64,000 bases of DNA, taken from Tenacibaculum soleae. Lineage in GTDB: Bacteria; Bacteroidota; Bacteroidia; Flavobacteriales; Flavobacteriaceae. Below, piece by piece: positions 1 to 64,000 of the stretch (positions are counted from its first letter, which is position 1; every line of letters starts with the position of its first letter). Location of the stretch: NCBI RefSeq assembly GCF_001693415.1, contig NZ_MAKX01000001.1, forward strand, positions 762,047 to 826,046, in the 5' to 3' direction. The position numbers were made by a program, and so were the translations under genes. The notes beneath the pieces were generated by a model that was not told the DNA's origin, did no database searches, and saw only the letters and a list, made by a program, of their open reading frames with translations.

Positions 1-996
1 GAAAATTATTCTGATTTTGGAGGAAACACTTCTTGGAAATTAAATTCAAGATATAAATTAGGTGAAGCTGGAGTATTACGTGCATCATACGGTACTGGTT
101 TTAGAGCTCCTTCATTACATCAAGTATATTTAAGCAATGTACAAACATTACTTTCTGGTGGTACAATTTCTAACCAAGGTACATTTAATAACGTAAGTCC
201 AGTAATTAAAGATTTAGGTGTGGAATCATTATTTGCAGAAACTTCTAAAAGTATTTCGGCAGGTTTAACAGTAAAGGCATCTAATAATTTTACTATTTCA
301 TTAGATTATTATAATGTAAGAATTGAGGATAGAGTTTTATTTTCTGGTGAAATTACTGGAACTGATGATAACGGAAATCCTAATGCAGCAGTGCAACAAA
401 TTTTAGATGATAATAAGGTTACAAGTATTAAGTTTTTTATAAATGCAGCAGATACTAAGACAGAAGGTATTGATTATACAATGCGTTATAAAAATATTGA
501 TTTCGCATCAGGAAAATTAGGAATAAATTTAGCTTTAAACCTTAACCGTACAAAATTAGAAGGAGAGGTGAAAACACCTTCAAAATTATCGGGTTATAAG
601 AATGCAATTTTTAATAGAAAAGAACAATCAAGAATTATTAGTGCTAGACCGAGTAGTAAGTTTTTATTCGGAGCAGATTATAAAATCAATAAGTTTAGTG
701 CTGGTTTAAATAACACCTATTTTGGTGAAGTAACATGGCAACATGCAACTGATCCAAATAAAGATCAAACTTTTAGTGGTAAAGTAATTACGGATTTATC
801 TTTCGGATATGAATTTTCTGAGGTAGTTTCTTTTACAGCGCAGGTAAATAATTTATTTGATATTTACCCAGATGAGGTTGAAGCAAAAGGAGATGTTACT
901 ACTGATTTAGGAGGACGTTTTAAATATCCTTGGGAAGTAAATCAATTTGGATTTAGTGGAACAATGTTTAAAGCAGGGTTTACATTTAAATTTTAA
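1..996 (+). CDS. TonB-dependent receptor, C-terminal part (cut by window start)
   Basis: The reading frame is open from the first base, so the 5' end lies outside the window; about 331 residues remain. The visible part is an outer-membrane beta-barrel: alternating polar/hydrophobic strands, the receptor motif YGTGFRAPSLHQ near residue 31, and a closing strand ending in FKAGFTFKF with a terminal Phe, as in barrel proteins inserted by the BAM complex. TonB receptors import bound nutrients across the outer membrane using TonB energy. The plug domain is missing here and the substrate cannot be read. A GTG at 220 is internal and not a real start. Confidence 0.9.
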   Translation, partial: ENYSDFGGNTSWKLNSRYKLGEAGVLRASYGTGFRAPSLHQVYLSNVQTLLSGGTISNQGTFNNVSPVIKDLGVESLFAETSKSISAGLTVKASNNFTISLDYYNVRIEDRVLFSGEITGTDDNGNPNAAVQQILDDNKVTSIKFFINAADTKTEGIDYTMRYKNIDFASGKLGINLALNLNRTKLEGEVKTPSKLSGYKNAIFNRKEQSRIISARPSSKFLFGADYKINKFSAGLNNTYFGEVTWQHATDPNKDQTFSGKVITDLSFGYEFSEVVSFTAQVNNLFDIYPDEVEAKGDVTTDLGGRFKYPWEVNQFGFSGTMFKAGFTFKF

Positions 997-1020
997 AAAG
1001 AAACATTTATTTTATATAGA

Positions 1021-1045
1021 AAGCACCTGAAAAGGTGCTTTTTTT
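1021..1045 (+). terminator. Rho-independent terminator after TonB receptor
   Basis: A perfect 8-bp stem, AAGCACCT and AGGTGCTT with a GAAA loop, is followed by a T run. It lies 25 bases after the receptor stop and touches the 3' end of the convergent lpxH gene. Confidence 0.85.
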
Positions 1046-1811
1046 ATGAATTATATTTTTTTAAAGATAGTTTTTTATCTTCAAAAACTCCGTAGGTAAA
1101 ATATTGAACCCAATCACCAGTGTTTATGTACTCGCTATTTTGATTAAGTTTAATTTCTAAAGGAAGATGACGATGTCCAAAAACAAAATAATCATACTGT
1201 TTTGTTTCTAGTTTTCGTTTGCAATATTGTACTAGCCATTCATTTTCTTCGCCTAAAAACTTAGCGTCTTCATCGCCAGAAATCATTTTGTTTTTAACAG
1301 ACATGTATTGTCCTAAACGAACTCCTAAGTCGGGGTGTAACCAACGGAATAGCCATTTAAAAGGCTTAAAAGTAAATACCTTTTTCATGCGTTTGTAACC
1401 TTTGTCGTGAGGTCCTAAACCATCTCCGTGCCCAATTAACAAAGTTTTTCCGTTTATGGTAAACTCTTGTGGTTTATGAAAAACAGGAATATTTAGCTCT
1501 TTTTCAAAATAATCATGCATCCATAAATCATGGTTTCCAACAAAAAAATAAATTGGGATTCCGCTATCTTTAATTTCGGCTAATTTACCTAAAACACGTA
1601 CAAATCCTCTAGGGACAACGGTTTTATATTCAAACCAAAAATCAAACAAATCTCCAAGTAAAAATATAGCTTCAGCATCTTTTTTAACTTCGTTTAACCA
1701 AGCAACAAATTTTTGTTCTCGCGGGTAACTAGCTTCTAAAGTTGGCGCTCCTAAATGTTGATCGGAAGCAAAATATACTTTTTTATTTTCGGAAGTGGTA
1801 ATGGAAATCAA
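1044..1811 (-). CDS. lpxH: UDP-2,3-diacylglucosamine diphosphatase (LpxH-type)
   Basis: Calcineurin-like metallophosphoesterase of 255 residues. Lipid A synthesis needs LpxH to cleave UDP-2,3-diacylglucosamine to lipid X and UMP at the inner face of the inner membrane. The metal ligand blocks are all visible in order: DQH at 17-19, GDLFDFW at 53-59, GNHD near 92, GHGD near 127 and GHRH near 213. Length and motif order fit the LpxH family found in Bacteroidetes. A related phosphoesterase of other substrate cannot be excluded from sequence alone. It is convergent with the preceding receptor and divergent from tadA. Confidence 0.85.
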   Translation of the reverse strand: MISITTSENKKVYFASDQHLGAPTLEASYPREQKFVAWLNEVKKDAEAIFLLGDLFDFWFEYKTVVPRGFVRVLGKLAEIKDSGIPIYFFVGNHDLWMHDYFEKELNIPVFHKPQEFTINGKTLLIGHGDGLGPHDKGYKRMKKVFTFKPFKWLFRWLHPDLGVRLGQYMSVKNKMISGDEDAKFLGEENEWLVQYCKRKLETKQYDYFVFGHRHLPLEIKLNQNSEYINTGDWVQYFTYGVFEDKKLSLKKYNS

Positions 1812-1821
1812 ATTGTAATTT

Positions 1822-1853
1822 TTGGTAAAAATAACTAATTTGAGCTACTTTTG
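1822..1853 (+). promoter_or_regulatory. Bacteroidetes-type promoter for tadA
   Basis: A -7 box TACTTTTG at 1846-1853 fits TAnnTTTG, with a TTG at 1822-1824 as possible -33 element 21 bases upstream. It ends 20 bases before the tadA ATG. Confidence 0.6.
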
Positions 1854-1873
1854 TTAAAAACACTAAGAATACC

Positions 1874-2326
1874 ATGGAAATAAACCCGTTTGACGATACT
1901 TATTTTATGAAAAAAGCGTTGCAAGAGGCAGAAATGGCTTTTGATAAAGGTGAGGTTCCTGTGGGTGCTGTAATTGTTTTTAAAGATAAAATAATTGCTA
2001 GAGCGCATAATTTAACAGAAATGTTAAACGATGTTACTGCGCATGCCGAGATGCAAGCTTTTACTGCTGCTGCTGATTTTTTAGGCGGAAAGTATTTAAA
2101 AGATTGTGTGTTATATGTTACACTTGAGCCTTGCCAAATGTGTGCAGGGGCAAGTTATTGGACACAGGTAGGTAAAATAGTATATGGTGCAAGTGAACCT
2201 AAATTAGGTTTTTCTGTTTTAGGAACAAAGTTACATCCGAAAACAAAAATAGTGTCGGGAGTTTTGGCTGAAGAGTGTAGTTTTTTATTAAAGAAATTCT
2301 TTGCTGAAAAACGTAATTTGAATTAG
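1874..2326 (+). CDS. tadA: tRNA-specific adenosine deaminase
   Basis: Cytidine/deoxycytidylate deaminase fold, 150 residues. TadA converts A34 to inosine in the anticodon of tRNA-Arg(ACG). The zinc site is complete: HAE at 57-59 holds the first ligand and the catalytic Glu, and PCQMC at 86-90 gives the two Cys ligands. Length matches TadA. The ATG at 1874 follows a good -7 promoter box by 20 bases. Guanine deaminases share the fold but usually have a different C-terminus, so TadA is the best call. Confidence 0.9.
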   Translation: MEINPFDDTYFMKKALQEAEMAFDKGEVPVGAVIVFKDKIIARAHNLTEMLNDVTAHAEMQAFTAAADFLGGKYLKDCVLYVTLEPCQMCAGASYWTQVGKIVYGASEPKLGFSVLGTKLHPKTKIVSGVLAEECSFLLKKFFAEKRNLN

Positions 2327-2380
2327 TTGTTTTTTAAAAGTATAACTAAATTGTGGGATGAACTTTATTTTTGGTAATTA

Positions 2381-2454
2381 AGCTTAGCCCCGATTGTAGC
2401 ATTTGTTTGAGCTCCTCGCAGAGAGCGAGTGCGAAAAGCGGGAAATAGCTTCAA
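2381..2454 (+). repeat. 74-base dispersed repeat, copy 1
   Basis: This 74-base stretch recurs at 9802-9875 with only three differences. It is flanked by partly complementary ends (AGCTTAGCCCCG against CGGGAAATAGCT) and carries an inner CTCGC/GCGAG hairpin, so a transcript could fold into a branched structure. It lies between the convergent tadA and ogt genes. Confidence 0.9.
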
Positions 2455-2464
2455 GTATTAATAT

Positions 2465-2962
2465 TTAAAACAATGTTTGTTGTTTACAACCACTTTCGTG
2501 TTCTAATAGCCATTTTTTTCGCCAAATACCGCCTGCATATCCTGTAAGTGAGCCATTTGAACCTATAATTCGGTGGCAGGGAATAATTATCCAAATAGGG
2601 TTTTTACCGTTGGCAGATGCTACGGCTCTAATTGCCTTTGGGTCGCCTAATTGCTTGGCTTGTTGTAAATAACTTCGGGTTTTATTAAAAGGAATGTTTT
2701 GTAATTCGTTCCAAACGGATTGTTGAAATTTAGTGCCTTGTGGATTTAATTTTAAATGAAAGGTTGTTCGTGTGCCTGCAAAATATTCGTCTAATTGTGT
2801 AATACATTTTAGCAAAGAAGGTGGAATATTTTTGTTTTTTGTCATTTCGAGCGGAGTAGAGAAATCATCATCTAACACAGAAACTGATTGAATTCCGTTT
2901 TCATTTCCAACAATTTTTGCTGTGCCAATTGGTGTTTTGTAATAAGTTGTTTCTGTTTTCAA
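2465..2962 (-). CDS. ogt: Methylated-DNA--protein-cysteine S-methyltransferase
   Basis: Suicide repair protein of 165 residues that takes the methyl group from O6-methylguanine onto its own cysteine. The active-site motif IPCHRIIG is intact with Cys129, and the DNA-binding helix region (FQQSVWNELQNIPFNKTRSY, about 79-98) is present. Residues 33-41 (DFSTPLEMT) are encoded by a short dispersed repeat and fall in the variable N-terminal loop, so the catalytic domain is spared. It starts 9 bases after the stop of the nudix gene, so tatD, nudix and ogt likely form one operon. Confidence 0.9.
   Translation of the reverse strand: MKTETTYYKTPIGTAKIVGNENGIQSVSVLDDDFSTPLEMTKNKNIPPSLLKCITQLDEYFAGTRTTFHLKLNPQGTKFQQSVWNELQNIPFNKTRSYLQQAKQLGDPKAIRAVASANGKNPIWIIIPCHRIIGSNGSLTGYAGGIWRKKWLLEHESGCKQQTLF
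2841..2866 (-). repeat. Short dispersed repeat inside ogt
   Basis: The plus strand reads GTCATTTCGAGCGGAGTAGA followed by GAAATC. This resembles the short TTCGAGC...AGTCGAGAAA repeats that I recall from intergenic DNA of Bacteroidetes. Here it lies in frame in the ogt coding sequence and adds DFSTPLEMT. Confidence 0.65.
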
Positions 2963-2971
2963 AACATCATT

Positions 2972-3370
2972 TTAAGTTAGCTCTTCTTTTTCTTTTAAAA
3001 CCTTGAATATTTTTTTATCAACTTCTGAAATATTATTTAAATCGTTAAAATTTAACCATTTTATTTCTGCTATTTCATTGCTTGGCTTGGGGGTTCCTAT
3101 ATACGTAGCTTTATAGCAAGTCATTTTTACAAGAACACCTGTTTTGTCTCCGTCAGATTGTGCTATAAAGGTGCCGAAATAAGTAATTGATTTAGGGGCA
3201 ATATCTACCTGTAACTCCTCTTTAATTTCTCGAATTAAGGTTTCTTGGTCGGTTTCGTAGCTTTCTCTTTTTCCTCCAGGAATGTAAAATTTCTTTTTTC
3301 CTTTAGAGCGTGTACTTAGTATTTTTCCGTTTGTAATTTTAATTAAAGCAATTTTGTCAATCTCTTTCAT
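2972..3370 (-). CDS. NUDIX hydrolase
   Basis: 132-residue NUDIX protein. The Nudix box runs from about residue 32 to 55, with GG, then E at +5, then REIKEEL, matching Gx5Ex7REUxEE. These enzymes hydrolyse nucleoside diphosphates linked to another group; the exact substrate is not readable. The N-terminal IALIKITNGKILSTRSKGKKKFYIPGG resembles MutT-like house-cleaning members. It sits between tatD (4 bases) and ogt (9 bases) on one strand, which supports a shared role in nucleic acid or nucleotide maintenance. Confidence 0.85.
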   Translation of the reverse strand: MKEIDKIALIKITNGKILSTRSKGKKKFYIPGGKRESYETDQETLIREIKEELQVDIAPKSITYFGTFIAQSDGDKTGVLVKMTCYKATYIGTPKPSNEIAEIKWLNFNDLNNISEVDKKIFKVLKEKEELT

Positions 3371-3374
3371 TCGC

Positions 3375-4139
3375 TTACACTTTAAAAATATCTTTTGAAT
3401 TTTGTGTAGTTATTTCAGCAATTTCATCAAAAGAAACGCCGTAAATATCTACTAATTTATCTACCACGTTGGTAATATATGCGGTTTCATTACGTTTGCC
3501 TCTGTATGGTGTTGGTGCTAAATACGGCGAATCGGTTTCTAAAACAATGTGTTTAAGATCGATTTGATTTAAAAATTTATCTATTTTTCCGTTTTTAAAA
3601 GTAGCAACGCCTCCAATACCTAATTTCATGTTATATGAAATTGCTTTTTTTGCTTGTTCTAAAGTACCTGTAAAACAATGAAAAATACCGAATAAGTCAT
3701 CTCCTTTTTCACTTTCTAACACTTCAAAAATTTCATCAAAGGCATCGCGACAGTGAATTACGATGGGTAGTTTTTTTTCTTTTGCCCATTGAATCTGTGT
3801 TTTAAAAGCTTCTTGTTGTTGAGGTAAAAATGTTTTGTCCCAATATAAATCAATTCCAATTTCGCCAATTGCATAAAAGTTACGTTTATCAATCCACTCT
3901 CTTACATGTGCCAGTTCTTCTTTGTAATTTTCTTTAACAGATGTAGGGTGTAGTCCCATCATTAAAAAAACATCATTCGGATAATTTTTTTCTAAATCAA
4001 ACATTCTTTCAGTGTAAGAACTGTCTATTGCTGGAATAAAGAAACGTGAAACTCCTGCATCTTTAGCGCTCTGCATTATTTCATTTCTATCATCATCAAA
4101 CTGGTCTGAGTATAAATGGGTGTGTGTATCGGTAATCAT
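3375..4139 (-). CDS. tatD: TatD family metal-dependent deoxyribonuclease
   Basis: 254 residues with the amidohydrolase-type metal site of TatD nucleases: DTHTHL at 4-9, the Glu in IGEIGIDLYW, VIHCRDA, FHCFTG and the Asp in ETDSPYLAP. TatD enzymes are 3'-5' exonucleases acting on single-stranded or damaged DNA. First gene of the tatD-nudix-ogt run. A -7 box lies 23 bases upstream of the ATG. Confidence 0.9.
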   Translation of the reverse strand: MITDTHTHLYSDQFDDDRNEIMQSAKDAGVSRFFIPAIDSSYTERMFDLEKNYPNDVFLMMGLHPTSVKENYKEELAHVREWIDKRNFYAIGEIGIDLYWDKTFLPQQQEAFKTQIQWAKEKKLPIVIHCRDAFDEIFEVLESEKGDDLFGIFHCFTGTLEQAKKAISYNMKLGIGGVATFKNGKIDKFLNQIDLKHIVLETDSPYLAPTPYRGKRNETAYITNVVDKLVDIYGVSFDEIAEITTQNSKDIFKV

Positions 4140-4161
4140 TTATTGCTGTATATTTACAGGA

Positions 4162-4169
4162 CAAAAGTA
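4162..4169 (-). promoter_or_regulatory. -7 box for tatD operon
   Basis: The minus strand reads TACTTTTG, matching TAnnTTTG, 23 bases before the tatD ATG. It lies in the short spacer shared with the divergent aspartic-protease-like gene. Confidence 0.55.
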
Positions 4170-4175
4170 CGAGAA

Positions 4176-4658
4176 ATGGCAAGTTTGAAAAAAGTATTAA
4201 AGAAAAAGAAGTATATAAAAATTAAACTTAAAAAAATTGTTACCAATCATTTAGAGTTAAAAGCTGAAATTAATGGTGTTAAAGGGACGTTTATTTTGGA
4301 TACAGGTGCTTCAAATTCATGTGTTGGATTAGATTTAATAGAACATTTTAAATTAATATCTGAAGAGAGTGAGGTGAAGGCTGCTGGAGCTGGAGCTACG
4401 GATATGGAAACGAAAAAATCAGAAAATAATTGGTTAAAAATTGGTAAATGGCAAACCAATCAATGTAATTTAGTGTTGTTTGACTTGAGTCATGTAAATA
4501 CGGCTTTAACACAGCATAAGGCTGATAAAGTAAATGGAATTATTGGTGCTGATGTTTTAGAGAACGGAAAAGCATTTATAGACTACGATAAAAAAGTATT
4601 GTATTTGAAAAAATTAAAAAAGAGAAAACGTAAAAATTTGGTAAAAGTTCCGTTTTAA
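4176..4658 (+). CDS. Retropepsin-like aspartic protease family protein
   Basis: 160 residues. The motif FILDTGASNSCV at about 39-50 is the active-site loop of clan AA aspartic proteases (DTGA), and a later IIGADVL matches the hydrophobic-hydrophobic-Gly motif of the same fold. It carries one aspartic lobe, so it would act as a dimer, as retropepsins do. No clear signal peptide; both termini are very lysine-rich. An ATG at 4116 would extend it, but that overlaps the tatD start, and the ATG at 4176 gives the better N-terminus. Substrate unknown. Confidence 0.75.
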   Translation: MASLKKVLKKKKYIKIKLKKIVTNHLELKAEINGVKGTFILDTGASNSCVGLDLIEHFKLISEESEVKAAGAGATDMETKKSENNWLKIGKWQTNQCNLVLFDLSHVNTALTQHKADKVNGIIGADVLENGKAFIDYDKKVLYLKKLKKRKRKNLVKVPF

Positions 4659-4674
4659 TTCTAAGACTTTTTTA

Positions 4675-5526
4675 TTAAAAAGAAGCACTTATTAAGTTGA
4701 GGTAATTTATAAGTTCTAAAATTATAAGACCAAAGTTAATAAAGGTTACATAGTAGGATATGGTTTCTAGTTTGTATCGTTTACTTTTTTCTGTAGGTAT
4801 TATTTTAGATAAAAAGAATAGTACAAAAAGGAAGAAACCTCCAATCATTGGTATATAGTACACAATGGTTTGTCCTTCTCCAAAAAATAGTGAAAAGGTA
4901 AGCGGTGTGCCAAATAAATAAGTAATAACCCAATTAATACTAAAAAACATAAACTGTAGTATTAGACTGCTTAAAAGAGGTGTAATAAAATCATCTTTTT
5001 CTCTTTTCTCATGTTCTTTAGAATTAAGAAAAACTATAATGTAAAAAGGGCAAAAGGAATGTATAAGTAGTCTAAGCCAGAAATTTATTTTTAGTATAGG
5101 TAGGTTTGATGTTAGTAATTTTGGGTAAGATAATATATCAAAAAAGCTAAATATGGTTAAGGTTAATATTGATAGTATAAGTAAGGGGAAAAATATAAAG
5201 CCCATAATATTACCTTCCATTCCTTTTAAATAAGCGCGTAAAGTAATAGCTGTTATTAGCCAAGTAATTGATGAAATATATAAATTTTTAGGAATAAAAA
5301 CTTCCCAGAAATTAAAATCATTGTAAAAACTAAAAAGATAGGTTACACAGAGTATAGTGGTTAGATAAATTGAGTAGAAGAGTAAATAGGGTACTAATTT
5401 CAGTTTCATAACATTTGTACCCTCTTTAGTAAAGAAATACGAATCTTTTTTAAATGAAAATGAGATAAAAATTAAAAAAGAAAAAGGGTTAAAAAGTATA
5501 TTAGTAATAGCAAGTAATATGTTCAT
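4675..5526 (-). CDS. Multi-pass membrane protein of unknown function
   Basis: 283 residues with about seven hydrophobic segments separated by short charged loops (for example KKDSYFFTKEG near the start and KEHEKREKDD in the middle). No catalytic motif is recognised. The general pattern is like Yip1-type or other small polytopic proteins, but I cannot assign a family. It is preceded by the terminator of the aminotransferase gene, so it is probably transcribed on its own. Confidence 0.6.
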   Translation of the reverse strand: MNILLAITNILFNPFSFLIFISFSFKKDSYFFTKEGTNVMKLKLVPYLLFYSIYLTTILCVTYLFSFYNDFNFWEVFIPKNLYISSITWLITAITLRAYLKGMEGNIMGFIFFPLLILSILTLTIFSFFDILSYPKLLTSNLPILKINFWLRLLIHSFCPFYIIVFLNSKEHEKREKDDFITPLLSSLILQFMFFSINWVITYLFGTPLTFSLFFGEGQTIVYYIPMIGGFFLFVLFFLSKIIPTEKSKRYKLETISYYVTFINFGLIILELINYLNLISASF

Positions 5527-5602
5527 TTGATGTTCAATAAAAACTTTTGAATGTTTGGTCTTCTCTAAGTTAGAGTCTTGTAAAAATATCTTAAAAGAAA
5601 TA

Positions 5603-5638
5603 AAAAAGGGTAGTAATTTTAAAATTACTACCCTTTTT
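5603..5638 (-). terminator. Terminator after aminotransferase gene
   Basis: A perfect 18-bp inverted repeat with no loop bases (AAAAAGGGTAGTAATTTT and its complement) ends in T runs on both strands. It lies 20 bases after the stop of the minus-strand aminotransferase gene. Confidence 0.85.
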
Positions 5639-5658
5639 ATATATAAAACGTATAAAGA

Positions 5659-6846
5659 TTAACTTAATACTTCTTTAATTCTCTTAATAGCTTCACGTAA
5701 TTGTAATTCTGACGCCGCGTAAGACATACGAATACAATCAGGAGCACCAAAGGCTTCACCTGTAACGGTTGCTACGTTGGCTTCTTCTAACAATAACATA
5801 GAAAAATCGCTTGCATTTTTAATTTCTTTACCTTTAAAGGTTTTTCCGAAGAAAGCAGAAATATCAGGGAAAACATAAAAAGCACCTTCAGGTACGTTTA
5901 GTTTAAATCCGTCTATTTCACCTAATAGCTCTAAAACCATATTTCTACGCGTTTTAAATTCATCAACCATGTATTGTACTTTAGTTGGTTCGGCTAAAAC
6001 AGCAGTAATTGCAGCGCGCTGTGCAATACAGTTTGTACCCGATGTTATTTGCCCTTGCATTTTAGTACAAGCTTTAGCAATCCATTGGGGAGCGCCAATG
6101 AAACCTATTCTCCAACCAGTCATAGCAAATGCTTTAGCTAATCCGTTTACGGTAATAGTACGATCGAACATGTTTTCGATAGCAGCAAAACTAAACGGTT
6201 TTGTTCCGTAATTAATATGCTCGTAAATTTCGTCTGATAGTATGTATATCTGCGGATGTTTTTCTAATACTTTAGCCAATGCTCTGTATTCACTCTCCGA
6301 ATAAATTGTTCCGCTTGGATTGTTGGGAGAGTTAAAGAAAATCATCTTTGTTTTTGGCGTAATCGCTGCTTCTAATTGTGCTGGAGTAATTTTAAAATCA
6401 CTATCGATAGATGATGGAATTTCAACAAATTTAGCTTCGCATAAAGTTGCAATTGCAGAATAACTTACCCAATAAGGTGCAGGTAATAAAACTTCGTCAC
6501 CAGGGTTTAATAAAACTTGTGCAATGTTTGCAATTGATTGTTTTGCCCCTGTTGATACAACAATTTGATTTGGTGTATAAGTTAAATCATTATCACGTTT
6601 AAATTTTTCGCAAATAGCTTCTTTTAATTCTACATATCCATCAACAGGAGTGTATGAATTATAATCTTGATTAATTGCTTCGATAGCAGCATCTTTAATA
6701 AAATCAGGAGTGTTAAAATCAGGCTCTCCTAAACTTAAGCTAATAATATCTTTACCAGCGGCTTTTAATTCTCTTGCTTTAGCAGCCATTGCTAAGGTTT
6801 GCGATACAGGTAAACTGTTAATTCTGTTTGATAATGGATTTGACAT
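5659..6846 (-). CDS. Pyridoxal-phosphate aspartate/aromatic aminotransferase, class I
   Basis: 395 residues, fold type I aminotransferase. Visible marks: SLSLGEPDFNTP at 36-47, SPNNPSGT at 173-180, the PLP-phosphate/Asp region ILSDEIYEH near 202-210, and the Schiff-base Lys238 in GLAKAFAMTGWRIGF. This is the bacterial Ib subgroup, usually aspartate aminotransferase (aspartate plus 2-oxoglutarate to oxaloacetate and glutamate). It starts 23 bases after the desaturase stop on the same strand, so the two may be cotranscribed. Confidence 0.88.
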   Translation of the reverse strand: MSNPLSNRINSLPVSQTLAMAAKARELKAAGKDIISLSLGEPDFNTPDFIKDAAIEAINQDYNSYTPVDGYVELKEAICEKFKRDNDLTYTPNQIVVSTGAKQSIANIAQVLLNPGDEVLLPAPYWVSYSAIATLCEAKFVEIPSSIDSDFKITPAQLEAAITPKTKMIFFNSPNNPSGTIYSESEYRALAKVLEKHPQIYILSDEIYEHINYGTKPFSFAAIENMFDRTITVNGLAKAFAMTGWRIGFIGAPQWIAKACTKMQGQITSGTNCIAQRAAITAVLAEPTKVQYMVDEFKTRRNMVLELLGEIDGFKLNVPEGAFYVFPDISAFFGKTFKGKEIKNASDFSMLLLEEANVATVTGEAFGAPDCIRMSYAASELQLREAIKRIKEVLS

Positions 6847-6869
6847 TGTATTGTTTAGTTGTGTGTTAT

Positions 6870-7961
6870 TTATGCTAATTGAGGTTCTTTTCCTAAAGAG
6901 CCTAGTTGTTTAAAGTGCTCAATAAGTGCTCTTGTCATTGTTTTGTATTCGTTGTAAGGTAAATTAAATTCCTCAGCAGTTTCACGCACTATTTTTGCTA
7001 ATTTATTATAATGAATGTGCGAGATGTTAGGAAAAATATGGTGTTCTACTTGATGATTTAATCCACCAGTATAAAAATTAATTAACCAGTTTTTAGGCGC
7101 AAAGTTAGAAGTGGTGTATAGTTGATGTACCGCCCACGTATGTTCTAAATTACCTTCTTTATCTGGTAAAGGCATTTTAGTATTTGGCACTACATGTGCT
7201 AATTGAAACACTACACTTAAAATCATACCAGCGGTATAATGCATAATAAAAAAACCTACTAAAACTTTCCACCAAGCAATGTTTAAAACAAGTAATGGTA
7301 ATAAAATCCATAAAGAATAATAGATAACTTTAGAGATTACTAATTTTGTCCATTCTATTTTAGGGTTTGGAAATTTACCGTAGGATAATTTACGTTTTAA
7401 ATAATTACTCATTTGCTTAAAGTCGGTTGTTATAGCCCAGTTAATGGTTAATAGTCCGTATAAAAATATTGAGTAAAACTTTTGAAATTTATGTATTGGT
7501 AACCATTTTGAGTGTTTAGAAAAACGAATAATTCTACCTGCATCAATATCTTCATCATGCCCTTTTATATTGGTAAACGTATGATGCAAAACATTATGTT
7601 GTACTTTCCAATTATACACATTACCAGCCAAAATATAAATACTGCTCCCCATTAATTTATTTAGCCAATTTTTGCTTGAAAAAGATTCATGATTAGCATC
7701 ATGCATTACATTCATGCCCACGCCAGCCATACCAACACCAGTAATTACAATAAGTAGCGCCATTAACCATTGCGGCATGTTTACTGTTAATATTAATATA
7801 AATGGTACTAAAAAAGCGGTAAACATAACAATAGCTTTGGAGTATAGTTTCCAGTTACCAGTACGTTTTATATTATTCTCTTTAAAATAAGAATTAACTC
7901 GTTTGTTTAGAGTTCGAAAGAACTTTGCATTATTTGTTCTTGAGAAGTTTATTGTCTTCAT
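6870..7961 (-). CDS. Fatty acid desaturase (acyl-lipid/acyl-CoA type)
   Basis: 363-residue integral membrane di-iron desaturase. The three histidine boxes are present: HDANH at 87-91, HNVLHH at 122-127 and HQVEHH at 303-308. The QVEHH third box is typical of front-end (delta-5/delta-6-like) desaturases, although this protein has no cytochrome b5 domain. Four or more transmembrane helices surround the boxes. It inserts a double bond in membrane fatty acids, useful for cold adaptation. Regiospecificity cannot be read. A -7 box and an inverted repeat lie upstream. Confidence 0.88.
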   Translation of the reverse strand: MKTINFSRTNNAKFFRTLNKRVNSYFKENNIKRTGNWKLYSKAIVMFTAFLVPFILILTVNMPQWLMALLIVITGVGMAGVGMNVMHDANHESFSSKNWLNKLMGSSIYILAGNVYNWKVQHNVLHHTFTNIKGHDEDIDAGRIIRFSKHSKWLPIHKFQKFYSIFLYGLLTINWAITTDFKQMSNYLKRKLSYGKFPNPKIEWTKLVISKVIYYSLWILLPLLVLNIAWWKVLVGFFIMHYTAGMILSVVFQLAHVVPNTKMPLPDKEGNLEHTWAVHQLYTTSNFAPKNWLINFYTGGLNHQVEHHIFPNISHIHYNKLAKIVRETAEEFNLPYNEYKTMTRALIEHFKQLGSLGKEPQLA

Positions 7962-7981
7962 GAATTTTGTATTACAAACCG

Positions 7982-7989
7982 CAAAAATA
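7982..7989 (-). promoter_or_regulatory. -7 box for desaturase gene
   Basis: The minus strand reads TATTTTTG, matching TAnnTTTG, 20 bases before the desaturase ATG. Confidence 0.55.
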
Positions 7990-7998
7990 AACGTTTTT

Positions 7999-8019
7999 AC
8001 TAGATGGTTATTGTCTAGT
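7999..8019. promoter_or_regulatory. Inverted repeat upstream of desaturase, possible operator
   Basis: ACTAGA and TCTAGT are perfect 6-bp arms separated by 9 bases. It lies just upstream of the desaturase -7 box, where a regulator would be expected to bind. No regulator gene is adjacent, so this is inference. Confidence 0.3.
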
Positions 8020-8081
8020 TTAACTTTTTAACAATAAATATATCTTTTGTTAGATAAATAACGATTACGGAATTAGTTTTT

Positions 8082-8089
8082 TATTTTTG
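8082..8089 (+). promoter_or_regulatory. -7 box for rsmG
   Basis: TATTTTTG matches TAnnTTTG. It lies 18 bases before the ATG at 8108, which rules against the more upstream ATG at 8087 that would overlap the box. Confidence 0.6.
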
Positions 8090-8107
8090 CAACGAAAAAA
8101 TTATTTA

Positions 8108-8737
8108 ATGGAACTTATAAAAAAATACTTCAGCAATTTAACTGAAACACAGTTAGACCAGTTTTCTAAATTACAAGAGTTATATGAAGATTGGAATTTA
8201 AAAATTAATGTTGTTTCTCGTAAAGATATTGATGAATTGTATTTACGTCACGTATTGCATTCTCTAGGAATAGCAAAAGTAATGCAGTTTAAACCGGGAT
8301 CTAGAGTAATGGATGTTGGTACTGGTGGCGGTTTTCCAGGGATTCCATTAGCTATTTTATTTCCAGAAACACAATTTCATTTGGTTGATTCTATCGGAAA
8401 AAAAATAAAAGTAGTAAACGAGGTTGCTGAAGGTTTGGGCCTACAAAATGTAAAAACAACTAACGGACGTGTTGAAGAGGTTAAAGATACATACGATTTT
8501 ATTGTTAGTAGAGCTGTTGCACAAATGGAAACTTTTGTTGGTTGGACAAAAGGGAAAATATCAAAAAAGCAAAACCATGATTTAAAAAACGGAATTTTAT
8601 ACTTAAAAGGTGGTGATTTATCGGTAGAGCTAGAAAAATATACATCAGCAACCATTTATAATTTACCTGATTTTTTTGAAGAAGATTTTTTTGAAACTAA
8701 AAAAGTGGTGCATTTAGGGATGAAGTTTAAAGCCTAA
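8108..8737 (+). CDS. rsmG: 16S rRNA (guanine(527)-N7)-methyltransferase
   Basis: 209 residues with the SAM-binding motif MDVGTGGGFPGIPLA and the following acidic VDS loop, then SRAV near 137-140, all typical of RsmG (GidB). It methylates G527 of 16S rRNA in the 30S subunit. The start at 8108 is chosen because a promoter box at 8082-8089 would lie on top of the alternative start at 8087, and MELIKKYF fits family N-termini. Confidence 0.9.
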   Translation: MELIKKYFSNLTETQLDQFSKLQELYEDWNLKINVVSRKDIDELYLRHVLHSLGIAKVMQFKPGSRVMDVGTGGGFPGIPLAILFPETQFHLVDSIGKKIKVVNEVAEGLGLQNVKTTNGRVEEVKDTYDFIVSRAVAQMETFVGWTKGKISKKQNHDLKNGILYLKGGDLSVELEKYTSATIYNLPDFFEEDFFETKKVVHLGMKFKA

Positions 8738-8761
8738 CTACCATATTTTAAACGATGATTT

Positions 8762-8822
8762 AAAAACTGCCTAAAACCGAATCTTGTATACTTAATGATT
8801 CAATTCTAGACAGTTTTTATTT
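8762..8822. terminator. Bidirectional terminator between rsmG and DUF6428 gene
   Basis: A long imperfect hairpin (AAAAACTG arm at 8762-8782, pairing with the arm ending CAGTTTTT near 8819) is followed by T-rich DNA on the plus strand. It separates convergent genes. Confidence 0.7.
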
Positions 8823-8823
8823 T

Positions 8824-9291
8824 TTAGCAGCATCCTGAGTTTGGGGCACAAGCATTTTGTTGTTGTAATTCTGAAAATTTTAATTTTGGTTTTTCTTGAG
8901 GAATTCCACAATTATCCTTTGCTAAACAATCTGTTCTTGTAGAGGTTAGTAAGAAATTTGTACCGTCAAAATCTAATCCATATTTACCAATAGTATTTCC
9001 CTGGTATTCTACTTCGATATTTAAATCAGGAATATTTAATACTTTTTCTGAAAGTTCAATAATATGTGTTAACTTTTCTGGGTGTAACCTGTGATCGTAA
9101 TCATCAGCTTCCCATAATTGAAAGTTTACTACTTCTTCGTTTCTTACGGTTCCGCCACAATCAATAAAGTTTTTGGTGATTTTTCCAACTTCCGTTACAT
9201 GAAAATGGTTGGGTACTAATTGACCATTTGGTAATTGAAAAGCGATGGTTTTTAAAGAAGCTAGATGGTTTTTAATTTCTGATAATTTCAT
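8824..9291 (-). CDS. DUF6428 family protein, arsenic-type operon partner
   Basis: 155 residues, soluble. Resembles the DUF6428 proteins that often follow ArsR regulators in Bacteroidetes; the molecular function is not known. It carries cysteines in TDCLAKDNCG and ends NACAPNSGCC, so the C-terminal tail could bind a thiophilic metal or metalloid. The ATG at 9291 is preferred to one at 9351 because the longer form would run through the operator at 9308-9323 and overlap the arsR gene. Second gene after arsR on the minus strand. Confidence 0.7.
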   Translation of the reverse strand: MKLSEIKNHLASLKTIAFQLPNGQLVPNHFHVTEVGKITKNFIDCGGTVRNEEVVNFQLWEADDYDHRLHPEKLTHIIELSEKVLNIPDLNIEVEYQGNTIGKYGLDFDGTNFLLTSTRTDCLAKDNCGIPQEKPKLKFSELQQQNACAPNSGCC

Positions 9292-9307
9292 GTGTTTTTT
9301 TATTTTA

Positions 9308-9323
9308 ATTGTAATATTACGAT
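9308..9323. promoter_or_regulatory. ArsR-type operator, copy near DUF6428 gene
   Basis: ATTGTAATATTACGAT is a 16-base palindrome with 7 of 8 pairs matched. A 15-base stretch (AATATTACGATTAAT) is shared exactly with 9692-9706 upstream of arsR. Confidence 0.6.
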
Positions 9324-9341
9324 TAATGATTGTAAATTTTT

Positions 9342-9671
9342 TTAACAGCAAGTATTTGGGTTGCTGTCAAGGTTTAAAAAACTATTTAATAAGGTTTTTA
9401 TGTTAGTCCAATTTTCTTGATCTATACAATAACAAACGCTGGTTCCTTCAATGTTTCCTTTGATAAGATTCAGATTTTTTAATTCTTTTAAGTGTTGGGA
9501 TATTGTTGGTTGCGCCAAGCCTATTTCATTCACTAAATCGCCACATACACACGAATTTATTTTAAATAGGTATTGTAAAATAGCAATACGTGCTGGATGC
9601 CCTAGTACTTTTGCTATTTTAGCAAGGTCATTTTGTTGTGGTGTAAATATTTCTGATTTGGTAAGCCCCAT
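9342..9671 (-). CDS. arsR: ArsR/SmtB family metalloregulator
   Basis: 109-residue winged-helix repressor. It has LGHPARIAILQYL, the helix-turn-helix IGLAQPTISQHLKEL at 50-64, and the paired cysteines CVC at 41-43, the position where E. coli-type ArsR binds As(III). Extra Cys80, Cys82 and a terminal CC at 108-109 add further thiols. It probably represses its own operon until As(III) or a similar metalloid binds. The As(III) specificity is inference from the CVC motif. A palindrome lies just upstream and a second copy lies between this gene and the next. Confidence 0.88.
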   Translation of the reverse strand: MGLTKSEIFTPQQNDLAKIAKVLGHPARIAILQYLFKINSCVCGDLVNEIGLAQPTISQHLKELKNLNLIKGNIEGTSVCYCIDQENWTNIKTLLNSFLNLDSNPNTCC

Positions 9672-9686
9672 TAAGATAATTATTAT

Positions 9687-9702
9687 ATTGCAATATTACG
9701 AT
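9687..9702. promoter_or_regulatory. ArsR-type operator upstream of arsR
   Basis: ATTGCAATATTACGAT is a 16-base imperfect palindrome, 16 bases before the arsR ATG. It shares AATATTACGATTAAT with the site near 9313. Confidence 0.6.
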
Positions 9703-9801
9703 TAATATTTGATTTAACAAAATATACCGTTTTTAGAAGGGGTTTTATTGCTTAAAAGATTTGTGAGCGTTGTTTATCGATTTGCAAAAACTTTGTAAGT
9801 T

Positions 9802-9875
9802 AGCTTAGCCCCGATTGCAGCATTTGTTTGAGCTCCTCGCAGAGAGCGAGTGCGTAAAGCGGGTAATAGCTTCAA
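9802..9875 (+). repeat. 74-base dispersed repeat, copy 2
   Basis: It matches 2381-2454 in 71 of 74 positions, same orientation. It lies between the arsR promoter region and the 3' end of the DEAD-box helicase gene. Apart from this repeat and the terminator at 9897, the 9703-9941 spacer holds nothing I recognise. Confidence 0.9.
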
Positions 9876-9896
9876 TTTATTTTAGTTAAAAATTTA

Positions 9897-9927
9897 AAAA
9901 CCCCTTCGGTAGATTTGAAGAGGTTTT
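9897..9927 (-). terminator. Terminator after DEAD-box helicase
   Basis: AAAACCCCTTC pairs with GAAGAGGTTTT (10 of 11) around a 9-base loop, and the minus strand continues with a T run. It lies 15 bases after the helicase stop. Confidence 0.75.
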
Positions 9928-9941
9928 GAGAGTTTTACTTT

Positions 9942-11174
9942 TTAATACCAGCGTTTTTTCTTCTTTTTTGAAGCTTCGGATTTTCGCCCTTTTTTGTTTT
10001 TACTAATGGTATTTGGTTGCTTTTTATGTTTTGGTTTTACTAAAAGAAACGGATGATCTTCAATGATTTTTATTGGTCTCTTTAAAAATTCTTGAATTGC
10101 TTTTATGTAGCTAGTTTCATCGGCACTACAAAGTGAAAAGGCAATTCCAGATTTTCCTGCTCTACCTGTTCTACCAATTCTATGTACATAGGTTTCGGGT
10201 ACATTGGGGATGTCTACATTAATAACGGCATCAATTTTATGAATGTCTATACCGCGTGCAGCAACATCGGTAGCAATTAAAATGTTTGCTTTGTTGTTTT
10301 TAAAATCTTCAATGGCTTGGTTGCGTAAAATTTGTGTTTTATCACCGTGTACACTGGTTACTTTATAGCCATTTTTTATAAGTGTTTGCTCTAATTTATC
10401 AACGCCAAATTTGGTACGCCTAAAAATAATTATGCGTCCTTGAATAGTATTACGTAGTAAGTGTAAACATAAATCTACTTTGTTTTTTTTGGGAGTGTAA
10501 TATAATAATTGCCCAATTTTATTAACCGAATTGTCGGTAGGAATAACATTAACAGTTTCTGGTTTGTAAAGCATCGATTTTGCTAAATCGTTTACTTTTT
10601 CGGGCATGGTAGCCGAAAATAGGAGTGTTTGTTTTTTACGAGGACAAAGCTCTTCAATTTTTCTTACATCTTGAATAAAACCCATGTCTAACATTAAATC
10701 GGCTTCATCTAAAACAAAAGTTTTTAATAAGCGTAAATCAATGCTTCCTTGTTTGTACAAATCAATAAAACGCCCTGGTGTTGCAATTAAAATATCAACG
10801 CCTTTTGCTAAAACATCTTTTTGAGGTTTTGTTGAAATACCTCCATACACAGCAGTTGTTCGTAAATTTGTATACTTACTATAGATGGTAAAGTTATCTT
10901 GAATTTGTATGGCTAATTCTCTCGTAGGACTTATGATTAAAGCTTTTATTTTCTTTTCGCCCTTTTCTGAGTCTTGTTTTTTAGATAATTCGTTTATAAT
11001 AGGCAAAGCAAAAGCGGCGGTTTTTCCTGATCCGGTTTGCGAACCAACAATTACATCTTTTCCACTTAACGCAAGTGGAATTACTTTTTGCTGCACTAAT
11101 GTAGCTTTGTGATACCTTTCTTCGTTTAATGCTTTTAAAATAGCTTTGTTAAGATGTAAATCTGAAAATTGCAT
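9942..11174 (-). CDS. DEAD/DEAH box RNA helicase
   Basis: 410 residues with the full set of motifs: a Q-motif region, GSQTGSGKT (I), PTRELAIQ (Ia), VLDEADLMLD (II), FSATMP (III), and ARGIDI plus HRIGRTGRAG (V and VI). The C-terminus is a short lysine-rich tail (KKKKKRWY end) that would bind RNA. It resembles RhlE-type helicases that act in RNA turnover or ribosome assembly. A -7 box lies 18 bases upstream. Confidence 0.92.
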   Translation of the reverse strand: MQFSDLHLNKAILKALNEERYHKATLVQQKVIPLALSGKDVIVGSQTGSGKTAAFALPIINELSKKQDSEKGEKKIKALIISPTRELAIQIQDNFTIYSKYTNLRTTAVYGGISTKPQKDVLAKGVDILIATPGRFIDLYKQGSIDLRLLKTFVLDEADLMLDMGFIQDVRKIEELCPRKKQTLLFSATMPEKVNDLAKSMLYKPETVNVIPTDNSVNKIGQLLYYTPKKNKVDLCLHLLRNTIQGRIIIFRRTKFGVDKLEQTLIKNGYKVTSVHGDKTQILRNQAIEDFKNNKANILIATDVAARGIDIHKIDAVINVDIPNVPETYVHRIGRTGRAGKSGIAFSLCSADETSYIKAIQEFLKRPIKIIEDHPFLLVKPKHKKQPNTISKNKKGRKSEASKKKKKRWY

Positions 11175-11191
11175 TGCTTCTTTATTTTTTG

Positions 11192-11199
11192 CAAAGATA
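11192..11199 (-). promoter_or_regulatory. -7 box for DEAD-box helicase
   Basis: The minus strand reads TATCTTTG, matching TAnnTTTG, 18 bases before the ATG. Confidence 0.55.
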
Positions 11200-11254
11200 C
11201 TGTAAATGAAACGATATAGGTTGTTTAAAATATACTTTACAGGGTGGTAAAAAT

Positions 11255-12379
11255 TTATATATAAGTTAATATGAAACCAAAAATAGATCCTTCTAAAACA
11301 ATAAAAGCACTGTTTAGTTTTTTAAATCCAAATACAGTAATTAAACTAATAATGGCAATAACAATGGTTCGCCAGTCGGTTAGCGTATCTTTAGCCATGT
11401 TAAGGCAAACTGCAATAATCAATGCCACGGCAGCCACGTTAACGGCATCTAAAACTGCACGGATGATATTAGATTTTCTAATTTTTGGCATTAATGGATT
11501 TAGAATTAAAACGAAAATAAAAGAAGGTAAAAAGATTCCGATTGTAGCAACTAATGCTCCTGTTATTCCGTTTAGCTGCCACCCGATAAAAGTAGCGGTT
11601 GATAAAACGGGGCCAGGCGTAATTTGTCCGACTGCAACGGCATCAATCAATGCTTGCCTGGTTAACCAACCGTTTGCAACGAGTTCGGTATCTAAAAAAG
11701 CAAATAAAACATAGCCACTACCATATAAAATGGTTCCTATTTTTAAAAAAGTAAGTCCAATTTTTAAGTTGCTTAAGTTTAACTGTTCACTAGATTGAAA
11801 TAGTAAAAATGGAATAAAGCTGTGTAGCGTATTCTTTTTTTGTTGAAAAAGATAAAAAACAAACCCAAATAAACCACAACTTAATAGCGTGATGATTTCG
11901 TTGATGCTTGATAAACATAAAATTAGCGCGATTAAACCTAGAATTGCTAATTGCATATTTTTAATAGCTTTTTTACCTAGTCGGTAAGCTGCCATAATGA
12001 TTACGGCAATTACAGCTGGTTTTATGCCATAAATAAAAGGCTCAACTTTTGGTAGTTGTCCATATTCTTGATATAACCATGCAAAAATTGAAGTAATAAT
12101 AACAGCAGGAAAAACAAATGAAAATCCTGCAACAATTAAGCCTTTCCAACCTGCTTTTTCATGACCGCAATGCATCGTCATTTCGGTTGAGTTTGGGCCG
12201 GGAATTAAATTGGTAGCTCCGATAAGGTCTAAAAAATGATCTTGCGTCATCCATTTTCTTTTCTTTACTACTTCATCTTCCATCATTGCAATATGAGCTG
12301 CAGGCCCACCAAAAGCGATGCTTCCTAGTTTAAAAAATAGTTTGGCAATTTCTTTTAAGTCGTTTTTTTGAGACATCAA
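11255..12379 (-). CDS. chrA: Chromate transporter, CHR family
   Basis: 374 residues with two homologous halves of about six transmembrane helices each. The first half has LGSIAFGGPAAHIAMMEDEVVKK and LIPGPNSTEM; the second has ALIDAVAVGQITPGPVLSTATF. These paired FGGP and GP(N/V) motifs are the CHR signature of full-length chromate transporters (efflux coupled to the membrane gradient). In bacteria without chromate stress the physiological substrate is unclear. The start may be the second Met. It stands alone with no chrB nearby. Confidence 0.88.
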   Translation of the reverse strand: MMSQKNDLKEIAKLFFKLGSIAFGGPAAHIAMMEDEVVKKRKWMTQDHFLDLIGATNLIPGPNSTEMTMHCGHEKAGWKGLIVAGFSFVFPAVIITSIFAWLYQEYGQLPKVEPFIYGIKPAVIAVIIMAAYRLGKKAIKNMQLAILGLIALILCLSSINEIITLLSCGLFGFVFYLFQQKKNTLHSFIPFLLFQSSEQLNLSNLKIGLTFLKIGTILYGSGYVLFAFLDTELVANGWLTRQALIDAVAVGQITPGPVLSTATFIGWQLNGITGALVATIGIFLPSFIFVLILNPLMPKIRKSNIIRAVLDAVNVAAVALIIAVCLNMAKDTLTDWRTIVIAIISLITVFGFKKLNSAFIVLEGSIFGFILTYI

Positions 12380-12440
12380 CCTTTGTTGTTAGTAATAGCG
12401 AATTTATTAAAAAGTAGCTAGATTTCTCTTTATAGCAAAA

Positions 12441-12466
12441 AAAACCGAGCTGTGAGGCTCGGTTTT
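12441..12466 (-). terminator. Terminator after duplicated lipoprotein gene
   Basis: A perfect 10-bp stem AAAACCGAGC/GCTCGGTTTT with a 6-base loop, T run on the minus strand, 22 bases after the stop at 12488. Confidence 0.9.
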
Positions 12467-12487
12467 TCATTATTGTAATGAGTTATA

Positions 12488-14440
12488 TTATAATCCAGCT
12501 GATTTCCAAGACCAAGTAGAAACATCTACTTTTGTACCTGTTTTATAGTCAGCAGTTGTAGAAGCGTCAGCTCCATCTATTTTAACATTTGATAAATCAC
12601 CATCATCTTTCATGTCGATGTTTGTATCATACCCTTCTAACCAGATATTAGTAATAGTTGCACCTGATTGTTTTTTAAACTGTAATCCTGTACCACCGGT
12701 AGTTGAAATAGCAGTTAAGTTTTCAAATTGAGGATTACCATTTACTTTATCTCCTTCAAAAGCAGTTGAAAAATTATCAATAGTATGAGAAATGTAAGTG
12801 TTAGTTACTTTACCGTTCCATCCTTCAGTCCAATCTACTGAGTCATCTTCGTTATTTACTAAGTATAAATTTTTAGCAGAAACTGTTCCTCCAAAAAATT
12901 CAACACCATCATCAGCACCGTTAATAACAGCAATGTTTTCAACAGTTGTACCAGAACCTACTGAGTAAAAAGAAACTCCGTTGTATTGAGAATTAATATT
13001 AATTTGAGCACCAGTTCCTTTAATAACTAAATATTTAACAGATCCAGAGTTGTCTGCATCGTCATTACCTCCATAGTTGAATCCACCAACTTCAGCAGTA
13101 ACATCAGTTCCTGCAGAGGTAGTTGCTTTACCACAGATGGTTAATCCACCCCAATCTCCAGGTTGACCGTTAGCAGAACTCATTACAACAGGAGCATCAG
13201 CAGTACCGTTAATGTTAATTTTACCACCTTGTAAAACTGCTATGTATACATCCGTTCCTTTAGCATCAACAATGATTTTTGTTCCTGCTTCAATATTTAA
13301 AATACCTCCATCTTTAACGATGTAAGAACCTGTTAAATTGTATGTTTTATCAGCTGTTAATGTGATGTTTCCGGTAACTTCACCTACCAAAGGAGTGATT
13401 TCAACAATTTCTCCGTTAATGAATGACCAGCTAGAGATGTCTACTTTAGTACCATCCATATAGTCTTTATCAGTTTGAGCTGCACTACCGTCAATAATAA
13501 CATTAGATAAAGCACCGTCATCTTTCATATCGATGTTTTTATCATATCCATCTATATGTAAATTTGTAATTGTAGCACCAGAATTCTTTTTAAATTGTAA
13601 AGCTGTACCTCCTACGATCGATTTAGCTGTAAGGTTAACTAATTTAGGGTTTCCGTTATCTTTGTCAGCCTCTACAACTGTTGAGAAATCAATTTTAGTA
13701 TTAACAACATAAGAGTTTTCAATAGTACCATTCCATCCTTCTGTCCAATCAATAGCATCGTCTTCTAAATTTTCTAAGTAGATGTTCTTAGCAGAAACCG
13801 TACCTCCAAAAAACTCTACACCATCATCAGCACCATCAAAAACAGCAATATTTTCAACAGTTGTACCTGAACCTACTGAGTAAAAAGAAACTCCATTGTA
13901 TTGAGCATCTATAGTTATTTGTGCTCCTGTACCTTTAATTACTAGATTTTTTATAACTCCAGAATTATCAGCGTCATCATTACCACCATAAATAAATCCA
14001 CCAACTTCAGCAGTAACATCTGTTCCTGCAGTGGTAGTTGCTTTACCGCATATGGTTAAACCACCCCAATCTCCAGGTTTACCTTCAGCAGAACTCATAA
14101 CAACCGGGTTGTTATTGGTTCCGTTAATGTTGATTTTACCACCTTGTAATACTGCTAAGTAGATGTCAGTTCCGCTAGCATCAGCAACAATACTTGTACC
14201 AGCAGGTATTGTTAAAGTAGCACCTTCTTTAATAATAAAAGCACTTGTTAATGCGTATGATGGGCTAGTTAATGTGTAATCTTCGGTAAGTTCACCACTC
14301 ATAATACCACTCTTTAATTTTTCTACAACATTAGAAGTATCTGGAGGTAAAATTGCTGGATCATCACTACTACAATTTGTAAATGTTAAAGCAGCGATTG
14401 ATAAAGCAGCAATACTTAATAATTTAAATGGTCTTTTCAT
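12488..14440 (-). CDS. Surface lipoprotein with duplicated beta-helix-like domain
   Basis: 650 residues. A lipoprotein signal (LSIAALTFTNCSSDD) puts the lipid Cys at residue 23. The rest is two near-identical units, about 49-340 and 353-647, offset by about 305 residues. Each has short beta-strand repeats ending in Asn/Asp-rich turns (AVLQGGKINING, PGDWGGLTICGKATT, GGNDDADNSG, SVGSGTTVENIAV, DGADDGVEFFGGTVSAKN, WTEGWNG), as in right-handed parallel beta-helix proteins. The acidic GNDDADNS loops could bind calcium. It follows a TonB receptor by 122 bases on the same strand and is likely its partner. Substrate unknown. No catalytic site is recognised. Confidence 0.75.
   Translation of the reverse strand: MKRPFKLLSIAALSIAALTFTNCSSDDPAILPPDTSNVVEKLKSGIMSGELTEDYTLTSPSYALTSAFIIKEGATLTIPAGTSIVADASGTDIYLAVLQGGKININGTNNNPVVMSSAEGKPGDWGGLTICGKATTTAGTDVTAEVGGFIYGGNDDADNSGVIKNLVIKGTGAQITIDAQYNGVSFYSVGSGTTVENIAVFDGADDGVEFFGGTVSAKNIYLENLEDDAIDWTEGWNGTIENSYVVNTKIDFSTVVEADKDNGNPKLVNLTAKSIVGGTALQFKKNSGATITNLHIDGYDKNIDMKDDGALSNVIIDGSAAQTDKDYMDGTKVDISSWSFINGEIVEITPLVGEVTGNITLTADKTYNLTGSYIVKDGGILNIEAGTKIIVDAKGTDVYIAVLQGGKININGTADAPVVMSSANGQPGDWGGLTICGKATTSAGTDVTAEVGGFNYGGNDDADNSGSVKYLVIKGTGAQININSQYNGVSFYSVGSGTTVENIAVINGADDGVEFFGGTVSAKNLYLVNNEDDSVDWTEGWNGKVTNTYISHTIDNFSTAFEGDKVNGNPQFENLTAISTTGGTGLQFKKQSGATITNIWLEGYDTNIDMKDDGDLSNVKIDGADASTTADYKTGTKVDVSTWSWKSAGL
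12500..14296 (-). repeat. Internal tandem duplication within lipoprotein gene
   Basis: Codons for residues 49-340 (about 14296-13421) and 353-647 (about 13384-12500) encode two copies of one domain. Long blocks are identical in protein, for example YNGVSFYSVGSGTTVENIAV and GADDGVEFFGGTVSAKN. Confidence 0.9.
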
Positions 14441-14562
14441 TTTTATTTGTTTTGTTTAATTTCGTTATGCAAATTAAAAGCCTTCGTTTTTTGTTTCTTT
14501 TAACTAAATATTAACTGATTGTTATATAAAAAGTTAAATGTTAAATTAAGGTTTTGTGTTTG

Positions 14563-17310
14563 TTAGAAATTGTAGTTTAAGCTTAATGAAAGCTGTCTCC
14601 CTTTTTTATAAGACAACACAGTTTCGTTTGTTTCAATTAAAGTATTTAAATTACGAACTAGTTGTGTTTGTTTGATAGCTGGGTTTAATAGGTTTTTACC
14701 TACAAGTTTAGCTGTAAATCCTTTAAATAATTGTTTACTTATAACTAAATCAAGAGTTACAAACCCTTTTTCAATAATTTCATCATTATAAAGAGTAGCG
14801 CTGTTAGTAAAATCTTCAGGAGCTCCTAATGCGTAAATTTTATCAGATGAATAGTTACCTGTTAGTGTAGCAGAAAATTCATTTTCTTTATTATTTGAGT
14901 ATCCGATAGAACCGTTAACAATAAAGTCAGAAGCGCCTTGTAACTCAGATTCGCTTTTACCTTTAAATTGGTATTTAGCATCTAAATCTTGATTGAACCA
15001 CATTTTTGTTAAGTTAGCAGTAGCGTTTAAAACAGTTTCGTCTTCATCGTTTTTTAATAAATCAAATCTACCTTCAAGCTCTAAACCTATAATATCTGCT
15101 TGATCTCCGGTATTAAAAAATTTAAAGTAACCTGATGAACCTTGATCTTGAGTTAGGTTAATCGGATTGTTGATTTGCTTGTAAAAGGCAGTAGCTGAAA
15201 GTAATTCGCTTCTGCTAGGAAAAAACTCCCATTTTAAATCAAGATTATATACGTCTGATTTTTCTAAGTTTTCATTACCTCCAATAACACGACCTGTTGG
15301 AGATACATATTCGAAAGGAGATAATTCTTTAAATTCTGGTAATGTTTGTGTTACACTTGAAGCAAAACGAATAAAGTTTCTGTCGTTTAATTCGTATTTT
15401 AAGTTAACACTTGGGTATAAACTTTCGTATACTTTGTTAGTTGTTCCGTATCTCCCAGGACGATTTGATACATCCCAAGACATATCTATTTCATCTCTTT
15501 CAAAACGTAAACCAATGTTACCAGATAGTTTGTTGTCAAATTTAAAATCAAAATTAGTATATGCAGCTAAAACTAATAATTCACCTTGGTAAAAGTCAGG
15601 TTGCTGTTCTCTTAAAGTTAATCCTGAATTTGTTCCTAATTGTAAAACTTCTGAGATTTGATCGATAGAAGGGGCGGTAAAGCCTTTTGCTCTAAAACCT
15701 AAAAACAATGAGTTAAAACTTCTTTCTTTTTTACGAAAATTTAAACCGTAGTTTAATTTATAAGGTTTGGCATCATATTCGTCAGCTACTTGCCCTAAAG
15801 ACCATTGGTTTTCAATGTAAGCGTTGTATTCAATATCTTCAATTTTTTGAGAAGATTTTCTTTGCTGATAATCTCCTACGTGAGCAAATTGAATTAATGG
15901 GCTTGTGGTTGGGTTTAAAATATTTACTTCATTTCTGATACGATTAGGTTCTTCGGCTAAAACGTAATTATAACCAGTAGCCCAATTTAATTGGTTGTTT
16001 TTATTCCACTTATGTTCCCCCATTAATTGGTTTATAAACATGGTGGTTTGTTTAAAGTTTTGATCTCTTACAAAAGCTCCATCTTCTTGCGGGTCTTGGT
16101 CAAACACATAGCCTTCGCCGTTTCTACCTTGTTCATACAAACCATCTTCTCCTTTGTTTACAAATAAGGTGTTGTACTTTATTTTATTGTTGTCATTTAA
16201 CTTAACATCTACTCTTATGTACCCCGTACTATTTGTTTTTGAGATAAAATTTTCAACATCAGTAAATGAGTTGTTTAATACATTTGATCTGTATGATTTA
16301 AATAATCCACTTCTGTATTCAGCAGATTTTGAGTGTGAAATAGATGTTAAAACTTTCCATTGTTTGTTAAGAAAGTTGAATTTCTTAGCGCCTGATAATG
16401 AAATTCCATAATTGATAGGAGTTGCTACGTTTTTAGTGTCCCATCCTTGTAATGTCATTAAGTTTTGTAAAGCATACTTTTTTTTATGAAATCCAAAAGT
16501 TACATCATCACTAATAGTACTTTGTTTAAAATTGTCAACATCTAAAGCGTTTGAGTTTCCTCCACCGCTAATGCTAATCGAGAAAATATCTTTAGTATAT
16601 TCTTTTGATGAAACATCTACATTACCTGATGCTTGGTCTGAATAACTAGAAGTAGCATACGTTTTACTAATACCAACATTTTGTATAACATTGGTGTTAA
16701 ATAAACCTAAATCAACATTTTTGTTACTTACATCATCAGAAGGAATAGGGAGTCCGTTCATTGTTGTAGATAAATATCTATCGCCTAAACCACGAATATA
16801 TATATTACCTGAACCTTCACTTTTATTAACTCCAGCAATTTTTGTAGTTGCTGTTGCTGCATCTGAAACACCTTTTTTAGCTAATTCTTGAGCACCAATA
16901 CTTTCTTTAATTATAACAGCTTTCTTTTGCTCTAATAATAAAGCACTTGATTTTTCTTTACTAACTGTTGCGTTAATTTGAACTTCATCTAATGCAACAC
17001 CTTCGTTTGCGCCAATTGCTTGATTAACAATTACTCCTTGGTTTGCCTTAATAACAATATTTTTTTCTATGGTCTGATAACCAACAAAACTGAAAACAAT
17101 CGTTTGATTTCCTTCAGGTGCGCTAAGGCTATATTTACCATCTATATCTGTAGTTGCTCCTATTGAGGTTCCTTTGATAAAAACATTTGCAAAAGGTAGT
17201 GCTTCATTGTTCATTTCTTTGTCTGTAACCACACCAGAAACAGTACCTTTGCTTTGAGAAAAGGCTAAATTACATAAGCTTAAAAAAGCTACGAATAGTA
17301 TTTTTTTCAT
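14563..17310 (-). CDS. TonB-dependent receptor with CarboxypepD-like N-terminal domain
   Basis: 915 residues from the ATG at 17310; a signal peptide (MKKILFVAFLSLCNLAFSQ) fits this start better than an ATG 11 codons upstream. Next come a carboxypeptidase-regulatory-like domain (about 20-110, VSGVVTDKEMNNEALPFANVFIKG), a plug domain (GNIYIRGLGDRYLSTTMNGL near 180-200) and a 22-strand-type barrel ending LSLSLNYNF. It imports an unknown ligand across the outer membrane. The GLGDRYLSTTMNGLPIPSDD plug motif differs from SusC-type receptors, and there is no SusD partner; the duplicated lipoprotein downstream takes that place. Confidence 0.88.
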   Translation of the reverse strand: MKKILFVAFLSLCNLAFSQSKGTVSGVVTDKEMNNEALPFANVFIKGTSIGATTDIDGKYSLSAPEGNQTIVFSFVGYQTIEKNIVIKANQGVIVNQAIGANEGVALDEVQINATVSKEKSSALLLEQKKAVIIKESIGAQELAKKGVSDAATATTKIAGVNKSEGSGNIYIRGLGDRYLSTTMNGLPIPSDDVSNKNVDLGLFNTNVIQNVGISKTYATSSYSDQASGNVDVSSKEYTKDIFSISISGGGNSNALDVDNFKQSTISDDVTFGFHKKKYALQNLMTLQGWDTKNVATPINYGISLSGAKKFNFLNKQWKVLTSISHSKSAEYRSGLFKSYRSNVLNNSFTDVENFISKTNSTGYIRVDVKLNDNNKIKYNTLFVNKGEDGLYEQGRNGEGYVFDQDPQEDGAFVRDQNFKQTTMFINQLMGEHKWNKNNQLNWATGYNYVLAEEPNRIRNEVNILNPTTSPLIQFAHVGDYQQRKSSQKIEDIEYNAYIENQWSLGQVADEYDAKPYKLNYGLNFRKKERSFNSLFLGFRAKGFTAPSIDQISEVLQLGTNSGLTLREQQPDFYQGELLVLAAYTNFDFKFDNKLSGNIGLRFERDEIDMSWDVSNRPGRYGTTNKVYESLYPSVNLKYELNDRNFIRFASSVTQTLPEFKELSPFEYVSPTGRVIGGNENLEKSDVYNLDLKWEFFPSRSELLSATAFYKQINNPINLTQDQGSSGYFKFFNTGDQADIIGLELEGRFDLLKNDEDETVLNATANLTKMWFNQDLDAKYQFKGKSESELQGASDFIVNGSIGYSNNKENEFSATLTGNYSSDKIYALGAPEDFTNSATLYNDEIIEKGFVTLDLVISKQLFKGFTAKLVGKNLLNPAIKQTQLVRNLNTLIETNETVLSYKKGRQLSLSLNYNF

Positions 17311-17452
17311 TACTAAATTGAATTCTATATTATTTAAGGGCAAAATTCAATCTAAGAAGTAAAAGTAATGTTAACTAGAAATTAATGTTGCATTATCAGA
17401 ATGTTTGTTTAGTGTTATGAGGTAAGGGTAATTGTTACCATATTGTTAACGG

Positions 17453-19777
17453 TTAAAATATTTTAATTCCTAAAGTGTAGGTTCTAGGAGTTGCAGGCCC
17501 GTATATAAAGTTGCTGTCTCGCTCGTTTCCTATATCAAATTTTGATTGATAACTATCAAAAATGTTTTTAACCCCTACTGTAAACTCAATATTTGTTTGT
17601 AGTTTTTCTAATTCGAATTTATAGCTTGAATTAATACCTACATTAAAAAATGATGGAGAAGTAAAATATTCATCCTGTATTAAGTTTTGATTAGATGCTA
17701 AATGCAAAACATTCATCTTGCCGGTATATACTAAATTTAAAGCTGTTTTAAACTTTTGATTAGGGGTATAGGTTGCAGTTGCGTAACCATAAGTATTTGG
17801 TGTACGTAAAAATTCTCTTTTTGTTTCTAATACATTAGAATTGGTTACTGCCGTATTGTATTTGCTCGACTGATAAGTAAAACCAGCATCAAACTGAAAG
17901 ATACCATCGTAGTTTAAACGTGTTTCTAGTGTAATTCCTTTTACAACAGCGCCATCACCATTCTTTTTTTCAAAAACCTCTCCAAAAGCATCCTCTCCTA
18001 TAGCTTCTAAAAAGAAAGCATCTTGTAAATTGGTATAAAAACTTTCAACAGTAAATCCGTAAATATAATGTTCGGTTGGTTGATCGTAATTAAAAGAAAC
18101 AGTGTAGCTATTTGAACGTTCTCTTTTTAAATCATCAGCAAGTTGCACTCTTGATATTCCTCCGCCGGCAAAAGCAATGTGTAAATCGGTGTCAAAAGCT
18201 TGTGGTGCTCTAAAACCTGTACCCCAAGTTGCTCTTAATTGTCCTTTTTCAAAAGGTTTAAATAATAAAGAAACTCGTGGGCTTGCTACATTGTTAATAA
18301 GTGTTTTTTTTGTGCCATCTTTTTTCAAGGCATTTAATTTATGGTGATCATAACGAACCCCTGCAAGTAAATTCCACTTTTCGTTTATTTCCCAATCACT
18401 CTGAAAAAAGAACCCGTAATTTTGAGTAACCTGATCTACTTTGTATTGATAAGCATCAATTTCATCAAATACATCATCTTGTACAAACTCCGTTCCGATA
18501 GTTAATATATTATTCCCTTTTAAAAAATCATCTAATTTATGGTTAAACTGTAATCCTCCTTGAAAAGTAGTAGTTTCAGAATTACCATAAGGTGGATTTG
18601 CTAAATGTGCAGTGTCTTCAGTTGTTCCTGCTTCTGGGCGCACTCCAGTGTAATGATCTCTATCGGTATACTGAGAAGAAAAATAGGTGATAATTGAACT
18701 ATTATCATCGTTAAAATTAATTTGATAATCAATATTACCAGCATACACATCATGTGTTCTTTCTTCAGATTGCAATGCAAAATGCGGAGCTGTTTTAATC
18801 ATTTCGCCACCATAACGATATTCGTTCATTTTACTAAAGTTAATTTCTATCTTCTGATTTTCGGTAGGTAAAAAAAATAAATTAGTACCAAATGAGTTGT
18901 TTTTTAATTGTGGAAGCTCAGAATAATTATCACCATTATGATCATAAATTTCTCGAGCTCTATTGTTTATAAAAAATGAAATTCCTGCGTTTTTTTCATC
19001 ATTTATAACAGTAGCGTTACCCGTAATAATATGATCAGAAGTTCCTTTAATATTTTGGTATGTGTAACCAATGCTGTACTCATTTTTTTTAGGAATATTG
19101 GTGATAACGTTTACAGTACCACCAATAGCGCTAGAACCATAAAGTGCAGAGCCTCCACCGCGAACCACTTCGATACGATTTATCATATTTGTAGGAATTT
19201 GTTCTAAACCATACAAGCCTGTTAGTGGACTAAAAATTGGGCGTCCATTAATTAATATTTGCGAATATCCCCCGGCTAATCCATTCATACGAAGTTGTGT
19301 ATAGTTACAGGTTTGGCAATCGGTTTCTACTCGTAAACCTGTTTGGAATTTTAACCCTTCAGATAAATTACATGCTTGAACGTCAGCTAAAGTTTCACTG
19401 TTAATTACATTTACAATTACCGGACTGTTGGTTTGTCGTTTATCTGTTCTTGTTCCTGTAACAGTTACTTGGTCTAAAATTTCAGCAGTTTCTTTTAGTA
19501 TAAAATTAACTTTTTTTTCTTCGGATGATTTTAAATTGATGTTTTTTCGTTCTGATAAATACCCTAAAGAAGAAGCAACTAAAACAAATTTATTTTTTGA
19601 TGTTTCAAGTGTGTAATTTCCATTTTTATCAGTAGTTGTGCCAATGTTTGTTCCTTTTATAAGAATATTTGCAAAAGGAATTGTTTCTCCTTTAGCGTTA
19701 GTTGTTTTTCCTGTGATTATTTGTGCTTTTACAAAGGTTGTTGTAAATAAAATGATTAGAAGAATAGAATTTTTCAT
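17453..19777 (-). CDS. TonB-dependent receptor, probably for metal uptake
   Basis: 774 residues: a signal peptide (MKNSILLIILFTTTFVKAQ), a CarboxypepD-like domain (about 20-100), then a plug with QVTVTGTR, the TonB-receptor motif LRMNGLAGGYSQILINGRPIFSPLTGLYG and IEVVRGGGSALYGSSAIGGTVNVIT, and a barrel ending TLGIKIF. Plug motifs are of the siderophore/cobalamin/metal type. It is divergent from the MntR-type regulator and metal ABC operon, with a palindrome in the shared promoter, so it probably moves the same metal through the outer membrane. The metal itself (Mn, Zn or Fe) cannot be read. Confidence 0.88.
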   Translation of the reverse strand: MKNSILLIILFTTTFVKAQIITGKTTNAKGETIPFANILIKGTNIGTTTDKNGNYTLETSKNKFVLVASSLGYLSERKNINLKSSEEKKVNFILKETAEILDQVTVTGTRTDKRQTNSPVIVNVINSETLADVQACNLSEGLKFQTGLRVETDCQTCNYTQLRMNGLAGGYSQILINGRPIFSPLTGLYGLEQIPTNMINRIEVVRGGGSALYGSSAIGGTVNVITNIPKKNEYSIGYTYQNIKGTSDHIITGNATVINDEKNAGISFFINNRAREIYDHNGDNYSELPQLKNNSFGTNLFFLPTENQKIEINFSKMNEYRYGGEMIKTAPHFALQSEERTHDVYAGNIDYQINFNDDNSSIITYFSSQYTDRDHYTGVRPEAGTTEDTAHLANPPYGNSETTTFQGGLQFNHKLDDFLKGNNILTIGTEFVQDDVFDEIDAYQYKVDQVTQNYGFFFQSDWEINEKWNLLAGVRYDHHKLNALKKDGTKKTLINNVASPRVSLLFKPFEKGQLRATWGTGFRAPQAFDTDLHIAFAGGGISRVQLADDLKRERSNSYTVSFNYDQPTEHYIYGFTVESFYTNLQDAFFLEAIGEDAFGEVFEKKNGDGAVVKGITLETRLNYDGIFQFDAGFTYQSSKYNTAVTNSNVLETKREFLRTPNTYGYATATYTPNQKFKTALNLVYTGKMNVLHLASNQNLIQDEYFTSPSFFNVGINSSYKFELEKLQTNIEFTVGVKNIFDSYQSKFDIGNERDSNFIYGPATPRTYTLGIKIF

Positions 19778-19800
19778 TGCTGATTGTTTTAATTTTTACG

Positions 19801-19808
19801 CAAATGTA
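19801..19808 (-). promoter_or_regulatory. -7 box for metal TonB receptor
   Basis: The minus strand reads TACATTTG, matching TAnnTTTG, 23 bases before the ATG. A TTG (complement of 19823-19825) lies 14 bases further upstream as a possible -33 element and falls inside the palindrome at 19814-19835. Confidence 0.6.
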
Positions 19809-19813
19809 AATAA

Positions 19814-19835
19814 ATTTTTAGACAAGACTAAAAAT
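19814..19835. promoter_or_regulatory. Palindromic operator, probable MntR/DtxR-type box
   Basis: ATTTTTAG and CTAAAAAT are perfect 8-base arms around a 6-base centre (ACAAGA). It lies between the divergent receptor and regulator genes, over the -33 region of the receptor. The layout fits autoregulation and metal-dependent control in both directions. Confidence 0.6.
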
Positions 19836-19858
19836 TATTTTATATAAATGAAAAATTA

Positions 19859-19866
19859 TATATTTG
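19859..19866 (+). promoter_or_regulatory. -7 box for metal-transport operon
   Basis: TATATTTG matches TAnnTTTG, 18 bases before the regulator ATG. The operator palindrome lies 23 bases upstream of it. Confidence 0.55.
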
Positions 19867-19884
19867 TAAAGTTAAAAAAATACA

Positions 19885-20541
19885 ATGTTTAGCCAGTCAG
19901 AAGAAAATTATATAAAAACCATTTATCATTTAGCAGTAATGTCTGATAAAGGAATTAGTACAAACGCTATTGCTAAAAGTTTAAAAACAAAGGCATCTTC
20001 GGTAACAGATATGATTAAAAAATTATCTGACAAAGAAGTTGTTGTTTATAAGAAATATCAAGGAGTTACGTTAACTGATCTCGGAAAAAAAACGGCAGCG
20101 AATATTATTCGAAAACATCGTTTGTGGGAAGTTTTTTTAGTAGAAAAACTTAATTTTTCTTGGGATGAAGTGCATGAAGTTGCTGAACAATTAGAACATA
20201 TAAAATCACCTAAATTAATAGATGAATTAGATGCTTTATTAGATTTTCCTACACATGATCCACATGGTGATCCGATTCCTGATAAAGAAGGAAATCTACA
20301 AATTATTGAAAAAAGTTTACTTTCGGTTTTAATAAAAGACGAGACGGGTGTTTTAGTTGGCGTAAATGATTCTTCTTCTGAGTTTTTACGTTTTTTAGAC
20401 AAACAAGGTATTGCTTTAGGGCAGCAAATAACAATTATGTACAAAGAACCTTTTGATGATTCTTTTCTAGTGAAAATCAACGGAAAAGAAATGACGATTT
20501 CAAATAAAGTGGCAAACAATATTTATATACAAAAAAATTAA
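19885..20541 (+). CDS. mntR: DtxR/MntR family metal-dependent transcriptional regulator
   Basis: 218 residues in the usual three-part layout: an N-terminal winged helix (SEENYIKTIYHLAV, GISTNAIAKSLKTKASSVTDMIKKL), a metal-binding dimerisation domain (RKHRLWEVFLVEKL, HEVAEQLEHIKSPKLID, DFPTHDPHGDPIPD) and a C-terminal SH3-like FeoA domain (about 150-216). In this family the metal-loaded protein represses uptake genes. It is the first gene of an operon; the next starts 1 base after its stop. The symbol reflects family and context, not a proven metal. Confidence 0.88.
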   Translation: MFSQSEENYIKTIYHLAVMSDKGISTNAIAKSLKTKASSVTDMIKKLSDKEVVVYKKYQGVTLTDLGKKTAANIIRKHRLWEVFLVEKLNFSWDEVHEVAEQLEHIKSPKLIDELDALLDFPTHDPHGDPIPDKEGNLQIIEKSLLSVLIKDETGVLVGVNDSSSEFLRFLDKQGIALGQQITIMYKEPFDDSFLVKINGKEMTISNKVANNIYIQKN

Positions 20542-20542
20542 G

Positions 20543-21454
20543 ATGAAGAAAGTAGCATTAGTATTGATAATCTTATTAGTAGTAAGTTGTGGTAAAAAAG
20601 CAAAAAACAAAAACGGTAAATTAAAAGTAGTTACAACCACTACGATGATTACCGATTTAGTGAAAAATATTGGAGGTGATAAATTAGAGGTTAAAGGTTT
20701 GATGGGTGCAGGAGTAGATCCGCACTTGTATAAAGCTAGCGAAGGCGATGTTTCAAAATTATTTAATGCTGATGTTGTTATCTATAACGGATTACATTTG
20801 GAAGGTAAATTAGAAGAGGTTTTTGAAAAGATGCAACATCAAAATAAAAAAACGATTATAGTTTCTGACATAATTAATAAAAATGATTTAATAAGTTCTG
20901 AATTATTTGCGTCAAATTACGATCCTCATATTTGGTTTGATATTAATAACTGGAGGAAAATAACATTATACGTCGCAGAAAAATTAGCAGAAATAGATAC
21001 TAAAAATGCTGCTTTTTATCAGCAAAACGGGAAAGAATATTTAGACAAACTAGTAGCTTTAAATAAAGAGGTTGAAAGCAAAATAAACGAATTACCAATA
21101 GAGAAAAGAATTTTAGTAACCGCACACGATGCGTTTAATTATTTCGGAAACCAACATCAATTTAAGGTTGTTGGTTTACAAGGATTATCAACAGCAACAG
21201 AAGCTGGTGTTCAGGATGTTCAGAAGTTAGCGCGTTTTATTATAGATACTAATGTAAAAGCAATTTTTGTAGAAAGTTCTGTTCCGAAACGAACTATTGA
21301 AGCTTTGCAAGAAGCTGTAAAATCTAAAAATCAAGAAGTGCTAATTGGTGGAACGTTATATTCTGATGCTTTAGGAAATGCAGGAACAGAAGAAGGAACT
21401 TATATAGGCATGTACAAAGCAAATGTGAATACGATTGTTAACGCATTAAAATAA
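20543..21454 (+). CDS. Metal ABC transporter substrate-binding lipoprotein (ZnuA/TroA type)
   Basis: 303 residues. Lipoprotein signal ends LLVVSCGKK, so the lipid Cys is near residue 16. The cluster A-1/A-9 metal site is visible: His in VDPHLYKAS, His in DPHIWFD, His in [11 protein letters not shown], and Glu/Asp in VESSVPKR and [10 protein letters not shown]. The family binds Mn, Zn or Fe in the periplasm. There is no long His-rich loop like those in Zn-specific ZnuA, which favours Mn or Fe. It begins 1 base after mntR and ends 1 base before the ATPase. Confidence 0.9.
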
Positions 21455-21455
21455 T

Positions 21456-22193
21456 ATGGAAACAAAATACGCAGTAACGGTTGATGATTTAACGGTTGCT
21501 TATAATTACAAGCCGGTACTTTGGGATATTGACTTAGCCATTCCTGAAGGGGTTTTAATGGCTATCGTTGGTCCAAATGGTGCGGGTAAATCTACCTTGA
21601 TAAAATCTATTTTAGGAATTATAAAACCCATTGCAGGAAGTGTTTCTATCTATGGGAAACAATATGATAAACAACGAAAATTAGTTGCTTATGTTCCGCA
21701 AAAAGGAAGTGTAGATTGGGATTTTCCTACCACAGCTTTAGATGTTGTTATGATGGGAACTTATGGAAGTTTAGGTTGGATAAAACGACCAGGGAAATCA
21801 CAAAAAAAAACAGCTTTAGAAGCGCTTGAAAAAGTAGGGATGCTAGCTTTTAAAAGTCGACAAATTTCGCAACTTTCAGGTGGGCAACAACAACGTGTTT
21901 TTTTAGCTAGAGCATTGGCACAAGATGCTTCCATCTATTTTATGGATGAACCTTTTCAGGGAGTAGATGCAACTACAGAAATTACTATTATCAATATTTT
22001 AAAAGAATTACGAAAAGCAGGAAAAACAGTAGTTGTAGTGCATCACGATTTGCAAACCGTTCCTGAATATTTTGATTGGGTAACTTTTTTAAATGTAAAG
22101 AAGATTGCAACAGGTCCTGTAAAAGAAATTTTTAACGATGATAATCTAACGAAAACATACGGAATTAACTATAAAGTAAGTGTACAGCAGTAA
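21456..22193 (+). CDS. Metal ABC transporter ATP-binding protein
   Basis: 245 residues. Walker [10 protein letters not shown] near 39-47, signature LSGGQQQR near 145, Walker [13 protein letters not shown] and the switch His in VVVHHDLQ. This is the nucleotide-binding subunit of the Mn/Zn/Fe importer (MntB/ZnuC class). It lies directly after the binding protein; the permeases follow after an inserted four-helix-bundle gene. Confidence 0.92.
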
Positions 22194-22234
22194 GTTTTTA
22201 GTAAGTAGTAGTTAGAAAAGAAAAAATCAATAAG

Positions 22235-22612
22235 ATGAAAGAAATAAAGTTCAAGTTTGAAGATTTGAAAGTGTATCAAAAGGCACTTGAATTTGTCGAC
22301 TTTTCTTATGAAATATCAAATAATTTTCCAGATATAGAACGTTTTGGATTGAAGTCTCAATTTAATAGAGCTGCTGTTTCTATTGCATTAAACATTGCTG
22401 AAGGTTCTGCAGATACAGACAAACAGTTTAATAGGTTTTTACAAATAGCACTAGGTTCTACAAATGAATGTGTAGTTTGTATTTCGGTTGCAAAAAGGCA
22501 AAAATTTATTTCTGAAAAGTCTGAAAATGAGATTCGTGAAAAACTAGAAGAACTTTCAAAGATGATTATAGGTTTGCAAAAATATTTACGTAACAAAAAT
22601 ACTAACCTTTAA
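22235..22612 (+). CDS. Four-helix-bundle protein (23S rRNA-intervening-sequence protein family)
   Basis: 125 residues with the family signature: FEDLKVYQKALEFVDFSYEISNNFP, FGLKSQFNRAAVSIALNIAEGSA and the FLQIALGSTNEC helix. These small proteins form pentamers of helical bundles and turn up scattered in intergenic or rRNA positions across Bacteroidetes; their own role is unknown. Here it sits inside a metal ABC operon, between ATPase and permease, where such a gene is not expected. Its flanks are short repeats of TAG/GAC type (AGTAAGTAGTAGTTAG before, CTAACGACTATCGAC after). Its TAA is in frame with the following permease. Confidence 0.88.
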   Translation: MKEIKFKFEDLKVYQKALEFVDFSYEISNNFPDIERFGLKSQFNRAAVSIALNIAEGSADTDKQFNRFLQIALGSTNECVVCISVAKRQKFISEKSENEIREKLEELSKMIIGLQKYLRNKNTNL

Positions 22613-22624
22613 AAACTAACGACT

Positions 22625-23749
22625 ATCGACTTTACTGAATATTTTAAACTCGTTTTTACAGATTATACACTTCGAACAATCACTATTGGTACTGCAATTT
22701 TAGGTGCTATTTGTGGTATGCTAGGTAGTTTTGCGGTGTTAAGAAAACAAAGTTTATTAGGCGACGCAATTTCACACGCATCATTACCTGGTATTGCTAT
22801 TGCGTTTTTAATTACAGGGACAAAAGATACTAATATTTTATTGTTAGGCGCCCTGATAAGTGGATTAATCGGAGCTTTTTGGGTACGTGGAATTGTAAAA
22901 AACACACATTTAAAAACAGATACTGCTTTAGGATTGATTCTTTCTGTTTTCTTCGGATTCGGAATGTTATTGTTAACTTTTATTCAAAAATTACCAAATG
23001 CAAATCAATCAGGTTTAGATAAATTTTTATTTGGTCAGGCAGCAACATTGTTAATTAAAGATGTTTGGTTTATGACAGTAGTTACAGCTATTTGTTTAGC
23101 GGTATTATTGCTATTCTGGAAAGAACTTAAACTCTTATTATTTGATGCAGATTATGCAAAAACCTTAGGTTTTAATACAAAATTTATAGATACTCTAATT
23201 ACAAGTTTTATTGTCTTAGCAATTGTTTTGGGTTTGCAAACAGTGGGTGTTGTTTTAATGAGTGCCATGTTGTTGGCGCCAGCAGCAGCAGCACGTCAAT
23301 GGACAAATAGTTTAAGTACCATGGTTGTTTTAGCTGCTATTTTTGGTTTGTTAGCAGGTGTTGTTGGTACTGGTATTAGTGCAAGTCAATCAAATTTATC
23401 TACGGGGCCAGTAATTGTATTAGTTGCTGCAGTATTTGTAGTGTTTTCATTTGTTTTTTCACCTTCCAGAGGTTTGCTTTTTCGTCAGATTCGTTTTTTA
23501 AAAAACAGGCGCGATATACAACTGCATAAAACCTTATCCTTTATGTTTGATTTGGTAAAGACACACGAAGATAAATCCCATCCGCATGCGGTAAAAATTT
23601 TAAATAATTTTCAAGGATATACAAGAGGAACTTTAAAAAAATTAGAAGAGAAAGAATATATAAGAGTACAAGGTAAAATGTGGTCTATGACGGAAGAAGG
23701 ATATCAGTTTGCAGGTAATTTATATAATCAACATATAGAAAATGAGTAG
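22625..23749 (+). CDS. Metal ABC transporter permease with winged-helix tail; start codon abnormal
   Basis: ABC-3 family permease. The TM1 homology (DFTEYFKLVFTDYTLRTITIGTAILGAI) is encoded from about 22628, upstream of the first ATG (22718). Between the in-frame TAA at 22610 and 22718 there is no ATG, GTG or TTG; an ATC at 22625 sits where the start should be. From 22625 the protein is 374 residues; from 22718 it is 343 and loses most of TM1. Motifs SLLGDAISHASLPGIAIAF and SAMLLAPAAAARQW fit the family. The last 100 residues (TRGTLKKLEEKEYIRVQGKMWSMTEEGYQFA) look like a winged helix. Overlaps the next permease by 8 bases. Confidence 0.8.
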   Translation: MDFTEYFKLVFTDYTLRTITIGTAILGAICGMLGSFAVLRKQSLLGDAISHASLPGIAIAFLITGTKDTNILLLGALISGLIGAFWVRGIVKNTHLKTDTALGLILSVFFGFGMLLLTFIQKLPNANQSGLDKFLFGQAATLLIKDVWFMTVVTAICLAVLLLFWKELKLLLFDADYAKTLGFNTKFIDTLITSFIVLAIVLGLQTVGVVLMSAMLLAPAAAARQWTNSLSTMVVLAAIFGLLAGVVGTGISASQSNLSTGPVIVLVAAVFVVFSFVFSPSRGLLFRQIRFLKNRRDIQLHKTLSFMFDLVKTHEDKSHPHAVKILNNFQGYTRGTLKKLEEKEYIRVQGKMWSMTEEGYQFAGNLYNQHIENE

Positions 23750-24902
23750 TGCTCAGATAGAAATACAATTAATAGCAAGTTTAGTAGCAGTAGCTTGTGC
23801 AATACCTGGTGTGTTTTTGGTGTTGCGAAAAATGGCCTTAATTAGTGATGCTATAAGTCATTCGATTTTACCAGGTTTGGTAGTAGGTTTTTTTATTACA
23901 CATGATTTAAATTCTCCTTTATTAATTTTAATGGGAGCTTTATCAGGAATTTTAACCGTTGTTTTGGTAGAATATATTCAGAAAACAAAATTAGTAAAAG
24001 AAGATACAGCTATTGGTTTAGTATTTCCGGCATTGTTTAGTATTGGTGTACTTTTGATATCTAAAAATGCAAACGACGTTCATTTAGATGTTGATGCTGT
24101 TTTATTGGGTGAATTAGCTTTCGCGCCGTTTGATAGATTGATGATTAACGGAACAGATATTGGGCCTAAATCATTATGGATTATAGGAACAATATTAGCA
24201 ATTACCTTAAGTCTTTTAATTACTTTTTTTAAAGAGTTAAAAGTAAGTACATTCGATGCAGGTTTAACAACCGCTTTAGGTTTTTCGCCAATTGTAATTC
24301 ACTACGGATTAATGAGTGTAGCTTCGGTAACAACTGTAGGAGCTTTTGATGCAGTCGGAGCAATATTAGTTGTCGCTCTAATGATTGCGCCAGCAGCCAC
24401 CGCTTATTTATTAACGAATGATTTAACGAAAATGTTAGTTTTTTCAGGCCTATTTGGTGTGTTTTCGGCCATTTCGGGTTATTGGGTAGCGCATTTGTTA
24501 GATGCTTCTATATCAGGATCGATGATTAGTATGCTTGGGTTGATTTTCTTTTTTGTGTATTTATTAGCGCCCAATAGAGGATTAATTTCAGTAATTTACC
24601 GAAACAGGCAGCAACAAAAAGAAGTGCAATTACTTACTTTTTTGTTACATTTAAATAATCATACCGAAAAAAGAGAAAGACATATTAATCATTTAAATGA
24701 ACATATAAATTGGCATAAAATTAAAGCAAAATCGGTAGTAGATTTAGCAGAGAAAAATAATATGATTCTTATTGAAAACCAAATTATATCACTTACCCAA
24801 AAAGGAAAAGCTTTTACAGAAAAAGCAATAGATTACATAATAACAAACGATGATTCTAAAATTGAATCGATGAAAAAAGATTTTTTCTTATTTAGAGGAT
24901 AA
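23742..24902 (+). CDS. Metal ABC transporter permease, second subunit, with cytosolic winged-helix tail
   Basis: 386 residues. The ABC-3 core (LRKMALISDAISHSILPGLVVGFF, GAFDAVGAILVVALMIAPAATAYLL) has about eight or nine transmembrane helices. Residues from about 285 to the end form a charged cytosolic tail (VVDLAEKNNMILIENQIISLTQKGKAFTEKA) that resembles a winged helix. With the preceding gene it would make the transmembrane pore. It has a normal ATG overlapping the previous stop (ATGAGTAG). Confidence 0.88.
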   Translation: MSSAQIEIQLIASLVAVACAIPGVFLVLRKMALISDAISHSILPGLVVGFFITHDLNSPLLILMGALSGILTVVLVEYIQKTKLVKEDTAIGLVFPALFSIGVLLISKNANDVHLDVDAVLLGELAFAPFDRLMINGTDIGPKSLWIIGTILAITLSLLITFFKELKVSTFDAGLTTALGFSPIVIHYGLMSVASVTTVGAFDAVGAILVVALMIAPAATAYLLTNDLTKMLVFSGLFGVFSAISGYWVAHLLDASISGSMISMLGLIFFFVYLLAPNRGLISVIYRNRQQQKEVQLLTFLLHLNNHTEKRERHINHLNEHINWHKIKAKSVVDLAEKNNMILIENQIISLTQKGKAFTEKAIDYIITNDDSKIESMKKDFFLFRG

Positions 24903-24972
24903 AAGTCAATTTTTATTCTCTTAGCTTTCTTTTTTTGTCTTTAAAAAGATTATTTTGCAATAAAATAATTCT

Positions 24973-27900
24973 GTGCAAAACCCATCTAGTTTTCAAGTTT
25001 ATAACGCATCTGCGGGAAGTGGAAAAACGTTTACCTTAGTAAAGGAGTATCTAAAAGTATTACTGAGTTCTGATGATATTTTTAAGTTTCAAAAAATTTT
25101 GGCAATTACGTTTACTAATAAAGCTGCCGGTGAAATGAAGGAGCGAGTGTTAGAGAATTTACAGGAATTTTCTGATGGGAAGGAGAATGATTTATTTAAA
25201 ATTATTGCAAGCGAAATAACTATTGATAAAGCAATAATAAAAGAAAGAAGTCAACGAGTTTTAGATGCTGTTTTACAAAATTACTCCGCTTTTTCAATCA
25301 CTACAATTGATAGTTTTACGCATAAAATAATTAAAAGTTTTGCCTATGATTTAGGGTTGCCTTTAAATTTTGAGGTAGAAATGGATGCAGTTTCTTTATT
25401 AAATGAAGCGGTGGATGTATTGATATCTAAAATAGGAACTGATAAAGATTTAACAAAGTTGCTGATAGATTTTTCTTTAGATAAGGCTGATGATGATAAG
25501 TCATGGGATATTTCGTTGGAGTTAAATGAGTTTTCAAGAATTTTATTAAATGAAGATGACACCAAACATTTTAGAAAACTAACTGATAAGAAATTGGCAG
25601 ATTTTACCAATCTGAAAAACAAATTAGCTAAACATCAAAAGGAAATTAAAAACAAGTTTGTAAAACTTGGAAACAAAGGGTTACAAATTATAGTATCTGC
25701 TGAAATAGCACATAAAGATTTTTATAGATCGATGTTGCCAAATCATTTTTTGGCTTTGTCTCAAAATCCAGAAAAAGCAAAGTTTTTTGAAGAATCTAAA
25801 CTTCGTGAACGCGTTGAAGAAAAGAACTTTTATGCAAAATCAAAATCAGACGATGTAAAAAATGCCATTGAAGGTGTTTTGCCAGAATTGTTGAACTTAT
25901 ACAGTCAATCAGAAGAATTGTATCAGCAATTTTTAATGAACAAATTGGCACTAAAAAGTATCATTCCATTAGCTGTTTTAAATTACGTTAATTTTGAACT
26001 AACACATATAAAGGAAGAAAATAATATTCGATTAAATGCAGAGTTTAATCAATTAATTTCTGACAATATAAAAGACCAGCCAGCACCATTTATTTACGAG
26101 CGTATTGGACAACGATTTATGCATTATTTTATTGATGAAATGCAAGATACATCGGTATTACAATGGCAAAATATAATTCCGTTAATAGATAATGCATTGG
26201 CGCAAGAAAACAGTAATTTATTGTTGGTTGGCGATGGTAAGCAAGCCATTTATCGTTGGCGAGGTGGAAAAGCAGAGCAATTTATTGCATTAGGGTCTGA
26301 CATTGAAAACCCGTTTCATGTTCCGAAAGAAATAAAAACATTAGAAACCAATTATAGAAGTTTTACCGAGGTAATTGATTTTAACAATCAGTTTTTTCAA
26401 CATACAGCTAACTTTTTTCAAAACGAAGAGTACAAAAAATTATTTATTGAGGGTAATAAGCAATTAACAACTGCTAAAAAAGGAGGGTTTGTATCTTTAT
26501 CCTTTTTAGAAAAGGAAGAAGAAAAAGAAGATGAGGTTTTAAAATATCCGAAGAAAATTTTAGAGAAAATAAAAAGCTTAGAAACTACCTTTTCTTTAAA
26601 TGAAATTTGTGTATTAGTCCGCAAGAAAAAAGACGGAATTGCCGTTGCAAATTATTTATCTGAAAACGGAATTGATATTATATCATCTGAAACATTGTTG
26701 CTGCAAAATAGCTCAAAAGTTAATTTTATTATTGATGTATTGCAGTTAATTCAACACCCTAATGATAAAGAAACGGCATTAGAATTTTTATATTTTTTAC
26801 ATGATCATTTACAAATAACAACCGAAAAACATTCGTTTATATCAATACTAATTCATGAGTCGAATGAGGTTATTTTTAATCAGCTAACAAACTATCAGGC
26901 GCCTTTTAATTTAAAGGCTTTTCATCAAATGCCATTTTATGAAAAGATAGAAGAAATAATAAGAAGTTTTAAATTGATAAATTCTTCAGATGCGTATGTG
27001 CAGTTTTTTTTAGATGTGGTTTTAGAACAACAACGAAAAGGAACAAGTATTCAAGAGTTTTTAGATTTTTGGGAAGAAAAAAAAGGTAGTTTAAGTATTG
27101 TGGCTCCCGAAAGCGGTAATGCAGTTCAGGTAATGACAATTCATAAATCGAAAGGGTTAGAGTTTCCTGTGGTTATTTTTCCGTACGATTTAGATGTTTA
27201 CCGACAAATAAATCCAAAAGTATGGTTAGATAAATTGCCAGAAGATTTTGAGAACTTTAAAGAATTATTAGTGCCATTTAATAAAGATTTAAAGTTAGTT
27301 AATGATCGTGGTTTAGAAATATTTAATCAACAACGTGAAGAATTAGAATTAGATAATTTTAATCTTTTATATGTTGCGTTAACAAGAGCTGTAGAGCAGT
27401 TGCATATAATTACCGAATATAAAATAACAGCAAAAGGTGAAGAAAATACCAATTTTTATTCGGGAATTTTCATCAATTATTTAAAAGAGAATAATATTTG
27501 GAATGATGGTGAATTAACGTATTCTTTTGGTGATGCTAATCGAGTTAGTAAAAAAGAAAAACAAGTTTCATTGGCAGAAAATCAACAAGAATTTATATCC
27601 ACTTCTTGGCAAGCGCAAAATATTCATATGTTAGCAAGTGCTTCAAAACTTTGGGATACTTTGCAAGGAGAAGCTATTGAGTTCGGAAATTTAATTCATG
27701 AAATGATGGCAAAGATTATAACTGGTAATGATGTTATAAAAGTTGTAGGTCAATACAAGCAGCAAGGAGTTGTTGATGCACAACAAGCAAAATCGATTCA
27801 AATTGATATTGATAAGATTGTAAATCATCCAACATTAAAAAAATATTATGTTAACGATGTAACTATATATAATGAGCGTGAAATTGTAGATGTTGATAAT

Positions 27901-28098
27901 CAAATTTTAATTCCAGATAGATTGGTTTTTGATGCAGATAATAATGTAACAATAATTGATTATAAAACAGGTAAGCCATCTAAAAGTTATCATCAACAAT
28001 TATTGCGCTATGAACGAGTTTTAAAATCGATGAATTTTAAGGTAGCAAAAAAACTACTCATATATATTAATGAAGAAATTTTGGTTGAAGAAGTTTAA
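24973..28098 (+). CDS. UvrD/Rep-like helicase-nuclease (AddA/RecB type)
   Basis: 1041 residues from a GTG start; the start is fixed by [18 protein letters not shown], whose Walker A lies within 20 residues, as usual in this subfamily. SF1 helicase motifs: [15 protein letters not shown] (Ia), FIDEMQDTS (II), [14 protein letters not shown] (III), [18 protein letters not shown] (V) and [12 protein letters not shown] (VI). The C-terminus has a PD-(D/E)XK nuclease ([26 protein letters not shown]). It would resect double-strand DNA ends for recombination. An AddB-like partner is not in this window. Confidence 0.88.
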
Positions 28099-28145
28099 CA
28101 ACTAACTTTGACTTTTTAAAAACAAACACTTTCAAACATAAAATT

Positions 28146-29339
28146 ATGTACGGAAAAATAAAAGAACAATTACAAAAAGAAATTCAGGATATTAAAGATG
28201 CTGGACTATACAAGTCAGAACGTATCATTACATCATCACAAGATGCAGTAATTAAAGTATCAACAGGTGAAGAGGTAGTTAATTTTTGTGCAAATAATTA
28301 TTTAGGGTTGTCAAATAATCCAGAAGTAATTCAAGCAGCAAAAGACACTATGGATACACATGGTTTTGGAATGTCATCTGTACGTTTTATTTGTGGAACA
28401 CAAGATATTCATAAGAAGTTAGAACAAAAAATTGCTGATTTCTACACAACAGAAGATACAATATTATACGCAGCAGCTTTTGATGCCAATGGAGGTGTTT
28501 TTGAACCACTATTAACAAAAGAAGACGCTATTATTTCAGATAGTTTAAATCATGCGTCTATTATAGATGGTGTTCGTTTATGTAAGGCAGCTCGTTATCG
28601 TTATAATAATAATGACATGAGTTCTCTAGAAGAACAATTAATAGAAGCGAATAAACAAGGTCATCGTTTTAAAATTATTGTTACTGATGGGGTTTTCTCC
28701 ATGGATGGAATTGTTGCAAAGCTTGATGAAATTTGTGATTTAGCTGATAAATATGATGCCATGGTAATGGTTGATGAATGTCACGCAACCGGGTTTATTG
28801 GTAAAACAGGTCGTGGTACAGTTGAACTTAAAAATGTAATGGATCGTGTTGATATTGTAACAGGTACTTTAGGTAAAGCACTCGGTGGAGCAATGGGAGG
28901 TTATACAACAGGTAAAAAAGAAGTAATTGAAATACTGCGTCAACGTTCACGCCCATATTTATTTTCAAATTCATTAGCGCCATCTTTAGTAGGAGGTGCG
29001 TTAAAAGTTTTTGATATTATTTCTAATGATACATCTTTAAGAGATAAGTTAGAATGGAACACCAATTACTTTAGAACAGAAATGGAAAAGGCAGGTTTTG
29101 ACCTAGTAGGATCCGATGCTGCAATTGTGCCGGTAATGTTGTACGATGCAAAACTTTCTCAAGATATGGCAGATAAGTTATTGGAGGAAGGTATTTATGT
29201 TATTGGGTTTTTCTTCCCTGTAGTGCCAAAAGAACAGGCTAGGATACGTGTGCAGTTGTCAGCAGCACATGAAAAAGAGCATCTAGATAAAGCAATTAAT
29301 GCCTTTGTAAAAGTGGGTAAAGAGCTAGCAGTGCTTTAA
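28146..29339 (+). CDS. kbl: Glycine C-acetyltransferase (2-amino-3-ketobutyrate CoA ligase)
   Basis: 397 residues, alpha-oxoamine synthase family. Key sites: [15 protein letters not shown] near 48-62, [24 protein letters not shown] with the PLP-stacking Asp, and the Schiff-base Lys in [15 protein letters not shown]. Kbl cleaves 2-amino-3-ketobutyrate with CoA to glycine and acetyl-CoA in threonine breakdown. It resembles Kbl more than BioF, which is present separately at 48138. The threonine dehydrogenase gene is not adjacent. Confidence 0.88.
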
Positions 29340-29365
29340 AAATAACTATACAAAAACTTACTTTC

Positions 29366-29392
29366 TTGTAATTTTTTGTAGAATTATTTTTG
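29366..29392 (+). promoter_or_regulatory. Promoter for OmpA-family gene
   Basis: TTG at 29366-29368 and TATTTTTG at 29385-29392, separated by 16 bases, match the Bacteroidetes -33/-7 layout. The leader of about 60 bases before the ATG is long. Confidence 0.65.
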
Positions 29393-29458
29393 TAAATAAG
29401 TTTTAACAACTTACATTTGCTTAATATATAAACGAACTTTTAATTTAAATTTTTTATA

Positions 29459-30817
29459 ATGAAACAAATCAAATTAGCTGTGATAGCTTTGTTTACGTTC
29501 GCAACTGTAGGAACGGCAAACGCACAGGATTCAGACAACCCGTGGGTGGTTGGGTTTGGAGTTAACGCTGTAGACGTTAGAATTCCAACTGAATTTGGAG
29601 ATTATGCAAAAGATTATATCGGTACTAGTGACTGGAATGTTTTGCCATCAATTTCAAGAATATCTGTAGAGAAGTATTTAAACGATGGTTTTACATTACA
29701 ATTAGCAGGGTCTTTAAATAAGATTAAAACTTTTGCTACTGAAAACGATATGGATGAACTATATTGGGCTATTGATGCAAATGTAAAATATGATTTAAAT
29801 AATTTATTTGGAGAAACTTCTTGGTTTGATCCTTATGTATATTTAGGTGGTGGTTATACTTCATTAGCTGATCAAGGAGAAGGAATGTTAAACGCAGGTT
29901 TAGGATTCAACACTTGGTTTAATGATAATTTAGGTTTAAACTTCCAGTCAGGAGGAAAGAAAGAATTTGGAGATAAAGTACAAGATCATTTTCAACATTC
30001 TGTTGGTTTAGTATTTAAATTCGGAGGAACTGATACAGATGGTGATGGTGTTTTTGATAAGCACGATGCATGTCCAGAGGTTGCAGGTTTAGAAGAGTTT
30101 AATGGTTGTCCTGATACTGATGGTGACGGGATAAAAGATGCTGATGATGCATGTCCAGAAGTTGCTGGTTTAGCTGCTTTAAATGGATGTCCTGATACTG
30201 ATGAAGATGGTATTGCTGATAAAGATGATGCATGTCCTACTGAAAAAGGAACTAAAGCTAACAACGGATGTCCTGATGCTGATGGAGATGGTGTAGTTGA
30301 TGGTAAAGATAAATGCCCTTCTGTGGCAGGTCCTGTTGCAAATGCAGGTTGTCCTTGGCCAGATACTGATGGAGATAGCGTTTTAGATAAAGACGATAAA
30401 TGTCCTACTGTTGCAGGTGTTGTTTCTAACAACGGTTGTCCTGAAGTATTAATTACTAAAGAAGCAGAAAAGAAATTAAATGATTTCGCTAGAGCTATTT
30501 ACTTTAACTCAGGAAGAACTTCTTTCAGACCTGGAGTTTCTGGTAAATTAGATTTAATTGCTGCGATTATGAAAGAATACTCTAAAGCAAACTTTAGTAT
30601 TCAAGGTCATACAGATAGTCAAGGTAGAGCTTCTACTAACAAAAGATTATCTGAAAAAAGAGCAAAAGCTGTTTTAGACTATTTAGTTTCTAAAGCTGGT
30701 GTTGCTGCTTCAAGATTATCATCTGCAGGATTTGGAGAAGACTACCCAATCGCTGATAACAAAACAAGAGCTGGTAGAGCTCAAAACAGACGTGTTGAAA
30801 TTAAATTAGCTAAATAA
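29459..30817 (+). CDS. OmpA-family outer-membrane protein with thrombospondin type 3 repeats
   Basis: 452 residues: signal peptide ([23 protein letters not shown]), an eight-strand-type beta-barrel (about 25-185), five calcium-binding TSP3 repeats of the DxDGDGVxDxxDxCP kind (about 190-335), and a C-terminal OmpA domain (about 345-452, [23 protein letters not shown]) that binds peptidoglycan. This is the abundant OmpA/P60-like protein of flavobacteria, linking outer membrane and cell wall. The two DNA-level repeats within it are coding repeats only. Confidence 0.92.
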
Positions 30818-30840
30818 TTTAACTAAACATAAATAATATT

Positions 30841-30868
30841 AAAGGCTTCACATATGTGAAGCCTTTTT
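30841..30868 (+). terminator. Terminator after OmpA-family gene
   Basis: A near-perfect palindrome, AAAGGCTTCACAT and its complement with no spare loop, followed by a run of eight T, 24 bases after the stop. Confidence 0.9.
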
Positions 30869-30927
30869 TTTGCTTATTTTTTTAGCAAAAATACTACGAA
30901 ACCCTTTTTAAATTCCACTAAAAAAAT

Positions 30928-30935
30928 TACCTTTG
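30928..30935 (+). promoter_or_regulatory. -7 box for atpD-atpC
   Basis: TACCTTTG matches TAnnTTTG. It lies 64 bases before the atpD ATG, so the transcript has a leader. Confidence 0.55.
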
Positions 30936-30975
30936 CACTTTGAAAAAAAGAGCTAAAGCTCACATAGCAAATTAA

Positions 30976-32511
<1,536 letters not shown>

Positions 32512-32550
32512 TTCAATTAACAATTAACAATAATTAATTCTATTGAAATT

Positions 32551-32844
32551 ATGTTTTTAGAAATTGTAACGCCAGAAGCTATTCTATTTTCATCAGAAGT
32601 AGATTCTGTAAATGTACCTGGTATTAATGGTGAGTTTCAGATTTTAAATAATCACGCACCAATAGTGTCTATCTTAAAAAAAGGAAGAGTTAAAATACAT
32701 GTGCATACTCAAACTCATTTAGTTTTTGAGGATTTAAATGGAAGCATTGAAAGATTACCTGCAGATGATAAAGTTTTAACTTTAAATATTAAATCAGGAA
32801 CCATTGAAATGAAAGATAATAAGGTTATTATTCTAGCAGATTAA
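32551..32844 (+). CDS. atpC: ATP synthase F1 subunit epsilon
   Basis: 97 residues. It holds only the N-terminal beta-sandwich (LEIVTPEAILFSSEVDSVNVPGINGEFQILNNHAPIVSILKKGRVKI); the long C-terminal helical hairpin that inhibits the enzyme in E. coli is missing. Short epsilon subunits are usual in Bacteroidetes. It follows atpD by 39 bases and ends the unit. Confidence 0.92.
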   Translation: MFLEIVTPEAILFSSEVDSVNVPGINGEFQILNNHAPIVSILKKGRVKIHVHTQTHLVFEDLNGSIERLPADDKVLTLNIKSGTIEMKDNKVIILAD

Positions 32845-32865
32845 TTCCCTTATAACTAATAAATA

Positions 32866-32897
32866 AAAAAAGTCAAACGTAAAGTTTGGCTTTTTTT
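32866..32897 (+). terminator. Terminator after atpC
   Basis: AAAGTCAAAC pairs with GTTTGGCTTT (one G-T pair) around GTAAA, followed by seven T. Confidence 0.8.
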
Positions 32898-32928
32898 ATT
32901 TTATAAAGATTTTACTATTGATTTTAAG

Positions 32929-32936
32929 TATCTTTG
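32929..32936 (+). promoter_or_regulatory. -7 box immediately before tatA
   Basis: TATCTTTG matches TAnnTTTG but ends only 5 bases before the ATG at 32942. If used, the mRNA would be leaderless or start inside the gene. Confidence 0.4.
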
Positions 32937-32941
32937 TAGTA

Positions 32942-33223
32942 ATGAATGTAGTATTTTTATTTATAGGAGGGCCAGAGATTTTTGTAATCATATTAATTGT
33001 TGTTATGTTATTTGGTGCAGATAAAATTCCTGAAATAGCAAGGGGATTAGGAAAAGGAATGCGTCAAATCAAAGATGCAACCAATGATATAAAGAAAGAA
33101 ATTAATGATAGTGCTAAAAATCAAGGTATCGATACTAATTTTGTAAAAGATATTAATAAAGAAGTAAATAAAGTTAAAGATGATATTGATGACTTTACAG
33201 GACCAATAAAACGACAGTTTTAA
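32942..33223 (+). CDS. tatA: Sec-independent protein translocase subunit TatA
   Basis: 93 residues: one N-terminal transmembrane helix (FIGGPEIFVIILIVVMLFGADKIPEIARGLGKGMRQIK) with the Phe-Gly hinge and the amphipathic helix typical of TatA/TatE, then an acidic/basic tail. TatA subunits assemble the pore that moves folded proteins with twin-arginine signals. A TTG at 32918 would extend it by 8 residues; the ATG is preferred. No tatC in the window. Confidence 0.88.
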   Translation: MNVVFLFIGGPEIFVIILIVVMLFGADKIPEIARGLGKGMRQIKDATNDIKKEINDSAKNQGIDTNFVKDINKEVNKVKDDIDDFTGPIKRQF

Positions 33224-33226
33224 ATA

Positions 33227-33868
33227 TTATATTACACGACTAATCGTTAATCCATCTCTTATTGGTAGCAAAACAGTTTCTAGGCGATTATCTTCGTTAA
33301 GCTTCTGATTATATTCTAAAAGAATTTTTGTGTCTATATCTTTAGGATTTAACTCTTCTACCACTTTACCACTCCAAAGCACGTTGTCAGATAATATTAC
33401 TCCACCAGTGTTCATTTTCTCTATAATTAAATCAAAATAGTTTAGATAATTGGATTTATCGGCATCTATAAAAACTAAGTCAAATTTGGTGTCTATTGTC
33501 GGAATAATATCAATTGCATTTCCAATGTATTGCTTAATTTGATTTTTATAAGCTGATTTTTGAAAATAAGTAGCCTGTAACTCCTCTAATTCTTCATTTT
33601 TATCAATAGTATAAAGTTTTCCATCTTCAGATAAACCTTCGGCTAAACATAGGGCAGAATAACCGGTATACGTGCCAATTTCTAAAATTGATTTAGGTTG
33701 TACTAGCTTAGAAATCATTGATAAAACCCTTCCTTGAAAAGCACCACTTAACATTCTTGGGTTTAACACTTTTTGCCAAGTTTCTTTAGTTAGTTCTTGT
33801 AATATTTTAGGCTCTTGTTGTGAGTGATTAACAGCGTAATCATCTATTTTTTCAGGAAGAAAATGCAT
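33227..33868 (-). CDS. Class I SAM-dependent O-methyltransferase
   Basis: 213 residues. SAM motif I ILEIGTYTGYSALCLA, then YTIDKNEELEEL and FIDADKSNYLNYFDL (metal-binding Asp of the caffeoyl-CoA O-methyltransferase/COMT family) and DNVLWSGKVVE. The substrate is probably a catechol-like or hydroxylated compound, but is not known. The ATG at 33868 is preferred to a TTG at 33877 because the -7 box at 33886-33893 is then 17 bases upstream. It is convergent with tatA, 3 bases apart. Confidence 0.85.
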   Translation of the reverse strand: MHFLPEKIDDYAVNHSQQEPKILQELTKETWQKVLNPRMLSGAFQGRVLSMISKLVQPKSILEIGTYTGYSALCLAEGLSEDGKLYTIDKNEELEELQATYFQKSAYKNQIKQYIGNAIDIIPTIDTKFDLVFIDADKSNYLNYFDLIIEKMNTGGVILSDNVLWSGKVVEELNPKDIDTKILLEYNQKLNEDNRLETVLLPIRDGLTISRVI

Positions 33869-33885
33869 ACTTTTCAATTTTAGCT

Positions 33886-33893
33886 CAAAGGTA
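33886..33893 (-). promoter_or_regulatory. -7 box for O-methyltransferase
   Basis: The minus strand reads TACCTTTG, matching TAnnTTTG, 17 bases before the ATG at 33868. Confidence 0.55.
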
Positions 33894-33898
33894 TAAAA

Positions 33899-33930
33899 AA
33901 ACGGAACTTATTTTATAATAAGTTCCGTTT
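33899..33930 (-). terminator. Terminator after sigma-factor operon
   Basis: A perfect 13-bp hairpin (AACGGAACTTATT and AATAAGTTCCGTT, short loop); the minus strand continues in a run of T. It lies 44 bases after the last gene of the operon. Confidence 0.85.
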
Positions 33931-33973
33931 CAATCTAACAAAAAATAAAAATTGATATATATAAACTAAACGA

Positions 33974-34234
33974 TTAATTAAATTGACTTAATTGTTCCTT
34001 TAAAGCTTCTTTTTCTTTGTTTGATAAACACTTCGTTTCATTTTTGCAATTATTAGCTTTCATCTTAAAAATATCAGACATTTTTCGATTTTGCTTTGAG
34101 TACAAAGCACATATTTTACAAGTTAATAAGTGCCAATTAAGTTTTATTTTTTCGTAAAATGAAGCTTCATTGTATTGTGCTTTGTCACAAATTGAAGTTG
34201 CTTCATCACATGTTATTTTAAATCTTTTAAACAT
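33974..34234 (-). CDS. Small cysteine-rich protein, putative zinc-finger anti-sigma factor
   Basis: 86 residues, no transmembrane segment. It has a Cys pair early (CDEATSICD near 9-17) and HLLTCKIC near 35-42. The H-x3-C-x2-C layout is the zinc-binding ZAS pattern of anti-sigma factors. It starts 4 bases after the stop of the sigma gene, which is the usual arrangement. Unlike most anti-sigma proteins it has no membrane anchor, so it would act in the cytoplasm, perhaps as a redox or metal sensor. Function is inferred from position and motif. Confidence 0.7.
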   Translation of the reverse strand: MFKRFKITCDEATSICDKAQYNEASFYEKIKLNWHLLTCKICALYSKQNRKMSDIFKMKANNCKNETKCLSNKEKEALKEQLSQFN

Positions 34235-34238
34235 CTTC

Positions 34239-34811
34239 TTACTTATTAAACCAGTTCTTTTCCATACAATTTCTTAGCTGGGTTCTTGCTCTGTGAATAA
34301 TTACCCATAAGTTTGACGGAGTGATATTTAATTCCTTACAAATTTCTTCTGTTTCAAATTCCTGAATTGTTTTCATTCTAAACACCATGGCATATTTTTC
34401 AGGAAGATTATCAATGCAAACGTCTAGCTGAGATTTTAATTCCTCATTTTCAATATTTTTTTCAGATTCATTCTCCCATGATTGAGGCACTCGTTCTTCA
34501 ATCCAATTACCTTCATTATCTCCTTTATCATAAAAACTCATTCGAACCTCTGCCTGACCTTTGTTTGAGTTTATTTTTCGATAATGATCTATAACTTTTC
34601 GTTTTAGTATTGATACTAGCCAAGTTCTTTCGGTAGATTTTCCTTGAAAATTTTTAGCAGATTTAAGACCAGCAAAAAAAGTTTCTTGTACCAAGTCTTT
34701 AGCAATGTTAGAATCATTTACACGAGCTACAGCATAATTAAATAAATAATCAGCATAATTATCAACCCATTTATTTGGAGATAAAGCGTTGGATTTATCA
34801 GTTTGGTTCAT
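34239..34811 (-). CDS. RNA polymerase ECF sigma factor
   Basis: 190 residues with sigma region 2 (DYLFNYAVARVNDSNIAKDLVQETFFAGLKSAKNF, about 20-54) and region 4 (LPEKYAMVFRMKTIQEFETEEICKELNITPSNLWVIIHRAR, about 135-175). It lacks region 1 and 3, as ECF sigma factors do. It heads transcription of a regulon probably including this operon. Genes around it on the same strand: NTF2-like, PD40 protein, sigma, zinc-finger. Confidence 0.9.
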   Translation of the reverse strand: MNQTDKSNALSPNKWVDNYADYLFNYAVARVNDSNIAKDLVQETFFAGLKSAKNFQGKSTERTWLVSILKRKVIDHYRKINSNKGQAEVRMSFYDKGDNEGNWIEERVPQSWENESEKNIENEELKSQLDVCIDNLPEKYAMVFRMKTIQEFETEEICKELNITPSNLWVIIHRARTQLRNCMEKNWFNK

Positions 34812-34833
34812 CGCTTCAAATATAAACTATTTT

Positions 34834-35751
34834 TTATTTAAAATCTGCCTGATATATTCGACTTAGCCCATTAGGGGTAATATTTATATAATTGATAATT
34901 TCAGTTAATTTTTTTCTCTTTTTAAAACCTCTTGGTATACCACTTTTATTTGTGGTAAAATACAATGTTTCATTTTCTATATCTACAAATGGGCAATAAT
35001 CTAACTTTTTAGAGTTAATACCATTTTTTAGAAGCTTAGCTGGTAGCCAATTATTCTCTTTATTCTTTTTACTGATATACAAATCACCTCCACCTAAACC
35101 ATCTTTTCTTCCGTAAGAAGTAAATATTATAAAACTTTCATCAGGAGCAACAAAGGCATTAAATTCATATTTTTCTGAATTTATATTACTACTTAAAGAA
35201 GTTGGTTTTGTATAAGTGTTATTAATAAATCGACTTACATATATATCCTCTTTACCTTTCGAGTTATCATAAGAAGCTGTAAAATACAAATCACCTTTAC
35301 TTGTTACAGAAGGATAAAACTCATCAGCAGATGAATTTATAATACTACCAATGTTTTTTGGTGCAGACCAGATATCGGTCAATGATTTTCTTGTAACATA
35401 CCATATATCCATATCATTTTTAATTTCAGATGAAGTGTTATCTATTCTATTTGAAACAAAAAATAATTTTAAACCATCTGGAGATAAAAAAGGTTCTAAA
35501 TCCTTATGTTGTCCAGAAAAACTTACAGTTTCAGGATTAGTCCAAGTGCCATTTATTTTTTTTGAAAAAGCAATAAATGAATATTCTTTAGCAAAGCTTT
35601 CTACAGTGAAATAAAATTCATCACCTTTCTTGTTTAGTGAAAAATCTCTTACGTTTGGTAATCCTTTAAATAAATTCGGATTAAACATTTTAGAACCCTG
35701 ACTAAATGAAGTACTGGTTATGAACATAAAAAGAAGACAGTATTTTTTCAT
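34834..35751 (-). CDS. Secreted PD40/WD40-like beta-propeller protein
   Basis: 305 residues with a signal peptide (MKKYCLLFMFITSTSFSQG). Repeated blade motifs of the PD40/TolB kind are visible, such as LEPFLSPDGLKLFFVSNR, ADEFYPSVTSKGDLYFTA and KYEFNAFVAPDESFIIFTS, giving about four to six blades. Such propellers bind other proteins or polymers in the periplasm. It lies 22 bases before the sigma gene on the same strand, so it may act as the sensor or be a target. No enzyme motif. Confidence 0.75.
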   Translation of the reverse strand: MKKYCLLFMFITSTSFSQGSKMFNPNLFKGLPNVRDFSLNKKGDEFYFTVESFAKEYSFIAFSKKINGTWTNPETVSFSGQHKDLEPFLSPDGLKLFFVSNRIDNTSSEIKNDMDIWYVTRKSLTDIWSAPKNIGSIINSSADEFYPSVTSKGDLYFTASYDNSKGKEDIYVSRFINNTYTKPTSLSSNINSEKYEFNAFVAPDESFIIFTSYGRKDGLGGGDLYISKKNKENNWLPAKLLKNGINSKKLDYCPFVDIENETLYFTTNKSGIPRGFKKRKKLTEIINYINITPNGLSRIYQADFK

Positions 35752-35755
35752 CGAA

Positions 35756-36229
35756 TTAAATTTTTAAATTTTTACAGTTATTTTTACGTCTCATATCAAT
35801 TAAATAAATGATTTCCCATTTTCCATTGTTGTTAAATAATTGAAATGAATTGGCTCCACAATGACTAAATTTATTGTTGAAATAAAACTCATAAGGTGTC
35901 CAAGCAGAAGCTAAATTACCATCAATATTAATAGTCCAGGATAATAATTTTTCAAAATAAATATGCTCAGGTTTTTTATTAGCGATTCCAGTTAAAAGTT
36001 TATTTTTATCATCAGTAATTAAAGTTTTAACACCGTCTTTATTGGTAAAAGTAGTTTGTATTTTAACCGTTGTATGTAATGTTTTACTAACAACTGTACT
36101 GTCTCCCTTATGTAATCCATCAAAAAAAGTTTCAATAGTTTTTTTGATGGCTATTTCTGCTGTACTTTTTTGTGCATTTACTACACTTGAAAAAACAAAA
36201 AGAATAAGAATCGTAATTATTTTAGGCAT
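35756..36229 (-). CDS. Secreted NTF2-like (SnoaL/DUF4440-type) protein
   Basis: 157 residues from the ATG at 36229, where a signal peptide (MPKIITILILFVFSSVVNAQ) begins. The rest, with IKKTIETFFDGLHKGDSTVVSKTLH, WTINIDGNLASAWTPYEFYF and SFQLFNNNGKWEIIYLIDMRR, matches the NTF2-like fold, a cone-shaped pocket domain used by both enzymes and binding proteins. Role unknown. Only 4 bases before the PD40 gene; likely first gene of the sigma operon. Confidence 0.75.
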   Translation of the reverse strand: MPKIITILILFVFSSVVNAQKSTAEIAIKKTIETFFDGLHKGDSTVVSKTLHTTVKIQTTFTNKDGVKTLITDDKNKLLTGIANKKPEHIYFEKLLSWTINIDGNLASAWTPYEFYFNNKFSHCGANSFQLFNNNGKWEIIYLIDMRRKNNCKNLKI

Positions 36230-36397
36230 AATAGTTTGTTTTAAAAGTGTGAAGCTATAAAAAAAGTAGATGATCATCTTATAATTAAGATAAAATTAAC
36301 AACTATAATAAAAAGTAAAAATGAATTTGTAACTTTTTTATAAGGGATAAATCAACAGAATAATTGTGTATTTTTACAAAATAGAAAACTTAAAATA

Positions 36398-37216
36398 ATG
36401 TCTGTAGCTAAAAAACAATATAAAAGAATTACCACAAAATCATTAGTTGAAATGAAAGCTAATGGGGAAAAAATTTCAATGCTTACTGCTTATGATTATA
36501 CAATGGCAAAAATTGTAGATGGAGCAGGAATAGATGTCATTTTAGTTGGTGATTCAGCGTCAAACGTAATGGCGGGTCATGAAACTACTTTACCAATTAC
36601 TCTTGATCAAATGATATACCATGCAAGTTCAGTTGTTAGAGCGGTAGAGCGTTGCTTGGTGGTAGTTGATTTACCATTTGGAGCTTATCAAGGTAATTCT
36701 AAAAGTGCTTTAGACTCTGCAATAAAAGTAATGAAGGAGTCGGGTGGACATGCTGTAAAGCTAGAAGGCGGAAGTGAAATAGGAGAATCTGTATCGAGAA
36801 TATTAACCGCTGGGATTCCTGTAATGGGGCATTTAGGGCTAACGCCACAATCAATCTATAAATTTGGTACATATACGGTTAGAGCTAAAGAAGAAGAAGA
36901 AGCCGATAAATTAATAGAGGACGCTAAATTATTAGAGCAATTAGGATGTTTTGCTTTGGTGTTAGAAAAAGTGCCAGCAGCTTTAGCTAAAAAAGTAGCC
37001 GAAAGTCTAACCATTCCAGTAATAGGTATCGGAGCAGGAGCTGGAGTTGATGGACAAGTATTGGTAACACACGATATGATTGGAATGACACATGAATTTA
37101 ACCCACGTTTTTTACGTAGATATTTAGATTTATATTCAGAAATGACCAACGCTTTTGAAAATTATATTGCAGACGTAAAATCGAAAGATTTTCCTAACGA
37201 AAAAGAACAATATTAA
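36398..37216 (+). CDS. panB: 3-methyl-2-oxobutanoate hydroxymethyltransferase
   Basis: 272 residues. Motifs include [30 protein letters not shown] (metal-binding Asp), [19 protein letters not shown] and [18 protein letters not shown]. PanB adds a hydroxymethyl group from 5,10-methylenetetrahydrofolate to alpha-ketoisovalerate, the first step of pantothenate synthesis. panC and panD are not in the window. A terminator follows, so it is probably monocistronic. Confidence 0.94.
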
Positions 37217-37220
37217 ACCC

Positions 37221-37249
37221 AAAAAATCTTCTGAAAAGAAGATTTTTTT
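37221..37249 (+). terminator. Terminator after panB
   Basis: AAAAAATCTTC pairs perfectly with GAAGATTTTTT around a 6-base loop; T run follows. The next gene begins 12 bases later. Confidence 0.85.
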
Positions 37250-37261
37250 ATTTTAAGTATT

Positions 37262-38200
37262 ATGAAAATATTACACTTAGATTCAAATCACCCATTACTT
37301 TTAAAACAATTAAATAAAGTGGGGTTTATAAACGAAACGGATTTTAATTCGTCAAAAGATGAAATAGAAACAAAAATTGATGCATATGATGGATTAATTA
37401 TTAGAAGCCGATTTACCATCGATAAACAGTTTTTAGATAAAGCAATTAATCTTAAATTTATAGGGAGAGTAGGTGCAGGAGTAGAAAATATAGATGTTGA
37501 TTATGCTAAAGAAAACGGAGTTCATCTAATCTCAGCCCCCGAAGGAAATAGGAATGCAGTTGGTGAGCATACTTTAGGAATGTTATTATCACTGTTTAAT
37601 AAATTAAATAAGGCTGATAAAGAAGTTAGAAACGGAAAATGGTTACGTGAAGATAACCGAGGAATTGAACTCGACGGTAAAACGATTGGTTTGATAGGTT
37701 ACGGAAACATGGGGAAAGCCTTTGCGAAAAAACTACGCGGTTTTGATGTAAAAGTTATCTGTTATGATATTAAACCTAATGTTGGTGATAAAAACTGTAC
37801 TCAAGTTTCTTTAAAAGAACTACAAGAAAAAACGGATGTTTTAAGTTTACATACACCACAAACTGCAGAAACAAAACAAATGATAAATACGAATTTTATC
37901 AATGCTTTTACAAAGCCTTTTTGGTTGTTAAACACAGCAAGAGGAACATCGGTTGTAACCTCTGATTTAGTAAATGCTTTAAAAAAAGATAAAATTTTAG
38001 GAGCAGGATTAGATGTGCTAGAATATGAAAAAAAATCATTCGAAAATTTATTTGTAAATAAAGAAATGCCAGCAGCATTTCAATATTTAATTAAATCAGA
38101 AAATGTATTATTATCGCCGCATGTTGCAGGTTGGACAGTAGAAAGTAAAGAAAAGTTAGCGCAAACAATTGTAGATAAAATCAAAGCAAAATTTTGCTAA
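37262..38200 (+). CDS. D-2-hydroxyacid dehydrogenase (phosphoglycerate dehydrogenase-like)
   Basis: 312 residues. NAD-binding motif IGLIGYGNMGKAFAKKL, catalytic Arg in LNTARGTSVV, Glu in GAGLDVLE, and His in SPHVAGWT. This fits the 2-hydroxyacid dehydrogenase family, which includes SerA and glyoxylate reductases. It lacks the ACT domain of long SerA proteins and the substrate cannot be fixed. Confidence 0.85.
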   Translation: MKILHLDSNHPLLLKQLNKVGFINETDFNSSKDEIETKIDAYDGLIIRSRFTIDKQFLDKAINLKFIGRVGAGVENIDVDYAKENGVHLISAPEGNRNAVGEHTLGMLLSLFNKLNKADKEVRNGKWLREDNRGIELDGKTIGLIGYGNMGKAFAKKLRGFDVKVICYDIKPNVGDKNCTQVSLKELQEKTDVLSLHTPQTAETKQMINTNFINAFTKPFWLLNTARGTSVVTSDLVNALKKDKILGAGLDVLEYEKKSFENLFVNKEMPAAFQYLIKSENVLLSPHVAGWTVESKEKLAQTIVDKIKAKFC

Positions 38201-38236
38201 CTTGTATGCTTTAAAACAGTGTTAAAAAATAATAAC

Positions 38237-38695
38237 ATGCAATACGAAGCAAATTCACCTGAAGAATACATAGCACAAATTCCTGAAGAACGTCAGGAAA
38301 TCATGCAAAATTTACGTGTAATTATAAAAGATAATTTACCCACAGGATTTGAAGAAGGGATTAATTATAAGATGATAGGATATTATGTGCCTCATTCAAT
38401 TTATCCAGATGGTTATCATTGCGATACAAGTTTACCATTACCTTTTATGAATATAGCTTCACAAAAAAACTCGATTAATTTATACCATAGCGGAATTTAT
38501 GCTAAAAAAGAATTGTTAGATTGGTTTGTAGCTGAATATCCAAAACATTGTAAACGAAAGTTAGACATGGGAAAAAGCTGTATTCGACTTAAAAAAATGG
38601 ATGATATTCCGTACGACTTAATAGCGGAACTTTGTACAAAAATGACAGTTGAAGAATGGATAACTATTTATGAATCTGCGATAAAAACAAAATAA
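38237..38695 (+). CDS. DUF1801 (YdhG-like) domain protein
   Basis: 152 residues from the ATG at 38237. The N-terminal EYIAQIPEERQEIMQNLRVIIKDNLPTGFEEGINYKMIGYYVP and the later DMGKSCIRLKK fit DUF1801/YdhG proteins, small mixed alpha/beta domains of unknown function. A GTG at 38219 could extend it by six residues, but these do not resemble the family. Its stop overlaps the ATG of the next gene by one base (TAATG). Confidence 0.75.
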   Translation: MQYEANSPEEYIAQIPEERQEIMQNLRVIIKDNLPTGFEEGINYKMIGYYVPHSIYPDGYHCDTSLPLPFMNIASQKNSINLYHSGIYAKKELLDWFVAEYPKHCKRKLDMGKSCIRLKKMDDIPYDLIAELCTKMTVEEWITIYESAIKTK

Positions 38696-39084
38696 TGAAA
38701 AAGGGAAAAGTATTAGGTATAGGAGGTGTTTTTTTTAAAACTGAAGACACCGCTAAAACAAAAGACTGGTATAAAGAAAACTTAGGTTTTAATACAGACG
38801 ATTGGGGGACTACTTTTTGGTGGAAAGATAATGATGGAAAAAAAGCTTCAACACAATGGAGCCCTTTTGCAAACGATACTAAATATTTTGAACCTTCAAA
38901 GAAAGACTTTATGTTTAACTACCGTGTAGAAAATTTAAAAGAACTATTAGAAGAGCTAAAACAAAAAGGAGTTACTGTTTTAGACAAAGTAGAAGAGTAT
39001 GATTATGGTAAATTTGGATGGATTATTGATTTAGATGGAAATAAAATTGAACTTTGGGAGCCAAATGACGCAGCTTTTTTATAA
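38695..39084 (+). CDS. VOC (glyoxalase/bleomycin-resistance) family protein
   Basis: 129 residues with the paired beta-alpha-beta units of the VOC fold: GIGGVFFKTEDTAKTKDWYKENLGFNTDDWG at the start and LEELKQKGVTVLDKVEEYDYGKFGWIIDLDGNKIELWEP at the end, including the metal-ligand Glu in IELWEP. Substrate unknown. Coupled to the preceding DUF1801 gene by a 1-base overlap. Confidence 0.8.
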   Translation: MKKGKVLGIGGVFFKTEDTAKTKDWYKENLGFNTDDWGTTFWWKDNDGKKASTQWSPFANDTKYFEPSKKDFMFNYRVENLKELLEELKQKGVTVLDKVEEYDYGKFGWIIDLDGNKIELWEPNDAAFL

Positions 39085-39117
39085 ATTTAGCACCAACTAA
39101 TTATTAAAAACAAAAAA

Positions 39118-39399
39118 ATGGATGTAATTGATGAAAATGGAAAAGCAGTTCCAAATCAAGAAAGTAAAAGAGTATTAGCAGGTATACTAGGTATAATTCT
39201 AGGTCCCTTAGGTGTGCATAAATTCGTGTTAGGTTATACAAAAGAAGGATTAATAATGTTATTAGGTAGTATTCTTACTTGTGGGTTTGCAGCTCCTATT
39301 TTTAGCATTATAGGTTTAATTGAAGGAATTATGTATTTAACAAAATCAGATGAAGAATTTGTGCAAACATATCAAGTAAACCAAAAAGGTTGGTTTTAA
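39118..39399 (+). CDS. TM2 domain membrane protein
   Basis: 93 residues with the TM2 motif: AGILGIILGPLGVHKFVLGYTKEGLIMLLGSILTCGFAAPIFSIIGLIEGIMYL, two helices joined by a short loop with the conserved His. Function of TM2 proteins in bacteria is not known; they are small inner-membrane proteins. A terminator follows. Confidence 0.85.
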   Translation: MDVIDENGKAVPNQESKRVLAGILGIILGPLGVHKFVLGYTKEGLIMLLGSILTCGFAAPIFSIIGLIEGIMYLTKSDEEFVQTYQVNQKGWF

Positions 39400-39424
39400 A
39401 TAAAACAACTTTTTTAAAAAATAT

Positions 39425-39446
39425 AAAGCGCCATAATTGGCGCTTT
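39425..39446. terminator. Bidirectional terminator between TM2 and cupin genes
   Basis: AAAGCGCC and GGCGCTTT are a perfect 8-bp stem around ATAATT, with T runs in both directions. It separates convergent genes. Confidence 0.85.
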
Positions 39447-39448
39447 TT

Positions 39449-40318
39449 TTATATAATATTATTTGCTTTGTTAGTTCTAATAATAGCTTGTTTATTTTTC
39501 CAATCAATCCATTTTTGACCTTTAATTCTACGCATTAAATTATCGTAGTTACGCATTACAAAAACATTAAATAATGCTTTTCCTAAACGAGCAGGATTAC
39601 GAGCAATTGCACGTAAGCTCATCGAAAAACCAGGCGTTAAATAACGCATATAATGCCAATATCCTTCAGGCATATATAATACATTTCCGTGTTCTAAATT
39701 TGTAATATGTCCTTTAGCATTTTTTAAAGCAGGCCATTTTTCAAAATCAGGGTCTGCAAAATTAATATCTTCACGAGTAATTAATGAGTGCGGAATTTTA
39801 TATAAATACTTGTTTTGCTGTTGGTCAAATAAAATCACTTCTTTTTTTCCTTCAAAATGAAAATGAAAAATATTTGCCAAATCAATATCATAATGCATAA
39901 AAGTATACGAATTTGTACCACCAAAAAATAACATTGGCATTCCTTTCATTAAACGCAAACCAAAATCAGGAAATTTAAAATCTTTTTGAAGCATAGGAAC
40001 CTCTTTTAAGATATTCCATAAAAAAATTCGAAACTTAGTAGGTTCTCGTTTTAATAAATCTACATATTCGCTCATTTTCATAGTAGCATGCGGCTCGTTA
40101 AAACCATCTTTATAATCTACCGGTCTATCATCATACAAAGGTACCGTTTTATCACCAGCAACTTCTTTCATATAGTCTAAAGACCATTTAGAGTACGCAG
40201 GCCAATCTTCAATAAAACGCTCAATAACCACAGGTTTTTGAGGTTTGAAGTAGTTTTTAATAAAATCTTCCTTGGTTATGGTTTTAACTCGGTCTATTTG
40301 TTGTAACTGTAATCCCAT
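39449..40318 (-). CDS. Cupin-8/JmjC-like Fe(II)/2-oxoglutarate oxygenase family protein
   Basis: 289 residues. The JmjC-type iron site is visible as HYDIDLANIFHFHFEGKKEVILF (HxD) and later YWHYMRYL, and the N-terminal ERFIEDWPAYSKWSLDYM is the family entry. Members hydroxylate proteins or other substrates; the target here is unknown. The C-terminal tail is basic. A -7 box lies 20 bases upstream. Confidence 0.8.
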   Translation of the reverse strand: MGLQLQQIDRVKTITKEDFIKNYFKPQKPVVIERFIEDWPAYSKWSLDYMKEVAGDKTVPLYDDRPVDYKDGFNEPHATMKMSEYVDLLKREPTKFRIFLWNILKEVPMLQKDFKFPDFGLRLMKGMPMLFFGGTNSYTFMHYDIDLANIFHFHFEGKKEVILFDQQQNKYLYKIPHSLITREDINFADPDFEKWPALKNAKGHITNLEHGNVLYMPEGYWHYMRYLTPGFSMSLRAIARNPARLGKALFNVFVMRNYDNLMRRIKGQKWIDWKNKQAIIRTNKANNII

Positions 40319-40338
40319 GCATTGAATTTTTCTAATAG

Positions 40339-40346
40339 CAAAGTTA
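40339..40346 (-). promoter_or_regulatory. -7 box for cupin gene
   Basis: The minus strand reads TAACTTTG, matching TAnnTTTG, 20 bases before the ATG. Confidence 0.55.
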
Positions 40347-40385
40347 ATAAATTGTTAGGTCTATTTGTTTATATAACGGCAACAA

Positions 40386-40417
40386 AAAAGCACTCACATT
40401 AAATAATGAGTGCTTTT
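40386..40417 (-). terminator. Terminator after bioB
   Basis: AAAAGCACTCA and TGAGTGCTTTT are a perfect 11-bp stem; the minus strand ends in T. It lies 20 bases after the bioB stop. Confidence 0.85.
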
Positions 40418-40436
40418 TACTGTTTTTAAAAAAAAA

Positions 40437-41537
40437 TTATTTTTTTCTAAAAGCTAAAGCCTCTTGCTTTTTCTCTTCATTACGCTCAATTTTGTGCTCA
40501 GGACGAGACCATTTTGGCTTTTCTCCTAAGTTTTCAAACTTAGAATCAGCAGCTTCAATCGATTGTGGTTGTACTTTTTTGGTAAATGGTTTTTGAGGAT
40601 TCATTCCTAGCATTTCAAACATTTTCATGTCTTCATTAACATCAGGGTTTGGAGTTGTAAGTAACTTATCTCCAGCAAAAATAGAGTTTGCTCCGGCAAA
40701 GAAACACATTGCTTGTCCTTCTCGACTCATCTGAGTTCTACCAGCCGATAAACGAACCTGAGTTTCAGGTAATACAATACGAGTAGTAGCAACCATACGA
40801 ATCATATCCCAAATTTCAACAGGTTTCTCATCCTCTAAAGGTGTACCTTCAACAGCAACCAAAGCGTTAATTGGTGTTGATTCTGGTTGAGGATCTAAAG
40901 TAGATAAAGCCACTAACATTCCAGCTCTATCTTCAGCATTTTCACCCATTCCAATAATTCCACCCGAACACACCGTAACGTTTGTTTTACGCACATTATC
41001 AATCGTATCTAAACGATCTTGATAGCCACGTGTAGAAATTACTTCTTTATAATATTCTTCCGACGAATCTAAATTATGATTATAGGCATACAAACCAGCT
41101 TCAGCCAAACGTTGCGCTTGGTTTTCGGTAACCATTCCTAAAGTACAGCAAACCTCCATATCAAGTTTGTTAATAGTTCTTACCATTTCTAATACTTGAT
41201 CAAATTCAGGTCCATCCTTTACATTACGCCAAGCAGCACCCATACAAACACGCGAACTTCCGCCCGATTTTGCTCGTAAAGCCTGTGCTTTTACTTGTTG
41301 TACACTCATTAAATCATTTCCATCAACATTGGTGTGGTAACGAGCTGCTTGTGGACAATATCCACAATCTTCCGAGCATCCACCAGTTTTTATAGATAAT
41401 AAGGTCGAAACCTGTACTACATTCGGGTCGTGACTTTTTCTATGAATCGTTGCAGCCTCGTATAAAAGCTCCATTAACGGCTTATTATATATTTCAAGAA
41501 TTTCTTCTTTCGTCCAGTTATGTCTTACTTCACTCAT
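40437..41537 (-). CDS. bioB: Biotin synthase
   Basis: 366 residues from the ATG at 41537. Radical SAM enzyme: CSEDCGYCPQ holds the CxxxCxxC cluster, and further marks are AAWRNVKDGPEF, YNHNLDSSEEYY and TVCSGGIIGMGE. It inserts sulfur into dethiobiotin. An upstream in-frame ATG at 41663 would add 42 residues, but these are encoded by the dispersed repeat at 41601-41729 and by promoter DNA; the -7 box at 41561-41568 lies inside that extension, so the shorter start is right. Confidence 0.93.
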   Translation of the reverse strand: MSEVRHNWTKEEILEIYNKPLMELLYEAATIHRKSHDPNVVQVSTLLSIKTGGCSEDCGYCPQAARYHTNVDGNDLMSVQQVKAQALRAKSGGSSRVCMGAAWRNVKDGPEFDQVLEMVRTINKLDMEVCCTLGMVTENQAQRLAEAGLYAYNHNLDSSEEYYKEVISTRGYQDRLDTIDNVRKTNVTVCSGGIIGMGENAEDRAGMLVALSTLDPQPESTPINALVAVEGTPLEDEKPVEIWDMIRMVATTRIVLPETQVRLSAGRTQMSREGQAMCFFAGANSIFAGDKLLTTPNPDVNEDMKMFEMLGMNPQKPFTKKVQPQSIEAADSKFENLGEKPKWSRPEHKIERNEEKKQEALAFRKK

Positions 41538-41560
41538 AAATTCAAGTTGTTTGTAGTTGT

Positions 41561-41568
41561 CAAAAATA
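41561..41568 (-). promoter_or_regulatory. -7 box for bioB
   Basis: The minus strand reads TATTTTTG, matching TAnnTTTG, 23 bases before the ATG at 41537. Confidence 0.55.
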
Positions 41569-41600
41569 AAAAAACTAATTGGGTTTTTATTTCTTTTTTT

Positions 41601-41729
41601 GAAGCTATTTCCTGCTTTCACTACTCGCTTTTTTTTCAGCTGTTCTCGATACAAATTTTTCATCCTTCAAAATTCACTCGATCAGACCGTAAAAAAGAGC
41701 TCAAACAAGCCGTTCAATCAGGGCTAAAC
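41601..41729 (-). repeat. Composite dispersed repeat upstream of bioB
   Basis: On the minus strand it starts with TTTAGCCCTGATTG and TTGTTTGAGCTC, as in the 74-base repeats, then carries ATCGAGTGAATTT and AATTTGTATCGAGAAC, as at 52547 and 58357, and ends GCAGGAAATAGCTTC, again as in the 74-base repeats. It therefore links both repeat types in one copy. The noncoding stretch 41538-42065 holds the bioB promoter, this repeat, the pair at 41850-41940 and the flotillin terminator; nothing else was recognised. Confidence 0.7.
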
Positions 41730-41849
41730 CTATTTACAAAAATACCGTTTAACAGCAACTTTTTATTTTTCTTTATTAAATAAAGAAGCATCGATATTGT
41801 TGTAATATTTTAAATCACTTAATTTTAATCAAATAAATACTAAGCGTTC

Positions 41850-41940
41850 CGTCAACCTGAACTTATTTAAGGTTCTCGTCAAGAGCGAACACTTATTGGT
41901 ATAAAAATGTGATTCTGAAATAAATTCAGAATGCCGTACC
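41850..41940 (+). repeat. Degenerate short palindromic repeats
   Basis: Two small inverted repeats lie here: AACCT...AGGTT within 41850-41880 and ATTCTGAA-N5-TTCAGAAT within 41911-41940. Their look matches eroded short repeats of flavobacterial spacers. No reading frame crosses them convincingly. Confidence 0.45.
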
Positions 41941-42016
41941 TGTATAGTGTTCTATATCAGCACAACTTATTTATTAACTATTTTTATCAGTAGAAAGTAA
42001 AGAATTGCTAAAAACA

Positions 42017-42043
42017 AAAATTCCGCTATGAAAGCGGAATTTT
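42017..42043 (-). terminator. Terminator after flotillin gene
   Basis: AAAATTCCGC and GCGGAATTTT are a perfect 10-bp stem with a 7-base loop; T run on the minus strand, 23 bases after the stop. Confidence 0.88.
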
Positions 42044-42065
42044 AGAATTATTAATTTAAAGAAGG

Positions 42066-43481
42066 TTAATTATCTTCTTTGGTTTCTTCCACAATTTCAG
42101 CCGGAATATCTTTACCTTTCAAATATTCAGGCAATTGCATACCAGCCATATTAAACATTTCTTGTAATGGCGGTACCGATTTGTACATGCCCGAAATAAA
42201 GTTAGAGGTCGATGATTTTCCATCTTTTCCGCCACCATTTTCCCAAACAGTAACTTTATCAATTTTAATATTCTTAATAGCTTCGGCTTGCGTTTTTACC
42301 AATTCTGGTAATTTATCAGCAATTAATAATAATGCAGCATTTTGTGAGTCGTTACCTGCAGCTTTTACAATTTCGTCTAAACCAGCCGCTTGTTTTGTTA
42401 ATACTTCATATAAACCTTTAGCTTCGGCTTGCGCTTTTAAGAAAATTGCATCTGCTTCACCTTTTGCAATTCGTCTAATATTTTCGGCCTTTGCTTCGGC
42501 ATCAATTTCAACTTTTCTTTTATCAATTTCAGCAGGTACAATAATATCTGCTAATTGAGATGAACGCTCTCTTTCAGCTCTGGCAAGTTCGGCTTCTTGT
42601 TCGGCTGCATACGATTCTTTTAAAGCGTTTGCACTTTGTACTTTTTCTGATGCAATTGCAGTACGTTCTGCTTCTGCCTCACGTTGTCTTCTTAAAGAAT
42701 CTGAATTTGCAACAGCAATTTTTGCGGTATTTTCTCCTTCTACGGCTTGTGCGTTTGCAGCAGCAACTTGTGTTCTTTCATCTTGTACAGCATTTGCTTC
42801 ACCAATAGAACCATCTCTAGTTTTTTCGGCAACCGATTTACGGGCAGCGTTAATTGCATGTGCAGCAGCTTCTTTACCTAAAGCCTCTATATAGCCAGAT
42901 TCATCAACAATATCGGTAATATTTACGTTGATTAACTTTAAACCTACTTTTTTTAATTCAGATTCTACACTTTGTGAAATATTAGTTAAAAACTTATCTC
43001 TATCATTATTTATTTCTTCTATATCCATAGAAGCAACTACTAAACGTAACTGACCAAAAATAATTTCTTGTGCTAATTCTTGAATATTGTCTTGATTTAA
43101 TCCTAACAATCTTTCAGCAGCATTTTGCATAATTCCTGGCTCAGTAGAAACTCCAATAGTAAATCTACTTGGTACGTTTACACGAATATTTTGTTTAGAA
43201 AGTGCGTTTACTAAATTTACTTCTATCGAAATAGGTGTTAAATCTAAAAACTCATAATCTTGAATTACCGGAAAAATAAATGCGGCTCCACCATGAATAC
43301 ATTTTGCTGATTGTCCGCCGCCAACTTTACCATAAACGACTAAAATTCTGTCTGAAGGACATCTTTTATAGCGTTTAATTAAGGTGATAAATAAGATGAA
43401 AATAAATAGAATAGCAATAATCATTCCGATAGGCCCGGCAAAGCCTTCAATTTGTAATAGTGTTAATTTTAACATAGTCAA
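42066..43481 (-). CDS. Flotillin family (SPFH/band 7) membrane scaffold protein
   Basis: 471 residues: an N-terminal membrane helix (GPIGMIIAILFIFILFITLI, about 16-36), an SPFH domain (about 45-230, ISIEVNLVNALSKQNIRVNVPSRF) and a long Ala/Glu-rich coiled coil (about 230-390, AVQDERTQVAAANAQAVEGEN, AERERSSQLADIIVPAEIDKRK). It matches bacterial flotillins (FloT/YuaG/YqiK), which oligomerise in membrane microdomains. It lies 4 bases after the NfeD-like gene on the same strand, the standard partner pair. The start may be the second Met at 43475. Confidence 0.9.
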   Translation of the reverse strand: MTMLKLTLLQIEGFAGPIGMIIAILFIFILFITLIKRYKRCPSDRILVVYGKVGGGQSAKCIHGGAAFIFPVIQDYEFLDLTPISIEVNLVNALSKQNIRVNVPSRFTIGVSTEPGIMQNAAERLLGLNQDNIQELAQEIIFGQLRLVVASMDIEEINNDRDKFLTNISQSVESELKKVGLKLINVNITDIVDESGYIEALGKEAAAHAINAARKSVAEKTRDGSIGEANAVQDERTQVAAANAQAVEGENTAKIAVANSDSLRRQREAEAERTAIASEKVQSANALKESYAAEQEAELARAERERSSQLADIIVPAEIDKRKVEIDAEAKAENIRRIAKGEADAIFLKAQAEAKGLYEVLTKQAAGLDEIVKAAGNDSQNAALLLIADKLPELVKTQAEAIKNIKIDKVTVWENGGGKDGKSSTSNFISGMYKSVPPLQEMFNMAGMQLPEYLKGKDIPAEIVEETKEDN

Positions 43482-43484
43482 TTT

Positions 43485-44057
43485 TTATTTTTGAGGTTCA
43501 ATAATTAATAATCCGTTTGGTGTTACTTCAATTACTTTTATTACCGTTCCTTGCGGTAAATCGGTATCGTAATTTGTTAGTGCTTCTAATTCTCGTAGTG
43601 AGTTTTGTACTTTAACGTGTACTTTTCCTATTTTAGATTTGTTGGCTCCTACGGTTAAATATACTTCGCCAATGGCATTAAGTGCATTTTCCATCTTTAA
43701 AGTTCCGCTATCAGTTAATTTACTGATGTAGTAAAATAATGCTGCCATTACTGTCATCATTAATAATCCACAGAAGATAGAAATAAATAAGGTAACAATT
43801 TTTGAATTTCCAGCATCGATGCTTGCAATTCCACTCCATCCAAAAATGGTAAAAAAAGCCACCATGTTTTTAAAGGTGAAAAACTGAAATCCAGCACCAG
43901 TATCGGCATCTATTTCTGCATCAACATCACCTACATCATCAGTGTCAGCGCCAATAAAAGTTGTTATAAGAACAAAAATAAATAGTAAGGTTGCAGCAAT
44001 TGTAACAACCCAATACATTTTTTGAAAAGAAGATAATTCATTAAACCATTCCATCAT
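43485..44057 (-). CDS. NfeD-like membrane protein, partner of flotillin
   Basis: 190 residues: two to three transmembrane helices (about 15-35, 65-85, 90-115), an acidic loop (GADTDDVGDVDAEIDADTG), then a C-terminal OB-fold-like domain (IGEVYLTVGANKSKIGKVHVKVQNSLRELEALTNYDTDLPQGTVIKVIEV). NfeD proteins pair with SPFH proteins. It belongs with the flotillin gene immediately downstream. The first or second Met could be the start. Confidence 0.82.
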   Translation of the reverse strand: MMEWFNELSSFQKMYWVVTIAATLLFIFVLITTFIGADTDDVGDVDAEIDADTGAGFQFFTFKNMVAFFTIFGWSGIASIDAGNSKIVTLFISIFCGLLMMTVMAALFYYISKLTDSGTLKMENALNAIGEVYLTVGANKSKIGKVHVKVQNSLRELEALTNYDTDLPQGTVIKVIEVTPNGLLIIEPQK

Positions 44058-44111
44058 AAAGCAATTGTTTTTTAGTTACTAAAAATAGCTAAATTGACTG
44101 AAATAGCAATA

Positions 44112-45254
44112 TTATTTCGTCAATAAAACAGAAACGGCATTTCCACCAAAACCAACGGCATTTATAAGTATTTTATTTATTTTTTTTGGATGATTTTGTT
44201 GCGTAGCAAACGGAACTTCGATTGCTTTTTGATGTTGTAATATAAATACGCCTAATTCTAAACTAAGCAACCCTGAAGTTCCGAAAGTATGCCCGACTTT
44301 CCACTTATTAGTAGTTAAAAAAGGAGTTTTGTTACAAAAAATCTTTTGTATTGCATTAATTTCAGATTGGTCTCCTTTAATGGTTCCAGGAGCATGCATT
44401 ACTATAACATCAATCTCATCAGGAGAAATACCACCCAAAGCCATTTTCATAGATTTTTGAAAACAATCGGCATTGGTACTTACTGAAGTATTGTGTTTTA
44501 AAACTTCAGTAGCATATCCAACCCCATTAATAGTGGCAATAGCATTTTCTTGAACTCCTTTTTCTAAACAAAAAACTGAGGCAGCTTCTCCTAAAACCAT
44601 GGTATTTTTGTTTTTTTCTAAATCAAAAGCTTTACACGGATATTCATCGGTTTCTTTCGAGTATACTTTTAACGCTTGCATTTGGGCAATCGTAAAATCA
44701 GTTAAAGAGGCTTCACTAGCGCCAATCATAAACTTATCAGCCATACCAGATTGTAACCAAGCAACGCCGTTTAACAAAGAATGTAATCCTGTTGAACAAG
44801 TAATAGAATGCGAAATTTCAGGCCCGTTACTTTGTAAATCGTGGGCAATCCATGATGATATATTACCTAAAGTAGTGGTTGGAGAACTTAAGGTTGATGA
44901 TTTTCCAGTTTCTAAAAATTCTTTGTGATATTTTTCAAACAAAGAAGTCGCTCCTCTTGATGAACCAATATTAATACCGAAGTTATCTTCCTGTTTCCAA
45001 TTAGTTTTTTCAATAGCTTTTCTTGCAGCAAACAAAGTGTATATTACCGAATCATCTAAGTTTTTATACTTGTTATCCGAACTTCTTATTTTCTCAATAA
45101 TAAGTTTATCTTCATTGGTTAATTGCCCAATCCAAACATTATCTTTTAGTGTTAAAAAATGTTTTGAGTTTAAATAGTTTTCCCAAATTTGCTCAGGAGA
45201 ACTCCCTAAGGCTGAAACCGAAGCAAAAGAGGTTATAGAAATTGGTTCTTTCAT
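44112..45254 (-). CDS. Beta-ketoacyl-ACP synthase family protein
   Basis: 380 residues, condensing enzyme of the KAS I/II thiolase fold. The active-site Cys lies in SITCSTGLHSLL, and the two His in VMHAPGTIKGD and VGHTFGTSG, so the Cys-His-His triad is intact. It probably extends an acyl chain on ACP. The normal FabF is expected elsewhere; this divergent short copy lies between the flotillin pair and the biotin genes, so a role in making the pimeloyl chain is possible, but a lipid or pigment role is equally open. Confidence 0.8.
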   Translation of the reverse strand: MKEPISITSFASVSALGSSPEQIWENYLNSKHFLTLKDNVWIGQLTNEDKLIIEKIRSSDNKYKNLDDSVIYTLFAARKAIEKTNWKQEDNFGINIGSSRGATSLFEKYHKEFLETGKSSTLSSPTTTLGNISSWIAHDLQSNGPEISHSITCSTGLHSLLNGVAWLQSGMADKFMIGASEASLTDFTIAQMQALKVYSKETDEYPCKAFDLEKNKNTMVLGEAASVFCLEKGVQENAIATINGVGYATEVLKHNTSVSTNADCFQKSMKMALGGISPDEIDVIVMHAPGTIKGDQSEINAIQKIFCNKTPFLTTNKWKVGHTFGTSGLLSLELGVFILQHQKAIEVPFATQQNHPKKINKILINAVGFGGNAVSVLLTK

Positions 45255-45385
45255 AATTGAGCTATGTTATTCTAAACTTATTTTAGCATCATCTTAAAAT
45301 GATTGATAATATCTCAGCAAAAATAATAGTTAAATCAACGATTACGAAGAAAATAAAATAATTATATTGTCATTAAAATTTTTAA

Positions 45386-45838
45386 ATGATGCGTGAACAA
45401 AAACAAAAAAGTTGGTTTGGTAGAAATTGGGGATGGGTAGTGCCTGTTGGTGGTTGTGGCTGCGGATGTATTGGACTTATTTTATTATTTGTTTTTGGTA
45501 TTGGTGCTGCGTTTTTTGGTATATCTGAAATAATTACAAATGCCACACCGGTAGAGCATGCTATTAAACAAGCTGAAAAAAACAAGAAAGTACGTAGTTT
45601 TTTAGGGGAGCCAATTGAAAAATATGGAATCCCATCAGGAAATATATCAATAAATAATAATGATGGAGATGTTGATTTTTCCATTCCGATTTCGGGACCA
45701 AACGGAAAAGGAACATTAATTGTTCGTGGTATAAGAACTAATGGCGAGTGGATTTATGAAGATTTATACGTGCGAATTAAAGAAACACACGAAGAAATTA
45801 ATTTATTAGCACAAGAAAAGGTTTTAGAAGATATCTAA
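45386..45838 (+). CDS. Coa1/Tim21-like small membrane protein
   Basis: 150 residues. One transmembrane helix with an unusual CGCGC stretch (VVPVGGCGCGCIGLILLFVFGIGAAFF), then a domain with VRSFLGEPIEKYGIPSGNISINNNDGDVDFSIPISGPNGKGTLIVRG, which resembles the Coa1/Tim21 family linked to cytochrome oxidase assembly. Function here is not proven. It reads opposite to its neighbours and its end overlaps the bioA 3' end by 15 bases. The first two codons are ATG ATG. Confidence 0.7.
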   Translation: MMREQKQKSWFGRNWGWVVPVGGCGCGCIGLILLFVFGIGAAFFGISEIITNATPVEHAIKQAEKNKKVRSFLGEPIEKYGIPSGNISINNNDGDVDFSIPISGPNGKGTLIVRGIRTNGEWIYEDLYVRIKETHEEINLLAQEKVLEDI

Positions 45839-47089
45839 AACCTTTTCGATTGTTGTGTATACTTTTTGTAACTGCTCTTTTGTAATTACATAAGGTGGTT
45901 GAATATAAATGGTGTTTCCTAATGGTCTTAAAAACACGCCATCATTCATAAAGTGTTTTAATAATTGATCACGTAAAGTACCGTAACGACCAGAGTTACT
46001 TTTTAAATCGATTGCTAAAATTACACCTTTACACCTTGTTGTGGTTACTTTTGGATGCTTTTTAATACGCTCTTCAAATGTTTTATGAGAAGTTATAATA
46101 GTTTTAATACTTTCTTGAATCGCTGTAGTTTGTAGTAATTCTATACTTGCTAAAGCAGCGCTACAGGCAATAGGATTAGCAGAGTAGGTATGGCAATGAA
46201 AAAAACCTTTTGCAATATCATTGCTTAAAAAATTACTGTAAATTTCTTCGGTACAAGAAGTAATTGCCATCGGAACTAAACCAGCAGTTAAAGCTTTACT
46301 TAAGCAGATAATATCTGGTTTTGTAGTAACTTCATCTGATGCAAAATGATTACCTGTTTTACCGAAACCTGTCATTACTTCATCAGCAATCATTAAAATA
46401 TTATTCCCTTTGCAAAACTTTAAAATCTCGTTTAAATCTGCTGCTTCATGAATTTTCATTCCGGCTGCTCCTTGCACTAACGGTTCGTAAATAAAACCTG
46501 CAATATCATTTTCTGCAACGATTTTTTCTAACTGATTTAAAATTTGTTGATTATTTTTCCCGTTCGGGACAGGAATACGCTCAATTTTCATTAAAAAATC
46601 TTCAAAAGGCCCGTTGTAAGCTGATAAGCCAGAAACCGACATCGCGCCGAAAGTATCACCATGAAAACCATCTTCAAAAGCAATAAAAGTAGTTCGTTTT
46701 TCGCCTTTATTAAAATAGTATTGCAAAGCCATTTTAATAGCTGCTTCAACAGCAGTTGAACCATTATCGTTAAAAAAGATTCGGTTTTGATTTTCTGGAA
46801 GAATTTTAATTAATTCTTCGGATAATTTTACGGCAGGTTCGTGTGTAAAATCACTAAACATTATTTGATCTAATGTTTGCATTTGTTGGTAAACACGATT
46901 GGTAATAAAATCATTACAGTGTCCAAACATACAGGTGTACCAAGACGAAATAGCATCGATATACTCATTGCCATTTTCATCGGTTAAAATACATCCTTTA
47001 GCTTTTACAATTCCTAAACTATCAGGATGCGTTTGGTGTTGTTTTAACGGATGCCATAAATGTTTTTTATCTCTTTCTTGAAGTGTCAT
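45824..47089 (-). CDS. bioA: Adenosylmethionine-8-amino-7-oxononanoate aminotransferase
   Basis: 421 residues, class III PLP aminotransferase. Marks: HLWHPLKQH at the start, ISSWYTCMFGHCND, FEDGFHGDTFGAMS, LIADEVMTGFGKTG with the PLP Asp, and the Lys in CLSKALTAGLVP. BioA makes 7,8-diaminononanoate using SAM as amino donor. It is 45 bases from bioD on the same strand. Confidence 0.93.
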   Translation of the reverse strand: MTLQERDKKHLWHPLKQHQTHPDSLGIVKAKGCILTDENGNEYIDAISSWYTCMFGHCNDFITNRVYQQMQTLDQIMFSDFTHEPAVKLSEELIKILPENQNRIFFNDNGSTAVEAAIKMALQYYFNKGEKRTTFIAFEDGFHGDTFGAMSVSGLSAYNGPFEDFLMKIERIPVPNGKNNQQILNQLEKIVAENDIAGFIYEPLVQGAAGMKIHEAADLNEILKFCKGNNILMIADEVMTGFGKTGNHFASDEVTTKPDIICLSKALTAGLVPMAITSCTEEIYSNFLSNDIAKGFFHCHTYSANPIACSAALASIELLQTTAIQESIKTIITSHKTFEERIKKHPKVTTTRCKGVILAIDLKSNSGRYGTLRDQLLKHFMNDGVFLRPLGNTIYIQPPYVITKEQLQKVYTTIEKVLDIF

Positions 47090-47134
47090 ACTTTTATTTT
47101 TTTCGTTTTACTGATAAAAAGTTCAGTTAGGCGT

Positions 47135-47752
47135 TTATAAATTTAGTAGCTTTTCTTTAAAAAGTTCAGCATATTCTTTTACTACATTTTTATCAAAGTA
47201 AGGTTCTTCATCAATACGACCAATTACTGTAACGTTAGTCATTTTTTTGATGATTTCTTCTGTGGTTTTATGTTCATCTCCAGAGAAAATAATAGCAATA
47301 TCAAAGCCTTTTTCTTGTAATAATTTTACGGTTAACAAAGTATGATTAATGCTGCCTAAATAATGACGAGAAACAACAATTACTTTATAGTTGAGTTTGA
47401 TAATGTCTAAAATTGTATCGGAATTATTTAACGGAACCAGTAATCCGCCGGCGCCTTCTATAACTAAATTGTTGTTAGTTTTTGGTTCGTTAATTTTTGA
47501 TAATTCAACTGTAACTCCGTCTATTTCTGCAGCAGCATGCGGACTCATAGGTGTTTTTAAAGCATAGGAGTTTGGATGAATTACTGTTTTTTTATTAGAA
47601 ATAAACTTTTTAATTTTATGAGAATCGGAATCCTCTAATTCACCAGCCTGTATAGGTTTCCAGTAATCGGCTTGTAAAGCTTCGGTTACAATTGCTGAAG
47701 CGACAGTTTTTCCTACCTCAGTAGAAATTCCAGTAATAAAATATTTTTTCAT
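47135..47752 (-). CDS. bioD: ATP-dependent dethiobiotin synthetase
   Basis: 205 residues. P-loop ITGISTEVGKTVAS at the N-terminus, YWKPIQAGELEDSD, and VIEGAGGLLVPL. BioD closes the ureido ring from diaminononanoate and CO2. The start abuts the stop of the DUF2007 gene (1 base apart), so both are cotranscribed with bioF and bioA. Confidence 0.93.
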   Translation of the reverse strand: MKKYFITGISTEVGKTVASAIVTEALQADYWKPIQAGELEDSDSHKIKKFISNKKTVIHPNSYALKTPMSPHAAAEIDGVTVELSKINEPKTNNNLVIEGAGGLLVPLNNSDTILDIIKLNYKVIVVSRHYLGSINHTLLTVKLLQEKGFDIAIIFSGDEHKTTEEIIKKMTNVTVIGRIDEEPYFDKNVVKEYAELFKEKLLNL

Positions 47753-48130
47753 TTAAAAGATTGTTTTGCAATCGTTACAAATTAATTTTCTGCTTTCAAA
47801 AAAAGGAAACAACATGTAAAAAAAACTTTTTCGTTGTGTTGGGGCAACTAACGTTTTAGAAGAATTGCAGTTTTTACAGTAAATAGCTTCTCCGTTTTCA
47901 TTTTTTTCATAAGTTCTAATTTCATTGTAAATAGTCAACGCTTTTTCTAAATCATCATTATGTACTAATAGTTTTACACCTCCAATTGCTTGACTTATTA
48001 AAGGGTCAGAATCAATTGTTTTTTCATCCATCAATAAAGTTCTGATATCATCAGAATCTAGTCTAGACTTAACAAGATGAGCTTCGGTAGAATATTCAAA
48101 AACGGTTAAAATAGTGTAATTATCGCGCAT
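47753..48130 (-). CDS. DUF2007 protein with C-terminal zinc ribbon
   Basis: 125 residues from the ATG at 48130. The N-terminus (TILTVFEYSTEAHLVKSRLDSDDIRTLLMDEKTIDSDPLISQAIGGVKLLVHNDDLEKALTIYNEI) matches DUF2007, a PII-like ferredoxin fold of unknown role. The C-terminus has two Cys pairs, CKNC and CNDC, forming a likely zinc ribbon. It lies between bioF (7 bases) and bioD (0 bases). Its place in a biotin operon is notable but no biotin role is known to me. Confidence 0.75.
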   Translation of the reverse strand: MRDNYTILTVFEYSTEAHLVKSRLDSDDIRTLLMDEKTIDSDPLISQAIGGVKLLVHNDDLEKALTIYNEIRTYEKNENGEAIYCKNCNSSKTLVAPTQRKSFFYMLFPFFESRKLICNDCKTIF

Positions 48131-48137
48131 TGTATTT

Positions 48138-49268
48138 TTAAACAAAAATAGCAAGATGTTCTAAAATATTGGTAATTTCTTGTCTAGAATTGTATGAGTG
48201 TAAACAAAAACGTAATCGTTCTTCTCCTTTTTTAACGGTTGGCGATAAAATTGGTTTTACATTAAATCCTTTTTCTGAAAGCTGCTTTGCGATTAATTTT
48301 ACGTTTTTATTACCAGAAATAATGCAGCAATGAATAGCAGAATTACTGATAATAAAATTTAGGTTTAGTCTTTTTACTTCTGATGTAAAATGCAGTATGT
48401 TTTGTTGTAGTTTTTTAAATTTTTCAATACCTGTTGAACCTCTAAATTCTGTATAAACACACTTTATAGTGGCTAATGCGTGTGGAGATAATCCTGTGGT
48501 ATATATAAAACTACGGGCAAAATTTATTAAATACTGTTGTAGTTCTTTGCTTCCTAAAATTGCAGCACCATGGCATCCAAAGGCTTTACCAAAGGTTACT
48601 ATTCTTGCAAAAACATCCGTTTGTAAATTTAATTCTTGAATCAATCCGAAGTTAAAAACTCCTAAAGCATGTGCTTCATCAACAATTAAATAGGCATTGT
48701 TTTTTTTACAAATCGCTACTAAATTAATTAAGTCAGGAGAATCACCATCCATTGAAAAAACCGATTCTGTAACTACATAAATATGCGCGTCTTTTTGTTG
48801 AACTCTTTTTAGAATTTCCTTTAAATGAGTTAAATCATTATGTTTAAATTTATAGGCTTTTGCATTTGATAATTTTATACCGTCGCGAATAGAGGCATGA
48901 ATAAATTCATCATACAAAATGATATCGCCACGTTGTGGTACAGCTGAAAAAAAACCAATATTAGCATCGTAACCAGAATTAAAAATTAATGCTTTTTCTG
49001 TTTGATGAAAAGTTGCTATATCTACCTCAAGAGTATTATATAATTGACTATTCCCAGAAAGTAATCTTGATCCAGATGCGCCATTAATAGTTAAGTGATT
49101 GTCAATTAAAAACTGATGTGTTTTGTTAAATAGTATTTCATTTTTTGAAAACCCTAAATAATCATTCGAAGAAAAATCAATTACATTGTTTTCTTTACCA
49201 AGTAAACGCAGTGCTTGATTTTTTTTACGCGCTAGTATTTTTTGAGTAAGTTTTTTGGGAAATTGCAT
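48138..49268 (-). CDS. bioF: 8-amino-7-oxononanoate synthase
   Basis: 376 residues, alpha-oxoamine synthase. Marks: FSSNDYLGFSKNE near 36-48, NGASGSRLLSGNS, DEFIHASIRDG, LIVDEAHALGVFN, and the Schiff-base Lys in TFGKAFGCHGAAILG. BioF condenses pimeloyl thioester with alanine, the first ring-building step of biotin. It is the first gene of bioF-DUF2007-bioD-bioA. The ATG at 49268 is used; one 5 codons upstream is less likely. Confidence 0.93.
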   Translation of the reverse strand: MQFPKKLTQKILARKKNQALRLLGKENNVIDFSSNDYLGFSKNEILFNKTHQFLIDNHLTINGASGSRLLSGNSQLYNTLEVDIATFHQTEKALIFNSGYDANIGFFSAVPQRGDIILYDEFIHASIRDGIKLSNAKAYKFKHNDLTHLKEILKRVQQKDAHIYVVTESVFSMDGDSPDLINLVAICKKNNAYLIVDEAHALGVFNFGLIQELNLQTDVFARIVTFGKAFGCHGAAILGSKELQQYLINFARSFIYTTGLSPHALATIKCVYTEFRGSTGIEKFKKLQQNILHFTSEVKRLNLNFIISNSAIHCCIISGNKNVKLIAKQLSEKGFNVKPILSPTVKKGEERLRFCLHSYNSRQEITNILEHLAIFV

Positions 49269-49281
49269 AGTGTAAAAATAC

Positions 49282-49311
49282 AAAAAGACCTACATGAATG
49301 TAAGTCTTTTT
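49282..49311 (-). terminator. Terminator after tRNA-Asn genes
   Basis: AAAAGACCTACAT pairs with ATGTAAGTCTTTT (12 of 13) around GA; the minus strand ends in T. It lies 3 bases beyond the first tRNA and separates it from bioF. Confidence 0.75.
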
Positions 49312-49313
49312 TG

Positions 49314-49387
49314 CTCCTCTTCAAGGACTCGAACCTTGGACCCTCTGATTAACAGTCAGATGCTCTAACCAACTGAGCTAAAGAGGA
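49314..49387 (-). tRNA. tRNA-Asn (GTT)
   Basis: 74 bases, full cloverleaf. Acceptor stem TCCTCTT/AAGAGGA, anticodon loop CTGTTAA between TCTGA and TCAGA, anticodon GTT, T-arm CAAGG-TTCGAGT-CCTTG. The terminal CCA is not encoded. Confidence 0.95.
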
Positions 49388-49455
49388 ATGTTCATATAGA
49401 ACAAATATGTAAAATGTAGCAATTATCGGCTGCTACGTTGCCTTTAGCATTTTAG

Positions 49456-49529
49456 CTCCTCCTCTTGGACTCGAACCAAGGACCCTCTGATTAACAGTCA
49501 GATGCTCTAACCAACTGAGCTAAGGAGGA
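49456..49529 (-). tRNA. tRNA-Asn (GTT), second copy
   Basis: 74 bases, same anticodon arm as its neighbour 68 bases away. Acceptor stem TCCTCCT/AGGAGGA and T-arm CTTGG-TTCGAGT-CCAAG differ from the first copy at three base pairs, each preserved as a pair. CCA not encoded. The spacer between them holds a 6-bp hairpin (GTAGCA/TGCTAC). Confidence 0.95.
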
Positions 49530-49732
49530 ATTTAAAACGTAATTGTTTTAAAATGCGAGTGCAAATTTAAGGGCTTTTTTTGTATCTGCAAATTTTTTTT
49601 GATAAAAAATTAAATTAAAAACGTTTTCTGCTGATTTATAAAGCTTTATTTTGATAAAAAAATAAAAATAAAAAAAGTTATACCTATTAATATCATAACT
49701 TGATGCTTTAAAATAAGCATGAAAAAAAGTTT

Positions 49733-49758
49733 TATTTTTGGTAAAAGTTGTATTTTTG
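49733..49758 (+). promoter_or_regulatory. Two -7 boxes before sucA
   Basis: TATTTTTG occurs at 49733-49740 and again at 49751-49758, both matching TAnnTTTG. The second is 40 bases before the sucA ATG. Which one is used is not clear. Confidence 0.5.
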
Positions 49759-49798
49759 TATCTATTATTCTTATTGATAGAAAAGCATAACAAGATAT

Positions 49799-52525
49799 AT
49801 GGACAAGTTTTCGTTCTTAAACGCAGTACATACCAGTTTTATAGGTGATTTATACGAACAGTATCAAAAAAATCCTGATGCAGTAGAACCAAGTTGGAGA
49901 AGTTTTTTTCAGGGATATGATTTAGCAAACGAAAATTATTCGTTGACTGATGAAGAAATTTCTGTTGAAATACCTGAAGAAGTACGTAAAGAATTTTTAG
50001 TAATTGATTTAATAAATGGTTACCGTACAAGAGGACACCTTTTTACAGAAACAAATCCAGTTCGTGAGCGTAGAAAATATACGCCTTCATTAGAGGTTGA
50101 AAATTTTGGGTTAACAAAATCAGATTTAACAACCGTTTTTAACGCAGGTGAAGTTTTAGGAATCGGTGCAAAAACATTAGCCGAAATAATTAAACACTTA
50201 AAAGCTATTTTTTGTGATAGTATTGGTGTTGAATATATGTATTTGCGTAGCCCAGAAGAATTAAAATGGTGGCAAAACCGTTTGAATAAAAATGGAAATC
50301 AACCAAAATATGATGTTGAAGCTAAAAAATATATTCTCACCAAGTTAAACCAAGCATCAACTTTCGAAAGTTTTTTACAAACAAAATACGTAGGTCAAAA
50401 ACGATTTTCAGTTGAAGGAGGAGAAACGTTAATTCCAGGAATGAGTGTTGCACTTCGTGATGCTGCCGAAAAATATGGTGTGGAGGAATGTGTGTTAGGA
50501 ATGGCACACCGTGGTCGTTTAAACACTTTGGTAAATATCTTTAAAAAACCTGTTCGCGATTTATTTAGCGAGTTTGAAGGAAAAGATTTTGAAGATCAAG
50601 ATATTGATGGAGATGTAAAATATCACTTAGGGTTAACCTTAAGTAAAGCCTATAAGGGCGGACAAAAAATGAAGATGAATTTGGTGCCAAATCCATCACA
50701 TTTAGAAACTGTAGATGCAGTTGCTGAAGGTATTGTTCGTGCAAAGGTAGATTTAGATTATAAGGGCGATAACGCAAAAATAATGCCTATTTTAGTGCAT
50801 GGTGATGCGGCTATTGCTGGTCAGGGAATTGTGTATGAAATGGCACAAATGATGACCTTAAACGGATATAAAACAGGAGGAACCATTCATGTGGTGGTAA
50901 ATAACCAAGTTGGTTTTACAACCAATTACTTAGATGCACGTTCAAGTACTTATTGTACTGATGTAGCTAAAGTAACATTGTCGCCAGTATTACACGTAAA
51001 TGCAGATGATGCAGAAGCGGTTTGTCATGCAATGGAAATGGCTGTTGAGTATCGAATGAAATTTAAAAAAGACATTTATATTGATTTATTAGGATATCGT
51101 AAATACGGGCATAACGAAGGTGATGAGCCTCGTTTTACGCAACCTAAATTATATAAAGCAATTTCTAAGCATAAAAATGCGAAAGAATTATATGCTGCTA
51201 AATTAATTGAAGAGGGAAGCATTTCAGCAGATTATGTAACGGAAATTACCGCAGAGTTTAAAGCGCATTTAGAAGCTGAATTTACAGAATCTAAAAAGAA
51301 AACGACTTCTAAAATTCAAGAATTCATGCCAGAAGTTTGGGATGGGTTTATAAGAAAGCAATTACAAGACATGCTGCAACCAGTAGATACAACATACTCG
51401 GTTGAAGCGTTAAAAGATATAGCAAAAGTAATTTCAACAACCCCTGAAGGATACAAATTTGTACGTAAAGCAGAACGTATTTTACAAGGACGTAAAAAAA
51501 TGGTTTTTGATCAGAACTCTTTAGATTGGGGAACTGCCGAAAATTTAGCATACGGTACCTTGTTAGAAGAAGGTTTTAATGTACGTATTTCAGGTGAAGA
51601 TGTAGAAAGAGGAACTTTCTCGCACCGTCATGCAATTATGCGGGATGAGGAAACCTTAGAGCGTGTAAATTTATTAAACACCAACCCGAAAAATAAAGGT
51701 GAAATGACTATTTTCAATTCACACTTATCTGAATATGGAGTTTTAGGATTTGATTATGGGTATGCCATGGCTGCACCAAATACGTTAACTATTTGGGAAG
51801 CACAGTTTGGTGATTTTGCCAACGGAGCACAAATTGTATTTGATCAATACATTTCATCGGCAGAAGCTAAATGGAAATTGCAAAATGGATTGGTAATGTT
51901 ATTGCCTCATGGATATGAAGGGCAAGGGCCTGAGCATTCATCAGGAAGGATAGAGCGTTTTTTACAGTCGTCAGCAGTTGATAACTGGACGATAGCAAAT
52001 TGTTCTACACCTGCAAATATGTATCACATATTACGTCGTCAGATGAAACGTGATTTTAGAAAACCTTTAGTGGTTTTTACACCAAAAAGTTTATTGCGTT
52101 TACCAAAAGCGGTAAATCCGATTGAAGATTTAGCAAACGGATCTTTCCAAGAAGTTATAAACGATACTGTTGATGCTTCTAAAGTTAAAAAAATGGTTTT
52201 TTGTACTGGTAAGTTTTACTACGATATGTTAGAAGAACGTGAAAAACTAGGAAGAGAAGATGTTGCTTTAATTAGAATAGAACAATTATTTCCATTACAT
52301 TTAGATAAAATTAAGGAAGTAATGGATCTATATCCAAATGTAGCACGCTATGTTTGGGCACAAGAAGAGCCTAAAAATATGGGGTCTTGGAGTTATGTGT
52401 TAGAGCGTTTTGAATTGGCAAAGTTAGAATGTGCGTCGAGAGATTATAAATCGGCACCAGCAGCTGGTTCAAGTACAAGATATAAGCAAAGACATCAGCA
52501 AGTATTAGACAAGGTCTTTGATTAA
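49799..52525 (+). CDS. sucA: 2-oxoglutarate dehydrogenase E1 component
   Basis: 908 residues, thiamine-diphosphate enzyme. Marks: SFLNAVHTSFIGDLYEQYQKNPDAVEPSWRSFF at the N-terminus, GMAHRGRLNTLVNI, NPSHLETVDAVAEG, HGDAAIAGQGIVYE and LGYRKYGHNEGDEP (the thiamine and His sites), then SGEDVERGTFSHRHA and PHGYEGQGPEHSSGR. E1 decarboxylates 2-oxoglutarate and passes the succinyl group to E2 in the citric acid cycle. sucB follows after 184 bases of spacer with a repeat. Confidence 0.95.
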   Translation: MDKFSFLNAVHTSFIGDLYEQYQKNPDAVEPSWRSFFQGYDLANENYSLTDEEISVEIPEEVRKEFLVIDLINGYRTRGHLFTETNPVRERRKYTPSLEVENFGLTKSDLTTVFNAGEVLGIGAKTLAEIIKHLKAIFCDSIGVEYMYLRSPEELKWWQNRLNKNGNQPKYDVEAKKYILTKLNQASTFESFLQTKYVGQKRFSVEGGETLIPGMSVALRDAAEKYGVEECVLGMAHRGRLNTLVNIFKKPVRDLFSEFEGKDFEDQDIDGDVKYHLGLTLSKAYKGGQKMKMNLVPNPSHLETVDAVAEGIVRAKVDLDYKGDNAKIMPILVHGDAAIAGQGIVYEMAQMMTLNGYKTGGTIHVVVNNQVGFTTNYLDARSSTYCTDVAKVTLSPVLHVNADDAEAVCHAMEMAVEYRMKFKKDIYIDLLGYRKYGHNEGDEPRFTQPKLYKAISKHKNAKELYAAKLIEEGSISADYVTEITAEFKAHLEAEFTESKKKTTSKIQEFMPEVWDGFIRKQLQDMLQPVDTTYSVEALKDIAKVISTTPEGYKFVRKAERILQGRKKMVFDQNSLDWGTAENLAYGTLLEEGFNVRISGEDVERGTFSHRHAIMRDEETLERVNLLNTNPKNKGEMTIFNSHLSEYGVLGFDYGYAMAAPNTLTIWEAQFGDFANGAQIVFDQYISSAEAKWKLQNGLVMLLPHGYEGQGPEHSSGRIERFLQSSAVDNWTIANCSTPANMYHILRRQMKRDFRKPLVVFTPKSLLRLPKAVNPIEDLANGSFQEVINDTVDASKVKKMVFCTGKFYYDMLEEREKLGREDVALIRIEQLFPLHLDKIKEVMDLYPNVARYVWAQEEPKNMGSWSYVLERFELAKLECASRDYKSAPAAGSSTRYKQRHQQVLDKVFD

Positions 52526-52546
52526 TACGATAAAAAGTAAGTGCAT

Positions 52547-52667
52547 GCGTTAGGGATTGAAACGGCATCCTTTTTTGCAGCCAATTCGAGTGAATTTGTG
52601 AAGAATGAACAAATTTGTATCGAGAATGCAGCAAAAAAGATATAGTGAAAAGCCCGCCCGAACGCCC
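52547..52667 (+). repeat. Composite dispersed repeat between sucA and sucB
   Basis: Begins GCGTTAGGGATTGAAACGG, carries TTCGAGTGAATTT and AATTTGTATCGAGAA as inward-facing half-sites, and ends GAACGCCC, which can pair with the start. The same order of blocks is found at 58357-58471. Confidence 0.8.
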
Positions 52668-52709
52668 AAATAAAAGAAATAAAATATTTCAGAATAAAAA
52701 AAAAGAAAC

Positions 52710-53924
52710 ATGAGTGTTTTAGAAATGAAAGTTCCTTCTCCGGGAGAATCGATTACAGAAGTAGAAATAGCAACTTGGTTAGTGGAAGATGGTGATTATG
52801 TTGAAAAAGATCAGCCAATTGCCGAAGTAGATTCTGACAAAGCAACGTTAGAATTGCCTGCGGAAGAAAGCGGAATTATCACTTTAAAGGCTGAGGAAGG
52901 CGATGCTGTTGAGGTGGGCGCTGTAGTTTGTTTGATTGATATGAGCGCAGCAAAACCTGAAGGTGGCGCATCAGCTGAAACCAAAAAAGCAGAAGCTCCA
53001 AAAGCTGAAGCTCCTAAAAAAGAAGAAGCTAAACCTGCAACGTATGCAACCGGAACAGCATCACCTGCAGCTAAGAAAGTTTTAGCTGAAAAAGGAATGG
53101 ATGCTGCAAGCGTGAAAGGAACAGGAAAAGATGGGCGTGTAACGAAAGAAGATGCTGTAAAAGCGGTACCTTCTATGGGAACGCAACCTGCAAATGGTTC
53201 GCGTGGTACGGAGCGTAAAAAAATGTCAATGTTACGTCGTAAGGTAGCACAACGTTTAGTTGCTGTAAAAAGCGAAACAGCTATGTTAACTACGTTTAAC
53301 GAAGTAAACATGCAGCCAATTTTTGATTTACGTAAGGAGTATAAAGAAGATTTTAAAGCGAAGCACGGTGTTGGGTTAGGATTTATGTCTTTCTTTACTT
53401 TAGCTGTTGTTAGAGCGTTAAAAATGTATCCTGATGTAAACTCTATGATTGATGGAGATTTTCAAATAAAACACGATTTTCAAGATATATCTATCGCAGT
53501 TTCTGGTCCTAAAGGATTAATGGTACCTGTAATTAGAAATGCCGAAAATTTATCGTTTAGAGGTGTTGAAAGTGAAGTAAAACGTTTGGCTTTACGTGCT
53601 CGTGATGGTCAAATTACAGTTGATGAAATGACTGGAGGTACGTTTACTATTACGAACGGTGGTGTATTTGGATCAATGTTATCTACACCGATTATTAACC
53701 CTCCACAAAGTGGAATTTTAGGAATGCATAATATTGTTAATCGTCCGATGGCAGTAAATGGAGAAGTCGTTATTCAGCCAATTATGTATGTTGCCTTATC
53801 TTATGATCATCGTATTATTGATGGTCGTGAGTCTGTTGGATTTTTAGTGGCTGTAAAAGAAGCTTTAGAGAACCCGATGGAATTGTTAATGGACAACAAT
53901 CCTAAAAAAGCATTAGAAATGTAG
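52710..53924 (+). CDS. sucB: Dihydrolipoamide succinyltransferase (2-oxoglutarate dehydrogenase E2)
   Basis: 404 residues: one lipoyl domain (about 1-75, [15 protein letters not shown] with the lipoyl Lys), an Ala/Lys/Pro-rich linker (about 80-105), an E1/E3-binding domain ([34 protein letters not shown]) and a catalytic core ending with the active site [16 protein letters not shown]. It takes the succinyl group from E1 and makes succinyl-CoA. The E3 subunit is not in this window. Confidence 0.95.
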
Positions 53925-53950
53925 TTTTCTATTAATAAAGTATAAATTGG

Positions 53951-53979
53951 AAAGCCTACGCATTTTTGTGTAGGCTTTT
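53951..53979 (+). terminator. Terminator after sucB
   Basis: AAAGCCTACGCA pairs with TGTGTAGGCTTT (one G-T pair) around TTTT, then T run. Confidence 0.88.
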
Positions 53980-54001
53980 TTATTAAAAAAAATAAAGAAA
54001 A

Positions 54002-54586
54002 ATGAATTTGTCTAAAGATTTTTGGGAGAATAAGTATAAGGCTAATAAAACGGGTTGGGACTTAGGAGAAGTTTCACCGCCTTTAAAAGCTTATTTTGAT
54101 CAGTTAGAAGATAAGGAATTAAAAATATTATTTCCAGGAGGCGGTAATTCCTATGAAGCGGAATACCTTTTTAACAAAGGTTTTAAGAATGTTTTTGTGG
54201 TAGACTTAGCTGTAACTGCGTTAAATAACATAAAAAAAAGAGTGCCGCTTTTTCCTGAAAATCAACTAATTTTAGGTAACTTTTTTGATTTAGATACAAC
54301 TTTTGATTTGACAATTGAGCAAACTTTTTTTTGTGCATTAAATCCTGATTTGAGAAAGAAATATGCTCAAAAAATGAATGAAATATTAAAAGAAAACGGA
54401 AAATTAGTGGGACTTCTTTTTAATGCCAAATTAAATGAAGATCACCCTCCTTTTGGTGGGGATAAAGCAGCGTATATAACATATTTTAAACCGTATTTTA
54501 CTTTTAATGTTTTTGAAAAGTGTTATAATTCATACCATAACAGGCAAGAAATGGAATTTTTTATAAAGTTTATAAAACGTAAATAA
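54002..54586 (+). CDS. TPMT-like SAM-dependent methyltransferase
   Basis: 194 residues. The N-terminus FWENKYKANKTGWDLGEVSPPLKAYFD is the thiopurine methyltransferase (TPMT) family start, and ILFPGGGNSYEAEYL is the SAM-binding loop. Later PPFGGDKAAYITYF fits the same family. Bacterial TPMT members methylate sulfur, selenium or other substrates; which one here is unknown. Confidence 0.85.
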   Translation: MNLSKDFWENKYKANKTGWDLGEVSPPLKAYFDQLEDKELKILFPGGGNSYEAEYLFNKGFKNVFVVDLAVTALNNIKKRVPLFPENQLILGNFFDLDTTFDLTIEQTFFCALNPDLRKKYAQKMNEILKENGKLVGLLFNAKLNEDHPPFGGDKAAYITYFKPYFTFNVFEKCYNSYHNRQEMEFFIKFIKRK

Positions 54587-54622
54587 CAATTCGTTTAACT
54601 TAGTTATAGATTGAAGAATAAT

Positions 54623-55621
54623 CTAATTACCTTTTAATCGTTCCCATAAATCAGATACTAATTTTTTACCATCACGTTTATCTTTTGGTTCTTCAGTGAA
54701 TAGTATATCTCCTGAATTATCAACTGTTATTTTATATTTAAAAACGAAATTTTCGGCTTTTGGTTTCATACTTAAAAGACCAAATCGTAAATCGTTAAAA
54801 TAAAGCTGATCGTCCTTTTTATTGATGGTAAACCAACCTTCAGAAATTGAGATCATACGCTTAACATTTTTGTCTTCAGTAAGACTTTCTAATAAATTAT
54901 GATTCTTTGAGTATTTTGTAAAAGTAATAGGCTGCGTATCAAAAAATGAATAATTACCCAATAAAAAAGAATCTTCAGTCTGTACGTTAGCACTCCAAAG
55001 TATAGTATTTAAAGGTGAAGGTCTCGTATCAATTTCTGAGTAAGCAATATTTTGATTTTTTAAAGCTGTTTCAAATTGATTAAAGGCTATCCATTTTAAT
55101 AGTAGTGTAAGTACTAAGTAAGAGGAACTAATTATTAATCCCATTTTATTATAAAAACGACGTTTTTCAGAAGTGCGTTTTTGTGTCATTGCAAAAATTA
55201 AAAACACTAAAAAAGGCAAAGTATAAAGAGGATCGATAACAAAAATGTTTTTAAAAGCTAACCGTATATCAAAAGGCCAAAATAATTGCGTTCCCCAAGT
55301 GGTATGTGCATCTAAAATAGGATGTGTTACAAATGATAAGAAAAATAGTAATGTCCAATTTTTAAAATCTTTATACTTTTCATAACGTGAAACAATCCAA
55401 GCAAAAATGGGTGCAAAAAGTACTGAAAACACAATAGAATGAGTAAATCCTCTATGTATATAAAGTGCCGTTACTTTGTCTGTGAAAAATGATGCAAGAA
55501 CATCTAAATCGGGAATAGTACCTGCAATAGCACCATATAACATTGCTTTGTTTCCAATTTTTTTGCCTAAAACGGCTTCGCCAACGGCAGCTCCTAGTAC
55601 AATTTGAGTTAATGAATCCAT
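54623..55621 (-). CDS. DUF457/YdjM-like membrane-bound metal-dependent hydrolase
   Basis: 332 residues, about five transmembrane helices. MDSLTQIVLGAAVGEAVLGKKIGNKAMLYGAIAGTIPDLDVL is the family opening, with HRGFTHSIVF and the FVTHPILDAHTTWG region carrying the metal-binding His and Asp residues. The C-terminal third is a soluble region of unknown role. Family enzymes of this type are poorly characterised. The start is fixed by the conserved MDSLTQ. Convergent with the TPMT-like gene and divergent from the efflux operon. Confidence 0.85.
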   Translation of the reverse strand: MDSLTQIVLGAAVGEAVLGKKIGNKAMLYGAIAGTIPDLDVLASFFTDKVTALYIHRGFTHSIVFSVLFAPIFAWIVSRYEKYKDFKNWTLLFFLSFVTHPILDAHTTWGTQLFWPFDIRLAFKNIFVIDPLYTLPFLVFLIFAMTQKRTSEKRRFYNKMGLIISSSYLVLTLLLKWIAFNQFETALKNQNIAYSEIDTRPSPLNTILWSANVQTEDSFLLGNYSFFDTQPITFTKYSKNHNLLESLTEDKNVKRMISISEGWFTINKKDDQLYFNDLRFGLLSMKPKAENFVFKYKITVDNSGDILFTEEPKDKRDGKKLVSDLWERLKGN

Positions 55622-55742
55622 AGGTTACAAAAATAAACGAAGCAGGTTAAATAGTGTATAGAAGTTCAGCTAAGTTTTTTGTTAAACTTTATGACAATGG
55701 GGACTTTTACTCAAATAATCTTTATAGAAAGCAAATCAGATG

Positions 55743-55756
55743 GTAACAAATGTTAC
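55743..55756. promoter_or_regulatory. Palindrome upstream of efflux operon, possible operator
   Basis: GTAACA-AA-TGTTAC is a perfect 6-bp inverted repeat. It lies 22 bases before the TolC -7 box, over the -33 region. Confidence 0.45.
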
Positions 55757-55778
55757 TAACAATTATTTATTATGCAGC

Positions 55779-55786
55779 TAAGTTTG
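55779..55786 (+). promoter_or_regulatory. -7 box for efflux operon
   Basis: TAAGTTTG matches TAnnTTTG, 23 bases before the TolC ATG at 55810. Confidence 0.55.
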
Positions 55787-55809
55787 CAGTAACTTAATTG
55801 AACTGTAGC

Positions 55810-57114
55810 ATGAATAATAAAGTATTAATACTGTTTTTTATATTATTTACTCTTTTAGCAAAAGCACAAGAGATAATAGTTATTACTAAAGAAGATGTTA
55901 TATCTAAAGTAAAAGAGAATAACGAGGCTATTAAAATGTCTCAACAAGATTTTTTAGGAGCAAAAGCAGATTTTAACCAAACAAATGCGGTGTTTTTACC
56001 AAATATTACAGCAAGTCATACAGGTATTTCAACTACAAACCCATTAATGGCATTTGGCTCTAAATTGAATCAAGAAATTTTAACACAGAATGATTTTAAT
56101 CCAGTTTTGTTAAATGATCCTAAAAGAACTCAAAATTTTGCAACAAAATTAGAAATTCAACAACCATTAATAAATTTAGATGGTCTTTATCAAAGAAAAG
56201 CTGCCAAATCTAAAATGGAAGCAATGTCTTTAAAAACTGAACGCACGAAAGATTATTTGTTATTAGAGGTAGAGAAATCTTACATGCAATTACAACTAGC
56301 ATATAAAGCAGTTGGCGTGTTAGAGAAAGCTTTAAAAACTACAATGACTAATAAAAAAATGGCTGATAACCGTTATGAACAAGGTTTTTTACAACGTACA
56401 GATGTTTTAAATATAGAAGTACGAGTTACAGAGGTTAAAAACCAGTTGCAAGGGGCAAAAAGTAATGTACAAAATGTATCAAACTACATTTCATTTTTAA
56501 TGAACGATAAGAGTTATGTTGTGTATAAACCTACTGATAATTTATTAGTTACTAGTTTTAATATTGATGAAAGAGTCATTTCAGAAAATAGGGCAGACAT
56601 AAAAGCGATGCAGCTAGCTTTAAAAGGATACGAGGCAATGAATAAGGCTGATAAAATGACTTTTTTACCACGTTTAAATGCTTTTGGAAGTTATGAAATG
56701 TACGATGATAAGGTGTTTAGAGGTAGTGCAAATGGTTATCTGGTTGGAGCACAATTAAGCTGGGATATTTTTAAAGGGGCAAAACGTTTTGGAAAAATAC
56801 AAAAGAGTAAAGCTGAATTAGAGAAATCTAAGTTAGCGTACAATCAATATGTGTCTAAAAGTAACTTAGAACTAAATAAAGTAAAACGTCAATTAGTAGA
56901 TGCTAAAAATAAATTAACATTAACAGCTTTAGCAGTTGAGCAGTCTAAAGAGTCTTTAAGAATTAGAAAAAACAGGTTTAAAGAAGGTTTAGAAAAAACA
57001 GCTGATTTGTTACTAGCAGAAACTCAGTTTTTGCAAAAAGAATTAGCGTATAATCAAACTGTTTTCGAATACAATTTTACACAAGTGTATTTAGAATTTT
57101 TAACTAAAGAATGA
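55810..57114 (+). CDS. TolC-family outer-membrane efflux protein
   Basis: 434 residues from the ATG at 55810, where a signal peptide begins (MNNKVLILFFILFTLLAKAQ). An upstream TTG (55798) is not supported. Long helical segments such as VISKVKENNEAIKMSQQDFLGAKADFNQTNAVFLPNI and the second-half repeat NKVKRQLVDAKNKLTLTALAVEQSKESLRIRKNRF fit the OEP/TolC fold. It forms the outer-membrane tunnel of a tripartite pump; the adaptor and pump genes follow on the same strand. Confidence 0.88.
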   Translation: MNNKVLILFFILFTLLAKAQEIIVITKEDVISKVKENNEAIKMSQQDFLGAKADFNQTNAVFLPNITASHTGISTTNPLMAFGSKLNQEILTQNDFNPVLLNDPKRTQNFATKLEIQQPLINLDGLYQRKAAKSKMEAMSLKTERTKDYLLLEVEKSYMQLQLAYKAVGVLEKALKTTMTNKKMADNRYEQGFLQRTDVLNIEVRVTEVKNQLQGAKSNVQNVSNYISFLMNDKSYVVYKPTDNLLVTSFNIDERVISENRADIKAMQLALKGYEAMNKADKMTFLPRLNAFGSYEMYDDKVFRGSANGYLVGAQLSWDIFKGAKRFGKIQKSKAELEKSKLAYNQYVSKSNLELNKVKRQLVDAKNKLTLTALAVEQSKESLRIRKNRFKEGLEKTADLLLAETQFLQKELAYNQTVFEYNFTQVYLEFLTKE

Positions 57115-57168
57115 AAATAGTTGACAGTAAGCAGTTGCAGTTTTTAGTAAAATAATCTTAAAAAAAAA

Positions 57169-57193
57169 TGTCTGGTTGAGCGCAGTCGAAACC
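57169..57193 (+). repeat. Short dispersed repeat before efflux adaptor gene
   Basis: TGTCTGGTTGAGCGCAGTCG followed by AAACC is a common short repeat of flavobacterial spacers, oriented toward the adaptor gene. It sits 24 bases before the ATG. Confidence 0.55.
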
Positions 57194-57216
57194 TAAAATT
57201 ATAAACAAACTATAAA

Positions 57217-58293
57217 ATGAAATATATATATACAATTCTAATTTTATCTGTTGCATTAACATTTGCAAATTGTGGTAAAGAGCATAAAGAAGAAGCTGTA
57301 GATAATTCTCCACCGATTAAAGTTCAAGTGAGTAAGATTACCGAAAGCAATAATGGTCAATTTTTATCAGTAAGTGGAAAAATACAAGCTGTAAATAGTG
57401 CCGATTTAAGTACTAGAATTATGGGGTACGTTAAAAAAGTACATGTAAATGTTGGTGATAAGGTTAAAAAGGGGCAGTTGTTAGTTTCTATTAATAATAC
57501 TGATTTACAGGCTAAAAAAGCACAGATAAAAGCAGGGATTTCACAAGCTAAAACTGCTTTTAATAATGCTGAAAAGAATTACAATCGTTTTAAAAATTTA
57601 TTCGCAAGTACGAGTGTTAGTCAGAAAGAAATGGATGATATGACTGCTAATTACGAAATGGCAAAAGCGGGTTTAGAAGCTGCAAAACAGCAAAGGAACG
57701 AAATTAATGCTCAGTTTGCTTATTCGAATATTAGAGCTCCTTTTACAGGTGTTATTACAAGTAAGAATATAGAAAATGGTGATATGGCAACTCCTGGTGT
57801 TCCTTTAATTAGTTTAGAAACGCCTAAGTATTTTGAGGTAATAGCAATGGTTCCTGAAACAGAGATATCACAAATTAAAAAAGGATTAGCAGTTACTGTT
57901 TTAGTTAAGTCAATTGCTAAAACTGTTAAAGGAAAAGTAAGCGAAGTAAGTATTTCTGCTAAAAATACAGGAGGTCAGTATTTAGTAAAAATAGCGTTAG
58001 AGAAAACAGCTGTGAATATTTTATCGGGTATGTTTTCTACGATTCAGTTTCCTGTAAAAAGGAAAGTAAAAACGTCATTGGTATTAATTCCTAAAAAAGC
58101 AATTGTTAAAAACGGTCAATTGTCTGGTGTTTATACAGTAAGTCAGCGTAATACAGCGTTGTTGCGTTGGTTGCGTTTGGGAAGAGTTTATGGTAATAAA
58201 GTTGAGGTTTTATCAGGTTTAAATTCTAGTGAATCGTACATAGTTTCTGCTGAAGGAAAATTATTTAATGGAGTTAAAATAAGTGTTCAGTAG
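57217..58293 (+). CDS. RND efflux periplasmic adaptor (membrane fusion) lipoprotein
   Basis: 358 residues. Lipoprotein signal ends TFANCGKEH, lipid Cys near residue 19. HlyD/AcrA fold: KIQAVNSADLSTRIMGYVKKVHVNVGDKVKKGQLLVSIN (lipoyl-like half), a helical hairpin (about 105-175, QAKTAFNNAEKNYNRF, MAKAGLEAAKQQRNEINAQ) and FAYSNIRAPFTGVITSKNIENGD for the second half. It connects the pump to TolC. Lies 103 bases after the TolC gene. Confidence 0.88.
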   Translation: MKYIYTILILSVALTFANCGKEHKEEAVDNSPPIKVQVSKITESNNGQFLSVSGKIQAVNSADLSTRIMGYVKKVHVNVGDKVKKGQLLVSINNTDLQAKKAQIKAGISQAKTAFNNAEKNYNRFKNLFASTSVSQKEMDDMTANYEMAKAGLEAAKQQRNEINAQFAYSNIRAPFTGVITSKNIENGDMATPGVPLISLETPKYFEVIAMVPETEISQIKKGLAVTVLVKSIAKTVKGKVSEVSISAKNTGGQYLVKIALEKTAVNILSGMFSTIQFPVKRKVKTSLVLIPKKAIVKNGQLSGVYTVSQRNTALLRWLRLGRVYGNKVEVLSGLNSSESYIVSAEGKLFNGVKISVQ

Positions 58294-58356
58294 ACGGTAG
58301 ACATTGAACAGTAAGTTGATCGTCTTGAAGGAATAGATTAAGAATAGTAAAGAATT

Positions 58357-58471
58357 GCGTTAGGGATAGTAGTGAAAATCCTTTTTATGTCAGTTCGAGT
58401 GAATTTGCCTAAGCAAATTTGTATCGAGAACTGCGTAAAAAGATTGAAACGGATAGCCTGTTAAAACGCCC
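58357..58471 (+). repeat. Composite dispersed repeat before RND pump gene
   Basis: It has the same block order as 52547-52667: GCGTTAGGGA, TTCGAGTGAATTT, AAATTTGTATCGAGAA and a closing AACGCCC. It overlaps the apparent N-terminus of the pump ORF, giving a false MYRELRKK extension. Confidence 0.8.
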
Positions 58472-58487
58472 AAAAAAATATAAAAAA

Positions 58488-61400
58488 ATGAAAGAAGGTT
58501 TAGCAGGGAAAATTGCAAAAGTCTTTATTGGGTCTAAGCTTACGGTGCTTTTAATGATCGTTTTTATGGTTATTGGAGTGTACAGTTCGTTTTTAATACC
58601 AAGAGAAGAAGAGCCACAGATTGATGTGCCAATGGCGGATATTTTTGTTGGATATCCAGGAGCGAGCCCTACAGAAGTTGAGTCTAGAGTTGTAAAGCCT
58701 TTAGAAAAATTAATTTCTAATATTAAAGGTGTTGAGTACGTGTATTCTACATCGATGAACGAAAAGGCAATGGTTATTGTGCAGTTTTATGTGGGTGAAG
58801 ATATTGAGCGTTCGTTTGTAAAATTGTACAATGAAATTAATAAACATATGGATCAAATGCCAAAAGGTGTTACGTTTCCATTAGTGAAAACACGTGCGAT
58901 TGATGATGTACCAATGTTGGGGTTAACTTTGTGGAGCGAGCATTATGATGATTTTCAGTTAAATCAAATGGCGCAAGAACTAGAGTCGGAAATTAAAAAG
59001 ATAAATGATGTTTCTATTACGCATAAAATTGGAGGAAGAAATCGTCAGTTAAGAGTAGTTTTAGACAAGGATAAATTGGCTGCAAGCGGATTAGATTTCT
59101 TATCAGTTTCAGAAATGATAAAAGCCAACAACACCCAGTTAAGATCGGGAAGTTTTGATAAAAACGATACGGAGTTTTTAGTAAATACAGGTAAGTTTTT
59201 AACTTCTGTTACTGATGTTGAAAATTTAGTGGTTGGTGTGCAGCAAAATCAACCAATTTATTTAAAACAAATCGCTACAATTGTTGATGGCCCTGAAATA
59301 CCTCAAAATTATGTGTCTTTAGGTTTTGGAAAAGGAAGTGTAAAATCATCCGATTACGAATCGGAATATCCTGCAGTTACTTTATCTGTAGCGAAAAGAA
59401 AAGGGGCAGATGCAATGAAAATTGCAGAATCGATTTTAGCAAAAGTAACACGTTTACGTACTACTTTAATTCCTGACGATGTACATGTAGAAGTTACTAG
59501 AAACTACGGAGAAACTGCATCACACAAAGTATCTGAATTATTATTGCACCTTATTGAGTCAATCATAGCGGTTACTTTAGTCGTTATGTTGGCAATGGGC
59601 TGGCGTGGTGGATTGGTTGTGTTTTTATCAGTGCCAATTACGTTTGCTTTAACATTGTTAAGTTACTACATGTTAGATTATACGTTAAACCGAATTACGC
59701 TTTTCGCCTTGGTTTTTGTAACAGGTATTGTGGTAGATGATTCCATTATTATAGCCGAAAACATGCACCGACATTTTAAAATGAAACGTTTGCCTTTTAA
59801 ACAAGCAGCTTTATATGCGATAAATGAAGTTGGGAACCCAACAATTTTAGCAACATTTACAGTAATTGCTTCTGTTTTACCAATGGCTTTTGTATCTGGT
59901 TTAATGGGGCCTTACATGGCGCCAATGCCTATTGGAGCCTCGATAGCAATGATTTTGTCATTATTTGTTGCTTTAACGATTACACCTTATTTAGGATACA
60001 TTTTTTTACGTGAAAAAGATAAAAAGAGTAGTGTAGAAAAGGTTGAGAAACCATTAGAAGAAACATTTATTTACAGAATTTACAATAAGTTTGAAAGGCC
60101 TTTATTAGAGAATAAAATAAAAAGGTGGTTGTTTTTAGGAGGAACATTTGTTGTGTTAATGGTAACAATGTTATTGTTTTTTACAAATTCGGTTGCAGTT
60201 AAAATGTTACCTTTTGATAATAAAAACGAGTTTCAAGTAGTAATTGATATGCCAGAGGGTACAACTTTAGAACGTACAGCGGTTGTTACACAAGAAATTG
60301 CTCAGTATTTGGCAACAAGACCAGAAGTGGTGAATTATCAAAATTATATTGGTACTTCTGCTCCGATAACTTTTAACGGATTGGTTCGTCATTACGATTT
60401 GCGTGGTGGATCTAACATGGCTGATATTCAAGTAAATTTGGTTGATAAAGGAAAACGAACGATTCAAAGTCATGGTATTGCAAAATTACTACGTCCTGAA
60501 ATGCAAAAAATTGCAGCAAAATACAATGCAAATGTAAAATTGGTTGAGGTACCACCAGGACCACCGGTTTTATCAACAATTGTTGCTGAGGTTTATGGAC
60601 CTGATTATAAAGAGCAAATTAAAATAGCGAATAGCGTTCAGAATATTTTAAAAAACACAGCAGATGTTGTGGATATTGATTGGATGGTTGAAGATGATCA
60701 AACTGAATATCAATTTGAAATAAACAAAGAAAAAGCAATGTTGTATGGAGTTGCACCACAACAAATAGCATATACCATGAATATGGCATTGGCTAACAGC
60801 CCAATTACGAGTTTGTATGATGAAAATGCTGTAAGTCAGGTTGGGTTGATTTTGAGCTTGGATGAAAAAGAAAAATCGACCATTTCTGATATTTCACAAT
60901 TAAAAATAAAATCGAAACAGGGTAACATGATTTCTATTGGAGATTTAGTAGATATTACTGAAACTGTAAATGCAAAAAGTATTTTTCGTAAAAATCAAAA
61001 GCGAGTTGTGTATGTAATGGCTGATATGGCAGGTGAATTAGAGAGTCCAGCCTATGCAATTTTAGGAATGGAAGCGAAGTTGAAAGAAATTAAACTTCCT
61101 GAAGGTTATAAATTGAACGAAATGTATTTAGGGCAACCAGATTTTGAGGATGATTATACCGTAAAATGGGATGGTGAATGGCAAATTACACTAGAGGTTT
61201 TTAGAGATTTAGGAATCGCTTTTTTAGGAGCAATTATCTTGATTTATATTTTAATTGTTGGTTGGTTTCAAAATTTTAAAGCACCAATTGTAATGATGGT
61301 AGCAATACCGTTATCGTTAATAGGAATTATTTTAGGGCATTGGATGATGGGCGCATTTTTTACAGCAACTTCATTTATCGGTATGATTGCTTTAGCAGGA

Positions 61401-61682
61401 ATTATGGTGCGGAATTCCGTTTTATTAATAGACTTTATCAATTTACGATTAGCTGAAGGAATTCCGTTAAAACAAGCGGCAATTGAAGCAGGTGCAGTAC
61501 GTACAACGCCTATTTTATTAACTGCTGGTACTGTTGTAATTGGTGCTTTTGTAATATTATTTGATCCGATTTTTCAAGGTTTAGCAATTTCGTTAATGGG
61601 CGGAACTATTGTGTCAACGGTATTAACATTATTGGTTGTGCCATTGGTGTATTATATGATTGAAAAGAAAAATTATAAATAG
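58488..61682 (+). CDS. RND-family efflux pump, inner-membrane subunit
   Basis: 1064 residues from the ATG at 58488. The MKEGLAGKIAKVFIGSKLTVLLMIVFMVIGVYS start is the family opening; a TTG at 58419 would add 23 residues encoded by a repeat. Twelve transmembrane helices and two large periplasmic loops fit AcrB/CusA-type pumps. The TM4 region FVTGIVVDDSIIIAENMHRHFKM carries the two adjacent Asp for proton transfer. Substrate is not readable; the paired Asp fits the hydrophobe-exporter (HAE) group. Third gene of the operon. Confidence 0.9.
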   Translation: MKEGLAGKIAKVFIGSKLTVLLMIVFMVIGVYSSFLIPREEEPQIDVPMADIFVGYPGASPTEVESRVVKPLEKLISNIKGVEYVYSTSMNEKAMVIVQFYVGEDIERSFVKLYNEINKHMDQMPKGVTFPLVKTRAIDDVPMLGLTLWSEHYDDFQLNQMAQELESEIKKINDVSITHKIGGRNRQLRVVLDKDKLAASGLDFLSVSEMIKANNTQLRSGSFDKNDTEFLVNTGKFLTSVTDVENLVVGVQQNQPIYLKQIATIVDGPEIPQNYVSLGFGKGSVKSSDYESEYPAVTLSVAKRKGADAMKIAESILAKVTRLRTTLIPDDVHVEVTRNYGETASHKVSELLLHLIESIIAVTLVVMLAMGWRGGLVVFLSVPITFALTLLSYYMLDYTLNRITLFALVFVTGIVVDDSIIIAENMHRHFKMKRLPFKQAALYAINEVGNPTILATFTVIASVLPMAFVSGLMGPYMAPMPIGASIAMILSLFVALTITPYLGYIFLREKDKKSSVEKVEKPLEETFIYRIYNKFERPLLENKIKRWLFLGGTFVVLMVTMLLFFTNSVAVKMLPFDNKNEFQVVIDMPEGTTLERTAVVTQEIAQYLATRPEVVNYQNYIGTSAPITFNGLVRHYDLRGGSNMADIQVNLVDKGKRTIQSHGIAKLLRPEMQKIAAKYNANVKLVEVPPGPPVLSTIVAEVYGPDYKEQIKIANSVQNILKNTADVVDIDWMVEDDQTEYQFEINKEKAMLYGVAPQQIAYTMNMALANSPITSLYDENAVSQVGLILSLDEKEKSTISDISQLKIKSKQGNMISIGDLVDITETVNAKSIFRKNQKRVVYVMADMAGELESPAYAILGMEAKLKEIKLPEGYKLNEMYLGQPDFEDDYTVKWDGEWQITLEVFRDLGIAFLGAIILIYILIVGWFQNFKAPIVMMVAIPLSLIGIILGHWMMGAFFTATSFIGMIALAGIMVRNSVLLIDFINLRLAEGIPLKQAAIEAGAVRTTPILLTAGTVVIGAFVILFDPIFQGLAISLMGGTIVSTVLTLLVVPLVYYMIEKKNYK

Positions 61683-61711
61683 TGTTGATTATAAATTAAA
61701 AACTAAATAAG

Positions 61712-61900
61712 ATGTTAAATAAATATTTTAGAATTATCGTTGGTTCTTTTGTTTTACTAAGTGTAATATTAACGGTTTATGTAAATCCTAATTGGATGTG
61801 GTTTACTGTGTTTATTGGCTTGAATTTAATTCAGTCAGCATTTACAAAATGGTGTTTGTTAGAAACCATTTTGATGAAAGTGTTTAAGATCCAGAAATAG
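61712..61900 (+). CDS. DUF2892 small membrane protein
   Basis: 62 residues with two hydrophobic helices ([17 protein letters not shown] and [18 protein letters not shown]) joined by NPNW, then [13 protein letters not shown]. This is the DUF2892 (YgaP C-terminal-like) layout. It lies 29 bases after the pump gene, same strand, and may be cotranscribed with the efflux operon. Function unknown. Confidence 0.8.
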
Positions 61901-61928
61901 GTTTCTGTTAAAAGGATTTTTTATAAAC

Positions 61929-61960
61929 AATACCCCTATGCGTTTTGTATAGTGGGTATT
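61929..61960 (+). terminator. Possible terminator after efflux operon
   Basis: AATACCC and GGGTATT, plus an inner CTAT/ATAG, form a hairpin; the T tract after it is short (TTTTA), so this is a weak call. Confidence 0.45.
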
Positions 61961-62019
61961 TTACAAAGTTACTTTTAGTTAACTTCGTCGCATTGAATTT
62001 TATTAAAAGTTAATATATA

Positions 62020-62595
62020 ATGAAAAATTCCTTAACTTTAATAATACTTTTTTTTTCGAATCAATTGATTGGACAAGAAATTGTCAGAATGAAAGATACT
62101 TATATTGACGGAAACCTTGTTTATAAAGTGGTTAATGATAGTCTTTTTAACGGGATTTCTAACCATAAACGAAAAAATGGGGATCTTGTTTATGAAGAAG
62201 AATTTAAAAATGGAGTTATTCTATTAAGTAGAATGTATTTTAATGGGAAAAAGAAAAGAGTTTCTAATGAAATAATTTACAATTCAACTAAACCATATGT
62301 TATTTCAAAAGAAAATTTATATAATTTAGAGAGTGAAGTTTTTAGAATTATAACTTATAATAATGATGGAGTGAAAATTCTTGTAGAGCAATTTAAGAAA
62401 GGTAAATTAATTTATAGTTGTCAATATTCAGGAAAAAAGAAGCACGGAATTGAACTTGGTTATAGTGAGAGCGGTGAGCTATTAATTCATAGTTGTGAAT
62501 ATAAAAAGGGAAAAAAAGATGGAGAAGAACTATGTACTGATAAAGAAGGGAAAAAGATAATACGTAAATATAAAAAAGGTAGGAGAATAAAATAA
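62020..62595 (+). CDS. Secreted MORN/YwqK-like repeat protein
   Basis: 191 residues with a signal peptide (MKNSLTLIILFFSNQLIGQ). Repeated short units of the YwqK/MORN kind are visible: KNGDLVYEEEFKNGVI, VKILVEQFKKGKLIYSCQYSGKKKHGIELGY and LIHSCEYKKGKKDGEELCTDKEGKKI. Such repeats occur in exported proteins of Bacteroidetes, often of unknown function. The C-terminus is very basic (KYKKGRRIK). Confidence 0.65.
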   Translation: MKNSLTLIILFFSNQLIGQEIVRMKDTYIDGNLVYKVVNDSLFNGISNHKRKNGDLVYEEEFKNGVILLSRMYFNGKKKRVSNEIIYNSTKPYVISKENLYNLESEVFRIITYNNDGVKILVEQFKKGKLIYSCQYSGKKKHGIELGYSESGELLIHSCEYKKGKKDGEELCTDKEGKKIIRKYKKGRRIK

Positions 62596-62705
62596 TTATT
62601 TCTATTGTTTAAAAATCATATCGATCACTCTTAATTTTAGCAACATGTTATGCTAAAAAAAGTACTTTTACATTTATTAGTAAAAAATTGTAGTAACCTT
62701 TTGTG

Positions 62706-64000
62706 ATGATAGAAAATAGAGAATTAGACCTTGCCATTCAGTTTATAGAAAAAACAGATAGAAACCTTTTTATTACGGGAAAGGCAGGTACAGGAAAAAC
62801 TACTTTCTTACATAAAATAAAAAATGAATCCTTAAAAAGATTAGTTATTGTTGCACCAACAGGTGTAGCAGCAATTAATGCAAAAGGAGTTACTATTCAT
62901 TCTTTTTTTCAAATGCCATTTGGCCCAATTTTACCCAATCAATTAACCAATAATTCTAATCAACAACGTAAATTTAATAAAACTAAAATTGACATTATTA
63001 GATCGTTAGATTTAGTGATTATTGATGAAATTAGTATGGTTAGAGCCGACTTGTTAGACGGTATTGATCAAGTTTTACGAAAATATAAAAACCGAAACAA
63101 AGTTTTTGGAGGCGCACAAGTTTTAATGATTGGTGATTTACAACAATTATCGCCCGTTGTAAAACCAAACGAATGGAGTTTACTACAACAACACTATAAT
63201 TCGGTTTATTTTTTTAGTAGTAAAGCATTTCAAGAATCTAATACGTTAAGTATTGAATTGAAGAAAATTTATAGGCAAGATAACGAAGAATTTATAACTA
63301 TTTTAAATGAAATTAGAAATGATTCTTTATCAGAAAAGTCAGCTTCAATTTTAAATAAAAGATACAATCCAACTTTCGAACCTAAAAAAAACGAAGGCTA
63401 TATTACCTTAACAACTCATAATAAAAGAGCCGACACTATTAATACTTCTGAATTAAAAAAATTAAAGAAAAAAAGTGTTTTTTTTAAGGCTGATGTTTCG
63501 GGTAAATTCAATGAAAACGCATATCCGAATAATGAAAAATTAGAATTAAAAGAAGGAGCACAAGTAATGTTTATTAAAAACGACAGTTCTCCTGAAAAAC
63601 GATATTTTAATGGTAAAATAGGAAAAATCACCTTAATCGATGAGGATACTATTTATGTTAAATGCCCGAATGATGATGATGAAATTGAAACAACAAAAGA
63701 AACTTGGGAAAACATAAATTATTCTATTAATGAAGAAACTAAAGAAATAAAAGAAGATATTACAGGTTCTTTTTCACAAATTCCATTACGATTGGCATGG
63801 GCAATTACCATTCATAAAAGTCAAGGTTTAACTTTTGAAAAAGCTATAATTGATGCCGAAGCTTCTTTTGCGCACGGACAGACTTATGTTGCCTTAAGTA
63901 GGTGCACAAGTTTAGAAGGGATTGTTTTAAAAACACAAATTAGTAGTAGTTCGATTATTAATGATAGGACGATAGATTCATTTACTAAAAATGTAAGTGA
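62706..64000 (+). CDS. Pif1/RecD-like SF1 helicase (cut by window end)
   Basis: The frame is open from the ATG at 62706 to the window end, 431 residues and still running. Walker A KAGTGKTTFLHK near 25-36, LVIVAPTGVAAINAKGVTIHSFF, motif II VIIDEISMVRADLLD, MIGDLQQLSPVV, and AWAITIHKSQGLTFEKAIID plus TYVALSRCTSLEG (V and VI). This is the Pif1-type ATPase group common in Bacteroidetes, a 5'-3' DNA helicase. The C-terminal domain is outside the window. Confidence 0.88.
   Translation, partial: MIENRELDLAIQFIEKTDRNLFITGKAGTGKTTFLHKIKNESLKRLVIVAPTGVAAINAKGVTIHSFFQMPFGPILPNQLTNNSNQQRKFNKTKIDIIRSLDLVIIDEISMVRADLLDGIDQVLRKYKNRNKVFGGAQVLMIGDLQQLSPVVKPNEWSLLQQHYNSVYFFSSKAFQESNTLSIELKKIYRQDNEEFITILNEIRNDSLSEKSASILNKRYNPTFEPKKNEGYITLTTHNKRADTINTSELKKLKKKSVFFKADVSGKFNENAYPNNEKLELKEGAQVMFIKNDSSPEKRYFNGKIGKITLIDEDTIYVKCPNDDDEIETTKETWENINYSINEETKEIKEDITGSFSQIPLRLAWAITIHKSQGLTFEKAIIDAEASFAHGQTYVALSRCTSLEGIVLKTQISSSSIINDRTIDSFTKNVS

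Follow-up and report, generated by a model that had tools for sequence, protein, structure and literature searches.

The window analysed here, a stretch of 64,000 nucleotides from Tenacibaculum soleae, contains a metal-uptake operon whose genes and junction features are collected in Table 1. Permease 1 is identified as an ABC-3 metal permease by a PF00950 score of 241.1 bits (versus a gathering cut-off of 20.1), and carries a C-terminal extension past the ABC-3 domain; its AlphaFold model, with a mean pLDDT of 52, was too weak to be used. The four-helix-bundle gene that precedes it belongs to the 23S rRNA intervening-sequence-protein family (PF05635, 114.3 bits versus a gathering cut-off of 33.8). 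This gene is the single PF05635 match in the window's genome, and is located between ABC genes rather than inside a 23S rRNA gene. In the minimum free energy structure of the junction RNA, the left flank of the insert is paired with the stretch around the ATC listed in Table 1. A conserved junction RNA was considered and rejected, as the stability was not above that of shuffles (z 0.83) and an Rfam scan of 22100-22900 gave no match at E<=1.

Table 1. Features of the metal-uptake operon and of the ATPase-permease junction in the window
Feature	Position	Strand	Basis or remark
DtxR-type repressor gene	19885-20541	+	first gene of metal-uptake operon
ZnuA-type binding protein gene	20543-21454	+	metal-uptake operon
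ABC ATPase of metal operon	21456-22193	+	PF00005
Left flank of four-helix insert	22194-22215	+	sequence; flanks compared over 22 loci
Four-helix-bundle gene, 23S rRNA intervening-sequence-protein family	22235-22612	+	PF05635 E 3.9e-33, TIGR02436 E 1.9e-30
TAA of four-helix gene (22610-22612) and last 12 nt of permease leader	22610-22624	+	
ATC, proposed start codon of permease 1	22625-22627	+	aligned to ATG of relatives
ABC-3 metal permease 1	22625-23749	+	PF00950 E 1.8e-71; 374 residues if ATC-started
First in-frame ATG of permease 1 frame	22718-22720	+	judged not main start
ABC-3 permease 2	23742-24902	+	PF00950; ATG start overlaps permease 1 end; control gene

The reading frame of permease 1 (22613-23749) has no ATG, GTG or TTG among codons 22613-22717, and its first ATG stands at 22718. 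An earlier note, made from the letters of this DNA alone, had pointed both to this lack and to permease homology upstream of 22718. Both points hold, the PF00950 match beginning at residue 19 of the frame, 17 residues ahead of Met 22718. As that note had suggested, close relatives free of the insert were aligned and sister strains inspected. In the insert-free relatives, the ATPase stop overlaps the permease start (TAATG), and their ATG aligns with the ATC at 22625. The nearest named relatives are Tenacibaculum, with the T. haliotis permease being 96% identical (among the best 80 of 553 matches). T. haliotis (L023/L044) and Tenacibaculum sp. AHE14PA (L024/L049) also have ATC at this junction, where each likewise carries a four-helix gene. 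Since the ATC is shared by two sister species, it is not a sequencing error. Three ways of making the permease had been envisaged in the note, namely initiation at the ATC, readthrough of the preceding stop codon, and truncation from 22718; the first of these fared best, while the other two found little support.

Loci were gathered from a genus group (records named Tenacibaculum and Polaribacter; 166 genomes, 32 permease matches at E<=1e-60), a family search (397 genomes, 148 permease matches at E<=1e-100) and a named collection, of which the best 80 of 553 matches were used. All 32 genus-group and all 148 family matches are included in the locus set. A total of 259 loci were compared, and removal of 44 duplicates left 215 distinct loci; L001 and L011-L022 were excluded, being something other than this permease. 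For 26 loci, including two ATC loci, L064 (+2) and L123 (-1), the start offset was assigned manually on the N-terminal alignment. Matches outside the family showed 76% (G562) and 60% (G680) identity, with the others, among the matches listed, at 32-46%; the locus counts include no order-level relatives from outside the family.

At the start position, the 215 distinct loci carry ATG (163), ATC (24), ATA (22), GTG (3) or TTG (3), and never ATT. Polaribacter irgensii (L060) is one of the ATC carriers. A near-AUG codon, ATC or ATA, thus stands exactly at the homologous start in 46 of the 215 loci, and its occurrence at one single position makes this more than chance. In 41 of the 46, the stretch from the preceding in-frame stop to the ATC/ATA contains no ATG, GTG or TTG codon, and in the other five (L096, L099, L117, L219 and L229) an upstream canonical codon could serve. 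A "G" comes after 43 of the 46 codons. Perhaps for that reason, ATT is never used, as this "G" would turn it into an out-of-frame TTG, but this is an idea only.

A looser test, for a canonical codon in the vicinity of the start, was applied to permease 1 and to four further genes of the operon. For permease 1, no such codon was present in 45 of the 215 loci; L219, with TTG two codons upstream, counts as canonical here but as ATC in the main count. Permease 2 begins with ATG wherever it is present (105 of 105 loci). For the binding protein, a canonical codon lies near the start in 163 of 164 loci and farther upstream in the remaining one, while the ATPase has one near its start in 195 loci and, in 16 (e.g., L071, L074, L079, L125 and L146), a nearest ATG or GTG that lies 9-20 codons upstream of the window's start, with none lacking. 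The repressor start was canonical in 13 of 13 testable loci. Sequence-poor loci were skipped in this test, 42 in the case of the binding protein, 2 in that of the ATPase and 19 of 32 in that of the repressor.

The codons that follow ATC/ATA are clearly constrained. Over the first 30 codons, the nearest ATC/ATA pairs gave a pooled pS of 0.58 and pN of 0.086, although many of the compared pairs need not share an ATC/ATA ancestor and some of the divergence may predate the ATC/ATA state. Changes at third positions in these codons numbered 468, versus 151 and 45 at the other two. The comparison excluded pairs with a DNA distance >25% as well as any pair that involved L064 or L123. The pN of this segment is about twice that of the remainder of the gene (0.040). 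Several residues, including E5, Y6, D13, Y14, T15, L16, R17 and T18, do not vary among 21 relatives. The codons after ATC/ATA are, by these sequence comparisons, under purifying selection. A permease truncated to start at Met 22718 would accord with 22718 being the first canonical start, and 27 of the 46 ATC/ATA loci have an ATG, at +31, as their next canonical codon. Nonetheless, the invariant residues, the selected codons and the first 17 residues of the ABC-3 match would all lie ahead of that start, and a run of A in the leader is in register with the ATC/ATA codon (see below), so a truncated product appears very improbable. Initiation at AUC/AUA itself is, on the contrary, highly probable; ribosomes would then initiate there with fMet.

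Another possibility is that ribosomes read through the TAA and that a four-helix/permease fusion supplies the permease. The earlier note was right that the two genes share one frame in the window, where TAA and four sense codons precede the ATC. Where a four-helix gene precedes ATC/ATA (13 loci), however, the two are in phase only 7 times, and the remaining 32 of the 45 separated ATC/ATA loci lack such a gene altogether. In addition, the gap from the ATPase leaves remainders of 0, 1 and 2 on division by 3 in 14, 17 and 14 loci, and L010 has a second in-frame stop (TAG) ahead of the ATC. Supply of the permease by readthrough is therefore scarcely credible. The stop of the four-helix gene lies 15-16 nt upstream of the ATC/ATA in 10 of the 13 loci, and coupling to the insert gene could therefore contribute.

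The earlier note had also suggested that the insert overwrote the "G" of the original ATG, in which case the ATC would be a scar that happens to work. The window, T. haliotis and AHE14PA share the insert and the ATC, their nearest canonical-start relatives have TAATG, and the right flank of the insert runs directly up to the start codon. Moreover, the ATC/ATA-linked four-helix genes (13, plus one linked to TTG) cluster together in a tree of junction copies, and still cluster, with one outsider and a support of 94, when 20 further copies are added. As a general cause, overwriting fails, because 32 of the 45 separated ATC/ATA loci lack a four-helix gene, and 9 of the 22 loci that have one here keep ATG or TTG. 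Four-helix genes elsewhere tell against it as well. Of the 20 closest copies outside this junction, 11 (L331-L333, L335-L339, L342, L343 and L346) are followed immediately by an RND efflux gene whose first in-frame start is ATG in every case, overlapping the four-helix stop as TAATG in two; PF00873 was confirmed for one of these efflux genes, and the rest were assigned by the same N-terminal motif. Furthermore, L038-L042 (two of them named Polaribacter) keep the ATC though their spacers vary from 113 to 361 nt. A working scar is thus an improbable account of the ATC. In the lineage of the window, the insertion and the change from ATG to ATC may nevertheless have been a single event.

All ATC/ATA loci with an ATPase gap have a permease gene separated from the ATPase gene. 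No ATC/ATA was found in the 81 loci with a gap of <=12 nt from the ATPase stop, versus 45 in the 132 loci with larger gaps (Fisher p 2e-11, uncorrected for relatedness). Canonical and ATC/ATA starts, respectively, numbered 81 and 0 at gaps of <=12 nt, 24 and 5 at 13-60 nt, 63 and 40 at >60 nt, and 1 and 1 in the two loci for which the ATPase gap is absent. On independent pairs, the link between separation and ATC/ATA ran in one direction only (4.1 versus 0.0 of 16; median p 0.125). On a tree of permease and ATPase DNA, the ATC/ATA state requires at least 30 changes, or at least 23 with branches of <0.95 support collapsed, with 45 or 31 changes for separation and 17 or 16 for the four-helix gene on the same tree; these counts derive from FastTree gene trees and could be inflated by exchange of the junction between lineages.

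The sequence context of the start differs between the two classes. In F. johnsoniae, initiation is favoured by low structure and by A at -14 to -11 (above all -12 and -13), -6, -3 and 0 (PMC6847099), and an A-run at -14 to -10 of the window leader sits on this published Flavobacterium signal. The frequency of A at -14 to -11 is 0.80 in ATC/ATA leaders versus 0.33 in separated canonical loci and 0.65 in binding-protein leaders; over -14 to -10, ATPase leaders gave 0.47 versus 0.75. The value of 0.80 is the highest among shifts from -12 to +8, and in the 23 ATC/ATA loci without a four-helix gene or repeat tail the A-run reaches 0.82 both at shift 0 and at +1, so that the A-run of ATC/ATA leaders peaks within 1 nt of the expected register. 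When folded with a masked start codon, ATC/ATA leaders have a median energy of -0.17 kcal/mol, and those of separated canonical loci one of -3.90 kcal/mol. Leader features predicted the start class with a cross-validated AUC value of 0.94 (n=132, uncorrected for relatedness). Over 19 independent pairs, the stronger leader (A-run plus low structure) went with ATC/ATA in a mean of 13.8 and against it in 0.1 (median p 1e-4); the median p was 2e-4 for the A-run alone and 0.002 for structure alone. There are exceptions, a strong A-run being missing in 6 of 45 ATC/ATA loci and present in 26 of 87 separated canonical loci.

A second gene shows the same pairing. The start of infC is ATA in all 29 genus-group genomes with a match (30 searched; L351-L379), 28 of which have no canonical codon upstream in frame, and the A-run of its leader is 0.88. 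The Ile codon two after the start drifts among ATT (16), ATA (10) and ATC (3). infC is expected to be essential. Since it must be translated, a weak codon on a strong leader occurs here in a gene that needs translation.

The start position, its recurrence and specificity, the selection downstream and the leader-codon link can be read directly from the sequences. The reading we prefer, to which we assign a rough probability of 0.78, is that permease 1 is translated from AUC at 22625, a weak codon placed behind a strong leader, an arrangement that would have arisen repeatedly following the loss of coupling to the ATPase. In the relatives with TAATG, the permease start overlaps the ATPase stop, and its translation therefore probably depends on ribosomes that finish the ATPase. 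In a study on E. coli, a spacing of 38 nt cut termination-reinitiation by 80-90% in two gene pairs and completely in a third (PMC10666635), and loss of the -1 overlap should likewise weaken or abolish it. In many lineages of the Flavobacteriaceae, DNA would have entered between the two genes (here, the four-helix gene and its flanks), after which the permease would need a ribosome entry of its own. A strong new leader combined with AUG would raise permease synthesis. Where the leader was A-rich and unstructured, and hence strong, the start would mostly have become a weak AUC or AUA; where it was structured and poor in A, AUG would mostly have been kept. The S. aureus AUA and AUU starts give about 10% of the activity of AUG, and up to 30% for one gene in rich medium (PMC13009471). 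Permease output would thus be low, and to keep it low is probably the purpose of the weak codon.

Whether the pairing of leader and codon was itself selected is a separate matter. AUC/AUA starts might be mere drift tolerated on strong A-rich leaders, with the permease level unselected, and the leader-codon link would be expected under such tolerance too. Drift, however, would not readily confine these starts to 46 permease 1 loci versus none in the permease 2, ATPase and binding-protein genes tested, nor yield 24 ATC and no ATT in genes whose Ile codons are 62% ATT. Moreover, three Tenacibaculum species, and likewise L038-L042, retain the ATC although silent changes have accumulated around it. 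We regard drift as rather unlikely, and lean modestly towards compensation, in which the pairing of leader and codon would have been selected to hold permease output roughly constant. By a weak start and a strong leader, bacteria may thereby set the amount of permease. A more speculative extension, which we hold as doubtful, is that AUC/AUA places permease 1 and infC in one IF3-sensed regulon, so that their outputs would rise together when free IF3 is scarce or altered in activity, and that different lineages would reach the same permease output by either a weak codon with a strong leader or AUG with a weak leader.

The ATPase-permease junction takes many unrelated inserts across the family, including unclassified ORFs. 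Besides the four-helix gene, which is present in 13 of the 45 separated ATC/ATA loci, genes in the gap encode an isochorismatase domain (L088, ATC), DUF3843 (L099, ATC), and GNAT and glyoxalase domains (L111 and L122, both ATG); 4 of the 8 inserted ORFs scanned had no Pfam match. A first tree had placed the 22 junction copies of the four-helix gene in one clade, suggesting a single site-specific lineage. Its comparison set, however, contained distant copies only; once the 20 closest copies from outside the junction are included, the junction group requires five changes, and the claim was dropped. Distances among four-helix genes and among permeases were correlated over 19 loci (Spearman 0.49; L222, L223 and L251 dropped), with 3 of 500 permutations as high, which is suggestive of co-inheritance.

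Repeats are frequent around these genes. Left flanks of four-helix genes can be arrays of a TTAGTGG heptamer (e.g., L219, L194 and L081), and right flanks carry CTAACCTCT/CTAACCACT-like repeats, as if marking the ends of an element. Heptamer-like left-flank repeats face reverse-complement-like repeats on the right flank in some related loci, and flank complementarity beats all 100 shuffles in some (e.g., L113, L248, L223 and L064); the flanks in the window scored 10 versus a shuffle maximum of 13, with no excess over shuffles. In several separated ATG loci (e.g., L092, L094, L103, L105 and L115), a palindrome ending in GCAGGAATT or similar lies directly 5' of the ATG, where it likely forms a hairpin adjoining the start codon. 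Several of the 16 ATPase genes with a more distant start codon contain in-frame palindromic CCTGC..GCAGG-like repeats near the N-terminus.

Near-AUG AUA and AUU starts are already known from single bacterial genes. Here, one transporter gene appears to have gained AUC/AUA repeatedly within one family, among the loci compared only where it stands apart from its upstream partner, and mostly on leaders bearing the strongest initiation signals known for bacteria without Shine-Dalgarno sequences. Among the matches listed in a search of titles and abstract openings of the open-access literature, nothing was found on this gene or on AUC/AUA starts in flavobacteria. The permease 1 loci are ready natural variants for testing the trade-off between leader and start codon and, if lineages do reach the same output by the two routes named above, the operon would amount to a set of natural experiments on the homeostasis of initiation rates. 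Gene callers restricted to ATG, GTG and TTG would, if initiation at these codons is true, shorten these permeases.

The infC gene of E. coli starts with AUU, and its pcnB gene reportedly does as well. Such starts are held to limit output and are modulated by IF3. The permease 1 start resembles them in being a weak near-AUG codon that differs in the third base, and may likewise limit output and respond to IF3. It differs in that the gene encodes a transporter subunit inside an operon, that AUC is used as well as AUA, that no Shine-Dalgarno sequence is involved, and that the state appears to have been gained many times in one family, only at separated junctions. S. aureus also starts infC with AUA, and has further weak starts in cvfC1 (AUU), ccpN (AUA) and citZ (AUA). 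The conserved cases among these last three likewise combine a weak start with a strong ribosome-recruiting leader, but there the leader is an extended Shine-Dalgarno sequence, whereas that of permease 1 is of the A-rich, unstructured Flavobacterium type (PMC13009471). In Streptomyces, a GTC start of sigR is repressed by IF3; it sets the stoichiometry of an operon product, as the permease 1 start may do, but it is a different codon, in the gene of a regulatory sigma factor and in another phylum (PMC5472188). The insert gene of the window is a clear member of the 23S rRNA intervening-sequence proteins (PF05635), but stands at an operon junction instead of in 23S rRNA. Finally, the TAATG of the relatives is the typical -1 overlap of subunit genes described for termination-reinitiation (PMC10666635), whereas the separated loci no longer have this overlap and in many cases show a weak start codon in its place.
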